DNA from: an uncultured Clostridia bacterium
Lineage (GTDB): Bacteria; Bacillota; Clostridia; Oscillospirales; Acutalibacteraceae
Length of the DNA: 52,153 bases
Reading direction: 5' to 3'
Assembly (NCBI GenBank): GCA_947631855.1
Contig: CANRMX010000009.1
Coordinates: 1-52,153 of the forward strand
Numbering within the stretch: the stretch's first letter is position 1; every line of letters begins with the position of its first letter. A program made the position numbers and the translations under genes. Below the pieces are notes generated by a model. The model was not told the DNA's origin. It saw only the letters and a list, made by a program, of their open reading frames with translations, and searched no databases. This document shows, in pieces, positions 1-52,153 of the stretch.

Positions 1-30
1 AGTCTCGGGCGTCGTGGACAAATAGAGACT
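1..30. repeat. Inverted repeat at window edge
   Basis: The first six bases (AGTCTC) are the reverse complement of bases 25-30 (GAGACT), giving a short inverted repeat around an 18-base loop. It lies upstream of the recombinase genes and could be part of a longer structure cut off by the window edge. No function is assigned. Confidence 0.3.
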
Positions 31-50
31 GTAAGCAAACGATCAATACC

Positions 51-107
51 GCATACCCGCTGGCGGTGCACACTGCCTGCGGGTATGCTATCTTACATAT
101 TGTTTTT
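51..107 (+). terminator. Hairpin with distal T tract before recombinase genes
   Basis: GCATACCCGC (51-60) pairs perfectly with GCGGGTATGC (79-88), and a run of six T follows at about 102-107. The T run is some 14 bases from the stem, so this is not a textbook terminator. It may be the terminator of an upstream gene or an attenuator before the small ORF at 119. Confidence 0.4.
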
Positions 108-118
108 TAGGAGGCTAC

Positions 119-205
119 ATGAAATCATCGGAAACCTTACGGCGTGTCAAGCGAATCGACCGTATCAGCGCCGCCCATTATGGGTTGAAAGTTTTTTATG
201 TCTAA
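119..205 (+). CDS. Small basic ORF (28 aa) upstream of recombinases
   Basis: A strong ribosome binding site (AGGAGG, 109-114) precedes ATG 119 by a few bases. The 28-residue product is basic (MKSSETLRRVKRID...) and ends at TAA 203-205. The L-R-R-V-K-R-I-D start resembles the residues that precede the catalytic domain in some clostridial large serine recombinases. It could therefore be the remnant of a third recombinase whose catalytic domain was lost, or a short leader peptide for the recombinase operon. The good RBS supports translation; no function is claimed. Confidence 0.4.
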   Translation: MKSSETLRRVKRIDRISAAHYGLKVFYV

Positions 206-295
206 AGTCTTAATTTTTTCCGGAGCCGCTGGATAAACAGGCCGGGTTGTGGTATGGTTCGGTGTACCGACCGAGAAAGGCAGGTGCAGACGGAA

Positions 296-1231
296 ATGAA
301 GAATCGGAACATCCCCTTCGGGTATCAGTATCAGGACGGGAAAATTGCGCTCCATCCGCAGGAACGGGAGATCGTTGTGAGAATCAGTCAAGCCTATCTT
401 GCAGGAGCGTCCCTGCTGCAAATCGCCGAGCGTCTCAATGCGGATGGTGTGGAATATCTACCCGGCGTTACCGGCTGGAACAAGGCCAGGCTGAAAAGGA
501 TCATCGAGGACGAGCGATACCTGGGCAGGAAACCCTATCCTGCACTCCTTGATCCAGAAACATTTGACGCCATGCAACGGCTCAAGGCCGACAAGAACAC
601 CTTGAAGGGCTTGGATCGAAGCGCGCCCATCTTTCAAATCGACGTTCCGGCGAGATGCCCTGTTTGCGGCGGGAAGATGTATCGGAAGTGCGATACGCGA
701 TTCAAAGTGCAGCAGAGATGGATCTGTCCGAATCCCGCCTGCAAACGGTGGATCGCCAAATCGGATGACGAACTGCTGAGCGAAATCATGGCCCTGCTGA
801 ACCGGCTAATTGCCAAGCCGGAGATGATCCGCATCCCTGCGGCATCGGAGATGGAGCCAAGCGTTGCGGTGCGCAAGCTGGACAACGAGGTCGGCAGGAT
901 GCTGGAAAGCCCCAAGGCCGATAAAGACGGCTTGCGGCGGGCTATGCTCCAGCGCGTGGCGGCGGCTTATCGGGACATTCCAAACGATGTCTATATTGCC
1001 AGACGGATGCGGGCGGACTTTGCAAACGCAGAGCCGCTCTCCACTTTTTCCGCCGACTTATGCAACCGTACCGTGAAAGCGATCTGCTTCCACGAAGACG
1101 GGACTGTCGGTATTCTACTTATAAACGATCAGGAGATCGGGGAGGAGCCACATGGAAACTGTATTGCCACAAAAGACCGTCCGGGTGATCCCGGCGACCG
1201 TGGACACGGCCAGCCGCGTCCCAAAGGATAA
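296..1231 (+). CDS. Recombinase-like protein lacking the catalytic domain
   Basis: The protein (about 311 aa from ATG 296) begins directly in the DNA-binding 'recombinase' domain of large serine recombinases, with the pattern IPFGYQYQDGKIALHPQE followed by AERLN and a segment GWNKARLKRIIEDERYLG. A Cys4 zinc ribbon follows (CPVCGGKMYRKC and CPNPAC). The N-terminal resolvase domain with the active serine is absent. Such proteins are found as the partner of a full-length recombinase in clostridial integrative elements. Its end overlaps the next gene by 80 bases, which implies co-expression. The start was chosen at ATG 296, where homology-like sequence begins with AGGTG upstream; the frame is open from 254. 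Inferred role: accessory factor for integration or excision. Confidence 0.75.
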   Translation: MKNRNIPFGYQYQDGKIALHPQEREIVVRISQAYLAGASLLQIAERLNADGVEYLPGVTGWNKARLKRIIEDERYLGRKPYPALLDPETFDAMQRLKADKNTLKGLDRSAPIFQIDVPARCPVCGGKMYRKCDTRFKVQQRWICPNPACKRWIAKSDDELLSEIMALLNRLIAKPEMIRIPAASEMEPSVAVRKLDNEVGRMLESPKADKDGLRRAMLQRVAAAYRDIPNDVYIARRMRADFANAEPLSTFSADLCNRTVKAICFHEDGTVGILLINDQEIGEEPHGNCIATKDRPGDPGDRGHGQPRPKG

Positions 1232-2783
1232 TCGACCGATTCGGGTCGCAGCCTACTGCCGGGTGTCGACGAAACAGGACGAGCAGCTGGAGAGCTACGA
1301 ACGGCAAGTCCAAACGTATACCCAGCGGATCAATTCCGAGCCGAACTGGTCCATGGTGGGCATCTTTGCGGATAAGGGCATCACCGGCACCAGCGTGAAA
1401 AAGCGGGATGAATTCAACAAGATGATCCGCAAATGCAAACAGGGCAAGATCGATTTGATCCTGACGAAATCCATTGCCCGGTTTTCCCGCAATACGGTGG
1501 ACTGTTTGCAGCACACCCGCCTGCTCAAGGAATTGGGCGTAGACGTGTTCTTCGAGGAGCAGGGCATCCACAGCATACAGCCGGGCGCTGAATTCTACAT
1601 CACCATCTATGGGAGCGTGGCCCAGAGCGAATCGGAAAACATCAGCGCCAACGTGCGGTGGGGGAAAGCGCAGAGTGCGAAGGAAGGGAATGTGGCGTTT
1701 CACTATTCCAATTTCCTGGGCTATCGCAGAGGCGCGGATGGCAAGCCGGAGATCGATCTCGAAGAAGCTGCAACCGTTCGCCTGATTTATGACCGATTCC
1801 TTGCGGGCGACAGCTACACGGTAATCGCCCGTTTCCTGGAAAGCAAAGGCATTTCCTCACCCAGCGGCAGGGCAAAATGGAGCGAAAGCACCGTCTGCTC
1901 CATTCTTACCAACGAAAAGTACAAGGGCGACGCCATTCTCAACAAGACCTACATCAAGGACTGTCTGTCCAAAAAGGTGTGCGTCAACAACGGCGAGCGG
2001 CCGAAATACTATGTGGAGAACAATCATCCCGCCATTATCGACGCTGCCACCTTTGGCCGTGTGCAGGAGGAGATCGCCCGGCGCAGGGCAAAGCGGAAAG
2101 TCAAGCAAGTCGGCACCAAGACCGAGCAGGGCAAATACTGTGGGAAATATGCCTTGACCGAGCTCTTGCTCTGCGGGGAATGCGGAACACCCTACCGACG
2201 TTGCACCTGGACGGCTGGCGGGCAGAAGAAAATCGTGTGGCGGTGCATCAGCCGGCTGGATTACGGCAAGAAATACTGCCATCATTCGCCGTCCATTGAA
2301 GAAACCGTCCTGCACGAAGCCATCATGGAGGCCATCCAAAAGACGGCCAGGCAAAATGCGGATGTGCTGCGGACGCTGAAAACACATATTGGCATGGGGC
2401 TGGCAGGCGAAGAAACCGAGGACAGGAGCTTGGACATCCAGATTCGGATCGCGGAGATCGACGCGGAATTCCAAGCGATGATGAGCGCCATATCCGCAGA
2501 AAACGCCGAGCAGTTCGACGAGGGCAGGGCGGCGGAGTTGCTGCATGAGAAAGCCAGCCTGGAACAGCAGCTTTCGCAGATTGCTGACGCCGTGCAAAAA
2601 CGCAGGAACTCCAAATCACGACTGGATGATATTTGTGACATCCTCGACGCACTGCAAAATCACCCGATGGAATATGATGATTATCTGGTACGGCAGCTGC
2701 TGGAATGCGTGATCGTAGAATCCAAAGAGCGGATAAAGGTGGTCTTTGTCGGCGGGATGGAAGTAGAGCAGGGGCTGGGTTAA
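1152..2783 (+). CDS. Large serine recombinase (integrase of a mobile element)
   Basis: This 543-aa protein has the full architecture of a large serine recombinase. The N-terminal resolvase domain carries AAYCRVSTKQDEQLESY with the nucleophile Ser39, and the conserved segments KGITGTS, LTKSIARFSRN and GSVAQSES follow. Next are the recombinase domain (about 190-330), a zinc ribbon (LLLCGECGTPYRRC ... WRC ... YCHH, about 335-380) and a C-terminal coiled-coil-like region (about 410-510). The length is usual for the family. It overlaps the end of the preceding partner gene. It probably catalyses site-specific integration and excision of the element whose body lies to the left of the window. All expected active-site features are visible, so it appears functional. 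Confidence 0.93.
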   Translation: METVLPQKTVRVIPATVDTASRVPKDNRPIRVAAYCRVSTKQDEQLESYERQVQTYTQRINSEPNWSMVGIFADKGITGTSVKKRDEFNKMIRKCKQGKIDLILTKSIARFSRNTVDCLQHTRLLKELGVDVFFEEQGIHSIQPGAEFYITIYGSVAQSESENISANVRWGKAQSAKEGNVAFHYSNFLGYRRGADGKPEIDLEEAATVRLIYDRFLAGDSYTVIARFLESKGISSPSGRAKWSESTVCSILTNEKYKGDAILNKTYIKDCLSKKVCVNNGERPKYYVENNHPAIIDAATFGRVQEEIARRRAKRKVKQVGTKTEQGKYCGKYALTELLLCGECGTPYRRCTWTAGGQKKIVWRCISRLDYGKKYCHHSPSIEETVLHEAIMEAIQKTARQNADVLRTLKTHIGMGLAGEETEDRSLDIQIRIAEIDAEFQAMMSAISAENAEQFDEGRAAELLHEKASLEQQLSQIADAVQKRRNSKSRLDDICDILDALQNHPMEYDDYLVRQLLECVIVESKERIKVVFVGGMEVEQGLG

Positions 2784-2789
2784 TTCAGA

Positions 2790-2818
2790 TTGACAAAGAT
2801 GCGGGAATCCTGTATATA
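2790..2818 (+). promoter_or_regulatory. Sigma-A-type promoter downstream of recombinase
   Basis: TTGACA (2790-2795) and TATATA (2813-2818) are separated by 17 bases, a near-consensus promoter. No convincing gene follows before the strong terminator at 3037-3070, so it may drive a small RNA or mark the edge of the integrated element. Confidence 0.6.
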
Positions 2819-2824
2819 AAGCGA

Positions 2825-3070
2825 TGAGAAGGACAACGGCGATCCCGGCGAACGGCTCCGTTCTACAATGGAGGTAATCGGTACAGTCAAATAACAGAGA
2901 ATCGAGAAGTCTCCGGCCATAGCGAATGCAAAGGCCAGAGATTTTGTGTGGATTCAACTTGCGTGGATCGTGCGCGGGTTCAAATCGGGATGTACAATTG
3001 GCCAAAAAATCTTTTTTGGCGGGAATAGACAACCACCGGCAAACGCCTGAAGGCGTTTGCCGATTTTACT
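2825..3070 (+). ncRNA. Candidate small RNA between orphan promoter and terminator
   Basis: A near-consensus promoter ends at 2818 and a perfect 12-bp terminator stem lies at 3037-3062. The roughly 245 nt between contain only trivial ORFs, such as 8 codons from ATG 2869 behind a GGAG-like site. The segment also holds a small A/T hairpin (GCCAAAAAAT...TTTTTTGGC, 3001-3020). I infer a transcribed non-coding RNA or a small-peptide mRNA near the attachment end of the element; it matches no RNA family I recognise. Confidence 0.35.
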
Positions 3071-3076
3071 TTTTCA
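3037..3076 (+). terminator. Strong rho-independent terminator
   Basis: CGGCAAACGCCT pairs perfectly with AGGCGTTTGCCG around a two-base loop (3037-3062), followed by the T-rich tail ATTTTACTTTTTC. Confidence 0.8.
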
Positions 3077-3147
3077 CTATTCACTGTTCACTCTTCACTC
3101 AAACCTGCCACGCCAGTTTTAGAAAGTGATAAGTAGCTAATAAAAAA

Positions 3148-3232
3148 TCGCACCCCACTTCTCGGGGGTGCGATACTTTTTTGCGCGACCGCAAGTGTCG
3201 GACTGGATGTTGAGGTGCAGAGCGGCGAGTGT
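3148..3232 (+). repeat. Intergenic repeat copy A with terminator-like hairpin
   Basis: The copy begins with TCGCACCCC / GGGGTGCGA (3148-3173), a 9-bp stem followed by TACTTTTTT, and continues through GCGACCGCAAGTG to about 3232. A diverged second copy lies at 3385-3470. The hairpin looks like a bidirectional terminator. The element is probably a dispersed intergenic repeat rather than a gene. Confidence 0.55.
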
Positions 3233-3275
3233 ATCGGGCTGCAAAAAGCTGCGAAGCAGGCTTTTCTCCTTCTCC

Positions 3276-3368
3276 GCAAAAAGTCTCGCTCGGCTCGTCT
3301 GCTCGGTTGCAAGCGCCCTCGCGACGGCCTATCAACTTTTTGCGGTTTGCGCTTGCGGCGCGGAAAAA
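3276..3368 (+). repeat. CCGCAAAAAGT inverted-repeat element, copy 1
   Basis: A roughly 90-base element is bounded by CCGCAAAAAGT and its near-complement ACTTTTTGCGG, followed by GCGCTTGCGGCGCGG. Its interior contains CTCGGCTCGTCTGCTCGGTTGC and GCGCCCTCGCGACGGC. A close second copy lies 41 kb away at 44367-44470, just after ssrA. It is MITE- or REP-like in organisation; no mobility has been demonstrated. Confidence 0.6.
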
Positions 3369-3384
3369 GAATTGCCACAAACAC

Positions 3385-3470
3385 TCGCACCCAATTGAGT
3401 AAGGTACGATACTTTTTTCACGACCGGAGGTGCCCGATAGGACATTGTGAGTGCGGAGAAGCGAAGCCAA
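3385..3470 (+). repeat. Intergenic repeat copy B (diverged)
   Basis: This copy aligns with 3148-3232: TCGCACCC, then GTACGATACTTTTTT, then ACGACCG.AGGTG and a shared GTGCGGAGAAGCGA-type end. The hairpin stem is partly decayed here. The two copies flank the CCGCAAAAAGT element, giving an A-element-B arrangement. Confidence 0.45.
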
Positions 3471-3570
3471 TACTGCGGCGCGAAGGATCAAATCACACGC
3501 ACAGGACAAAAAGGATGGTGACATGAGCGCTCGGTGTTCATGTTCTTGTGAGAAAACCACCCCAAACACT

Positions 3571-4014
3571 TCAAACCTCAAACTGGAAGATACATTTCTC
3601 GGTTTCGCCGGATTCGATGCGCATATCGTTGTCCTCGGGGAGGGCGGCGATCTCCAGCAGCTGGCCGCCCAGCAGTTCGCAGGTCCTGCGGGAGGGCAGG
3701 TTATCCGGATTGCAGGTGATGATCACATAGCCCAGGTCGTGTCTGCGCGCCAGCTCGAAGAGCAATCGGCAGGCCTTGGCGGCGTAATGATGGCCGCGGT
3801 AGGACGGCTCCACCCGATAGCCGATATTGCCGCCGTAATAGAGCTTTTCGTTGTGGCCGATCCGCAGGTCGCAGACGCCCATTTTGACGCCCGCCAGGTC
3901 GCAGATGGCGAAGTGATAGGCGGGCACCCGATCTTTTGCGGGGTCGGCCGGGGCGGTCTTTTCCAGGATCAGCGCGATCTCGTCGCTTTTCAGAAAATCG
4001 GTGTTGAGAAACAT
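3571..4014 (-). CDS. GNAT-family N-acetyltransferase
   Basis: The 147-aa product starts at ATG 4014 (complement) behind GGGAGG. It has the GNAT core of the RimJ/RimL-like type: a central strand (AYHFAICDLAGVKMGVCDLRIG), GYRVEPSYRGHHYAAKACRLLFELA as the acetyl-CoA-binding motif A, and ITCNPDNLPSRRTCELLGG as motif B. Such enzymes acetylate small molecules or protein N-termini; the substrate cannot be read from sequence. It has its own promoter (4046-4074, complement) and stands alone on this strand. Confidence 0.85.
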   Translation of the reverse strand: MFLNTDFLKSDEIALILEKTAPADPAKDRVPAYHFAICDLAGVKMGVCDLRIGHNEKLYYGGNIGYRVEPSYRGHHYAAKACRLLFELARRHDLGYVIITCNPDNLPSRRTCELLGGQLLEIAALPEDNDMRIESGETEKCIFQFEV

Positions 4015-4045
4015 GGAAACCTCCCGGAGCAGGAATGATGGGGAC

Positions 4046-4074
4046 ATTGTAGCATGGGGCAGGGGAGAAGTCAA
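4046..4074 (-). promoter_or_regulatory. Promoter of the GNAT gene
   Basis: On the complement strand TTGACT (4074-4069) and TACAAT (4051-4046) are separated by 17 bases, about 30 bases upstream of the GNAT start codon. Confidence 0.6.
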
Positions 4075-4261
4075 CCGGGCCCGCCGCGCTGACCTGGCAG
4101 GATATGCTGGTGCGCTGCGGCAATGGGGAAGCATGGCAAGCCCCGTCTTTGGGCGGCTGGCGGATGTGGAGGAAAATCAGCTGCTGTTCACCGAGTAGGA
4201 ACTGCGCACCCGTATTCAGAAGTGGATCGGGCCGGATAGGCGGAACGGGGCAAAATGCGGA
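4075..4261. other. Intergenic stretch without a convincing gene
   Basis: Both strands have short open frames here, but none has a plausible RBS with coding character. The + frame through ...GEAW...RLADVEENQLLFTE (ending 4198) looks like a possible gene scrap but could not be assigned. Confidence 0.4.
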
Positions 4262-4290
4262 TTGCTTTTCGCGGCCTGTTATGCTATTAT
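4262..4290 (+). promoter_or_regulatory. Promoter of the AT-rich orphan gene
   Basis: TTGCTT (4262-4267) and TATTAT (4285-4290) with a 17-base spacer lie about 40 bases upstream of ATG 4333, which has GGAAAGGAG as its RBS. Confidence 0.55.
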
Positions 4291-4332
4291 GGCAGTAGAT
4301 TTTTCTTGATTTTTGGAAAGGAGCGTTGAGAT

Positions 4333-4851
4333 ATGAAGTTTGATTTCAGTAAAGCGGCTGAGAAAATGAGTGAAATCAAGCAGCATTTTACTCCGCTGGA
4401 TTTGAACGAGGGCAATGTCCAGGCAATCTTTGAGAGATGCTTGGCGAAAAAGGAAACTCCATTTGACGATACGCATTTTAGCATTTTGTTTCAAAGAGAT
4501 TATGGGTATGATAAGGACTCAACACCGGTTACATTTAGTATAGAAAAACTCAAACAGAACAAGAAAATAGTTGCATATCTTTTTGGTGAGTTACCAAGTG
4601 TGCATACTGGCAGTTATATCATTGATTCAAAAGAAAGCATACATAAGTATGATGGTAAGATTTGGACAACCGATACCGCCAAACTTATGATGTTATACCA
4701 TTTAGGTGAAGCTACCGGCATGATGGGCCCCTTTATCAAAAAATATAATAGCGCCAATATATACGATAATCGGGTCAAGCCCACCTTCTCCCCGAAAGAC
4801 CCGGCGTTCCCGGCGTGGTGGGAACAGCACAAGGCCGAGTGGGAGGGCTGA
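4333..4851 (+). CDS. Hypothetical protein, AT-rich orphan gene
   Basis: The gene encodes 172 aa with no motif I recognise. RBS GGAAAGGAG precedes ATG 4333. The first 390 bases or so are clearly AT-rich (for example TTTCAAAGAGATTATGGGTATG), while the last 100 (from about 4770) are GC-rich like the neighbours and encode a Pro/Trp-rich end, PAFPAWWEQHKAEWEG. The protein is soluble, without signal peptide or membrane segment, mixed-charge and predicted globular. Base composition suggests recent acquisition, possibly fused at its 3' end to resident sequence. It might belong to an immunity-type protein family, but there is no direct evidence. Confidence 0.65.
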   Translation: MKFDFSKAAEKMSEIKQHFTPLDLNEGNVQAIFERCLAKKETPFDDTHFSILFQRDYGYDKDSTPVTFSIEKLKQNKKIVAYLFGELPSVHTGSYIIDSKESIHKYDGKIWTTDTAKLMMLYHLGEATGMMGPFIKKYNSANIYDNRVKPTFSPKDPAFPAWWEQHKAEWEG

Positions 4852-4854
4852 CCG

Positions 4855-4950
4855 GGCCCGCCGCGCCGCCGGGGCGCAGCCCCGGCTCCTGCCCGTTCCC
4901 GCAAGGGAACGGGCAGGGCGGCGGTTTTCGGAGAAAACCGGCGGGCGAGG
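4855..4950. repeat. Cluster of GC-rich hairpins after the orphan gene
   Basis: Three nested or adjacent palindromes occur: GGGGC/GCCCC-type bases near 4870-4890, the perfect CTGCCCGTTCCC/GGGAACGGGCAG hairpin, and CGGTTTTC/GAAAACCG at about 4921-4940. None is followed by a T run, so they are better regarded as REP-like structure than as a terminator. Confidence 0.5.
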
Positions 4951-5064
4951 CGGGCGAAGCCGCGCAGTGCCGCGCACTTGCGGGATGCGAAAGCGAAGCG
5001 GATCACCCAAATGCCTGGGCCTGCGCATGACAACAAAGTCCGCGCACGGAATCGCGAAAATGTC

Positions 5065-5093
5065 TTGATTTTTTCCGCCGTCTCCGCTATAAT
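5065..5093 (+). promoter_or_regulatory. fba promoter
   Basis: TTGATT (5065-5070) and a perfect TATAAT (5088-5093) are 17 bases apart, about 38 bases upstream of the fba start, consistent with strong constitutive expression. Confidence 0.75.
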
Positions 5094-5130
5094 AAAAATA
5101 CCAATTATTTTCTCTTCGGGAGGCAGTATT

Positions 5131-5994
5131 ATGTTAGTTTCTGCAAAGGAAATGCTCACCAAGGCCCATGAAGGCAAATATGCCGTGGGTCAGTTCAACA
5201 TCAACAACCTGGAGTGGACCAAGGCCATCCTGCTCACCGCGCAGGAGAACAACTCCCCCGTGATCCTCGGCGTGTCCGAGGGCGCCGGCAAGTACATGAC
5301 CGGCTTCAAGACCGTGGCCGCTATGGTCAAGGCCATGGTGGAGACCCTGAACATCACCGTGCCCGTGGCGCTGCATCTGGATCACGGCACCTATGACGGC
5401 GCGTTTGCCGCCATGGAGGCCGGCTTCTCCTCCGTCATGTTCGACGGCTCCCACTATGGGATCGAGGAGAACGTGCAGAAGACCAAGGAAGTCATCGCCA
5501 AGGCTGCTGAGCTGGGCATCTCCGTGGAGGCCGAGGTCGGCGCCATCGGCGGCGAGGAAGACGGCGTTGTGGGCGGCGGCGAAGTGGCCGATCCCGATGA
5601 GTGCGCCAAGATCGCCGGACTGGGCGTGGACATGCTGGCCGCCGGTATCGGCAACATCCACGGCGTGTATCCCGCCAACTGGACGGGCCTGCATTTCGAC
5701 GTGCTGGCGCAGATCCAGGAGAAGGTGGGCGATATGCCCCTGGTTCTCCATGGCGGCACCGGTATCCCCGAGGACATGGTGAAGAAGGCCATCTCCCTGG
5801 GCGTGTCCAAGGTCAACGTGAACACCGAATGCCAGCTGTCCTTTGCCGCCGCCACCCGGCAGTATATCGAGGCCGGCAAGGATCAGCAGGGCAAGGGCTT
5901 CGATCCTCGGAAGCTGCTGGCGCCCGGCTTTGAGGCCATCAAGGCCACGGTCAAGGAAAAGATGGAACTGTTCGGCTCCGTCAATAAAGCCTGA
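5131..5994 (+). CDS. fba: Class II fructose-1,6-bisphosphate aldolase
   Basis: The 287-aa protein is a typical class II (metal-dependent) aldolase of glycolysis and gluconeogenesis. It interconverts fructose 1,6-bisphosphate with dihydroxyacetone phosphate and glyceraldehyde 3-phosphate in the cytoplasm. Family hallmarks are VALHLDHG (zinc-ligand His, about 82-86), FDGSHYGIEENV, EAEVGAIGGEEDG, GIGNIHGVYP and VLHGGTGIP with KVNVNTE for phosphate binding. Length is normal. The start at ATG 5131 follows the RBS GGGAGGC; the frame is open further upstream but that region is non-coding promoter. A single-gene unit is indicated by its own promoter and a terminator at 6037. Confidence 0.95.
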   Translation: MLVSAKEMLTKAHEGKYAVGQFNINNLEWTKAILLTAQENNSPVILGVSEGAGKYMTGFKTVAAMVKAMVETLNITVPVALHLDHGTYDGAFAAMEAGFSSVMFDGSHYGIEENVQKTKEVIAKAAELGISVEAEVGAIGGEEDGVVGGGEVADPDECAKIAGLGVDMLAAGIGNIHGVYPANWTGLHFDVLAQIQEKVGDMPLVLHGGTGIPEDMVKKAISLGVSKVNVNTECQLSFAAATRQYIEAGKDQQGKGFDPRKLLAPGFEAIKATVKEKMELFGSVNKA

Positions 5995-6036
5995 GCCGCT
6001 GGGGTTCGCCTGAATAAGCCCGATCATCGCTGAATG

Positions 6037-6072
6037 CCGCCCGTTTCCGTTTGTGGGAAGCGGGCGGTTTTT
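6037..6072 (+). terminator. fba terminator
   Basis: CCGCCCG (6037-6043) pairs with CGGGCGG (6061-6067), followed by TTTTT. Confidence 0.8.
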
Positions 6073-6135
6073 CGCCTATTTTCGCGGGCAAAGTGGTGGC
6101 GGCTGCCCTTTTTCAAGGGATTTTCCAGACTTTTC

Positions 6136-6164
6136 TTGTAATTTTCATCCAGATGTGTTATACT
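6136..6164 (+). promoter_or_regulatory. Promoter of the PASTA pseudokinase gene
   Basis: TTGTAA (6136-6141) and TATACT (6159-6164) lie 17 bases apart, 40 bases upstream of the chosen start. Confidence 0.6.
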
Positions 6165-6204
6165 TGTGCAGACCCATGTGCAAGGAAAGGAGATGGAGTG
6201 CCCT

Positions 6205-7800
6205 ATGGAGAGCAAGCTGTGCATGAATTGTTTTACAGAGCTCCACGCCGGAGACGGCGGGATCTGCCCTGCCTGCGGCTGGGACAACGGGAAACCGCAG
6301 CTTCCTGCGGGCCTCCGATACGGCACGGTTTTGTCTTCCCACTACAGCATCGGCCGGGCAAAGGCCATGAACGGCGAGGGGATCACCTACGCCGCGCTGG
6401 ACCAGACCACCCGCCGGGCGGTGGAGATCCGGGAATTTTTTCCCACGACCCTTGCGGAGCGCGTTGCCGGAGAACAGAGCGTGCAGCCCCTGCCGGGGCA
6501 TGAATCCGCCTATGCCCGGCTGCTGGACGATTTCCTTGCCCTGTCCAAAGGGGTGAGCCGTCTGCGGGAGCTGACGGTGGTCACCACGGTACTGGATATT
6601 TTCACCGAGAACAACACAGCCTATTCCGTGTATGAATACGTGCCCGCCACGAGTCTGCGCAAATTGATCGATCATTCCGGCCCCCTCAGCTGGAACGCGG
6701 TCAATCGGATGTTTATGCCGATCCTCACCGCCCTGGGGTTGATCAACTCTCTGGGGATCGCCCACCTGGGCGTCAGCCCCGAGACCCTGCGGGTCACCAA
6801 GGACAACACCCTGCTGATCACGGGCTTTTCCATCCGCAGCGCCCGGCAGGCGGGCTATGAGATCGGGGAGGAGCTGTTCCCGGGCTTTGCGGCCGTGGAG
6901 CAGTACGACCGGCGGACGGTGTGCGGCGAGGCCAGCGACGTCTACGCCCTGGCGGCCTGCATGGTCTATGCCATGACCGGCCACGCCCCGGATCCCGCTC
7001 CCGACCGGCTGCGGGATCAGCGGCTGATGATCTCCAAAGAGGTGCTGCGCTCCCTGCCGCCCTATGTGGTGACGGCCATCGCCAACGCCCTGCAGGTGCG
7101 GGCGGAGGATCGCACCGCCAGCTTCGAGCGCTTCAAGACCGAGCTTTCCAGCGCGCCCACCATCGTCAACGAGGTGGATCAGACCCACGCCATCCGCCGT
7201 ATCCCCATCGACATGGAGATCGGCCGCCGGGGCCTGCCGCCCATGGCCTGGCTGATCGGCTCCCTGGCGATCACCCTGGTGGCGCTGTTCATCGTGGCCT
7301 CGGTGTGGATGGGCGAGCGGGGGATGTCCTTCGGCGATTTGAAGCACCTCTTCGACCGGGAGACCGTTTCCGCCCAGGAACTGGAAACCCCCTATCTCAT
7401 CAATCAGGAGTACGCCGCCTGGGAGGAGCGCATCGCCCAGGGGGATTACCACTTCACCCTGCGGGTCTCCGATCGCATCTTCAACGACACGGTGCAGGAG
7501 GGGCACATCATCAGCCAGAGCCCGCTGGCGGGAGAGCCGCTGGAATCCGGCGGGGAGATCGTGGTCACGGTGAGCCGCGGCAGCGCCACCCGCACCCTGC
7601 CCGCCGTGCAGGGGATGAGCTATGAGACGCTGGAGGGCATCCTTCGGGCCGACGGTTTCGTGCCCAGCCGGGTGGAGCAGGCCAGCGACGGCGTGGAGGC
7701 CGGGTATGTGGTGGGCTATGAGGGCCACAGCGAAGGGGACGCGCTGGAATACGGCGCGGCGGTGACGGTGATCGTCAGCACCGGACCAGCGGCGGAATAA
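6205..7800 (+). CDS. Zinc-ribbon pseudokinase with TM helix and PASTA domains
   Basis: The 531-aa protein has an N-terminal zinc ribbon (Cys6, Cys9, Cys22, Cys25), a Ser/Thr-kinase-like domain (about 38-310), one transmembrane helix (about 347-368) and two extracellular PASTA-like repeats (about 395-530). This is the layout of PrkC/PknB-type receptors that sense cell-wall muropeptides. The catalytic residues are gone: the VAIK lysine position reads VEIREFF, the HRD loop reads HLGVSPETL and the DFG position reads ITGF. It is therefore probably a pseudokinase acting as a sensor or scaffold for cell-wall control. ATG 6205 was chosen for spacing from AAGGAGATGG; ATG 6193 is an alternative. It is monocistronic with its own promoter and terminator. 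Confidence 0.85.
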   Translation: MESKLCMNCFTELHAGDGGICPACGWDNGKPQLPAGLRYGTVLSSHYSIGRAKAMNGEGITYAALDQTTRRAVEIREFFPTTLAERVAGEQSVQPLPGHESAYARLLDDFLALSKGVSRLRELTVVTTVLDIFTENNTAYSVYEYVPATSLRKLIDHSGPLSWNAVNRMFMPILTALGLINSLGIAHLGVSPETLRVTKDNTLLITGFSIRSARQAGYEIGEELFPGFAAVEQYDRRTVCGEASDVYALAACMVYAMTGHAPDPAPDRLRDQRLMISKEVLRSLPPYVVTAIANALQVRAEDRTASFERFKTELSSAPTIVNEVDQTHAIRRIPIDMEIGRRGLPPMAWLIGSLAITLVALFIVASVWMGERGMSFGDLKHLFDRETVSAQELETPYLINQEYAAWEERIAQGDYHFTLRVSDRIFNDTVQEGHIISQSPLAGEPLESGGEIVVTVSRGSATRTLPAVQGMSYETLEGILRADGFVPSRVEQASDGVEAGYVVGYEGHSEGDALEYGAAVTVIVSTGPAAE

Positions 7801-7828
7801 GCGCAATTTATATTTATATAGAAAGAAT

Positions 7829-7856
7829 GCCCGGTCTCTGCGGAGGCCGGGTTTTT
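7829..7856 (+). terminator. Terminator of the pseudokinase gene
   Basis: CCCGG...CCGGG with an extended CT/AG stem (7830-7851) is followed by TTTTT. Confidence 0.75.
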
Positions 7857-8011
7857 GCAAGGCAAAATGGCGAGCGGATTGGCGGCAGGTATAGAGCGTG
7901 AAGATTTTTGGGGAACCCCCTGCCAGCCTTTTTGAAAAAGAGGCTAAAAGCTTTTGCCAGCAAAAGGTGAGCGAAAAACTTTACGTTTGCTTCCCGACCT
8001 GCCATTTTTGC

Positions 8012-9520
8012 CTATCGGCCGGGACGCTGGGCCAGCGGGTTGCCGCCAGTCCCGGTGAGGAGCGCCACAAACAGTGCCCCGGAAAGCACGGCGTGGAGCA
8101 GGGCTTCCGTCAGTGCGCCGGAGAAGGAGAGCCCTCCCAGCAGGAGCCTGCCCAGCAGTACGGCCGCGCCGCCGCAGAGGAGCGGGAGCAGCACGTGCCG
8201 GGGCAGGGACAGCCGGACTTCCGTCACCTTGAGCAGGCGGTGGAGGCTCAGGGCGGCGTTGAAGATGGTGCTGAAAAACAGGATGCCCACGTAGCTTTCC
8301 ATGCCGAAAAACCGCAGCAGGCACAGCACCAGCACCACCCGGATGAAGGAATCGGAGAAATTGTACTTCATGGAGTTGAACTGTTCGTCCATGCCCTTGA
8401 GCAGGCTGTCCACCACCACGTCCAGATAGATCAGCGGCACGATGGGGGCCAGCACCCGCAGGTATTCTCCGGCGGCCTCGCTGCGATAGAACGCCCGGCC
8501 CCACAGGCCGCCGCAGACCGTGAACACCGCCGCGAAGAAGATGCCGAAGGCCAGCGCCGCGGACAGGGCCAGTGTGGTGATGTGGGCCACCGCCTTTTTG
8601 TGGCCCAGCTCCCGCTCCCGGGAGATCTTGGGGATCAACAGGGAGGCGAAGGAGGCCAGCAGGGAGGAGGGGAAAAACAGCATGGGCATGGCCATCCCCT
8701 GCAGCAGGCCGTATTGGGAGAGGGAGGCGGAAGGATCCAGGCCGTATTTCCGCAGCTCTCGGGGGATCAGCAGATTTTCGCCGGTATTGAGCAGGCTCCT
8801 GGCGGCGGAGCTGAGGGTGCAGGGCAGGGCGATATGGGAGAGCCCTTTGAGCACCCCGGAACCCTTCTCCTTGCCCGGGGCGTTGCGAGTTAAGCTCCGG
8901 CGATAGGCGCACCACCCCGCCAGAAAGGAGGCGGCTTCTCCCAAGGTGGAGGCGGCCATGGCGGCCAGACAGGCGGCCTCGATGCTGCGGGGAGCGAATC
9001 GCCAAAAGAAAAACACCGTGGCTCCCACGGTCAGCAGCTGTTCCAGGGCATCGGCGGCGGCGGTGGAGATCGACTCGTCCACCGCCAGAAAGTAGCCCTT
9101 CATGCAGGTGCACAGGGACATAAACGGCAGCCCCAGCCCCAGGATACGCAGGCAGGGCGCGGCGGCAGCGTCGCTGAGGAAAATCTTTGCGGCGGGCTCG
9201 GCCAGCAAAAAGAGCAGGCAGGCGATGGATACGCTCACAGAGAGGCAGAAGGCAAAGCACCGGGACACGGTGGAGCGGATCACCTGCCGGCGCCCGGCGG
9301 CGATGGCGGCGGTGACCATCCGGGTGACGGCCAGACTGATGCCCGAGGTGGAGAGCGTCACCGTGAGCATGAAGATGGAGAAGATCAATTGATAGAGCCC
9401 CATGCCCTGAGCCCCGATCCGCTGGGAGAGATAGGACCGGTAGCCCATATTCAGCACCCGGAGCGCAAGGGACACCAGGGTGAGGATGGTGCCCTGCACG
9501 AAAAATTTCTTCTTTGTCAT
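8012..9520 (-). CDS. SpoVB/MurJ-like polysaccharide flippase (MVF/MATE superfamily)
   Basis: The 502-aa integral membrane protein has about 12-14 hydrophobic segments. It begins MTKKKFFVQGTILTLVSLALRVLNMGYRSYLSQRIGAQGMGLYQL, the signature of the SpoVB/polysaccharide biosynthesis (PST) branch. Such proteins flip lipid-linked sugars for sporulation cortex, peptidoglycan or capsule synthesis. The start at 9520 (complement) has GAGG upstream. It is convergent with the pseudokinase gene, which also concerns the cell envelope, and divergent from prmA. The substrate is unknown; SpoVB or Stage V-like is the closest named role. Confidence 0.85.
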   Translation of the reverse strand: MTKKKFFVQGTILTLVSLALRVLNMGYRSYLSQRIGAQGMGLYQLIFSIFMLTVTLSTSGISLAVTRMVTAAIAAGRRQVIRSTVSRCFAFCLSVSVSIACLLFLLAEPAAKIFLSDAAAAPCLRILGLGLPFMSLCTCMKGYFLAVDESISTAAADALEQLLTVGATVFFFWRFAPRSIEAACLAAMAASTLGEAASFLAGWCAYRRSLTRNAPGKEKGSGVLKGLSHIALPCTLSSAARSLLNTGENLLIPRELRKYGLDPSASLSQYGLLQGMAMPMLFFPSSLLASFASLLIPKISRERELGHKKAVAHITTLALSAALAFGIFFAAVFTVCGGLWGRAFYRSEAAGEYLRVLAPIVPLIYLDVVVDSLLKGMDEQFNSMKYNFSDSFIRVVLVLCLLRFFGMESYVGILFFSTIFNAALSLHRLLKVTEVRLSLPRHVLLPLLCGGAAVLLGRLLLGGLSFSGALTEALLHAVLSGALFVALLTGTGGNPLAQRPGR

Positions 9521-9549
9521 AGGCCGCCTCGTGGGGTGGGGATTTCGGC

Positions 9550-9578
9550 TTGCAAAGGCCGGTGGATTGTGGTAGTAT
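9550..9578 (+). promoter_or_regulatory. prmA promoter
   Basis: TTGCAA (9550-9555) and TAGTAT (9573-9578), spacer 17 bases, 33 bases upstream of the prmA start. Confidence 0.55.
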
Positions 9579-9611
9579 GAGACAATCAGCATGGAACAGG
9601 AGAATCGCCTT

Positions 9612-10538
9612 ATGAACGAGAGCTGGACCGAGATCAGGGTGGAAGTGCCCGTGGAATTCGTGGACCGGGCGGGAGACATCGCCCACATGACCGTGCCCTA
9701 TGGCATCTATATTGAAGATTATTCCGATTTAGAAGCGGGCGCCCGGGAAATCGCCCACATCGACCTGATCGACGAGGCGCTGCTGCAAAAAGACCGCAGC
9801 AAGGCCATCGTGCATATCTATATCGAGGCCGGGGAGAATCCCATGGAGGCGGTGGCGTTCCTCACCCAGCGCTATCAGGCGGAGGGGATCCCCTTCTCCA
9901 TCGCCACCGAAGCGTGCCGGGAGGAGGACTGGATCAACAACTGGAAGCGGTATTTCAAGCCCATCCCGGTGGGGGAGAAGCTGCTGATCCGCCCCCTTTG
10001 GGAGGACGCCCCCGACGCCTGCGGCCGCACGGTGCTGCATCTGGAGCCGGGACTGGCCTTCGGCACCGGGAGCCATGAGACCACCCGGCTCTGTCTGGAG
10101 CTGCTGGAAAAGTATATTCGGCCGGGCGGAGCATTTCTGGACGTGGGCTGCGGCAGCGGGATCCTTTCGGTGGCGGCGCTGCTGCTGGGGGCAGAATCCG
10201 CCGTGGGGGTGGATATCGACCCGCTGGCGGTGAAGACCGCCCGGGAGAACGCCGCCCAAAACGGGGTGGCGGATCGCTTCACCGGCATCTGCGGCAACCT
10301 GGCGGATGCGGTCACCGGGACGTACCCGGTGGCGGCGGCCAATATCGTGGCGGATGCGATCATCGCCCTATCCAAAGACGCCCGGCGGTTTTTGACCGCG
10401 GACAGCGTGTACATCGTCAGCGGGATCATCGACGCCCGGGAGCCGGACGTGCAGGCGGCTCTTGCGGGAGATTTTGAAATTCTGGAGCGCCGGGAGGACC
10501 GGGGCTGGGTGGCCATGGCCCTGCGGCTGCGGATATGA
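9612..10538 (+). CDS. prmA: Ribosomal protein L11 methyltransferase
   Basis: The 308-aa protein is an S-adenosylmethionine-dependent methyltransferase that trimethylates ribosomal protein L11. It has the family N-terminal substrate-recognition domain, the linker EPGLAFGTGSHETTRLCLELLE diagnostic for PrmA, motif I LDVGCGSGILSVAA (about 176), GVDIDPLAVKTARENA, and AANIVADAII in motif IV. ATG 9612 has AGGAG nine bases upstream; ATG 9591 would add seven residues without a better RBS. It overlaps or abuts the following double GNAT gene and is probably co-transcribed with it. Confidence 0.93.
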   Translation: MNESWTEIRVEVPVEFVDRAGDIAHMTVPYGIYIEDYSDLEAGAREIAHIDLIDEALLQKDRSKAIVHIYIEAGENPMEAVAFLTQRYQAEGIPFSIATEACREEDWINNWKRYFKPIPVGEKLLIRPLWEDAPDACGRTVLHLEPGLAFGTGSHETTRLCLELLEKYIRPGGAFLDVGCGSGILSVAALLLGAESAVGVDIDPLAVKTARENAAQNGVADRFTGICGNLADAVTGTYPVAAANIVADAIIALSKDARRFLTADSVYIVSGIIDAREPDVQAALAGDFEILERREDRGWVAMALRLRI

Positions 10539-10555
10539 GATACAGGAGGAAGAAG

Positions 10556-11644
10556 ATGGCGGAAGCCTCCTTGGAGAAGTACAAGAATGTGCGGATCGGG
10601 ACGCCCCGGCTGCTGCTGCGGCCCCTGACGGCGGAGGACGCCCCGGATATGTTCGCCTACGCCCAGGACCCGGATGTGGGCCCCATGGCGGGCTGGTCGC
10701 CGCACCAGAGCGTGGAGGAGAGCCGCAGGCTGATCCAGGTGTTCCGGGAGACCCGCAGCGGCGTCTGTCTGGGCATCGAGGAAAAGGAAAGCGGGAAGAT
10801 CATCGGGACCATCTCCCTGGCGGTGGACGCCCACCGGCCAAGGGTGCCCGGGGTGGTGGTGATGGGCTATGCCCTGTCCAAGGCCCATTGGGGCCGGGGC
10901 CTGATGCCCGAGGCCGCCCGGGCCATGCTGGATTTCGGCTTCTGCCAGTGGAAGCTCAGTGCCGTGGTCATCACCCACTACCCGGAAAACCACCGCTCCC
11001 GGCGGGTGATCGAAAAGACCGGCTTCCGGTTTGACGGGATCATGCGGGCCTATGCGGTGCGGTACAACGGGGCGGTCACCGATCTGTGGAGCTATTCCAT
11101 TACCGCCGCCGAGTACTACGCCCTGCGGGCCAAGGAGCAGGGCTACTGCTTGCGGCTGCCGGAGGAGATCGACCCGGCGCTGCGGGCGGAATACCGCCGG
11201 GAGTGGGGGAGAGAGCCCATGACGCCCTACGCCATGGGGCTGCAGGGCCTCAGCGAAGCCGCCTGGCTGGACAAGACCATCGCCAACCGGACACGGCCCG
11301 CACCCGGCCGGGTACCCAGCACCCTGTACCTCTTTGTGGATCATACCGGGCGGCCGCTGGGCGCGCTGGCCCTGCGGGAGCACTTGAACGGCGCGCTGCT
11401 GCTCACCGGCGGGCACATCGGCTATGGGCTGCGGCCCACCGCCCGGGGCAGGGGATTGGCCCCCTTCCTGCTGGGGCTGGGGCTGGAGAAGGCCCGGGAG
11501 CTGGGCATCCAACGGGCGCTGGTGACCTGCGACGACGGCAATCTTCCCTCGGCCCGCACCATCCGGGACTGCGGCGGCGTGCTGGAGAATCTGGTGGAGG
11601 ACGAGGACGGCGAGCTGGTGCGCCGCTACTGGGTGAACCTCTGA
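10556..11644 (+). CDS. Tandem GNAT acetyltransferase (two domains)
   Basis: This 362-aa protein contains two GNAT domains. The first (about 10-175) is RimJ/RimL-like: LLLRPLTAEDAPDMFAYAQDPDV, then YALSKAHWGRGLMPEAARAMLDFGF and ENHRSRRVIEKTGF. The second (about 195-362) is of the kind seen in stand-alone acetyltransferases: GYGLRPTARGRGLAPFLLGLGLEKA and DDGNLPSARTIRDCGG. The start at 10556 has AGGAGG six bases upstream. It sits directly behind prmA, so ribosomal or N-terminal acetylation is possible for the first domain, but the substrate is not known. The two domains suggest either a gene fusion or intramolecular regulation. Confidence 0.88.
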   Translation: MAEASLEKYKNVRIGTPRLLLRPLTAEDAPDMFAYAQDPDVGPMAGWSPHQSVEESRRLIQVFRETRSGVCLGIEEKESGKIIGTISLAVDAHRPRVPGVVVMGYALSKAHWGRGLMPEAARAMLDFGFCQWKLSAVVITHYPENHRSRRVIEKTGFRFDGIMRAYAVRYNGAVTDLWSYSITAAEYYALRAKEQGYCLRLPEEIDPALRAEYRREWGREPMTPYAMGLQGLSEAAWLDKTIANRTRPAPGRVPSTLYLFVDHTGRPLGALALREHLNGALLLTGGHIGYGLRPTARGRGLAPFLLGLGLEKARELGIQRALVTCDDGNLPSARTIRDCGGVLENLVEDEDGELVRRYWVNL

Positions 11645-11655
11645 GAGCCCGGGGC

Positions 11656-11675
11656 TATATATATATATATATATA
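11656..11675. repeat. (TA)10 dinucleotide repeat
   Basis: Ten uninterrupted TA repeats follow the double GNAT stop codon. A shorter, related TATATT-type stretch (TTATATTTATATAGAAAG) occurs after the pseudokinase gene at 7807, ending in the same AGAAAG. Such tracts are prone to slippage and melt easily. Confidence 0.7.
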
Positions 11676-12050
11676 GAAAGGCGTTTTGCAGGATTGCTCC
11701 GGGCGGCAGGCACGGTGTGTTCTGCACAGAGTATACAGAAAAGTGGCACTATATGAGTGAAAACCCTCTATATGTGAATAATCATGCAAAAACGTGCAAG
11801 GTGTATGCAAAGGGCGGCTTTCCGGGGCGGTGAAAGGGCCATGCAATTTTGAAAATCAAAAATGCAAAGTGCCTTTCGGGCGCAAAGGGGAAAAAGCGGC
11901 GTAAACTCTGCTTTCGCGTGGGGCGGCGGAATCTCGAAAAAGTTACAATTTGAAATTTTTTCGAAACCGTTTTGCAAAACTTCGGCGCGGTTTTATGTGA
12001 TTTTACCGGAAATCTCGGAAAAAGTGCGCAATCTTTTTCATTTTCACCAA
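11676..12050. other. Intergenic region without identified gene
   Basis: This AT-shifted stretch contains several short antisense frames but no RBS-supported ORF and no RNA family I recognise. It ends in the oppA-type promoter. Confidence 0.5.
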
Positions 12051-12079
12051 TTGAAATGGCGCGGGAAAAGATGTATAAT
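12051..12079 (+). promoter_or_regulatory. Promoter of the peptide transporter operon
   Basis: TTGAAA (12051-12056) and a perfect TATAAT (12074-12079) are 17 bases apart, giving a 5' leader of roughly 140 nt before the first gene. Confidence 0.75.
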
Positions 12080-12140
12080 TCAGACAATCACTACCGAGGG
12101 GGACACTATATCTTGAAACCCACGGGGGTACTTCCACCAA

Positions 12141-12206
12141 ATTTAACCGTCGAGTCCCGACACGGCGACCGGCTCATTCGTCGGGGAAGGGCCCGGATGG
12201 TTAAAT
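12141..12206 (+). promoter_or_regulatory. Structured 5' leader of the transporter operon
   Basis: ATTTAACC (12141-12148) is the exact complement of GGTTAAAT (12199-12206). Inside it, TCCCGAC (12155-12161) pairs with GTCGGGG (12180-12186). The nested two-stem structure ends just before the RBS AAGGAGG of the lipoprotein gene. It could control translation or mRNA stability. It does not match a riboswitch class I can name. Confidence 0.4.
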
Positions 12207-12229
12207 AAATTATGAAGGAGGAAACAAAG

Positions 12230-14476
12230 ATGAAGAAGTTCTTAAGCCTGCTTCTGGCTGCGGTTCTGCTCTGCTCTCTGGTCGCCTGCGGCGGCGGAAA
12301 CAACAGCAGCACGCCCAACAGCCAGCCCACAAGCAGCACGGGCAGCGACGTTTCCGGTACCGGCGACGGCGAAGAGCCCGAGGCCTACCAGCCTCTGGAG
12401 ATCCCGGAGGAGCTGCTGGAAGACCCGGTGGCCAACTGGGATGAGATCTCCAGCCTGGTAGCCGACTACACCATGTCCGATTTCAACGAGGCCTATGCGG
12501 ACGCCAAGGCTGAGACCGACGTGGATGTGCGCCTGGTCAAGATGGCCGTTGCCGAGGCCAAGCTGCTGGAGAGCGGCGTTATGGCGATCGGCTCCAACGG
12601 CGGCGTCAACTACGCCATCAACCATCAGGCTCCGCACACCGTGCCCAGCGTGATGTGGGGCGGCGACATCTACAAGTATCAGACCGCTCTGATCGTGAAG
12701 GGCGACCCGATCGCTGCTGAGGATTATCTGCACATCCGTGAGATGTGGAACGACGCCAACACCGCCGGCACCGACGCGGCCACCTATCTGGCCGACGTGG
12801 AGAGTTACCTCACCGGCCAGGGCTACACCCTCAGCGACACCTATAACACCACCTTCTCCACGACTTATGTCACGTGGGATCCGCTGGCCGACAGCCATGC
12901 CGAGTCCACTGTTCAGCGTGCCTTTGGCAGCATGAGCATGGTCCAGTACGACGTGATGAACGTGGCCCAGCCCGCTCTGGCTGAGAGCTGGAATATCTCC
13001 GACGACGGCCTGACCTACACCTTCCACCTCCGCGACGACATCAAGTGGGTGGACCAGCAGGGCCGTGAGGTCGCTCCCCTGGTGGCCGATGACTTTGTGG
13101 CCGGCATGCAGCACGTCTGCGACGCTGGCGGCGGCCTGGAGGATCTGCTCCGCGGCATCATCGTGGGCATCGACGATTACATCGACGGCGTTACCGATGA
13201 CTTCAGCACCGTGGGCATCAAGGCTGTTGACGAGCACACTGTGGAATACACGCTGCAGACTGCTACGCCTTACTTCATGACCGAGTTCACTTACAGCCAT
13301 CTGGCTCCTCTGTGCCGTTCCTGGTACGAGAGCATGGGCGGCAAGTTCGGCGCTGACTTCGACTCCGCCGCTGAGGATTACCGCTTCGGCACCGGCCCCG
13401 ACACCGTTGTGTTCTGCGGCCCCTATCTGCCCACCAACATCACTGAGAAGGCTCAGATGACTTGGGAAGCCAACCCCTCTTACTACGATGCTGAGAACGT
13501 GCGCATCAAGACCATCAACTACTGGTACAATGACGGTTCCGACGTTGTCAAGACCTTTGAGGATCTGAAGAACGACAAGCTCACCGGTCTTGGCCTGAAC
13601 GCCAGCACCCTGGAGATCGCGCAGAACGAAGATTACGCCGACGGCAAGACCTGGTTTGACCAGTTCGCCTATGTCACCGAGTCCGGCTCCGGCACCTTCC
13701 TGGGCAGCTTCAACCTGTATCGTCAGGCTTATGCCAACTACAACGACGAGACCGCTGTTGTTTCTCCCAAGAGCGATGAGGACAAGGATCGCACCCGCGC
13801 CGCCCTGCTGGACCAGAACTTCCGTCTGGCCCTGCTCCATGGCTGGGATCGTGCTTCCTGGCGTACTCAGTCCACCGGCAACGAGGAACTGGCCAAGCTG
13901 AGCATCCGCAACACCTTTGTGCCCGGCAACTTCTCCTCTCTGACCAAGGACGTGACCTTTGACATCAACGGCACCGAGACCACCTTCCCCACCGGCACCT
14001 GGTACGGCGAGATCGTGCAGGCGCAGCTGGAGGCCGACGGTTCCAAGATGAACGTTTGGGACGACGAGACCAAGACCACCGATACCTTTGACGGCTACTA
14101 CAATGTAGAGGCTGCCAAGGAGTACTTCGAGGCTGCGAAGTCCGACCTGGCTCAGCAGGGGATCGAGATCTCCGCTGAGAACCCGATCTACATCGACCTG
14201 CCCTACACCGACTACACCACCGCTGGCCAGAACGTGGCCAACGCCTGGAAGCAGAACATTGAAGAAGTGTTCGACGGCGAGGTCATCATGAACCTGGTGC
14301 CCACCGGCAACTCCGACAATGGCGGCAACGTGCAGTTCTATGCTGAGATGGGTTATGAGATGAACTACGACTGGTACTTCAGCTCCGGTTGGAATCCGGA
14401 CTACGGCGACGCTTCCAGCTATCTGGATACCATTGTGCCCGGCGGCTACATGGTTAAGATCCTGGGTATCTACTAA
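12230..14476 (+). CDS. Oligopeptide ABC transporter substrate-binding lipoprotein (OppA-like, enlarged)
   Basis: The 748-aa protein has a lipoprotein signal (MKKFLSLLLAAVLLCSLVAC, lipobox Cys20) and a Ser/Thr/Asn-rich linker, then an SBP_bac_5-type fold with LAESWNISDDGLTYTFHLRDDIKW and later FRLALLHGWDR. It is about 200 residues longer than usual OppA. An extra acidic segment lies at roughly 45-185, before the canonical 'NPYD...' type region. It would capture peptides outside the membrane and hand them to the permeases encoded next. ATG 12230 follows AAGGAGGAAACAAAG; ATG 12212 lies within that RBS and is less likely. Codon use is highly biased, consistent with high expression. Confidence 0.9.
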   Translation: MKKFLSLLLAAVLLCSLVACGGGNNSSTPNSQPTSSTGSDVSGTGDGEEPEAYQPLEIPEELLEDPVANWDEISSLVADYTMSDFNEAYADAKAETDVDVRLVKMAVAEAKLLESGVMAIGSNGGVNYAINHQAPHTVPSVMWGGDIYKYQTALIVKGDPIAAEDYLHIREMWNDANTAGTDAATYLADVESYLTGQGYTLSDTYNTTFSTTYVTWDPLADSHAESTVQRAFGSMSMVQYDVMNVAQPALAESWNISDDGLTYTFHLRDDIKWVDQQGREVAPLVADDFVAGMQHVCDAGGGLEDLLRGIIVGIDDYIDGVTDDFSTVGIKAVDEHTVEYTLQTATPYFMTEFTYSHLAPLCRSWYESMGGKFGADFDSAAEDYRFGTGPDTVVFCGPYLPTNITEKAQMTWEANPSYYDAENVRIKTINYWYNDGSDVVKTFEDLKNDKLTGLGLNASTLEIAQNEDYADGKTWFDQFAYVTESGSGTFLGSFNLYRQAYANYNDETAVVSPKSDEDKDRTRAALLDQNFRLALLHGWDRASWRTQSTGNEELAKLSIRNTFVPGNFSSLTKDVTFDINGTETTFPTGTWYGEIVQAQLEADGSKMNVWDDETKTTDTFDGYYNVEAAKEYFEAAKSDLAQQGIEISAENPIYIDLPYTDYTTAGQNVANAWKQNIEEVFDGEVIMNLVPTGNSDNGGNVQFYAEMGYEMNYDWYFSSGWNPDYGDASSYLDTIVPGGYMVKILGIY

Positions 14477-14521
14477 TCTTATTGAGCCAAAACCTTAAAC
14501 TTTATGTAATATGAGCTAATG

Positions 14522-14555
14522 TTGCGGGAGGGTGAGGGTTTTCACTCTCCCGCGC
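14522..14555 (+). terminator. Intercistronic hairpin after oppA-like gene
   Basis: GCGGGAGGGTGA pairs with TCACTCTCCCGC around a short loop. There is no T tract, so it is more likely a 3'-end stabiliser or partial terminator that makes the binding protein more abundant than the permeases. Confidence 0.6.
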
Positions 14556-14653
14556 ATTCATATTAAAAGCGCCACGCGCCCGTGCCCGGCGCAGGCCGGG
14601 GCGGACAGAAGAAATCCTTGTCTGTACTAAATAAATAAGCGAGTGGATGATTT

Positions 14654-16231
14654 ATGACAAGTTATGTACTGAAACGTCTGGTCCATGGACTTGCTTCAGT
14701 GATCGTGGTGATCGTGATCGTCATGCTGTTAGTGTATGGCCTGATGAACCGCCAGCAGATTTTTACTCAGGACCAGCAGTTCTCGAAAGTGAAAGCAAAC
14801 GATAGAACAGTGTACATGTACCAGCGTTGGGAAGAGTATGGGTATTTGGATTACGTGCCCTACGGCGATTATCTCGACGAGCTGGTGAAGAAAGGCGAGA
14901 TCGACAGCGAGACCCGTAACACCGTGGGCGCTCTTGGCCGCACGGCGGATTCGGACGAGGCCGGCGTCGCCGAATATGTTCAGAAATTTACGGAAACCTA
15001 TGAGTCCAAGGGCTATACGGTTCAACGTTTGAAAGCGATAACAAGCGGCGGCAGGAAGATCGCCGAGGGCGGCCGCCCGCAGCTGTTTGCCTATCGCGAT
15101 AAGCCGCTGCTGGGACGCGCGCTGAGCTTCTTCCTGAGCGTGTTCAAGGTGGACAACATCCACTATGTGCCCGAGGAGAACGACATCGGCGAGCGTGGCC
15201 TCACCTTCACCTGGAACGATCCGGCCAAGGGCGGGGATACCTTCGCACCGGTGATCATGGGCAACGGCACCCAGCACAAGTATCTGCTGTACTTTGATGG
15301 CAAGTTCCCCTACATCCACCAGAACTTCCTGAGCATCCAGCTGGGCAAGTCCTATTCGGTCAACAAGGGCATCGACGTGTTCCAGTCCATGACCCAGCCC
15401 CAGGGCTCTCTGGTGTATTCCACCATCACCTATCCCACCGGCCTGGTGGAGAACTCCGCCGACGACCTGCACACCGCGACCTATTCCGCGGGCTCCCGTG
15501 CCAGCGGCGATTTCGTGGCGGCCCGTTTCGCGGATGACTACACCATCACCACTTCGGCGAAGCACTCCTTCTCCAAGATGGGCTTCTCGTTCTCCGTGGG
15601 CATTTTCGCCACCGTGGGCGCGTATCTGCTGGGCCTGCCGCTGGGCATTGCCATGAGCTTAAATAAAGATGGCTGGTTTGACAAGCTGGGCACGATCTAC
15701 GTCATCTTTATCACTTCCGTGCCGTCTCTGGCCTATATCTTCATTTTCCGTGCCATCGGCGGCGCCACCGGCGTGCCTACTGAGTTCACAATCGATACGC
15801 CGACCATCGCCATGTATATTCTGCCCATCGTGTCCCTGATGCTGCCCTCTGTGGGCAACCTGATGAAGTGGATGCGCCGGTACATGATCGACCAGATGAA
15901 CTCGGACTATGTGAAGTTCGCCCGGGCCGGCGGCCTCTCCGAGCGGGAGATCTTCTTCAAGCATATCATGAAGAACGCCGCGATCCCCATCGCCCACGGC
16001 ATTCCCGGCAGCCTGCTGTTCTCCATGACCGGCTCGCTGATCACCGAGCGTGTGTACCGTGTGCCCGGCATGGGCGATCTGATGATCACCGCTATCCAGC
16101 AGTATGACAACGGCGTTATCATTGGCGTGACCCTGTTCTTTGCCCTCCTGTCGATCATTGCCGCCGTGGCCGGCGACGTGACGATGGCTGTGGTCGATCC
16201 TCGGATCAACTTCACGAATTCGGCTAGATGA
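14654..16231 (+). CDS. Peptide ABC transporter permease (OppB-like) with large extracellular insertion
   Basis: The 525-aa protein begins with a TM helix (about 9-30), has a roughly 275-residue predicted extracytoplasmic region (about 32-308), then five TM helices with the permease EAA-type motif (ARAGGLSEREIFFKHIMKNA). The C-terminus LITERVYRVPGMGDLMITAI is typical of OppB/DppB. Normal OppB proteins are about 300-340 aa, so the periplasm-side loop between TM1 and TM2 is massively extended. It forms the membrane pore with the downstream OppC-like protein. Confidence 0.9.
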   Translation: MTSYVLKRLVHGLASVIVVIVIVMLLVYGLMNRQQIFTQDQQFSKVKANDRTVYMYQRWEEYGYLDYVPYGDYLDELVKKGEIDSETRNTVGALGRTADSDEAGVAEYVQKFTETYESKGYTVQRLKAITSGGRKIAEGGRPQLFAYRDKPLLGRALSFFLSVFKVDNIHYVPEENDIGERGLTFTWNDPAKGGDTFAPVIMGNGTQHKYLLYFDGKFPYIHQNFLSIQLGKSYSVNKGIDVFQSMTQPQGSLVYSTITYPTGLVENSADDLHTATYSAGSRASGDFVAARFADDYTITTSAKHSFSKMGFSFSVGIFATVGAYLLGLPLGIAMSLNKDGWFDKLGTIYVIFITSVPSLAYIFIFRAIGGATGVPTEFTIDTPTIAMYILPIVSLMLPSVGNLMKWMRRYMIDQMNSDYVKFARAGGLSEREIFFKHIMKNAAIPIAHGIPGSLLFSMTGSLITERVYRVPGMGDLMITAIQQYDNGVIIGVTLFFALLSIIAAVAGDVTMAVVDPRINFTNSAR

Positions 16232-16241
16232 GGTGACTACA

Positions 16242-17207
16242 ATGGAAGATTTGAAAAGTTTGGGGCTGTCCGAGCAGGAGCTTTTCTCCCGCGTGGATCA
16301 CAATCTGTTAGAGTCCGAGCGTATCACTGCGCCCCGCTATTCTTACTGGCGCTCGGTGTTTAGAGTTTTCTTCCGCAGAAAGATCAACATCGTCATTCTG
16401 TGCATCCTGGGTCTGGTGTTCCTGATGGCCTTCGTGTATCCCACGGTCTTCGGGTATGACCAGTTCTCCAACCTGAACGATGCCACCACCAAGCACCTGA
16501 ACCCCGCCGAAGCCTTTGCGCGGTTTGGGCCCAGCATTCGGTGGATCCTGGGCACCGGCGGCTCCGGCGCCTCCACCTGGGACGCCATCTGGTTTGGCTC
16601 CCGCGTGTCCCTGACCCTGGCCATGATCTGCACGGTCATCAACATGTCCATCGGCATCCTGCTGGGCGCCGTGTGGGGCTTCTCCAAGAAGCTGGACGTG
16701 ATCATGATCGAGATCCGCAACATCATCGGCAACGTGCCCGGCACCCTGCTGATCTCCGTGCTGGTGCTGATCTTCTCTCCCAGCTTCTGGACCCTGATCT
16801 TTGCCATGTGCATCACCGGCTGGCTGGGCGTGGCCTCCTTCATCCGCACCCAGGTGCTGATCATCCGCGACCGGGAGTACAATCTGGCCTCCCGCTGCCT
16901 GGGCACTTCCACCTTTAAGATCGCGATCAAGAACATCCTGCCCTTCATGACCTCCGTCATCGTGACCATCATGGCCACCGAGATCCCCGGCTACATCGGC
17001 TCCGAAGTGTTCCTGTCCTACATCGGCCTGGGCATTTCCGAAATGTCTCTGGGCAAGCTGATCACCGAGAACCAGAGCGCAATGTTTACGCCCGGTTGGC
17101 AGTTTGAGTTCTGGAGCCCCATTTTCGTCTCCTCGATCATCACCGTGGTGCTGTTCGTGGTAGGCCAGAACCTGGGCGACGCATCCGACCCGAGAACGCA
17201 CATGTAA
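16242..17207 (+). CDS. Peptide ABC transporter permease (OppC-like)
   Basis: This 321-aa permease has the OppC pattern: an N-terminal cytoplasmic segment, a first TM helix (INIVILCILGLVFLMAFVYP), the LGTGGSGASTWDAIWFGSRVSL region that matches 'LGTDxxGRD', and an EAA loop (SRCLGTSTFKIAIKNILPFM). ATG 16242 follows GAGGTGA. Unlike the other components, it has normal length. It follows oppB after 10 bases and precedes oppD by 13. Confidence 0.92.
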   Translation: MEDLKSLGLSEQELFSRVDHNLLESERITAPRYSYWRSVFRVFFRRKINIVILCILGLVFLMAFVYPTVFGYDQFSNLNDATTKHLNPAEAFARFGPSIRWILGTGGSGASTWDAIWFGSRVSLTLAMICTVINMSIGILLGAVWGFSKKLDVIMIEIRNIIGNVPGTLLISVLVLIFSPSFWTLIFAMCITGWLGVASFIRTQVLIIRDREYNLASRCLGTSTFKIAIKNILPFMTSVIVTIMATEIPGYIGSEVFLSYIGLGISEMSLGKLITENQSAMFTPGWQFEFWSPIFVSSIITVVLFVVGQNLGDASDPRTHM

Positions 17208-17220
17208 GGAGGGACTTGAC

Positions 17221-18975
17221 ATGGAAGATAAAAAAGTATTGCTGTCCGTCAAGGATCTCGAAGTCAAGTTCAACGTGCGCGGCAGAGTGCTCACCGCCAT
17301 CCGCGGCATCTCCCTTGATATTTACGAGAACGAATCCATCGCCATCGTGGGCGAATCCGGCTCCGGCAAATCGGTGTTCACCAAGACCTTCGCCGGTATG
17401 CTGGACACCAACGGTTTTATCAGCAACGGCCAGATCATCTACAACGATGAGGAGCTGGCGGATACCAAGGTGCGGAAATCCGCCCAGGGCAAGGACCTGA
17501 TGAAGCGGGCGCTGCACACGCTGAATAAGAATTCCAAGCTGGAGCTGGGCGCCAAGACCTATCAGAAGATTTTGGAGCTGGAGTCCGAGAAGAAGGCCCG
17601 CGCCGCCCTCACCGAAGAGGAGCGCGCCGAGATGGACGAGAAGATCCACGACCTGGTGGCCGACCGGACCGACCTGTTCAACCTGCGCCAGACCTACGAT
17701 CCCTCCAAGGAGAAGGACAAGATCAAAGAGGCCGGGAAGAAACTGAAGGAATTCGACGAGAAGATCAAGTCCATGCAGGAGGAGCTGGCCAAGAAGGAAA
17801 AGGCCAGAGCCGACGCCGCCAAGAACGACACCGCCTACAACAGCGAGTTCAACAGCAAGATGGCCACCCTCAAGGCCCAGTATGAGAAGGAGATCGCCGG
17901 CGAGATCGCGCCCAAAACGGTGAAGCGCAACGAGGTCCTGGCCAAGGAGATCTGGCTCTCCGTGGGACGCTATCCCGGCCTGGCCCGGGTGCGGCTGACC
18001 TTTAAGCTCATCGCGGCGCTGAAAGAAGCCCAGCGGCTGGGCGTGGACCTCTCCGACGAGAACCAGCGCAACGCCGTGTTCGACACCGTGGTGTTCCGCG
18101 TGCGGTATCTGGACGAGACCGAGGAGCAGCTCCACGGCACCTGCATTCTGAACCTGGCCAACGTGAAGTTCGGCGGCGACTGGACGCAGATCCGCGGCAC
18201 CCGCATCGCCACGGTGTTCCAGGACCCCATGTCTTCGCTGAACCCCATCCTCACCATCGGCAAGCAGATCACCTCCATCATCATCAAGCACCAGAAGTGC
18301 TCCGAGGCCGAGGCCCGTACCCGGGCCATCGAGCTGATGTACAAGGTGGGTATCCCCAATCCCGAGCACCGGTTTGACGACTATCCCTTCCAGTATTCCG
18401 GCGGCATGCGGCAGAGAATCGTTATCGCCATCGCCCTGAGCTGCCAGCCCAAGATCCTCATCTGCGACGAGCCCACCACCGCGTTGGACGTGACGGTGCA
18501 GGCCCAGATCCTGCAGCTGATCAAGGATCTGCAGAAGGAGTTCAATTACACCATCGTGTTTATCACCCACGACCTGGGCGTTGTTGCCAACGTGGCCGAC
18601 CGCGTGGCGGTGCTGTATGCGGGTCAGGTGGTGGAGCTGGGCACCGTGGAGGAAGTCTTCTACGAGCCCAAGCACCCCTACACCTGGGCACTGCTTTCCT
18701 CGCTGCCCCAGCTGGCCCAGAAGAATACCAAGCTGTATTCCATCACCGGCACTCCGCCTTCGCTGTACAACAACATCGTCGGCGACGCTTTTGCCCCGCG
18801 TAACCCGCACTGCCTGAAGGTGGACACCCTGGTGGAGCCGCCCATGTTCCAGGTGAGCGAGACGCACTTTGCAAAGACCTGGCTGCTGGATCCCCGGGCG
18901 CCCAAGATCGAGAAGCCCGAGGGCATCCAGGACATCCACAAAAAGCTGATGCACGTATTCAACATAGAGGGGTGA
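17221..18975 (+). CDS. Peptide ABC transporter ATPase (OppD-like) with coiled-coil insertion
   Basis: The 584-aa ATPase has all nucleotide-binding motifs: Walker A GESGSGKS (44-51), Q-loop VFQDP (332-336), signature YSGGMRQR (about 392), Walker B LICDEP (413-418) and H-loop ITHD. It ends in the OppD/DppD C-terminal oligopeptide domain ([11 protein letters not shown] ... GTPPSLYN). Usual length is 320-350. Here about 230 residues, Lys/Glu/Ala-rich and probably coiled-coil, are inserted between Walker A and the Q-loop (about 75-320). The ATPase core appears intact. The insertion might contact the enlarged partners. Confidence 0.92.
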
Positions 18976-18982
18976 AAGAACA

Positions 18983-20293
18983 GTGGCAACGAAGAATGAA
19001 ACAAAGAACAATGTGCGCGTCACTCACTTTCCCGAAAAGGGCCCCATCGCCGAAAACGGCAAGGAGATCCTGCTTTCCGTAAAGGATGTGGACATCACCT
19101 TCGGCAAGGGCGAAAATGCTGTGCGGGCCGTCACCGACGCCTCCTTTGATATCTACAAGGGCGAGACCTTCTCACTGGTGGGCGAGTCCGGCTCCGGCAA
19201 GACCACCATCGGCCGCGCGGTCATCCGGGTCAATCCCCTGGCCAAGGGCGAGATCGAGTATAAGGGCGTGCCGATTTCCGGCAAGATTCCCCGGTCCCTG
19301 GACCGCGAAGTGATCCGCAACATCCAGATGGTCTTCCAGGATCCCGCTTCTTCCCTGAACGAGCGCGCCACGGTGGACTACATCATTTCCGAGGGCCTGT
19401 ACAATTTCCATCTGTTCGAGAACGAGGCCGACCGTGTGGCCAAGGTGGAAAAGATGATCGAGTCCGTGGGCCTGCTGCCCGAGCACCTGACCCGCTATCC
19501 CCACGAGTTCTCCGGCGGACAGCGGCAGAGGATCGGCCTGGCCCGGGCCATGGTCATGGAGCCTGAATTCGTGGTGGCTGACGAGCCCATCTCCGCACTG
19601 GATGTGTCCATCCGTGCCCAGGTGCTTAACCTGATGAAGAAGTTCCAGGAGGAAAAGGGCCTGACCTACCTTTTTATCGCCCACGACCTGTCCATCGTGC
19701 GGTTCATTTCGGACCGTATCGGCGTTATCTACAAGGGGCGGATCGTAGAGGTGGCCGAGGCGGAAGAGCTGTTTGCCTATCCGCTGCACCCCTACACCCA
19801 CTCGCTGATCTCCGCCATCCCGATCCCCGATCCTCAGCTGGAGAAGAACAAGGTGCTGTACACCTACGATCCCTCTGTGCACGACTACAGTGTGGATAAG
19901 CCGGAGTTTGTGAACATCGGCCACGACCACTGGGTCTACGGCAACAAGAAGGAGATCGAGGAATATAAGGCCACCCGGGAGGCCGGCGTGCCCATGCGGC
20001 CCATCACCATTGCCGGTGAGGAGGGCGTGGAGGCCCACCGTGCGGCGAACAGCGGCAACTACGTGGTGGACGAGGACTTCCTCAAGTCCCCCACCCACGA
20101 TACGGGCAGCGGCTGGTATGTGTTCCTGTCGTTCCTGCTGCCCATCATCGGCATCATCGCGGCCCAGGTGTTCAAGAAGCACCGGTACATCCGCAACTAC
20201 AAGGCGTGCCGCAAGGGCGCATTGGTAGGCTTTGGCACCATCGCCGCGCTGGTCGTGATCTTCCTGCTGCTGGTACTGCTGTCGATCATTTAA
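18983..20293 (+). CDS. Peptide ABC transporter ATPase (OppF-like) with C-terminal TM segments
   Basis: The 436-aa protein starts at GTG 18983, seven bases after oppD. Its ATPase motifs are complete: [52 protein letters not shown] and IAHDLS. After the oligopeptide-type C-terminal domain ([18 protein letters not shown]) come about 100 further residues. They end in two predicted TM helices (about 377-397 and 412-436) joined by a basic loop. Membrane anchoring of an importer ATPase subunit is unusual. It pairs with the OppD-like ATPase. Confidence 0.9.
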
Positions 20294-20333
20294 CACCAAA
20301 CAGCAGGTATGCGGCAAATCCACTGCAAAAAAA

Positions 20334-20364
20334 CGGGCAAGCTGCTTTTGGGCGGCTTGCCCGC
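20334..20364. terminator. Hairpin between oppF-like gene and ApbE-like gene
   Basis: CGGGCAAGC and GCTTGCCCG form a 9-bp stem. A-run on its left side and no T run on its right make it a good terminator only for the complement strand. On the + strand it would act as a weak or partial terminator. Confidence 0.5.
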
Positions 20365-20443
20365 TTGTGGCCGATAAGCGCAATTTGAACAGAGCTCTAA
20401 ATTTTGGGGACGCTTCGCGACAAGTCCCCGGGCAGGTGGCAAT

Positions 20444-21721
20444 ATGGGAAGCAAAAGCAAAGACCGAAAGAAGCAGGCGCCCAAGACGAAGGAAGATATC
20501 GAAGTCTCGAAGAAGCACTTTAAGCTGCGGCTGGTGGCGTTTATTCTGCTGCTGGGTGTGGGCGCCGCGGGATTTACCTATGGGTTTTCCCAGCTGATCT
20601 CCTCGCAGAAAGGCTGGAAGCAGATCGAAGTGAACGCGGCGGCCAAGGCGAATCTGGGGGACGAGTTCTACTTCAACTACAACCTGGGTACCGACGGGGC
20701 TTCTCCCACCACCCAGCGCCGGGAGCTGGAAACCATCTACTCCAACGTGATGGTGTCGGCCTACCGCCAGTTCAACGTGGACGAAGCCTTCGACGACATG
20801 GTGAGCCTGTACGCGATCAACCACGGGCCCAATCAGGTGTTCACCGTGGACGATCTGCTCTACTGGGCGCTGGAGAAGGTGCAGCAGAGCGGCAGCCGGC
20901 TGATTTACCTGGGCCCATCCTACCAGACCTATGAGGGCGTGTTCTTCTCCCAGGAGGACTGGGAGACCGGGGATTTCGATCCCCTGCAAAATGACGTGCT
21001 GCGGGAGGAGTTTACCCAGGTCGCGGCCTTTGCGGCGGATCCCGATGCGGTGGACATGGAGCTGTTGGGGGACAATCAGGTGCGGCTGAAGGTGTCGGAG
21101 GAATATCTCCAATACGCCCAGGCGCACAGCCTGGAGACCTTTGTGGATTTCATGTGGGCCCGCAACGCCTTTGTCCTGGATTATCTGGCCCAGCAGCTCA
21201 TTGGCCAGGGCTACACCTACGGGAATATCTCCAGCTACAACGGCTTTGTCCGCAATCTGGACGGGCGTGGGGTGGAGGAATATGGGTTCAGCCTGTTCGA
21301 CAAGGCCGACGACACCCTGCGGAGAGCCGCCACCATGGCGTATACCGGCAGGATGGCGCTGGTGAATTACAGGAATTATCCCATCACCGACGCGGAGCTG
21401 GGGTACTACTATCTGCCAGACGAGGGCGAAGCCTTTGCGCCCTATCTGTCTACCCGGACGGGCCTGCCCGGCTCCGCCCTGGACGAGCTGGTGTGCTATT
21501 CCGCTGCGGAAAACGTGGGCTGCGCGGACATCCTGCTCTCGAGCTACGACGGCTATATGGAGGGCTTGACTCCTCAGTGGCACCGCACGCTCAAGGACAA
21601 GAGGATCGAGTCCATCTCGATCAACGGCACCGAGATCGGCTACACCGATCCCAATGTCCGGCTGACCGATCTCTATCACGTGGACGCGGTGACCTATACG
21701 GCGGAGAATGTCCTCCCGTAA
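20444..21721 (+). CDS. Membrane-anchored, divergent ApbE-like protein
   Basis: The 425-aa protein has a basic cytoplasmic start, one TM helix (about 30-50) and a large extracytoplasmic domain. The latter resembles ApbE (FAD:protein FMN transferase) in layout: FTVDDLLYWALEKVQQSGSR, an early helix and GFVRNLDG, and a C-terminal TRTGLPGSALDELVCYS...CADIL that parallels the ApbE 'DPxTGxP ... ADALxT' segment. The catalytic His/Asp normally found before TG are not evident (here YLSTRTG). It may be a degenerate ApbE fold used for structural or binding purposes. It follows the transporter by 150 bases and ends at a strong terminator, so a role with the transporter is inferred. Confidence 0.55.
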   Translation: MGSKSKDRKKQAPKTKEDIEVSKKHFKLRLVAFILLLGVGAAGFTYGFSQLISSQKGWKQIEVNAAAKANLGDEFYFNYNLGTDGASPTTQRRELETIYSNVMVSAYRQFNVDEAFDDMVSLYAINHGPNQVFTVDDLLYWALEKVQQSGSRLIYLGPSYQTYEGVFFSQEDWETGDFDPLQNDVLREEFTQVAAFAADPDAVDMELLGDNQVRLKVSEEYLQYAQAHSLETFVDFMWARNAFVLDYLAQQLIGQGYTYGNISSYNGFVRNLDGRGVEEYGFSLFDKADDTLRRAATMAYTGRMALVNYRNYPITDAELGYYYLPDEGEAFAPYLSTRTGLPGSALDELVCYSAAENVGCADILLSSYDGYMEGLTPQWHRTLKDKRIESISINGTEIGYTDPNVRLTDLYHVDAVTYTAENVLP

Positions 21722-21738
21722 AGCCGCCCTCAAATCGC

Positions 21739-21776
21739 AAAAAAAATCCCCTGGAAAGCCAGGGGATTTTTTTGTG
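21739..21776. terminator. Bidirectional terminator
   Basis: AATCCCCTGG and its complement CCAGGGGATT flank a short loop, with A-run on the left and T-run on the right. It separates the convergent ApbE-like gene and the isomerase gene. Confidence 0.85.
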
Positions 21777-21784
21777 CAGGAAAC

Positions 21785-22636
21785 TTACACGTTGGCTTTC
21801 AGCCAGGCAACATCCTCGGCCAGGCACTCCACGCGGGTCTTGCCGCCGTAGCTGGCTTCGCGCTCCACTACGTACAGCACGCCTTCGCGCTGGGCGTCGG
21901 CAGCGGCCTTGACGGCCTTCCAGTCCACGATACCGGAACCGGTGGGGGCGTTGAGCTTGTTGCGCTCTTCCATCCTCTGCAGGAACTCTGGCGGGAAGAT
22001 GGGATGGCCGTCGGCATCCAGCTCGAACTTGGGCCACTCGCGCTTCACATGGCGGGAGTTGGCGGGGTCGGGCCCGATCACCGCGTTGTTCTCCTTGATG
22101 TGGATGGCGCAGATGCGCCCGGCATGCTGCTGGATGTAGGCCACGGGATCGATGCCCGCAGCGGAAGCCCAGCCGCAGTCGATCTCAAAAGCCACGGTCT
22201 CGGGATCGGTGTTCTCGATCACGTAGTCATAGAGATACTTGCCGTTGTCGGTGTTGAACTCCTGGGTGTGGTTGTGATAGCCGATGGTGACGCCATAGGG
22301 CTTGGCGAACTTGCCCCACTTGTTCAGCTCCTCGGCCACTTCCTTGGCCTCCTCGGCGTTGGCGAAGTCGGTCATGGGGCAGGCCACGAAGGTGGCGCCC
22401 AGCTGGGCCAGATAGGGGATATCATGCTCCATGAAATCGAAGGCGACATGGCCGGACACGGCCTTGATGTTGGCCTCTTTCAGCGCCTGCTGCACGGTCT
22501 CCACCGGGAGATCCTCATAGCCGCGGGCGAATTCCAGACCGGCATACCCCATCTCGGCGGCGCACTTGATCTTCTCCAGGAAGGAGAGGGGAGAGTCATG
22601 GCCGAAGGAATAGACTTGCAGGTTAACGTTTTGCAT
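21785..22636 (-). CDS. Sugar phosphate isomerase/epimerase (AP_endonuc_2 TIM barrel)
   Basis: The 283-aa protein is a TIM-barrel isomerase/epimerase of the IolE/IolI-like kind: LQVYSFGHDSPLSFLEKIKCAAEMGYAGLEF, GYHNHTQEF (metal-binding His), FEIDCGWASAAGID, and HIKEN with YVVEREA near the C-terminus. Acidic and His residues for divalent metal binding are present. ATG 22636 (complement) follows GAGGGA. It is 38 bases downstream of the oxidoreductase gene on the same strand, an operon that suggests inositol or other sugar-acid catabolism. The exact substrate is not known. Confidence 0.85.
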   Translation of the reverse strand: MQNVNLQVYSFGHDSPLSFLEKIKCAAEMGYAGLEFARGYEDLPVETVQQALKEANIKAVSGHVAFDFMEHDIPYLAQLGATFVACPMTDFANAEEAKEVAEELNKWGKFAKPYGVTIGYHNHTQEFNTDNGKYLYDYVIENTDPETVAFEIDCGWASAAGIDPVAYIQQHAGRICAIHIKENNAVIGPDPANSRHVKREWPKFELDADGHPIFPPEFLQRMEERNKLNAPTGSGIVDWKAVKAAADAQREGVLYVVEREASYGGKTRVECLAEDVAWLKANV

Positions 22637-22674
22637 AGGACGATCCCTCTTTATGGTAGAATTTGCAGGACCGA

Positions 22675-23820
22675 TCAATCAAAGATGGGCATCCCTTCCG
22701 CGTCGAAATAGACGGGCTTGTTGTGCTTGGAGGAGTAGTAGATGGAATCCAGGATCTTGGTGACCACAAAGGCCTGATCGGCGGTGACGAACAGATCGCC
22801 TTCGCCGCGGAGGGCCTTGACCCAGATATCATGCTCCTTGCTGACAGGCGCGGGGCCCTGGGAGAAGCCGGGGATGAAGCCGCGGACCTGGTTGCCGACC
22901 CAGGAGATGGTGGGCTGGTTGGCGATGACATGATTCAGGCGCACACGGCCGGCCAGGGTATCCAGGCCGCCCTTGGTGCCGCACAGCAGCACATGGGCCG
23001 CGTTGTCGCCGCCGGCCTCTTCCGCCATGTTGATGGCCCAGGAAGCGCGCAGGTTGATGACAGCGCCGTTCTTCATCTTGATGTGGCCCACAGCGGAATC
23101 TTCCACGTCGTAGGTCTCGTTGTTCCAGCTGTCATGGTCGCCCATGAAGCTGACCTGGCCCTGATGCTCGGGATCCAGCAGGCGGCCCAGCTTCTCAAAG
23201 GAGGTGCCGACTACATACTCCACGTCGTAGTTGTTCATCATGAACAGGGTGTTGTCCAGGGCATGGGTGCCGATGTCGATCAGCGGGCCGCCGCCCTGCT
23301 TGGACTTATCGGTGAACACGCCCCAGGTGGGCACGCCACGGCGGCGCAGATAGGTGGCCTCGGCGTAGTAGATGTCGCCCAGCCAGCCGTCGGCCACGAC
23401 CTTGCGGGCCACGGTGTTCTCATGGAAGTGGCGGTACTGATAGCCGATGGTCAGCATCTTGCCGGTGCGGTCGCGGGCTTCCAGCATCTTCTTGGCGTCG
23501 GCGGTGGTGGCGGCCATGGGCTTCTCGCACAGCACATGCTTGCCGGCCTCCAGCGCGGCCACGGTGATCTCACAGTGGGCGATGTTGGGGGTCAGGACGT
23601 GCACGGCGTCGATGGACTTGTCCGCCAGCAGATCGTGATAGTCGGTGTAGACCTTGGCGTCAGGGGTGCCATACTCCTTGGCGGCCTTCTCGGCGCGCTC
23701 GGGGATCAGGTCGCAGAACGCCACCAGATCTACGTACTCCTTCTGCTGGGCCATGCCGGGCAGATGCTTCTGGTTGGCGATACCGCCGCAGCCGATGAAG
23801 CCGATCTTTAATTTAGACAT
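22675..23820 (-). CDS. Gfo/Idh/MocA family NAD(P)-dependent oxidoreductase
   Basis: The 381-aa protein has the N-terminal Rossmann motif IGFIGCGGIANQKHLPG, DYHDLLADKSIDAVHVLTPNIAHCEI, and the catalytic CEKPMA, followed by the C-terminal alpha/beta domain with GGGPLIDIGTHALD. It most likely oxidises a sugar, inositol or sugar acid, working with the isomerase gene immediately downstream. ATG 23820 (complement) has CAGGAGG as RBS. It is the first gene of the pair, with its own promoter. Confidence 0.92.
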   Translation of the reverse strand: MSKLKIGFIGCGGIANQKHLPGMAQQKEYVDLVAFCDLIPERAEKAAKEYGTPDAKVYTDYHDLLADKSIDAVHVLTPNIAHCEITVAALEAGKHVLCEKPMAATTADAKKMLEARDRTGKMLTIGYQYRHFHENTVARKVVADGWLGDIYYAEATYLRRRGVPTWGVFTDKSKQGGGPLIDIGTHALDNTLFMMNNYDVEYVVGTSFEKLGRLLDPEHQGQVSFMGDHDSWNNETYDVEDSAVGHIKMKNGAVINLRASWAINMAEEAGGDNAAHVLLCGTKGGLDTLAGRVRLNHVIANQPTISWVGNQVRGFIPGFSQGPAPVSKEHDIWVKALRGEGDLFVTADQAFVVTKILDSIYYSSKHNKPVYFDAEGMPIFD

Positions 23821-23881
23821 AGAAAATTCCTCCTGTGATAATTTCACGCGGCCCTAAGACCGCATGATAGGATTTAAGTTT

Positions 23882-23910
23882 ATTTTAGTACAACCCCGGC
23901 GAAAAGTAAA
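23882..23910 (-). promoter_or_regulatory. Promoter of the oxidoreductase/isomerase operon
   Basis: On the complement strand TTTACT (23910-23905) and TAAAAT (23887-23882) are 17 bases apart. Upstream, an imperfect palindrome TTGTGCGCAA (about 23939-23949) could be a LacI/GalR-type operator, but it is only suggestive. Confidence 0.5.
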
Positions 23911-23949
23911 GGGGATTTCGTAACTTTTTTCCAAAAAATTGTGCGCAAC

Positions 23950-24189
23950 TTGGGATTCATTATGATAACTGTCAAAAAGTATAAAAAAATCTATTTGTTT
24001 CCGGCAGCATATTCCAACTGGCCCATGGGTGCTGGGGATGAAAAAATCAGCCGCCCCAAACGGAGCGGCTGACTAAAAACTGGTATTGGCGGGTTTTGCC
24101 GCAGTAGAGGCACACCGTTTCTCGGTTGCACACACTTGGAAAGCCCCGCCCAAGTACGGCTAAGCGAAGTGCCCTCCGGCGGCAGCCGG
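23950..24189. other. Intergenic region with a possible proS 3'-end duplicate
   Basis: Bases about 24087-24120 (TTGGCGGGTTTTGCCGCAG ...) resemble the 3' end of proS at about 24214-24250 (TTGGCGGGCTTGCCGCAGC ...). Read on the complement strand, this encodes CLYCGKTRQYQF, beside [12 protein letters not shown] of ProS. It is likely a decayed copy of the gene end. No intact gene is present here. Confidence 0.4.
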
Positions 24190-25629
24190 TTAATACTGGC
24201 GGCCCCAGACCACCATGTGCTTGGCGGGCTTGCCGCAGCAGGCGCACACGTCGCCCAGGTGCTCCTCCTCAAAGGGGATGCACCGGGACTTCACCCCGCC
24301 GGTGTCCTCTTTGATCTTGTCCTCGCAGGCGGGATCGCCGCACCACATGGCCTTGATGAATCCCGGCTTGTCCCGGGCGATCTCCAGGAATTCTTCATAA
24401 TCGTGGGCCTCGAAGGTCTTACTGCGGAGATTTTCCAGCGCCCGGTTGTACATGTTCTGGTGGATGTCGTCCAGCAGTTGGGCGATGGCCCCTTCCAGAT
24501 CGTCCAGGGCCACTGTGGTCTTTTCGCCGGTGTCCCTGCGCACCAGCACACACTGGCCGTTCTCGATGTCCCGGGGGCCAAGTTCCAGCCGGATGGGCAC
24601 GCCCTGCATCTCGTACTGGGCGTATTTCCAGCCGGGAGAGTTGTCGCTGTCGTCCAGCTTCACCCGGAATTTCTGGCCCAGGGCCGCGGTGATCTCCCCG
24701 GCCTTCTCCAACACGCCGGGCTTGTGCTGGGCCACGGGCACGATCACCACCTGCACGGGCGCCACTCTGGGCGGCAGGGCCAGGCCGTTGTTGTCGCCGT
24801 GCACCATGATCACCGCGCCGATCATCCGGGTGGAGACGCCCCAGGAGGTCTCATAGGGGTGCTTCAGCGTGTTGTCCCGGCCGGTGAAGGTGATGCCAAA
24901 AGCGGTGGGGAAGCCGTCCCCGAAGAAGTGGGTGGTGCCGCCCTGCAGCGCCACGCCGTTGTGCATCATGGGCTCGATGGTGTAGGTGGCCACGGCCCCG
25001 GCGAATTTTTCCTTTTCGGTCTTCTTGCCGATCACCGCGGGGATGGCCAGCACGTCCCGGTAAAAATCCGCATAGACGTGGAGCATCTTCAGGGTGAAGG
25101 CTTCGGCCTCCTCGGCGGTCTCGTGCATGGTGTGGCCCTCCTGCCACAGGAATTCCGTGGAGCGCAGGAACGGCCGGACGGTTTTCTCCCAGCGGACCAC
25201 CGAGCACCACTGGTTGTAGAGCTTGGGCAGGTCCCGATAGGAGTGGATGACTTTCTGATAGTGCTCGCAGAACAGCACCTCGCTGGTGGGGCGCACCAGC
25301 AGGCGGTCGGTGAGAGGCTCGTCGCCGCCCTGGGTGACCCAGGCCACCTCGGGCGCGAAGCCCTCCACGTGCTCTTTTTCCTTGAGGAAGAGGCTTTCGG
25401 GGATGAACATGGGCATATAGACGTTTTGCACGCCCACGGCCTTGAACCGGGCGTCCAGATCATGCTGCATATTTTCCCAGATGGCGTAGCCATAGGGCTC
25501 GATGACCATGCAGCCCTTGACGCTGGAATAGTCCATGAGCTCGGCCTTTTTCACGATGTCGGTATACCATTTGCCGAAATCTTCTTCCATGGGTGTGATA
25601 TCTTCCACCCGTTTTTTCTGCTGTGCCAT
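24190..25629 (-). CDS. proS: Prolyl-tRNA synthetase, archaeal/eukaryotic-type (short form)
   Basis: The 479-aa class II synthetase attaches proline to tRNA-Pro. It shows motif 1/2 regions ([38 protein letters not shown]), motif 3 ([24 protein letters not shown]), an anticodon-binding domain ([11 protein letters not shown]) and the C-terminal zinc-binding-like domain ending [18 protein letters not shown]. This is the archaeal-type ProRS found in several Clostridia, lacking the bacterial editing insertion. The start is at 25629 (complement) behind AAAGGA, with a good promoter upstream. Confidence 0.95.
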
Positions 25630-25670
25630 GGTATAGGATTCCTTTCTCTGCGATGGGTTTGTTCCCCATT

Positions 25671-25699
25671 ATTATACAGGGGACTGCCGGGTTTTGCAA
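25671..25699 (-). promoter_or_regulatory. proS promoter
   Basis: On the complement strand TTGCAA (25699-25694) and a perfect TATAAT (25676-25671) are 17 bases apart, about 42 bases upstream of the proS start. Confidence 0.7.
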
Positions 25700-25763
25700 C
25701 ACCAAAATCCCCATTGAGGGCTGTCTGCGCGCCCCCGCGAAAACGATCCCGGTGAAAGCGGCA

Positions 25764-25853
25764 TCAGGGGTGCAGCAGCAGGCGCCACAGCCCCAGGAGG
25801 ATCAACTCCTCCGCCAGCCCGAAGAGCAGCATACCCCAGAAGCCTTTGTTCAT
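25764..25853 (-). CDS. Small hydrophobic membrane peptide (29 aa)
   Basis: ATG 25853 (complement) with AAGGTGA seven bases upstream opens a 29-codon frame, MNKGFWGMLLFGLAEELILLGLWRLLLHP, ending at TGA 25764-25766. It is a single amphipathic or transmembrane helix. Similar tiny membrane peptides are common in Clostridia and mostly unannotated. The RBS-to-start context is also duplicated upstream near 25993-26012, which may reflect a repeat rather than selection. Moderate confidence only. Confidence 0.4.
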   Translation of the reverse strand: MNKGFWGMLLFGLAEELILLGLWRLLLHP

Positions 25854-25875
25854 CTTTATTTCACCTTCGCTTTCA

Positions 25876-25978
25876 ATTTATTTATTGGCTCCCCCGGTGG
25901 GGGGAGCCAAAAGGCCAGCGACCCCGGTTATTTATTGGCTCCCCCGATGGGGGGAGCCAAAAGGCTAGCGACCCCGGA
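25876..25978. repeat. Tandem palindromic repeat (two 51-bp units)
   Basis: Two near-identical units follow each other, each with TTATTTATTGGCTCCCCC, a 9-bp hairpin GGCTCCCCC/GGGGGAGCC, then AAAAGGC.AGCGACCCCGG. They differ at only a few bases (GGTGG versus GATGG; GGCCAG versus GGCTAG). The pair is flanked by near-identical ATTTCACCTTCGCTTTCAA (about 25859) and ATTTCACCTGCGCTTTCAA (about 25993). It is REP-like, with coding-strand translation giving LAPPxGGA repeats that are likely spurious. Confidence 0.75.
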
Positions 25979-26222
25979 AACCTGTGTCATTTCTATTTCA
26001 CCTGCGCTTTCAAAAGGCTGTCCGGATTGCATGCAGGCGCTCCTGCTGTGGATCGATTTGGCTTCCTGCGACTCCTTCCCTTCCAGATTAATTGAATCCT
26101 GATTAATTGCGTGCTTCATCCCCTCAATGGTATCTTATGGGGAGAGAGTGCGAAAGGTGCAGGGATTCGTCGAAAAGAAGGAAATTTCGGCCAGAAAAAT
26201 CGGCAAGTTTTTTTGAACAGGG

Positions 26223-26251
26223 TTGCGTGCAGGCGGAAAATGTGGTATAAT
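26223..26251 (+). promoter_or_regulatory. Promoter of the BY-kinase/LCP fusion gene
   Basis: TTGCGT (26223-26228) and TATAAT (26246-26251) are 17 bases apart, about 89 bases upstream of the start. Confidence 0.6.
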
Positions 26252-26339
26252 ACTCTGCAATTATGAGCAAGTGTGGATTTGCGCCGGGTATTTCTGGCCG
26301 GATTTCGGAAAGAATGAAGGGGAGGCGCTGGAGTAAATT

Positions 26340-28544
26340 ATGAGACAGGTTTATTTGCGGGATGCCGCTGTGGACATCCGGGAAGAAGAGGCGTTTAAGC
26401 CGCTCTATACAAGGCTCCGTTCCCTGGGGAGCGACGCCCAGACGATCCTGCTCTGCAGCCGTGCTATCGGCGAGGAGAAGGTGGACGCCGCCCTGCACTT
26501 CGCCCGGTTCCTGGCCGGGTGGGGGCACCGGGTGCTGCTGCTGGACACCGATTTGCGCCGGTCGGCGCTGCTGGGCAAGGTGGCCCGCAGCCGGGAGGAA
26601 ATGGTGGGGTTGACCCACTTTTTGGCCGGGCAGGTGCAGTTGCAGGACATCGTGTGCGCCACGGACGTGCCGGGGCTGCATCTGGTGTGCGCGGGGCCCA
26701 GTCCCGCCAATCCCACCGAGCAGCTGGGCAGCCGGCGGTTCCAGCGGATGCTGGAGACCCTGCGCAGCCGGTATGACTACATCCTGATGGACACCGCCCC
26801 GCTGGGCATGGTGAGCGACGCGGCAGTGGCGGCCCAGGTCTGCGATTGCGCGGTGGTGGTGGGCCGGGAAGGCCGGGGCGAAGCCCAATATGCCCAGAGC
26901 GTGCTGGCCCAGATCGAAAAGGGCGGCTGTCCGGTGATCGGCACCCTGCCGGGCGTCAGCGCCTATGACGGCCCCACGGGTGGGGACGGCGTGGAGGAGA
27001 TCTATTCCGACAGCGCGTCCCAGCGCGGCAGAAGTCTCAAAAGGGAGACCGGGGAGGACGAGAGCTTGGCAAAGAAGAAGAAAAAGAAGAAACTTTCGCA
27101 GCGTCCGGGCACATACATCATCGGGCTGCTGCTGGTCATCGCGGCGGCGCTGATCGGCTCGCTGCTCTATACCCGGATGATCCCCGGGAAGATCCTGCTG
27201 GTGGCGTCGGGCGTGCTGCTGTTGATCATCGCGCTGCTGGCCCTCATGGTGTGGGACTTCAAAAAGAAGGGCCTGTTTGCGGGCGGCACGGTTTTGAGCC
27301 TGCTGATGGGCGCCGTGATGGTGCTGGGAATCATCGCGGTGCTGCGGGGCGTTTCCACGCTGAACACCATCACCACCGTGAACCAGCAGACCTCCCATAT
27401 CGGGGTGTATGTGAAAGCCGAGGACCCTGCCCAGAATCTGGGCGACCTTTCCGACTATGAGTTTGGCGTGCTGGCCCATCTGGATCAGGACAGCGTGAAA
27501 AAGGCCGCGGGGGATATCCGCACGGCCTTTGGCAAGGAGATCCCCATCGAGGAATTCGCCGGCCTCACCCAGCTGATCGACGGGCTGGAAACGGGAGAGG
27601 TAGGGGCGATCATCTTTAACGAAGCCTATCTGGACACCCTGGAGGAAGTGGAGGGCTACGCGGATGTGGGGAGCCGCATCCGGGAGATCACCTCCATGAC
27701 CGTGGTGGTGGAGGTGGAGAACGCTGAGCCCACGCCCACCCCTGCGCCCAAGGCAAAGGGCGAGCCCTTCACCGTGTATATCAGCGGCGTGGACAGCCGT
27801 TCCGGGCTGTACTCCACCAGCCGCAGCGATGTGAATATTTTGGCGACCTTTAACCCCAACACCCATCAGGTGCTGCTGGTGTCCACGCCCCGGGATTATT
27901 ACGTGCCCCTGTCCATTTCCGGCGGCGCCCGGGACAAGCTGACCCACGCGGGCATCTACGGGGTGGACGTGTCCATGGATACGCTGGAGATGCTCTACGG
28001 CGTGGACATCGACTACTATTTCAAGGTGAGCTTCGGCGGGTTTGAGGATATCGTGGACGCCCTGGGCGGCGTCACGGTGAACTCGGAGTACGCCTTCTCC
28101 AGCTCGGACGGGATGTACTACTACAACGAGGGCGAGAACTACCTCTACGGCGCGGCGGCGCTGGCCTTCGCCCGGGAGCGGTACAATCTGGCGGGCGGAG
28201 ACAATCAGCGGGGCCGCAACCAGATGGCGCTGATCCGCGGGATCATCAACAAGGGCACCTCGCCGGATATCTTGACCAATTACCTGTCGATCATGTCCGC
28301 GGCGGAGGGCAGCTTTGAGACCTCCGTGCCCTATGAGATGATCGCCAGCATGGTGCAGGAGCAGCTTTCCAGCGGCGGCGCATGGGACGTGGTGAGCTAC
28401 AACGTCACCGGCGAAGGGGACACCCAGGTGCCTTATTCCCTGGGATCCCCGGCCTACGTGATGTGGCCCAACGAGTCCACCGTGGCCGAGGCCAAAGACC
28501 TGATGGCCCGGGTGTACGCGGGCGAAGTGGTCTCGGTGCCGTAA
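26340..28544 (+). CDS. Fusion of a CpsD/BY-kinase-like domain with an LCP (LytR-CpsA-Psr) domain
   Basis: The 734-aa protein joins two cell-wall polymer modules. The N-terminus (about 1-225) resembles the bacterial tyrosine kinase CpsD/Wzc ATPase: Walker A' HRVLLLDTDLRRS, Walker B YDYILMDTAPLG, and VGREGRG. The Walker A loop is degenerate (SRAIGEEKVDAALHFA, lacking GKS/T). A Lys-rich stretch and three TM helices (about 255-340) follow. The extracellular C-terminus carries the LCP phosphotransferase domain with SGVDSRSG...SDVNILATFNP, STPRDYYVPL and KLTHAGIYGVDV. LCP enzymes attach teichoic acid or capsule to peptidoglycan. It is monocistronic between its own promoter and a strong terminator. 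The kinase part may have become a regulatory or docking domain. Confidence 0.85.
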   Translation: MRQVYLRDAAVDIREEEAFKPLYTRLRSLGSDAQTILLCSRAIGEEKVDAALHFARFLAGWGHRVLLLDTDLRRSALLGKVARSREEMVGLTHFLAGQVQLQDIVCATDVPGLHLVCAGPSPANPTEQLGSRRFQRMLETLRSRYDYILMDTAPLGMVSDAAVAAQVCDCAVVVGREGRGEAQYAQSVLAQIEKGGCPVIGTLPGVSAYDGPTGGDGVEEIYSDSASQRGRSLKRETGEDESLAKKKKKKKLSQRPGTYIIGLLLVIAAALIGSLLYTRMIPGKILLVASGVLLLIIALLALMVWDFKKKGLFAGGTVLSLLMGAVMVLGIIAVLRGVSTLNTITTVNQQTSHIGVYVKAEDPAQNLGDLSDYEFGVLAHLDQDSVKKAAGDIRTAFGKEIPIEEFAGLTQLIDGLETGEVGAIIFNEAYLDTLEEVEGYADVGSRIREITSMTVVVEVENAEPTPTPAPKAKGEPFTVYISGVDSRSGLYSTSRSDVNILATFNPNTHQVLLVSTPRDYYVPLSISGGARDKLTHAGIYGVDVSMDTLEMLYGVDIDYYFKVSFGGFEDIVDALGGVTVNSEYAFSSSDGMYYYNEGENYLYGAAALAFARERYNLAGGDNQRGRNQMALIRGIINKGTSPDILTNYLSIMSAAEGSFETSVPYEMIASMVQEQLSSGGAWDVVSYNVTGEGDTQVPYSLGSPAYVMWPNESTVAEAKDLMARVYAGEVVSVP

Positions 28545-28587
28545 GGCGTCTGGCCGATACCGCCTGTATGATTTTTCAATAAAAGCC

Positions 28588-28619
28588 AAGCCCTCCCCAA
28601 AAGCAAGGGGAGGGCTTTC
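28588..28619 (+). terminator. Terminator of the LCP fusion gene
   Basis: AAGCCCTCCCC and GGGGAGGGCTT form a perfect 11-bp stem ending in TTTCT (28588-28619). Confidence 0.75.
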
Positions 28620-28811
28620 TGTATGGGGACTTCCGATCCGTTCGGAGCAGAAAAAGCGTGGCAAAATAAAACCCCCGAGATCAGATCGGGATGGTTTGGC
28701 AACCGCATCACGAAACGATCAGGGAGGTTTTATGCAGGATGAAGGGTGCGTGCAAACACGCAAACCCTGGGGCTGTCGGCGTGAAGGTGCACATGGGATC
28801 GCCGCTGCCGG
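28620..28811. other. Intergenic region without identified gene
   Basis: It contains a potential RBS-ATG pair (GGGAGGTTTT, ATG 28732), but the frame is short and not convincing. No clear terminator or RNA was identified here. Confidence 0.35.
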
Positions 28812-30203
28812 TCAATGGGTATCGGCGGGCTTCTCCTCGAAGATGTCGTCCCGGGTGATGTTCTTCAGCCACTTGCGGCTCTTATAGTGCTTGAGCACCC
28901 AGGGCCACTTGACGAATTCGTCGGTGCAGAGCAGGAAGTACACCCACATGGGCGGGAGTTTGAACACGGCGGCGGCCAGGAATCCCAGGGGCACGCCGTA
29001 GCACCACATATCGATCAGGTCGCACCAGAAGCCGAACCGGCTGTCGCCGCCGGCCCGGAACACCCCGGCGATGAGGGTAGTGTTCACGGCCGCGCCCATG
29101 ACGTAGTAGGTGTTGATCAGCAGCATGGTGCGCAGGTACCCGGTGGCGGCCTCGTTGAATCCCGCAAAGTGCACCACGAAAGGAGTGGCGATCAGGATGA
29201 TCCCGCCGCCGATGGCCCCGGTGATCACCGTGAGCTTCATCAGCTTCTTCGCGCCTGCTTCGGCCTCTGCCAGCCGGTTGTCGCCGATCATCTGGCCCAG
29301 CAGGATGCCGCCGGCGCTGCCCACGCCGAAGCACAGCATCGTGCCGTAATTATGTACCACCGACACCAGCGCGTTGGCCGCCACCACGTCGCTGCCCAGG
29401 AAGTGGCCGATGATCACCGAATACATGGAGAAGCCCAGGCCCCATACCACGTCGTTGGCCAGGGCAGGGACGGACATCTTCATGAAATCGGTGAAAAGGG
29501 CCTTGTTGCGCTTGAACATATAGGAGAGCCGCAGCTTGACGTTGGGGCTTTTCGCGGAGACGATCAGCACCAGCACCAGCTCGATCAGCCGGGAAAGAGA
29601 GGTGGCGATGGCCACGCCCTCCACGCCCATTTTCGGTGCGCCCAGCCAGCCGAAAATAAACACGGCGTTGAGGACGATGTTGAGCCCGAAGGCGATGGTG
29701 TTGAGGGCGGTGCAGATGGCCACCCGCCCGATGCTCCGCAGGATGGAGAGGTACACCTCGATCACGCCCCAGCAGAGATAGGCCACGCTCAAAATGCGCA
29801 GGTACTTGGCGCCCAGGGCGATGAGCACGGGATCGTGGGTGTAGATCAGCATCATCCATTCGGGGATGGTGAGGGCGCAGACGGCAAAGAGCACGGAGAT
29901 CGCCACCGAGAAGCGCAGGGCGATGCCCTCCACCACGTCGATGGCCCGTAGGTCCCCCTTGCCGAAATATTGGGCGCACAGCATGGTGGCGCCGGTGCCC
30001 AGCCCATAGAACACCATAAAGAGAATGCTGGCAAACTGCGCCGCCAAAGACACCGCCGAAATGGCCTCCTGCCCCACGAAATTGAGCATCACCACGTCGG
30101 CGGAGTTGACCAGCGCACTCAGCAGATTTTGCAGCACGATGGGGATCAGGAGCTTGGTGGTCTGCCTGTAAAACCCATCGGAGGGCTGCTTGACACGTTC
30201 CAT
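28812..30203 (-). CDS. MATE-family efflux transporter
   Basis: The 463-aa integral membrane protein has 12 predicted TM helices and MATE hallmarks: PIVLQNLLSALVNSADVVMLNFVGQEAISAVSLAAQ in helix 1-2 and the repeat in the second half, SVPALANDVVWGLGFSMYSVIIGHFLG. Such antiporters export cationic drugs or metabolites using Na+ or H+. The start at 30203 (complement) follows GGGAGG at nine-base spacing. A near-consensus promoter lies upstream, divergent from the alaS leader promoter. Confidence 0.92.
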   Translation of the reverse strand: MERVKQPSDGFYRQTTKLLIPIVLQNLLSALVNSADVVMLNFVGQEAISAVSLAAQFASILFMVFYGLGTGATMLCAQYFGKGDLRAIDVVEGIALRFSVAISVLFAVCALTIPEWMMLIYTHDPVLIALGAKYLRILSVAYLCWGVIEVYLSILRSIGRVAICTALNTIAFGLNIVLNAVFIFGWLGAPKMGVEGVAIATSLSRLIELVLVLIVSAKSPNVKLRLSYMFKRNKALFTDFMKMSVPALANDVVWGLGFSMYSVIIGHFLGSDVVAANALVSVVHNYGTMLCFGVGSAGGILLGQMIGDNRLAEAEAGAKKLMKLTVITGAIGGGIILIATPFVVHFAGFNEAATGYLRTMLLINTYYVMGAAVNTTLIAGVFRAGGDSRFGFWCDLIDMWCYGVPLGFLAAAVFKLPPMWVYFLLCTDEFVKWPWVLKHYKSRKWLKNITRDDIFEEKPADTH

Positions 30204-30244
30204 ATAGATTGCCTCCCAATCGATCGAGAAAATATCCAGCAATC

Positions 30245-30273
30245 AGTATACCGGGAACGGGAAAAGATGTCAA
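30245..30273 (-). promoter_or_regulatory. MATE gene promoter
   Basis: On the complement strand a perfect TTGACA (30273-30268) and TATACT (30250-30245) are separated by 17 bases. Confidence 0.75.
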
Positions 30274-30302
30274 CGGCCCTGCTCAAAATTCGCCGAAAAA
30301 GA

Positions 30303-30332
30303 TTGACAAACCGGGCTCCCACGGGGTATAAT
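30303..30332 (+). promoter_or_regulatory. alaS leader promoter
   Basis: Perfect TTGACA (30303-30308) and TATAAT (30327-30332) with an 18-base spacer, about 345 bases upstream of alaS. Confidence 0.8.
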
Positions 30333-30339
30333 ATGCCCG

Positions 30340-30595
30340 AAGTGAACAGCGAACAGCGCGGAGAAGATGTTTTCCGGTTTCCTTTCAGAGACGCGGCGGT
30401 GGGTGTGAGCCGTGAGGAAGCGGGGGGCAGGCCGCTCCCGCCGTCTGTGGACGGCGCTTCATTGGCGCTTCGCCGCGAGGAGCGGCGGCGTATCCCGGCG
30501 TTAGCGGGGCAAAGCGGCAAAGCCTGGTGCTTTGCAAATTGGGTGGTACCGCGGCCTGTCCGTCCCATGTGGGAAGGGCAGGTCTATCTTTTTTG
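30340..30595 (+). promoter_or_regulatory. T-box riboswitch (alanine) upstream of alaS
   Basis: The leader carries the diagnostic T-box sequence GGGTGGTACCGCGG (30541-30554), preceded by a long structured region (30345-30535) with a Stem I-like AGAGAC/GGTGTGA arrangement near 30386-30415. It is followed by a terminator hairpin (CCTGTCCGTCCC...GGGAAGGGCAGG, 30555-30582) and TCTATCTTTTTT. Uncharged tRNA binds the specifier loop and the UGGN bulge, stabilises the antiterminator and allows alaS transcription. The UGGU bulge suits a tRNA with discriminator A, as tRNA-Ala has. Confidence 0.92.
30555..30594 (+). terminator. T-box-controlled terminator
   Basis: The CCTG.CC.TCCC / GGGA.GG.CAGG stem with ATGT loop (30555-30582) followed by TCTATCTTTTTT is mutually exclusive with the antiterminator containing GGTGGTACCGCG. 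Confidence 0.8.
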
Positions 30596-30676
30596 CAAGG
30601 CGCAGGCCGACGCCGACGGCTTGCTGCCCTGGGGCGCCGCCCGGCAAAACATGAAAGACGAAAGGATCTGACGATA

Positions 30677-33310
<2,634 letters not shown>

Positions 33311-33331
33311 ATCGCAAAAAGGAGGACGACC

Positions 33332-33685
33332 ATGAGCGACTGTGTATTTTGCAAGATCGCGGCGGGAGAGATCCCCGCGAACAAGGTGTATGAGGACGAC
33401 ACGGTGCTGGCTTTTCGGGATCTGGACCCCCAGGCCCCGGTACACGTGCTGCTGATCCCCAAGGCGCATATCGCCTCCGTGGCGGAGATCACCCCGGAAA
33501 ACAGCGGGGTGGTGGCCCACATCTTCGAGGTGGCGGCGCAAATCGCCAAAGAGCTGGGGCTGGAGAACGGGTTCCGCATCGTGAACAACTGCGGCGAGGA
33601 CGGGATGCAGAGCGTGCAGCACCTGCATTTCCATCTGCTGGGCGGGAAGAAAATGGGTTGGCCGCCCTTTCCCGCGCAATCATGA
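33332..33685 (+). CDS. HIT-family (histidine triad) nucleotide hydrolase
   Basis: The 117-aa protein has CVFCKIAAGEIPANKVYEDD, FRDLDPQAPVHVLLIPKAHI and the active-site triad QHLHFHLLGG, typical of HinT-like purine nucleoside phosphoramidases that hydrolyse AMP-lysine-type adducts. The product of aminoacyl-tRNA synthetase side reactions is such an adduct, consistent with its place 21 bases after alaS. RBS AGGAGG at 33323. Confidence 0.95.
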   Translation: MSDCVFCKIAAGEIPANKVYEDDTVLAFRDLDPQAPVHVLLIPKAHIASVAEITPENSGVVAHIFEVAAQIAKELGLENGFRIVNNCGEDGMQSVQHLHFHLLGGKKMGWPPFPAQS

Positions 33686-33726
33686 TCCACTGCGAAGGCT
33701 CAAAAGAATCTTAGGAGGTTTATATC

Positions 33727-34266
33727 ATGGGAGACGTTTATAAGATCAACATTGCCGGGTGCGACCGGGAACTGCCCATCTGCCCCATCGACGAGCACAT
33801 GGATATCGCCGGTTTCGTGATGTTCAGCGACGTGGAGGTCACCGAGTGCGCCGCCAGGGCCCTGCTGGAGAAGTGCCCCGCCCACGACGTGATCATCACC
33901 GCCGAGAGCAAGGGCATCCCCCTGGCCTATGAGATGGCCCGCATCGGCTGCCGCAACTACGTGGTGGCCCGGAAGGGGATCAAGGCGTATATGGAGGACC
34001 CGATCCATGTGGAGGTGAAGTCCATCACCACGGACCACGTGCAGACGCTATACCTCTCCAAGGCGGATCGCGAGAACCTGAACGGCAAGCGCATCCTGAT
34101 CGTGGACGACGTGATCTCCACCGGCGAATCGCTGGCGGCGCTGGAAGAACTGCTGAAGCAGATCGGAGGCCAGGTGGTGGGCAAGGCCTGCGTGCTGGCT
34201 GAGGGCGACGCGAAGGATCGGACGGATATCATCTATCTGGAGCCGCTGCCGCTGTTCTTCAAGTAA
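33727..34266 (+). CDS. Phosphoribosyltransferase (adenine PRTase-like)
   Basis: The 179-aa type I PRTase has the PRPP-binding signature RILIVDDVISTGESLAALEELL and ITAESKGIPLAYEMARIGCRNYVVARKG, as in adenine or xanthine phosphoribosyltransferases. It likely salvages a purine base using PRPP. RBS TAGGAGG precedes ATG 33727. The start region (KINIAGCDRELPICPID) differs from classical Apt, so the base preference is uncertain. Confidence 0.85.
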   Translation: MGDVYKINIAGCDRELPICPIDEHMDIAGFVMFSDVEVTECAARALLEKCPAHDVIITAESKGIPLAYEMARIGCRNYVVARKGIKAYMEDPIHVEVKSITTDHVQTLYLSKADRENLNGKRILIVDDVISTGESLAALEELLKQIGGQVVGKACVLAEGDAKDRTDIIYLEPLPLFFK

Positions 34267-34270
34267 AAAG

Positions 34271-36475
34271 GTGAAGCGTCCCCTTGCGCTGATGGGTTTT
34301 ACGGCGCTGGCCGCGCTGGCCTGCGCCGCGGGACTGGGCCGGGAGGCCGCGGGAAAGGCCGCGCTGCTCTGCGGAGTTGCGGGCGGCGTATTGCTTCTGT
34401 GGGGGATGCTCCGCAGGGTGATCCGGCGCGCTCCTACCAAGCAGAAATGGGTTTTGCCGGCGGCGTGCGTCTGTCTCACCGCCGGGCTTTTCCTCGGCAT
34501 CTTCCTCCGCGCCTGGGATAAACAGGTGGCCCCTGTCCAGTCCTTTGCGGGGCGGGAGGGGGCGATCCGCGCCACGGTGCTGGACTATCCCGAGCGGGCA
34601 TACGGCCGGGTCTACTACACGGTGCGGGTGGAATCCCTGCGCATGGAGGGCGAAAGGGTGGAGATCAATCCCTTCACCGTGCGGATGACCAGCTGGCAGC
34701 CCATGGACTGCGAGCCCTACGATCTGGTGGAGTGCACCGTTTCCTTTTATGAATTCGACGGCACCGGCGGGCTGTATTCCACCCGCAATTCCCGCTTGGC
34801 CGACGGCGTGGTGCTGGGCGCTTACCGGACAGGCAAGGCGGACTGCATCCTGGGGCTGGCGCTGCCTCCGGGCGAGATCGCCGTGCGCCTGCGGGAGCTG
34901 GTGGGGAGAGCCTTTGCGCAGCAGCTGCCGGAAGACGAGGCCGGGCTGCTGCGGGGAATTCTGCTGGGCCAGCGGGAGCGGGTGCCAGAGTCGGTCTACG
35001 ACGATTTCCTCCGGGTGGGCGTTTCCCATCTGCTGGTGGTGTCCGGGCTGCACCTGTCGGTGCTGGCGGCGCTTTTTCGGTTTCTCTTTGGACGGCTGCC
35101 CTTTGGGCGGGCGGGGCGCAACGGGCTCACCGCGTTGGTGGTGCTGGTGTTTCTGGTGGTGATCGGTTTCCCGGCCTCGGCGGTGCGCAGCGGGATCATG
35201 CTGCTGATCTTTCTGCTGGCGGACAGCTTGGGGAGAGAAACGGACAGCGCCAATTCCCTGGGCGCGGCGGTGCTGGTGATCTGCCTTTTCCATCCCTTTG
35301 CCGGCGGCGATCTGGGCTTTGCCCTTTCTGCAATGGCGACGCTGGGAATTCTGCTTTTCGCAAGGGAGCTCACCGGGCTTGTGCTGCGGCCTTTTGGGAA
35401 CCGGCCCGGGCTGCGGCGGGCGCTGCGGCCGGTGGCAGGGGTGCTGGGGGTGAACCTCAGCGTGCTGGTGATGTGCCTGCCCATCCAGATGCTGGTGTTC
35501 CGTGGGCTGCCGCTGATCGCGCCCCTGGCCAATCTGGTGCTGATCTTTCCCTGTCAGCTGCTGCTGTATCTGGCGATTCCCCCTGCGGTGCTGGGACTGA
35601 TGCCCGCCCTGCAGCCGCTGGCCGCGCCCTTCGCCTTTTGCGCCGGGTGGCTTGCCCGGGTGATTTTCCGGCTGGCCCGCTGGCTGGCGGCTCTGCCCGG
35701 AGTATTTTTGGACTTGACCGAGCCTCTGCTCTTGCTGGCGCTGGGGCTGACCCCGATCTTCCTGTTTTTTGCGGTGGGCATGCGCAGGCGCAAACGGGCG
35801 GTATGCCTGCTGCTGGCAGGGCTCACGGCGACATGGGCCGTCGGTTTCTGGATGGTGGACGCCCAGCGGAAAGGGGTGGTCACCCTGGCGGTGGTGGCCG
35901 ATTCCTCTGCGGTGCTGATGATCCAGGACAACCGGGCGGCGGTGCTGGCCCTGGGCGGCTATCGGACAGACACTGCGGACAGCCTGCTGCGCAGGGCGAA
36001 TGTCCGGGCGGTGGAGACCTTGTGCATGCCCCTGCGAGACCCCGACGCCAGAGAGGCCGCGGCGGAGCTGCTCCGGGTGTACCCCACGGAACGGCTGCTG
36101 CTGCCGGAGGACGCCTATGTGGGGCGGGACCTGTTGACGGCGGCAGGGAATGCGGAGATCGCCTTTGTGGCGGAGGGTGAGACATTCACCCTGCTGGAGG
36201 ATATTTCGGGAAGCTCCGCCCCGGAGATGGCCCGGACGGACTTTTCGGTGTACGGGGTGCAGGCGGCCGTGGAGACGGGGGAGAATCCCGGCGGGGAATG
36301 CGACCTGCTGTTCACTACGGGACAGGGATCCGTGGGCAGTGTTTGGACGGTTTTGATCGGCGACGGGGATGCGGAGGCGCCGCCGGGCAGCTCCATAAAG
36401 CCAGGAGAATCGGGACTGTTCATCGACATCTACCCGGACGGGACCATGAATGTGAGGGGGGAGACGGATGCCTGA
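34271..36475 (+). CDS. ComEC/Rec2-family protein with degenerate beta-lactamase-like domain
   Basis: The 734-aa membrane protein follows the PRTase gene after four bases. It has N-terminal TM helices and the OB-like DUF4131 region, then the Competence domain with LRGILLGQRERVPESVYDDFLRVGVSHLLVVSGLHLSVLAALF and GFPASAVRSGIMLLIFLLADSLGRETDSANSLGAAVL. These form the DNA channel of natural transformation. The C-terminal part (about 525-734) occupies the place of the metallo-beta-lactamase nuclease domain (VVTLAVVADSSAVLMI...), but the HxHxDH metal motif is absent. It may import DNA without its own nuclease, or serve a different role. It overlaps holA by 8 bases. The start GTG 34271 has only a weak RBS. 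Confidence 0.82.
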   Translation: MKRPLALMGFTALAALACAAGLGREAAGKAALLCGVAGGVLLLWGMLRRVIRRAPTKQKWVLPAACVCLTAGLFLGIFLRAWDKQVAPVQSFAGREGAIRATVLDYPERAYGRVYYTVRVESLRMEGERVEINPFTVRMTSWQPMDCEPYDLVECTVSFYEFDGTGGLYSTRNSRLADGVVLGAYRTGKADCILGLALPPGEIAVRLRELVGRAFAQQLPEDEAGLLRGILLGQRERVPESVYDDFLRVGVSHLLVVSGLHLSVLAALFRFLFGRLPFGRAGRNGLTALVVLVFLVVIGFPASAVRSGIMLLIFLLADSLGRETDSANSLGAAVLVICLFHPFAGGDLGFALSAMATLGILLFARELTGLVLRPFGNRPGLRRALRPVAGVLGVNLSVLVMCLPIQMLVFRGLPLIAPLANLVLIFPCQLLLYLAIPPAVLGLMPALQPLAAPFAFCAGWLARVIFRLARWLAALPGVFLDLTEPLLLLALGLTPIFLFFAVGMRRRKRAVCLLLAGLTATWAVGFWMVDAQRKGVVTLAVVADSSAVLMIQDNRAAVLALGGYRTDTADSLLRRANVRAVETLCMPLRDPDAREAAAELLRVYPTERLLLPEDAYVGRDLLTAAGNAEIAFVAEGETFTLLEDISGSSAPEMARTDFSVYGVQAAVETGENPGGECDLLFTTGQGSVGSVWTVLIGDGDAEAPPGSSIKPGESGLFIDIYPDGTMNVRGETDA

Positions 36476-37523
36476 GATCGGCGAAGCCCAGCTGACGAAG
36501 GAGCTCACCGCAGGAGAACTGCGCGGCCTGTACGTGCTGATGGGCGAGGAAAAATATCTGCTCAAGCGGGCGGCCCGGCGGGTGATCCGCAAGGCCGCAG
36601 GGGACGCCTTCCCGGAATTCAACCGCAGCGAGCTGCCCGCCGCCGTGTCCATCGACGCCCTGGCGGACGCGGCCATGGCGCTGCCCCTTTTTGCCCAGCA
36701 CAAGTGCGTGGCGGTGCAGGACTTGGACGTGGACGGACTGGACGGTGCGGACACCAAAAAGCTGCTGGAGTTGGTGGGCGCGTCCCCCGAGACCACCACG
36801 CTGGTGTTTTGGTACCCCACGCTGGAATTCGACCCCAAAAAAGCCAAGTGGAAAAACTTCCTGAGCGCCGCCAGGGAGCGGGGCGGTGTGGTGGATTTCG
36901 CCCAGCGGGGCGTGAGCGACCTGGCCCGGCTGCTGATGCGGGAAGCGGAAAAGGCCGGGTGTGCCCTTTCCCGGCGGAACGCGGAAAAGCTCATGGAATA
37001 TGCGGGCAGGGACATCACCCGGCTGCTCAACGAGCTGGAGAAGCTCATCGCCTATGCCCTGGGCCGGGGCGAAGGGGAGATCACCGGCGGGATGATCGAG
37101 GAGACGGCCTATAAGAGCACCGAGACCACGGTGTTCCTCATGAGCGGGGCGCTGCTGGGCGGCGAATATGAAAAAGCCTACCGGCTGCTGGACACGCTGT
37201 TTTATCAGAACGAGGAGCCGGTGGCGATCCTGTCGGCGCTGGCCTCCGCCTATGTGGATATGTACCGGGTGCAGACCGCCCTGAAAAGCGGCCGGCCCGG
37301 GGCTGCCGCGGCGGAATACGGCGAATATCGGGGCAGGGAATTCCGCCTGCGCCAGGCGGAGCGGAATCTGCGGGGGCTGCGGCCGGGCGCGCTGCAGGAG
37401 AGCCTTGCCCTGCTTTTGGAGGCCGACGGGGCGCTGAAAAGTTCCCGGCTGTCCGGGCGCATCGTGCTGGAGGAGCTGATCGCCAAGCTGCTGCTGGCAG
37501 CCAAAGGGGAGCGCGTCTCATGA
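36468..37523 (+). CDS. holA: DNA polymerase III delta subunit
   Basis: The 351-aa clamp-loader subunit shows the three-domain HolA layout: GLYVLMGEEKYLLKRAARRVIRKA at the start, LVFWYPTLEFDPKKAKWKNFL, NAEKLMEYAGRDITRLLNELEKLIAYA, and the C-terminal helical collar TLFYQNEEPVAILSALASAYVDMYRV. It opens the beta clamp during loading in chromosomal replication. The start is within the end of comEC, an 8-base overlap, and the last bases overlap the next gene. comEC-holA adjacency is common in Firmicutes. Confidence 0.93.
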   Translation: MPEIGEAQLTKELTAGELRGLYVLMGEEKYLLKRAARRVIRKAAGDAFPEFNRSELPAAVSIDALADAAMALPLFAQHKCVAVQDLDVDGLDGADTKKLLELVGASPETTTLVFWYPTLEFDPKKAKWKNFLSAARERGGVVDFAQRGVSDLARLLMREAEKAGCALSRRNAEKLMEYAGRDITRLLNELEKLIAYALGRGEGEITGGMIEETAYKSTETTVFLMSGALLGGEYEKAYRLLDTLFYQNEEPVAILSALASAYVDMYRVQTALKSGRPGAAAAEYGEYRGREFRLRQAERNLRGLRPGALQESLALLLEADGALKSSRLSGRIVLEELIAKLLLAAKGERVS

Positions 37524-38134
37524 TCGCCGTCCGGGAGGCCATCGTTGTGGAGGGCAAATACGATAAGATCAAGCTCTCCGGGCTGGTGGAGGGCCTGATC
37601 GTGGAGACCGGCGGCTTCAGCATCTTCAAATCCCCGGAACAGCTGGCCTATCTCCGCAGACTGGCGGCGGAGCGGGGCGTGATCCTCCTGCTGGACAGCG
37701 ACGGCGCGGGTTTCCTCATCCGCGGGCGGCTGGCCTCCATGCTGCCGCCGGAGCAGGTGAAGCACGCCTATATCCCCGATGTGTTCGGCCGGGAGCGGCG
37801 AAAATCTTCGCCCTCCAAAGAGGGCAAGCTGGGCGTGGAGGGCATGGACCTGCCCACGCTGCAGGCGGTGCTGGAACGCGCCGGGGCCACCATCGATCGG
37901 GAGACTGTGGAGAGAAAGCCGGGTGCGCCCATCACCAAGGGAGACTTCTACGACCTGGGCCTCACCGGCGGGAAGGACAGCGCGGCCCGCCGCAGGCGTC
38001 TGCAAAGGGCCTTGGAGCTGCCGGAACGGCTCTCGGCCAACGGCCTGCTGCAGGCGGTGAACGCCCTGTACCCCAGGGAAGATTTCCTGCCCCTGGCGGC
38101 CCGGCTGCTGGCGCAGGATCCCAATAAAACCTGA
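37520..38134 (+). CDS. TOPRIM-domain protein (RNase M5-like, DUF4093)
   Basis: The 204-aa protein has a TOPRIM fold with VVEGKYDKIKLSGLVEGLIVETGGF and LLLDSDGAGFLIRGRLASML, followed by the C-terminal region PSKEGKLGVEGMDLPTLQAVLERAG found in RnmV/DUF4093 proteins. RNase M5 matures 5S rRNA. It overlaps holA by four bases (ATGA), so it is translationally coupled. Whether this is the true 5S maturase is inferred from the TOPRIM family. Confidence 0.85.
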   Translation: MIAVREAIVVEGKYDKIKLSGLVEGLIVETGGFSIFKSPEQLAYLRRLAAERGVILLLDSDGAGFLIRGRLASMLPPEQVKHAYIPDVFGRERRKSSPSKEGKLGVEGMDLPTLQAVLERAGATIDRETVERKPGAPITKGDFYDLGLTGGKDSAARRRRLQRALELPERLSANGLLQAVNALYPREDFLPLAARLLAQDPNKT

Positions 38135-38147
38135 AAGGAGAAGCACA

Positions 38148-38942
38148 ATGGCAAACGAATCCCGCTTTGCGGTGTTGATCGACGCGGAGAATGTCTCCGT
38201 GCGGTATATCAAGCTGATTTTGGACGAGCTGGCCAAGGACGGCATTGCCACCTACAAGCGCATCTACGGGGACTGGACGAACCCGGCGCTGGTGTCCTGG
38301 AAGAGCACCCTGCTGGATAATTCCGTGCTGCCCGTCCAGCAGTACAGCTATACGGCGGGGAAGAATTCCACCGACTCCGCCATGATCATCGACGCCATGG
38401 ATATCCTGTATTCCGGCAAGGTGGACGGCTTCTGTCTGGTGTCCTCCGACAGCGACTTCACCCGGCTGGCGGCCCGGCTGCGGGAATCGGGCATGACGGT
38501 GATCGGCATGGGGGAATCCAAGACCCCCAATTCCTTCATCGCGGCCTGCAATAAGTTTTTGTATCTGGATATCCTGTCTGCCGCCGACGAGGAGGAGACG
38601 GAGGAGGAAACCAAAAAAGCCCCCGCCCAGAAGGGCCGCAAATCCGCCGCCAAGACCGCGGCCAAGGCGAAGCCCAGGCCGGAGGAGCGTTCGGAGCCCC
38701 AGACCAGCGTGAAGACCGTACGGCGGGCGCTGCGCACCATCGTGCGGGAGAATTCCGACGAGGACGAGTGGATCTCCGTGAGCAAGGTGGGCAACCAGCT
38801 GAACAAGCGCTACCCGGACTTCGACGTGCGCAACTATGGCTTTTCCAAGCTCACGCCGTTTCTGGATTCGCTGGATATGTTCGAGATCAAATCCGAGCGC
38901 AAGGCCAACGCTTCGCCCACGTTCTATATCCGGTTAAAGTAA
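38148..38942 (+). CDS. NYN-domain RNase-like protein with LOTUS/OST-HTH domain
   Basis: The 264-aa protein has an NYN/PIN-like domain (RFAVLIDAENVSVRYIKLILDEL...YSYTAGKNSTDSAMIIDAMDIL...FCLVSSDSDFTRLAARLRESG; conserved Asp residues), a Lys/Ala-rich linker (about 155-190) and a C-terminal OST-HTH/LOTUS domain (RRALRTIVRENSDEDEWISVSKVGNQL). Eukaryotic MARF1/Limkain and bacterial LabA-type proteins share this pairing, which links RNA degradation to RNA binding. RBS AAAGGAG precedes ATG 38148. It converges with the next gene; their ends overlap by 9 bases. Confidence 0.88.
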   Translation: MANESRFAVLIDAENVSVRYIKLILDELAKDGIATYKRIYGDWTNPALVSWKSTLLDNSVLPVQQYSYTAGKNSTDSAMIIDAMDILYSGKVDGFCLVSSDSDFTRLAARLRESGMTVIGMGESKTPNSFIAACNKFLYLDILSAADEEETEEETKKAPAQKGRKSAAKTAAKAKPRPEERSEPQTSVKTVRRALRTIVRENSDEDEWISVSKVGNQLNKRYPDFDVRNYGFSKLTPFLDSLDMFEIKSERKANASPTFYIRLK

Positions 38943-39440
38943 TTTTTCGTAGGCCAGCCGCTCCGCGCCGTCCTCCAGATAGATGACGCCCCGGTAGGCG
39001 AGGCCGGCTTTTTCCATCACCCGCTGCATGGGCCGGTTGCCCCGGTGGGTGTCGCCCCGCAGCACGGTGACGCTTCGCGCCGCGGCCTGCCGCTCCAGCT
39101 CCCCAAAGAAACGGGCGGCGATGCCCTGCCCCCGGGCCTCTGGCGACACGGCGATGCGGTGCAGAAAGCCGTAGACCGCCGGGTCTGCGGCCCACGCGCC
39201 CTGATAGATCGTCTCATAGGTGGGCTCCCGGCCGAAAGCCAGGCAGGCGGTGCCCAGCAGGACGCCGCCCTCCTCCAGCACATAGCAGGTGCCTGCGGCC
39301 ATATCCTTTTGGGCCGAGGCGGCGTTGGGGTAGCCATCCTGCCACTGGTCCAGCCCCTGGGCCTTGAGGAACGCCCTGGCGGCGTCGTAGAGCCCCACGA
39401 TTTGGGGTAGATCGGCGGGGGAAGCGGAGCGGATCAACAT
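38934..39440 (-). CDS. GNAT-family N-acetyltransferase
   Basis: The 168-aa acetyltransferase shows AADPAVYGFLHRIAVSPEARGQGIAARFFGELERQAAAR as acetyl-CoA motif A and NRPMQRVMEKAGLAYRGVIYL as motif B. The start at ATG 39440 (complement) follows AAAGAGGC. Its promoter is divergent from, and abuts, that of the SRP RNA. The substrate is unknown. Confidence 0.85.
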   Translation of the reverse strand: MLIRSASPADLPQIVGLYDAARAFLKAQGLDQWQDGYPNAASAQKDMAAGTCYVLEEGGVLLGTACLAFGREPTYETIYQGAWAADPAVYGFLHRIAVSPEARGQGIAARFFGELERQAAARSVTVLRGDTHRGNRPMQRVMEKAGLAYRGVIYLEDGAERLAYEKLL

Positions 39441-39471
39441 AAAAAAGCCTCTTTTCAAAGAAGATACGAAT

Positions 39472-39500
39472 ATCATAACAATTTTCTCTTGTTTTTTCAA
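39472..39500 (-). promoter_or_regulatory. Promoter of the GNAT gene, back-to-back with SRP RNA promoter
   Basis: On the complement strand TTGAAA (39500-39495) and TATGAT (39477-39472) are 17 bases apart. The -35 box directly abuts the -35 box of the SRP RNA promoter (39489-39494), so the two polymerases would compete. Confidence 0.6.
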
Positions 39501-39517
39501 CTCGGAGATTGTATAAT
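39489..39517 (+). promoter_or_regulatory. SRP RNA promoter
   Basis: TTGTTT (39489-39494) and a perfect TATAAT (39512-39517) have a 17-base spacer, about ten bases before the RNA. Confidence 0.7.
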
Positions 39518-39526
39518 AGGCTTACA

Positions 39527-39675
39527 GGCAGTGGTACTGTGGAATATGCGAGCGGGCAGGTCTGCGCGGCGGAACGCCGTGAACCATGTCAGGCGGGGAA
39601 CCGAGCAGCATTAAGCGGAGGCTTCCGGGCGATGCAGGTCGCCTGTCCGTTCACATATTCTACCGCGCTTCTGCC
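39527..39675 (+). ncRNA. ffs: Signal recognition particle RNA (4.5S/scRNA-like)
   Basis: The RNA shows the domain IV core for Ffh binding: ATGTCAGG, CGGGGAACCG with a GGAA loop, then AGCAGCATTAAG, and the matching CCGGGCGATGCAGGTCGCC strand. The ends pair: GGCAG (39527-39531) with CTGCC (39671-39675), and GGAATATG with CATATTCT further in. At about 149 nt it is longer than E. coli 4.5S but lacks room for a full Alu domain. It guides membrane protein targeting. Placement directly upstream of dnaX is classical in Firmicutes. Confidence 0.85.
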
Positions 39676-39708
39676 TTGAACTTTCCCTGTTGGCGGGAGG
39701 TGGTCAGC

Positions 39709-41424
<1,716 letters not shown>

Positions 41425-41442
41425 AGGAAAGGGTTGGTTTGG

Positions 41443-41793
41443 ATGAAAGCAAGGTTACCCCAGGGCTACGGTGGAGGCGGCGCGGCCAATCTGCAGCAGC
41501 TGGCCCGTCAGGCCCAGAAGATGCAGGAGCAGATGGCGGCCCTCACCGCCGAGCTGGATGAGAAGGAATACACCGCCACTGCCGGCGGCGACGCGGTGAA
41601 AGCCACCGTCACCGGGAAGATGGAGGTCAAGTCCGTGGAGATCGGGCCGGAAGTCATCGACCCGGAGGACGCGGAGATGCTGGGCGATCTGGTGACCGCC
41701 GCAGTGAACGCCGCCCTGCGGGAGGCGGCCCAGGAGCGGGAGACCCGGATGTCGGCGATCTCCGGCGGCATGGGCCTGCCGGGGATGTTCTGA
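41443..41793 (+). CDS. YbaB/EbfC family nucleoid-associated protein
   Basis: The 116-aa protein has [58 protein letters not shown], the YbaB signature, and ends in GGMGLPGMF. It binds DNA and is found between dnaX and recR in most bacteria. ATG 41443 is preceded by AAAGGAAAGGG; a TTG at 41434 is a weaker alternative. Its stop overlaps the recR start (TGATG). Confidence 0.93.
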
Positions 41794-42392
41794 TGGCGAG
41801 ATATCATGTGCCGCCCCTGGAGGCGCTGGTGGAGAAATTCGAGAGCCTGCCGGGCATCGGCCACAAGAACGCCCAGCGGCTGGCCTATCATGTGCTGGAT
41901 ATGTCCAAGGAGGAAGCGGAGAGCTTCGCCGCCGCCATCACCGAGGCCCACGAGAAGATACACTACTGCGCCGTGTGCTGCAATCTCACCGACAGCGAGC
42001 TGTGCCCCGTGTGCCGCAGCGACACCCGGGACAAGGGGACGATCTGCGTGGTGGAGGAGCCCAAGGACGTGTTCGCGCTGGAGCGGGCCGGGGAATACGA
42101 CGGCCAGTACCATGTGCTGCACGGGGCCATCTCGCCCCTCTCCGGCATCGGCCCGGAGCAGCTGAAGATCAAGGAACTGCTGGCCCGGATGGACGGCAGC
42201 GTGCGGGAGGTCATCATGGCCACCAATCCCACGGTGGAGGGCGAGGCCACGGCCATGTACCTTTCCCGGCTGCTCAAGCCCCTTGGGGTGAAGGTCACCC
42301 GGCTGGCCTATGGCATCCCTGTGGGCGGCGATCTGGAATACGCCGACGAGGTGACGCTGCAGCGGGCCATGGAGGGCCGGCAGGAATTGTAA
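41793..42392 (+). CDS. recR: Recombination mediator RecR
   Basis: The 199-aa protein has the helix-hairpin-helix [20 protein letters not shown], the Cys4 zinc finger [16 protein letters not shown], the TOPRIM segment [28 protein letters not shown] and the Walker-B-like [13 protein letters not shown]. It works with RecO/RecF to load RecA at gaps. The start ATG 41793 overlaps the ybaB stop codon, so translation is coupled. Confidence 0.96.
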
Positions 42393-42420
42393 AAATTATA
42401 AAGGAGAAGAAGGAATAGCC

Positions 42421-42894
42421 GTGGCGGGAAAAGCGAACACAAAGACCATTGCGAACAATAAAAAAGCCTACCACGACTATTTCGTGGAGGAGACCTTTGA
42501 GGCCGGCATCGAACTGGTGGGGACGGAAGTAAAATCCCTGCGGCAGGGGAGGGCAAACCTGAAAGACGCCTGGTGCTCGGTGGTCAACGGGGAGATGCTC
42601 CTCAACGGCTGCCACATCAGCCCTTACGATTTCGGCAACATCTTCAACCGCGACCCCATGCGGGTGCGCCGCCTGCTGATGCACAAGCGGGAGATTTTGC
42701 GGCTGTACGGCATCGTGAAGCAGCAGGGGTATTCGCTGATCCCCCTGTCCCTGTATTTTAAGGATTCCCGGGTGAAGGTGCAGGTGGGTCTGTGCAAGGG
42801 TAAAAAGCTCTATGACAAGCGGGCCGACATGGCCCAGCGCTCCGCCCAGCGGGAGATCGAGCGCACCATGAAGGAACGCATGCGCCAGGGGTGA
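42421..42894 (+). CDS. smpB: SsrA-binding protein SmpB
   Basis: The 157-aa protein has [47 protein letters not shown] and [32 protein letters not shown], the SmpB signature. It binds tmRNA (ssrA), whose gene lies about 1 kb downstream, and brings it to stalled ribosomes for trans-translation. GTG 42421 follows AAGGAGAAGAAGG. Linkage of smpB and ssrA is common, but here a repeat array separates them. Confidence 0.95.
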
Positions 42895-42920
42895 GCGCCC
42901 ATCCACAAGGAGGAGAGGCC

Positions 42921-43007
42921 GTGTACGCCTGTGTGCTGTTTGATTTGGACAATACCCTGCTGTGCGGAGAACCCACCCTGCCGGAGCTGTGCACCCACCT
43001 GCTGTGA
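42921..43007 (+). pseudogene. Truncated HAD-family hydrolase (N-terminal remnant)
   Basis: A strong RBS (AAGGAGGAG) precedes GTG 42921, which opens VYACVLFDLDNTLLCGEPTLPELCTHLL and stops at TGA 43005-43007 after 28 codons. VLFDLDNTLL is the catalytic motif I of HAD phosphatases, which are normally over 200 aa. Only the first strand is left. The 3' part was probably lost when the repeat array or a deletion arose next to ssrA. Confidence 0.8.
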
Positions 43008-43017
43008 CATTTTTTGC

Positions 43018-43046
43018 TTGTCAAAGGCGTAAAAGGCGGCTATAAT
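43018..43046 (+). promoter_or_regulatory. Near-consensus promoter upstream of the ssrA repeat array
   Basis: TTGTCA (43018-43023) and a perfect TATAAT (43041-43046) have a 17-base spacer. It lies directly upstream of the array and points toward ssrA. It may be the ancestral ssrA promoter, now about 900 bases from the gene. Confidence 0.75.
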
Positions 43047-43087
43047 GAGGGGGCGGGGGAATGTTCGCCCGACGGATGGTATTCAAT

Positions 43088-43943
43088 AAAGATTTCGATG
43101 CACTCCATGGATGATATTCCAATATCATCAAAGAAATAGAGAAGATGAGGCTGTAAAGGTTTCAACACGCTCCATGGATGATATTTTAATATCATCAAAA
43201 AAAAGAGAAGATGCGGCTGTAAAGGTTTCGACACGCTCCATGGATGATATTTTAATATCATCAAAAAAAGAGAAGATGCGGCTGTAAAGGTTTCGACACA
43301 CTTCACGGATGATATTTCAATATCATCAAAAAATAGAGAAGATGAGGCTGTAAAGGTTTCGACGCACTTCACGGATGATATTCCAATATCATCAAAAAAA
43401 GAGAAGATGCGGCCGTAAAGGTTTCGACACGCTCCATGGATGATATTCTAATATCATCAAAAAATAGAGAAGGTGCGGCCGTAAAGGTTTCGGCACACCA
43501 ATGGATGATATTTTAATATCATCAAAAAATAAAGAAGATGGGGCCGTAAAGGTTTTGGCACGCTTCATGGATGATATTTTAATATCATCAAAAAAAGAGA
43601 AGATGCGGCTGTAAAGGTTTCGGCACGCTTCATGGATGATATTTTAATATCATCAAAAATAAAGGAGATGGGGCCGTAAAGGTTTCGACACGCTTCAATG
43701 GATGATATTTTAATATCATCTTAAGAATAATTTAGAAATGGGGATGTAAAGGTTTCGACGCGCTCCATAGATGATATTTTAATATCATCTTAAAAATAAT
43801 TTAGAAATGGGGATGTAAAGGTTTCGACACGCTCAACGGATGATATTCCAATATCATCAAAAAATAGAGAAGATGAGATCGTAAAGGTTTCGACGCGCTT
43901 CATGGATGATATTTTAATATCATCTTAAAAATAATATAGAAAT
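43088..43943 (+). repeat. Tandem array of about 13 units carrying the ssrA 5' end and a palindrome
   Basis: About thirteen units of 65-69 bases run head to tail up to ssrA. Each has (1) a copy of the ssrA 5' end, GTAAAGGTTTCGAC, plus a short extension CGCTYCATG; (2) a palindrome with arms GATGATATT and AATATCATC and a variable two-base centre (TT in most, CC in three, TC and CT once each); and (3) an A-rich spacer. Palindromes begin at 43110, 43177, 43243, 43308, 43374, 43439, 43504, 43570, 43635, 43701, 43770, 43839 and 43905. Units starting at 43740 and 43809 match the true ssrA start, GGGGATGTAAAGGTTTCGAC, exactly; those further away have drifted. Spacers are of two types (ATCAAAAAATAGAGAAGATG and ATCTTAAAAATAATTTAGAA). 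The last palindrome (43905-43924) sits at the -35 region of ssrA. Confidence 0.92.
43932..43937 (+). promoter_or_regulatory. Proximal -10 box of ssrA
   Basis: TAATAT lies at -12 to -7 from the first base of the mature tmRNA at 43944. The palindrome at 43905-43924 covers -39 to -20, where a -35 box would lie; no TTGACA-like hexamer is visible. Equivalent TAATTT boxes precede the perfect 5'-end copies at 43740 and 43809. Hence each such unit may carry a mini-promoter. Confidence 0.45.
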
Positions 43944-44291
43944 GGGGATGTAAAGGTTTCGACGGGGGCGGGGAGCCCTGGTAAGCGAGCAGCGGTGCGG
44001 AACCGCTTAAAAAGCCGCAATCAACAAATTAAACGACAACAATTCTGTTGCCCTCGCGGCCTAACTAGGCTGCCGTTTCACCCCAGAGTACCGCGGCCGG
44101 GGATGAAGCGTCGATGAGCGGTGAACGTGCGCAGAGCGACGCCCTTACCTCTGCCATGACCTAAGGGCTGCCAATGCCGGAAGTCTGCTTTTGGACGTCC
44201 GGCAGAGGGAGATTTAAATCAAAAGCTACGCTCGTAGAAAGCCCCGGCAACCTTCTTTCGGACGCGGGTTCGACTCCCGCCATCTCCACCA
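43944..44291 (+). ncRNA. ssrA: Transfer-messenger RNA (tmRNA)
   Basis: The 5' end GGGGATG pairs with the 3' CATCTCC of the acceptor stem, followed by A and an encoded CCA (44289-44291). A T-arm GCGGGTTCGACTCCCGC lies near 44263-44280. The tag reading frame ends ...NDNNSVALAA* (44031-44064), and a likely resume codon GCA at 44017 gives AINKLNDNNSVALAA. The tag rescues stalled ribosomes and marks proteins for degradation with SmpB. The 348-nt length is typical. Its 5' 20 bases are repeated in the array upstream, and a terminator follows at 44296. The exact resume codon is inferred. Confidence 0.95.
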
Positions 44292-44295
44292 CGTC

Positions 44296-44326
44296 GCGGC
44301 GAGCCCTTGTGGCTCGCCGCATTTTC
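44296..44326 (+). terminator. ssrA terminator
   Basis: GCGGCGAGCC and GGCTCGCCGC form a perfect 10-bp stem around CTTGT, followed by ATTTTC. Confidence 0.8.
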
Positions 44327-44366
44327 ATGCGAAAATGCGGATTCGCGTTTCGGGCTGCCGCTCCCT

Positions 44367-44470
44367 GCCGCAAAAAGTCACGCTCGGCTCGCCTGCTCAG
44401 TTGCCAGCGCCCTCGCGACGGCTCGCTGTCGCTACCAACTTTTTGCGGTCTTGCGCCTGCGGCGCGGAAA
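44367..44470 (+). repeat. CCGCAAAAAGT inverted-repeat element, copy 2
   Basis: This copy is bounded by CCGCAAAAAGT and ACTTTTTGCGG, with the same interior as copy 1 (CTCGGCTCG.CTGCTC.GTTGC, GCGCCCTCGCGACGGC) and the same flanking GCGCCTGCGGCGCGGAAA. It has an additional 10 or so bases (TCGCTGTCGC). Its position directly after ssrA may mark the boundary of the integrated element. Confidence 0.6.
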
Positions 44471-44503
44471 GGCACACCATGTGTTTTTTGTCCAGCCAAT
44501 CGT

Positions 44504-44533
44504 TTGACGCAGACGGTTGGCTCCCTTTTTTAT
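44504..44533 (+). promoter_or_regulatory. Possible promoter of the antirestriction operon
   Basis: TTGACG (44504-44509) and TTTTAT (44528-44533) are 18 bases apart; the -10 is weak. It lies upstream of the attenuator at 44631. Confidence 0.35.
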
Positions 44534-44592
44534 GCGCGAAAAGAGAAAGAATTATAAGGAGTGCGCATGGGGCAAAGGAGGATACCTTCACA

Positions 44593-44671
44593 ATGTGTGA
44601 GGCGACATCCCAAACAAATACAATTGGAGAACGGCTGGCTTTGCAGAATGGAAGTCAGCCGTTTTTGTTTT
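44593..44671 (+). promoter_or_regulatory. Attenuator-like leader before the ArdA-like gene
   Basis: AAGGAGG (44575-44581) precedes ATG 44593, which opens a frame starting MCEATSQTNTIGERLALQNG. This frame runs through a strong intrinsic terminator (ACGGCTGGCTT pairs with AAGTCAGCCGT, 44631-44662, then TTTTTGTTTT) and stays open to 44877, overlapping the ArdA-like start at 44690. Ribosome movement on the leader could decide whether the hairpin forms. It is a candidate transcription attenuator controlling the antirestriction module. Confidence 0.5.
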
Positions 44672-44689
44672 CAGGAAAGGAAACTGGAT

Positions 44690-45844
44690 ATGATCAAAAT
44701 CAAAATTGGAAATGGCAGATGGGAGACGGATATCCGTTTCTCCATCAGCGAAAGCGAGCTGTGCAAAAAGTTGGAGGCAATTCACATAATGGAGGACGAG
44801 GGCAATCAGCCGTCTGTCACGGTGACAGGCATTTACTGGCCGGAGGAATTCTCCGTGCTGGAAGGGCGGCAGGTTGACTTGAACGAGATGAATTACCTCG
44901 CTAAGCGGCTGGACAGCTTCGATGACTTGGAGATGGATCAGTTCCTTATTGGGATCTCCAAACTGGACGAGCCGTCCCTCAAAAATCTCATCAACCTGAC
45001 GTTCAACTTGGATCGCTTCACGCTGGCGCAGGATGTGCGCAATTACGGAACGATCGGCAGGGCCTATGTCTTGAACACAGAGGGTGCTGTCCCGGCCAAC
45101 GACGAGGACGATCCGAAATATGCCGTCATCGGGAAGGAACTCATCGACCGCGGGCTCGGAGAGATCACCTCAAAAGGCTTGCTCATCTATGATTCTGCCT
45201 CCCCGCTGGAGGAGGTCTACGACGGCCATACCTTCCCGCCATACTATGACCGCTCTGACTTTGTGCTGTCCGTCACACTGGAATACAGCGGGCGGCAGGA
45301 ACTCCTGCTGTTCCCGGGTGAAGAGCTTGCCATCCGCAAGGCGGTCGCCCGCCTGGGTGCGCCGTCGATCCAGAATTGCAGGATGTGCATCGACGCGTCG
45401 CCCCTCTTGGCAGATGCTATGACGGAAAGAATGGAAAGCCTGCTGCGCCGCGAGAGCCTCTATGCAGTCAACGCCGCGCTGAATCAGCTGGAGCACCGGA
45501 ACGTGAATTGGGAAAAACTGGCCGCCGTCGCAGAGTTCGTGGATGTGCAGAGGTTGTCCCAGCTTACTGTCCTCGCAGAGCGTCTGGACGGTTTCGACTA
45601 CTTTCCCGCTGTCGCCGACGAGGCAGCGCTCGCCCATTATCTCGTGGACAATGTGGGAAAATACAGTCTGGATCCGGCAATGAAAGCCTATTTTGATTTC
45701 GGCGGCTTCGGAGGGCAGTTTGCCAGGGAACACGACGGGCAATTCGTAAACGGCGGATTCGTTTATTGCAACGACAGGGCGATGAGTGAATTGCTGGAGG
45801 ATACCATGTCCGAAGACGATGGTATGACGCTGGGAGGGATGTAA
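44690..45844 (+). CDS. ArdA-like antirestriction protein
   Basis: The 384-aa protein starts at ATG 44690 behind AGGAAAGG. It has the acidic ArdA-like region found in clostridial conjugative elements (LNEMNYLAKRLDSFDDLEMDQFLIGISKL, LKNLINLTFNLDRFTLAQDVRNYGTIGRAY, then EVYDGHTFPPYY). ArdA proteins mimic DNA and block type I restriction enzymes, protecting incoming DNA. The protein ends EDDGMTLGGM, a Met-rich tail shared with neighbours. It is followed by the DUF4314 fusion after one base, whose RBS lies inside the tail codons. Confidence 0.75.
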   Translation: MIKIKIGNGRWETDIRFSISESELCKKLEAIHIMEDEGNQPSVTVTGIYWPEEFSVLEGRQVDLNEMNYLAKRLDSFDDLEMDQFLIGISKLDEPSLKNLINLTFNLDRFTLAQDVRNYGTIGRAYVLNTEGAVPANDEDDPKYAVIGKELIDRGLGEITSKGLLIYDSASPLEEVYDGHTFPPYYDRSDFVLSVTLEYSGRQELLLFPGEELAIRKAVARLGAPSIQNCRMCIDASPLLADAMTERMESLLRRESLYAVNAALNQLEHRNVNWEKLAAVAEFVDVQRLSQLTVLAERLDGFDYFPAVADEAALAHYLVDNVGKYSLDPAMKAYFDFGGFGGQFAREHDGQFVNGGFVYCNDRAMSELLEDTMSEDDGMTLGGM

Positions 45845-45845
45845 A

Positions 45846-46535
45846 ATGGCACTTCTCCATGCGTCTATCACCTACAAAGGAAAAACGCTGGTTATGGAAT
45901 TGCCACAAGACTATCTCAAAATTTACGAGGAACTGAATTCCATAGGCAGCCGCAAAGCGCTGGAAAGGATCCCGCTGACCGACAACGAGGGTGACGCGAT
46001 CCGGGTCAAGCTCTATGCGGACAGCGATATCGGCAATCATCTGCTCCACCTGCTGGGCAAAAACAGTACGCTGGCAGACGCCAACACAGCGGCCTTTGCC
46101 GTGCTGAATGCGGACGAAGATATCCGGCAGGAGCTGGAACAGAATCTGCTCAACGATCAATACGCCAACACAGTGGAGATGCTGCGAGACATCATATCCG
46201 AACACGATGGCATGACGATGAAAAAGGAGGGAAACAGGATGAACGAATGGGAACGGCTGCATCGACAGGCAGAACGCTGCAAGGAAGCCTATCCGCCCGG
46301 GACGCGGGTTCTGCTTCTGCACATGGGCGAGGATCCCAGACCGGTGGAGGACCATATGCGCGGGACGGTCAGGTTTGTCGATGACATGGGCACGATGCAC
46401 TGCGCTTTCGACAACGGCAGGATCCTGGGTCTCATCCCCGGCGAGGACAGGTTCCGCAAGCTGACCGATGCGGAATTGGCGGAAGAACAGGAAAGTAAGC
46501 TAGTCGAGGATGCCGGGCCGGTCATGGGGATGTAG
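45846..46535 (+). CDS. Fusion protein: element-specific N-terminal domain plus DUF4314
   Basis: The 229-aa protein is two genes in one frame. Residues 1-121 (ITYKGKTLVMELPQDYLKIYEELNSIG ...) form an unassigned domain, ending ISEHDGMTM, which resembles a gene end. AAGGAGG and ATG 46240 follow immediately without a stop. The second part is DUF4314: YPPGTRVLLLHMGEDPRPVEDHMRGTVRFVDDMGTMHCAFDNGRILGLIPGEDRFRKLT. It ends VEDAGPVMGM. Loss of the first gene's stop apparently created the fusion; the internal start could still give a stand-alone DUF4314 protein of about 98 aa. Confidence 0.8.
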   Translation: MALLHASITYKGKTLVMELPQDYLKIYEELNSIGSRKALERIPLTDNEGDAIRVKLYADSDIGNHLLHLLGKNSTLADANTAAFAVLNADEDIRQELEQNLLNDQYANTVEMLRDIISEHDGMTMKKEGNRMNEWERLHRQAERCKEAYPPGTRVLLLHMGEDPRPVEDHMRGTVRFVDDMGTMHCAFDNGRILGLIPGEDRFRKLTDAELAEEQESKLVEDAGPVMGM

Positions 46536-46546
46536 GAGGCGAGGTC

Positions 46547-46693
46547 GTGGTCGAGATCGAAGTTGAGGTCTCCGAAGCCCTTTGGCAGCAGCTGATGCAG
46601 CTGGCCAGGATTCGAGGCGTCAGCGTGTCGGAGATCGTGGCGGGAGCCATGAGAAACTTTGTAGAAAGAGGTGAACAGGATGCCCAGCAATAA
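46547..46693 (+). CDS. Short ribbon-helix-helix-like protein (48 aa)
   Basis: GTG 46547, behind GGAGGCGAGG, opens VEIEVEVSEALWQQLMQLARIRGVSVSEIVAGAMRNFVERGEQDAQQ, ending at TAA 46691-46693. The strand-helix-helix pattern with a 'GVSVSEIVAGAM' turn is typical of ribbon-helix-helix DNA-binding or antitoxin proteins. It overlaps the next gene by 14 bases. Not previously marked by its length, it appears real because of the RBS and family pattern. Confidence 0.65.
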   Translation: MVEIEVEVSEALWQQLMQLARIRGVSVSEIVAGAMRNFVERGEQDAQQ

Positions 46694-47258
46694 GAAAGGC
46701 ATATCCGTACAGGTGGATGCGGCGATCCACGCAGAGCTGAAAGCGTACATTGAGAGCCACGGGATGACCATGGGCGAATTTGTGGCCCTGGCCTTGCAGG
46801 ATGAGCTGCATCCAAAATTCAACCAGAAGGAAGGTCAGAACATGGAAAAGATGAGAACGCTGGCATTTCAAGTGCCGGAATCGCTGTTTCAGAAGATCAA
46901 GGCATATTTGCAGCGTAACGAAATGTCGCAAAAGGAATTTGTGATCGGGCTGATCAAGGCCGAGCTGGAGCGGGAGGAACAGACGCTGGCGAACCGCATA
47001 GAAGAAGCCCTGTCCGGACCTGTGAGCGGGGTTGAGGCCGGGGCAGCAGAAACTGCCCAGGAGACTGCCGAGACCGCCGATTTGGGGCCGGTAGAGGACG
47101 CGTTCAGCGAGAACGCCGAGGATGAGGAGCTGGATGAGGAAGGAGAATCGGATTACGAGGACGAGGAAGAAACCGAGGATGAGGGGTTGGAAGAATCCGA
47201 TGGGCTTGATGAAGATCCGTCGGAATCTGAGGAGCAGTCCTTCTCCATGGGAATGTAA
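46680..47258 (+). CDS. Double ribbon-helix-helix protein with acidic tail
   Basis: The 192-aa protein starts at ATG 46680 after AGAGGTG. It carries two RHH-like motifs (about 7-45, SVQVDAAIHAELKAYIESHGMTMGEFVALAL; about 55-95, LAFQVPESLFQKIKAYLQRNEMSQKEFVIGLI). A roughly 90-residue Glu/Asp-rich tail follows, ending EQSFSMGM. Relatives without the tail are often annotated as transposon-encoded or tautomerase-like proteins. It is likely a DNA-binding regulator of the element, with the acidic tail as an added module. Confidence 0.8.
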   Translation: MPSNKKGISVQVDAAIHAELKAYIESHGMTMGEFVALALQDELHPKFNQKEGQNMEKMRTLAFQVPESLFQKIKAYLQRNEMSQKEFVIGLIKAELEREEQTLANRIEEALSGPVSGVEAGAAETAQETAETADLGPVEDAFSENAEDEELDEEGESDYEDEEETEDEGLEESDGLDEDPSESEEQSFSMGM

Positions 47259-47278
47259 GAATTTGAGGAGGAAGACCA

Positions 47279-47983
47279 TTGCCGAACTATGTGTTGAACC
47301 GATTGGAGATGAAAGGCGAACCCGCTCTGCTGCAAGCGATGCTGGAATCTATCCAGAACGACGAGCTGGGGCCGGGCTCCATCGATTTTGACAAGATCAT
47401 CCCCATGCCGTCCGCTCTCCTCATCGATGAGGGCAGCGTCACCCACGCCGGCTATGAAGCCGTTCGGGATTTCCTGAGTCGACACCCCGATATTCAAAAG
47501 GATGCGCTGCTCTCCTTGACCGTCGAGGCGGCCAGAAAGCTGGATCCCAAGGTGACCGTGCAAAGTGAGGAAACCTGGGCGGTTGGGAAAAAGGCATATT
47601 TCAATAAGCTGGAATACGGCCACACCAGCTGGTATGGCTGGCGAAACGAGCACTGGAATACCAAGTGGAACGCCTGCGACCAGACGATCCAGGAGCATAC
47701 AGACTCCTCCGTTACCCTGAATTTTCTCACCGCATGGGATGCCCCCACGCCGGTGCTGGAAAAACTGGCGGAGCAGAATCCGGGCATCGTCTTGCGGCAC
47801 CGGTGGGCGGATGAGGACATTGGGTATCATTGCGGGGAGGCCGTGTATGCCCACGGAGCGCTGGCCAGCATCTTTCTCCCCAAGCCCGGGCGGGACAGTC
47901 TGGACTTTATCTCGGACTTTGTCCCCGTGACGGAGGAAGATTACGCGCGCTTCGCCGAAGGAAGTCCCACCATGACCATGTAA
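47279..47983 (+). CDS. Api92/DUF1281-like protein
   Basis: The 234-aa protein starts at TTG 47279 behind GAGGAGG. It has the Api92-like ferredoxin-fold pattern: MPNYVLNRLEMKGEP, GSIDFDKIIPMPSAL, GWRNEHWNTKWNACDQ, LNFLTAWDAPTPVLEKLAEQ and HRWADEDIGYHCGEAVY. Such proteins are found on phages and conjugative elements; their role is unknown. It ends EGSPTMTM, another Met-x-Met tail. A terminator follows at 48005. Confidence 0.8.
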   Translation: MPNYVLNRLEMKGEPALLQAMLESIQNDELGPGSIDFDKIIPMPSALLIDEGSVTHAGYEAVRDFLSRHPDIQKDALLSLTVEAARKLDPKVTVQSEETWAVGKKAYFNKLEYGHTSWYGWRNEHWNTKWNACDQTIQEHTDSSVTLNFLTAWDAPTPVLEKLAEQNPGIVLRHRWADEDIGYHCGEAVYAHGALASIFLPKPGRDSLDFISDFVPVTEEDYARFAEGSPTMTM

Positions 47984-48004
47984 AAAAACTGATAACGACA
48001 AATC

Positions 48005-48045
48005 AAGGGCATTGATCGCTCCAACGGATCAATACCCTTTTCTTT
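48005..48045 (+). terminator. Terminator between Api92-like and Dam genes
   Basis: AAGGGCATTGATC and GATCAATACCCTT pair in a 13-bp stem with one mismatch, followed by TTCTTTTT. Confidence 0.7.
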
Positions 48046-48081
48046 TTGCGCCTTGGAGCGGTCCGCCCTTGGGAAAGGCAG

Positions 48082-49059
48082 GTGGATCGTATCAAGACGC
48101 CGGTATCGCGGGTAGGGAACAAAAGTAATCTCCTGGGGATCATATACGCCCTGTTCCCGCCCGATTACAACCGATTTGTGGATGTGTTCGGCGGGTCGGG
48201 CAGCGTGCTGTTGGGCAAGCCGAGGATCGACAGTTTTGAAGTCTACAATGACTTCGATGGGAATCTGGTGAATCTGTTCCGGGTGATGAAGTCCCGGCCC
48301 ATGGCGCTCATCCGGGAGTTGGGATTCTGCACCCTCAATGCCCGTGCAGATTTTAACGCCATCCGGGATTTCTTCAAGGGAAAGGCGCCCGAGCCTATGA
48401 GCATGATGGAAGATGAAAGAACCGTTACGAAAATCATGCTTCCGCCGCCTACAGCGCAGGAAATGATCGAGATGTTCCAGAAGCTGGCTGGAGATGTGGA
48501 TGCCCGCCGGGCGGCCATGTATTTGCGGCTGCTGCGATTCAGTTACGCCAGCGGATGCAAATCCTTTGCGGCCCAGCCCTTCGACCTGAAAAAGCTGTTC
48601 GGGCTCATCGAGCAGATGCAGGACAGGCTGCGAAACGTGGTGGTGGAGAATCAGGATTTTGAGACCCTGCTGCGCCACTTTGACCGGGAGGATGCTCTGT
48701 TTTACTGCGACCCGCCCTACTATTCCACCGAGGATATGTACGAGGGTTTCACCCGGGACGACCATGAGCGGCTTCGAGATGCGCTGGGGAATCTGCGGGG
48801 GAAATTTTTACTCTCCTACAACGACTGCCCGGAGATTCGGGAATTGTATGCGGGGTTTCCGCGCTTTGAGTTTGCCCGGCCGCACTCTATGGCTCAGCGA
48901 TACGAGGCGGGCAGGGAGTTTCGGGAACTGCTCATCGGCAATTACGACTTGCTGGCGCGGGCGCGGGATGCTCCCTGTCAGGTGACCATGGAAGAACTGT
49001 ACGATGAACATTTTGACTTTGAAAAAATGCTGAAAGAGAGTGTGTATCATGGCAAATAA
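48082..49059 (+). CDS. DNA adenine methyltransferase (Dam/D12 class)
   Basis: The 325-aa protein has the D12-class motifs: TPVSRVGNKSNL near the N-terminus, FVDVFGGSGSVLL (S-adenosylmethionine binding) and CDPPYYSTEDMYEGF (catalytic DPPY, about 210-213). It methylates adenine in DNA. In a mobile element this can protect against restriction, complementing the ArdA-like protein. GTG 48082 was chosen for the RBS-like GAAAGGCAG; an ATG at 48046 would extend it by 12 residues. No restriction endonuclease partner is visible. Confidence 0.85.
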   Translation: MDRIKTPVSRVGNKSNLLGIIYALFPPDYNRFVDVFGGSGSVLLGKPRIDSFEVYNDFDGNLVNLFRVMKSRPMALIRELGFCTLNARADFNAIRDFFKGKAPEPMSMMEDERTVTKIMLPPPTAQEMIEMFQKLAGDVDARRAAMYLRLLRFSYASGCKSFAAQPFDLKKLFGLIEQMQDRLRNVVVENQDFETLLRHFDREDALFYCDPPYYSTEDMYEGFTRDDHERLRDALGNLRGKFLLSYNDCPEIRELYAGFPRFEFARPHSMAQRYEAGREFRELLIGNYDLLARARDAPCQVTMEELYDEHFDFEKMLKESVYHGK

Positions 49060-49246
49060 AGTGACGTGGCCCTTTGTGCTGCTGACAGTGCCCATGGACG
49101 TGCTGGAGGATTCCGGCATCGACCTGGACGGGGTGCTGCAGTTTACCGCCGAGGACGGGAAGATCGTCATCGAATCGGTCAGCCCGGAGGATGTGGAGGA
49201 TTACCTGTGCGATGGGGACTGCGAAAGCTGTCCGCTGTCCGAATAA
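49049..49246 (+). CDS. Small AbrB-like/element-conserved protein (65 aa)
   Basis: ATG 49049 overlaps the Dam stop by 11 bases and is preceded by GAAAGAGAG. The product, MANKVTWPFVLLTVPMDVLEDSGID..., contains a swapped-hairpin-like short strand pattern and ends in a Cys-rich CDGDCESCPLSE. Similar small proteins accompany AbrB-like regulators on clostridial integrative elements; it may bind metal through the CxxxCxxC cluster. The function is unknown. Confidence 0.7.
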   Translation: MANKVTWPFVLLTVPMDVLEDSGIDLDGVLQFTAEDGKIVIESVSPEDVEDYLCDGDCESCPLSE

Positions 49247-49268
49247 AGCACAGAAAGGAGAATATGCA

Positions 49269-49583
49269 ATGAAACTGTACCGATTTTTGGGCAAGCGCGG
49301 CAGGATCACCCTCCCGCTCCCGCTCCGGGAACGGCTGGATCTTCGGCCAGGGAATTTGCTGTCCTTTGCAGAAACGGAGGACGGCATGGGGATCATTCTG
49401 CGGCAGGAGACCGTGTGCGACGGCTGCGGGGCGGAGGATGTGGACTTCGATTTGGACGAGAATAATCCGGAGGCCGCAGTGGAGCAGGAGGACGTAAGCC
49501 TCCAAGAGTATTTGGAGAGCCTTACGCCCCAGCAGCAGCGGGCGGCGCTGATCTACCTCAGCGTCAACATGGTAAAAGAATAG
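49269..49583 (+). CDS. AbrB/SpoVT-like DNA-binding regulator
   Basis: The 104-aa protein starts at ATG 49269 behind AAGGAG. It has the swapped-hairpin pattern RFLGKRGRITLPLPLRERLDLRPGNLLSFAETEDG of AbrB/MazE/SpoVT transcription factors, and a CDGCG metal-binding-like patch. It likely regulates element genes. It lies 22 bases after the previous small gene and 12 bases before the SpoVG-like gene. Confidence 0.8.
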   Translation: MKLYRFLGKRGRITLPLPLRERLDLRPGNLLSFAETEDGMGIILRQETVCDGCGAEDVDFDLDENNPEAAVEQEDVSLQEYLESLTPQQQRAALIYLSVNMVKE

Positions 49584-49595
49584 GGAGAAATTTCA

Positions 49596-50012
49596 ATGAC
49601 TGAGAATATTCAAGCGCAGATCGATCAAGTGGAGGAAGTCTCCGCAGTGCCGCCCTTTACTGTGCGCGTCTTCCCGGTGAATCATCCGAGTGGGAAACTG
49701 CAGGCCAATGCACAGATCACGGTGGCGGGCGCGTTCGTGGTGAGCGGATTCCGCATCTTCCAGGGCGACCGGGGCCTGTTCGTCCGGGAACCGCAGCAGG
49801 TATTTGAGAGCAACAACACCCGGCGCTATAGCTCCATCGTACAGCCCATCACCCGAGAGGCACGGGAGGCCATTTTTGGAAACATCCTCAGTGAGTACCG
49901 GGCTGTGGCCCAGCGGATGGGGCGTTCCATTCAACAGCAGCCCGAGATGGAGACGGATGTCTCGGACGATGACCTCCCTTTTGAGGAAGACGGCCCGGTG
50001 ATGGGGATGTAG
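49596..50012 (+). CDS. SpoVG-family protein with Met-x-Met tail
   Basis: The 138-aa protein has the SpoVG fold: VRVFPVNHPSGKLQANAQITVAGAFVVSGFRIFQGDRGLFVREPQQVFESNNTRRYSSIVQPITREAREAIF. SpoVG binds RNA/DNA and controls development. Mobile-element versions probably regulate the element. It ends in an acidic stretch and EEDGPVMGM. The start at ATG 49596 follows AGGGAGAAAT. Confidence 0.88.
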   Translation: MTENIQAQIDQVEEVSAVPPFTVRVFPVNHPSGKLQANAQITVAGAFVVSGFRIFQGDRGLFVREPQQVFESNNTRRYSSIVQPITREAREAIFGNILSEYRAVAQRMGRSIQQQPEMETDVSDDDLPFEEDGPVMGM

Positions 50013-50139
50013 CCGTGCGCAGAAAAAGTCTGTGTCTAAAGTGAAAACTTTTCGGGTTTGGGGTGGACATTGCCGCCGCTTGTAGAGTATGGTTGCTGGT
50101 ACCACGAAAGAGTGGAATCAATCGGAAGGAAGGATCAAT

Positions 50140-51393
50140 ATGAACAACGCCCTACGGAAAGCAATGGCAATTGGCTTCGCGGCCGTGGCGATTGCATCCA
50201 CAGCACTCTCCGCCCAGGCCGCGCAGGTTTCAGATTTCAAAGATGTGCGGCCCACTGCCTGGTATTATGACGCGGTGGACTACGCCACCCGAGCGGGCCT
50301 GTTCTCCGGCACCAGCGCCACCACGTTCTCGCCGGAACAGGGCATGACCCGTGGAATGTTCGTCAAGGTGCTGGGGAATCAGGCAGGGGTGGACAAGAGC
50401 AGATTCAACACCTCCCGCTTTACGGACGTGTCCCCCACCGCCTGGTACGGCCCGTATGTGGCATGGGCGGCGGATGCAGGGATCGTCAGCGGCGTGGGCG
50501 GCGGGCAATTTGCTCCGAATCAGCCCATCACCCGAGAACAGCTGGCCGCCATGCTCCTGCGGTATGTGCAGACCATCGGCGGAGATACGTCACTTTCCGT
50601 GTACGACCTCGACCGATTCCCGGACAGCGGGAAGCTCTCCGGCTACGCCAGGGAGGCCATGGCCTGGGCGGTGAGCCATGGGATCATCGCGGGATCGGAC
50701 GGGAAACTGCTGCCCCAGGGCACGGCCACCCGCGCACAGGCAGCGCAAATCTTCATGCGGGCGCAGGGGATTTTGGCGGGCGCGGAAGTAAGCAAAGAGC
50801 CGGGCCAGCAGCAGGAAGAAGCCAAGAACGATCTCCTCAACTTGACCCTCTATACCACTAACTGGACGGAGGATCAGAACCCCTATGAGATTGTCCGGCA
50901 GATCGTGGCCGGGACGGGCGCAAAGTGGGATGCTGCATTGGACCAAACTTCGGCTTACCGGGAAGTCCTCATCGACTTCGCCGATTGGGGCGACACCCAC
51001 TACACCGGCGATTGGGCCGTGTACAACGGTCTAGAATTGCTCAACGATTCGGGCGCGGACCACTTTTACATCTGTGAGGATACGGTGGGCGGCACGCCGC
51101 AGGAGGGCCTGACCCTGTATTTCACGGTGCCGGAGCGGGCGGACAGCCCCGTCCTGGCTAGGGCCAAGGAGATCATCCGGGCGGAGTTCCCCAACGCACG
51201 CTTTGAGATTATGGGCGGCGTCCATGGGTGGAGCGGATACACTGGATCCGCTCCCGACCTGACGACCGAGCAGAACGCCCGGCGCGTGGCAGACGCCGCC
51301 CTCCGCAATCTCGACGAGTGGCACAGAAAGGATGAAGTTTTCACCTACTGGATCAGCGAGCCGACGCCGGGGAGGTTTTACTACTACTATTGA
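50140..51393 (+). CDS. SLH-domain surface protein
   Basis: The 417-aa secreted protein has a signal peptide (MNNALRKAMAIGFAAVAIASTALSAQA) and three S-layer homology domains (about 30-205: FKDVRPTAWYYDAVDYATRAGLFSG, FTDVSPTAWYGPYVAWAADAGIVSGV, FPDSGKLSGYAREAMAWAVSHGIIAG). An uncharacterised C-terminal domain (about 225-417) follows. SLH domains bind pyruvylated secondary cell-wall polymers. RBS AAGGAGGAT precedes ATG 50140. It is adjacent to a thioester adhesin gene, so it may be surface cargo of the element. Confidence 0.9.
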   Translation: MNNALRKAMAIGFAAVAIASTALSAQAAQVSDFKDVRPTAWYYDAVDYATRAGLFSGTSATTFSPEQGMTRGMFVKVLGNQAGVDKSRFNTSRFTDVSPTAWYGPYVAWAADAGIVSGVGGGQFAPNQPITREQLAAMLLRYVQTIGGDTSLSVYDLDRFPDSGKLSGYAREAMAWAVSHGIIAGSDGKLLPQGTATRAQAAQIFMRAQGILAGAEVSKEPGQQQEEAKNDLLNLTLYTTNWTEDQNPYEIVRQIVAGTGAKWDAALDQTSAYREVLIDFADWGDTHYTGDWAVYNGLELLNDSGADHFYICEDTVGGTPQEGLTLYFTVPERADSPVLARAKEIIRAEFPNARFEIMGGVHGWSGYTGSAPDLTTEQNARRVADAALRNLDEWHRKDEVFTYWISEPTPGRFYYYY

Positions 51394-51428
51394 GGAGAAC
51401 TTGATCAATTAACAAACGAATTAATCTG

Positions 51429-51462
51429 TGCAGCCTCCGGGAAACCGGGGGCTGCTGTTCTT
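51429..51462 (+). terminator. Terminator after the SLH gene
   Basis: GCAGCCTCCGG and CCGGGGGCTGC pair around GAAA, followed by TGTTCTT. Confidence 0.65.
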
Positions 51463-51476
51463 AAAGGAGAAACTGC

Positions 51477-52153
51477 ATGAAAAAAACGATTCAAAGAATT
51501 CTTGCCATGCTTTTGGCCGCGATCCTCTGCGTCAGCATGATCCCGGCCTCTGTTTTTGCAAAAGACGTGCCTGAGCCTGTGCCGGAAAGTCTGGACGGCG
51601 CGGAGCTTTCCCGGGTGCGGGAGGGCATCCTGCGCATCCTGTCCATCGGGGAGAAGGGTACCCTGCACGTCATGTACTACACCCTGTGGGACCTGGGCAT
51701 GGGGCTGGAGCAGGGGACGGTGGACGGCCCTCTGTACACGCAGACCATGGGCGCGCTGCGGGGCAACCCGGCCTACACTCTGTCCCGGTCGGACGGCACC
51801 TATGCGGCGGCCTATTGCCTGAACCATGAGAAACTGGCCACGGACGGCACCGGGTATACCTGGGAAGACTTGGGGCAGGATCGCCGGGCGGACGTCATCG
51901 GCACCATCCTGGCCCACGGTTTCCAGTATTCGGGCAAGCCGTCCGGCGAATACGCCTGGGGCCGTGGAGACAGCAACGACAAGTGGCTGGTGACCCAGCT
52001 GCTGGTGTGGGCCACCTGCAACGGGCACATCTTCATTCAGGGCAACCATGTGATCGGCTTTGAGGCTGCTGTGGACGAGGATATGAAGAAGATCGCGCCC
52101 TACGCATACAATCCCAGCGGATTCCTGGCCTACTACAACCAGCTGAAAGCGAC
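51477..52153 (+). CDS. Thioester-domain surface adhesin (partial, runs off window)
   Basis: ATG 51477 follows AAAGGAGA. The first 28 residues form a signal peptide. The rest matches the Cys-Gln thioester domain (TED) of Gram-positive adhesins: YC with Cys114 (AAYCLNH) and TQ with Gln174 (VTQLLVWAT) would form the covalent thioester used to bind host or surface amines. The gene is open at the window edge, so downstream Cna_B-like repeats and sortase signals cannot be seen. Only 225 codons are present. Confidence 0.85.
   Translation, partial: MKKTIQRILAMLLAAILCVSMIPASVFAKDVPEPVPESLDGAELSRVREGILRILSIGEKGTLHVMYYTLWDLGMGLEQGTVDGPLYTQTMGALRGNPAYTLSRSDGTYAAAYCLNHEKLATDGTGYTWEDLGQDRRADVIGTILAHGFQYSGKPSGEYAWGRGDSNDKWLVTQLLVWATCNGHIFIQGNHVIGFEAAVDEDMKKIAPYAYNPSGFLAYYNQLKA

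Follow-up and report, generated by a model that had tools for sequence, protein, structure and literature searches.

The window analysed here, a stretch of DNA of 52,153 nucleotides, contains 13 head-to-tail units (43087-43943, plus strand) that reach the first base of ssrA, the gene for tmRNA, which to our knowledge is made by nearly every bacterium. The array is far beyond chance and its units share one ancestry; each of them contains the start of the tmRNA together with a palindrome that is frozen among drifting flanks. Because the array separates the gene from a promoter-like site, because such a site stands 17-51 bp from ssrA in 13 of 21 genus relatives, and because no such array was found elsewhere in the genomes searched, it is probably a minisatellite private to this lineage, situated inside the transcribed ssrA leader and grown by tandem duplication. 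With 0.86 kb of repeats between promoter and gene, the locus offers a test of hairpins driving or homogenising bacterial minisatellites against a leader repeat regulating a housekeeping RNA.

Table 1. Features at and around the ssrA-proximal array, with positions in the window
Feature	Position	Strand	Basis
SRP RNA gene	39554-39651		RNA gene annotation
smpB, upstream of the array	42421..42894	+	PF01668, E 3.7e-62
Probable native ssrA promoter, TTGTCA-17-TATAAT, 11/12 consensus bases, upstream of the array	43018..43046	+	consensus scan
Short unique leader preceding unit 1; first core-like copy begins at 43087	43047..43086	+	sequence
Tandem array, 13 units	43087..43943	+	Tandem Repeats Finder and unit alignment
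Units 1-9, spacer type A: A-rich, then approximately AGAGAAGATG, with a drifted end, e.g. CGGCTG or GGGCCG	43087..43676	+	alignment
Units 10-11, type B spacers with a terminal GGGGATG (cf. ssrA bases 1-7), then core	43677..43815	+	alignment
Unit 12, spacer type A, flanked by type B units	43816..43881	+	alignment
Unit 13, type B spacer reaching the first ssrA base	43882..43943	+	alignment
Palindrome, last unit	43905..43924	.	pattern search and alignment
ssrA, tmRNA gene, tag DNNSVALAA	43944..44291	+	ARAGORN, Rfam

Units were delimited at the core TAAAGGTTTCGAC, a 13-base sequence that is also ssrA bases 8-20; it opens each of the 13 units, and the copy belonging to ssrA closes the array. Within a unit, the core is followed by approximately RCRCTYCAYGG, by the palindrome GATGATATT-YY-AATATCATC and by a spacer, either type A or type B. 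Tandem Repeats Finder reported 43087-43963 with a period of 65, 13.2 copies, 85% matches and a score of 1096, and the core-to-core steps, from left to right, were 67, 66, 65, 66, 65, 66, 65, 65, 65, 70, 69, 66 and 69 bp, the last being the step to the core of ssrA. The palindromes start at 43110, 43177, 43243, 43308, 43374, 43439, 43504, 43570, 43635, 43701, 43770, 43839 and 43905. The sequence-only reading had put the array at about thirteen units ending exactly at ssrA, which was borne out, with 13 units spaced by 65-70 bp in one draft assembly, on which the exact figure depends. The two interleaved spacer subtypes that it described were likewise recovered, type B in units 10, 11 and 13 and type A in the remaining units, ten in all, of which unit 12 stands amid type B units. 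The three type B units, positioned near ssrA, are separated by just 3-4 differing sites, and their spacers end in GGGGATG, exactly the beginning of ssrA. Identification as a CRISPR array was rejected, as the units align throughout and carry two related spacer types, whereas CRISPR spacers are unrelated. A protein-coding repeat was also rejected, with stops in all six frames across the array; as unit lengths mix 65, 66, 67, 69 and 70, the frame shifts across units, and a mechanical 110 aa frame on the minus strand spans only 43040-43372.

Mismatches of the successive copies to the first 20 bases of ssrA numbered, from left to right, 9, 3, 2, 2, 2, 3, 4, 4, 3, 2, 0, 0 and 4, with 0 for ssrA itself. 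In the leftmost copy, 7 of the 9 mismatches (of 20 bases) fall in the 7 bases preceding the 13-base core. The 20-mers identical to ssrA, besides ssrA, are at 43740 and 43809. The earlier statement that the match to the tmRNA 5′ end is strongest nearest ssrA therefore holds only in part: neither exact copy is the one nearest to the gene (43875), which carries 4 mismatches to its first 20 bases, and given the series above the drift forms no clean gradient.

The genes upstream of the array were identified by Pfam as dnaX, a YbaB gene, recR and smpB. The promoter-like site is 897 bp from ssrA here. For comparison, 250 bases before ssrA were scored in the 21 genus relatives with a full tmRNA match, seven genus genomes without such a match being left out. 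Sites with at least 9/12 consensus bases were present in 15 of the 21, 13 of them at 17-51 bp, one at 109 bp and one at 159 bp before ssrA; the other six had no such site within the scored bases, and these six and the two more distant sites leave orthology of the promoter tentative. The suggestion that leader units had been amplified gained support from this layout, as the array stands between the promoter-like site and the mature 5′ end of the tmRNA. A promoter in every unit, the other form of that suggestion, was rejected, as plus-strand 9/12 matches, which are weak, occurred in only 3 of the 13 units (10, 11 and 13). One minus-strand 9/12 match was located at 43962-43933, and promoter-like sites totalled five, including the 11/12 one, against 2.5 expected in shuffles. 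A role of the hairpin as terminator was rejected, as no terminator was flagged on the plus or minus strand of the array. Between smpB and the array, a 28-codon frame (42921-43007) that by look is a putative HAD hydrolase start ends before the ssrA promoter, and the relatives G203 and G223 carry a longer HAD-like sequence after smpB. In the relative G209 (L096 / L110, G209:C21), a duplicate of the smpB 3′ end lies shortly after the gene, which indicates that this region suffers duplication elsewhere too. When the type B spacer was compared with the leaders of the 21 relatives, the best match, in G203, was equalled by 20 of 500 shuffles and is not convincing homology.

The array was found in its own genome only. 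Of 29 genus genomes, a single one contained two cores at unit distance, as did a single one of 398 family genomes; a looser tmRNA-start pattern likewise matched one of 398 phylum genomes. In every case this was the genome of the array itself; these overlapping samples comprise 28, 397 and 397 other genomes, and the array pattern search also covered the seven genus genomes without a full tmRNA match. As the patterns demand near-exact copies, they would miss decayed arrays. Tandem repeats within 1 kb before ssrA were detected at 7 of 34 other ssrA loci (of 37, three without a recognisable 5′ end being left out), all with a period of at most 15. Phage and plasmid records contained no match, and viral contigs no match to the unit pattern. 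At up to 2 mismatches, the palindrome has 13 sites in its own 1.84 Mb assembly, all of them inside the array, against 0 for the reversed control, and outside the array a shortened palindrome pattern matched twice at one mismatch and three times at two mismatches, 5 matches in all where the control gave 2; as this assembly is 81% complete and in 59 contigs, statements of absence for the genome are limited accordingly. At up to 1 mismatch, the palindrome was found in 6 of 200 family genomes including its own, the other five having one imperfect palindrome each. The palindrome as a widespread motif was rejected, as all 27 stretches inspected (22 from genome contigs and 5 from viral contigs) held a single palindrome; one of them alone (L051) has a core-like 13-mer (at most 1 mismatch), 1.4 kb off, and no tmRNA was found there. 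Among the matches listed from the open-access literature, no title described tandem tmRNA 5′ ends. As a separate observation, the genus genomes G201, G205, G206, G212, G213, G214 and G223, three of which are at least 90% complete, gave no tmRNA match over the cut-off; smpB was found in G205, G212, G214 and G223.

Short direct repeats flanking a hairpin are the classic substrate of slipped mispairing, and in general tmRNA maturation RNase P trims the precursor at its 5′ end. A minisatellite grown in the leader would have begun when slipped mispairing between the core direct repeats that flank the hairpin doubled a segment containing the palindrome and the first 20 bases of ssrA; further slippage or unequal exchange would then have produced the 13 units, the youngest-looking (type B) near ssrA. 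RNA polymerase would start shortly after 43046, giving a leader some 0.9 kb long that RNase P, going by general tmRNA maturation, would cut off at G1 of the tmRNA. The layout of the junctions can be obtained from a tandem duplication whose left edge is the base that follows the leftmost core and whose right edge is ssrA base 20. Similarity between units also falls off with distance along the array (Mantel r 0.41, p 0.007), the pattern expected of local duplication. The leftmost core agrees with ssrA at 11 of 13 bases, and since the chance of this in a 40-base leader is about 4e-4, this core could be a copy that has since decayed, not the partner in the first slippage; the counterpoint is that an array can be born only where a match such as the leftmost core exists. 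The B-B-A-B order of units requires exchange, simple addition at one end being insufficient. A 0.9 kb leader is odd on a housekeeping RNA and counts against the leader model.

The palindrome arms GATGATATT and AATATCATC are identical in 13 of 13 units, and their centres are TT in eight, CC in three, TC in one and CT in one, so that all four centre types named earlier are present. Departures from the consensus amounted to 0 of 234 cells in the 18 arm columns, 7 of 169 in the 13 core columns and 8 of 26 in the two centre bases. The chance that 18 given columns are all invariant, among 66 columns of which 30 vary, is 1.3e-6. On a neighbour-joining tree of the units, which for exchanging repeats is only approximate, equally for all columns, parsimony required 0 steps in the arms, 7 in the core, 3 in the centre and 36 in the 33 other columns. 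As about 20 steps were expected in the arms and 0 observed (Poisson P0 3e-9), passive drift alone is insufficient for their constancy. No symmetric double change in the arms was present among the 13 aligned units, which argues that the exact sequence, beyond its symmetry, is kept. Read on the plus strand, every centre is a pair of pyrimidines, which, with only 3 steps there, is weak evidence. The constancy of the arms points either to use of the sequence itself or to hairpin-centred repair that re-copies the palindrome, the two being left side by side here; the palindrome may act as a bound DNA site, as an RNA hairpin or in such repair.

Repair centred on the hairpin is a special case of the minisatellite explanation, in which a hairpin or cruciform is cut and mended from a sister unit, giving both expansion and alike arms without use to the cell. 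It fits the tandem growth, the local similarity and the constant arms and requires no partner site elsewhere in the genome, but the centre of the palindrome, where conversion should peak, varies (8 of 26 cells differ from TT), and template switching should have given symmetric double changes in some units, of which none was found; we consider it possible but rather doubtful.

The sequence-only reading had compared the symmetric arms and varying centre to an operator or a recombination core. The pattern itself was confirmed and is significant, but no second site turned up at up to 2 mismatches in the 81% complete assembly. An operator array, in which a dimeric protein bound to each palindrome would repress, activate or be titrated by the ssrA leader, is compatible with a minisatellite origin and could hold on top of it. 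Such binding would agree with arms that keep their exact sequence, beyond mere symmetry, next to a varying centre and varying flanks. It is nevertheless unlikely: no other site with at most 2 mismatches occurs in the 81% complete assembly, the shortened pattern had 5 outside places against 2 in the control, the sites lack helical phase, successive positions being spread around the whole helix at 10.5 bp per turn, and no partner protein is known. Less likely again is a dedicated, sequence-specific dyad system in which a protein or recombinase would read the palindrome together with the TAAAGGTTTC core and add or remove units at the ssrA edge, thereby setting leader length and tmRNA output.

Insertion scars, left by small elements added singly at the ssrA 5′ end with the core as target, are very unlikely. 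The core is present at each junction, and ssrA is often targeted by islands, though at its 3′ end in the account drawn on here (PMC3146451). The units, however, are homologous along their length, without cargo or a second genomic location, and no relative with fewer units was found among the genus genomes. A mobile element or phage origin was rejected, as phage, plasmid and viral collections gave no match. Neither the operator nor the scar reading, nor that of decoy RNAs derived from the tmRNA, has positive support.

It is highly improbable that the type B copies of ssrA bases 1-20 serve as alternative 5′ halves, pairing with the 3′ half of the tRNA-like domain to give longer or inactive tmRNA or decoys. 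In partition-function folds, which ignore pseudoknots and folding during transcription, the copy at 43740 took the acceptor 3′ strand with a probability of 0.27-0.99 in five leaders including it, and native pairing was 0.55 when both upstream exact copies were turned to type A. The native stem, however, had a probability of 0.81-0.98 with shorter leaders, leaders of up to two units keeping it, and only two upstream copies are exact. In the controls, 21 of the 30 shuffled leaders brought native pairing under 0.5, and a type A leader brought it to 0; as these leaders too lose the native stem, the folding method says little here, and decoy RNA receives no specific support, shuffled leaders disturbing the acceptor stem as well. 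The result with the type A leader led to rejection of the idea that type A drift protects tmRNA folding. In folds of the whole leader, each arm was split between its own hairpin (0.07-0.70) and the arms of other copies (0.28-0.93).

We file the array as a palindromic minisatellite containing the start of the RNA gene that it precedes, its head-to-tail units (period 65, 13.2 copies) falling within the ~10-100 bp of minisatellites. Bacterial minisatellites and VNTR or MIRU loci consist of head-to-tail intergenic units of tens of bp that drift between units. The ssrA array is likewise made of head-to-tail intergenic units of tens of bp with drift among them, but the 5′ end of a functional RNA gene is part of its unit, and its palindrome arms are strictly invariant. 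REP/BIME sequences, with their RAYT transposases, are short palindromes in arrays that are dispersed in many copies; the ssrA array shares the short palindromes in arrays, but its 13 copies occupy one locus, without dispersed palindromic units. For pneumococcal BOX elements, the description drawn on here gives variable numbers of tandem boxB modules with predicted stem-loops, some of them transcribed within leaders or operons (PMC3049150). Tandem modules with predicted stem-loops make BOX, so described, similar in make-up to the ssrA array, but BOX is interspersed genome-wide with boxA and boxC ends, whereas the ssrA array is at one locus, all 13 palindromes of the assembly lying within it, and its unit carries part of the gene it precedes. 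The ssrA-specific islands of Dehalococcoides, as described in the source, are bounded by 20 bp direct repeats of the ssrA 3′ end, downstream of the gene, and 16 of 31 islands have a syntenic integration module including a serine recombinase (PMC3146451). On that description, the islands and the array have in common that an ssrA end recurs as several direct repeats close to the gene, but here the repeated end is the 5′ end, the array is upstream, and the 52-57 bp between cores hold no genes; the 3′ end has one copy, at up to 3 mismatches, in the 81% complete assembly.

After ssrA, positions 44561-51393 carry genes like those of conjugative or integrated elements (ArdA-like, DUF4314, Api92-like, Dam-like methyltransferase below the NCBIfam cut-off, AbrB-type domain, and SpoVG-like below cut-off), followed by an S-layer homology protein. 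The region may be an element that integrated at the 3′ end of ssrA; a second copy of that end was not found in the 81% complete assembly. Elsewhere in the window, a 50 bp unit is repeated twice at 25878-25977 with 96% identity, and by eye could form a hairpin.
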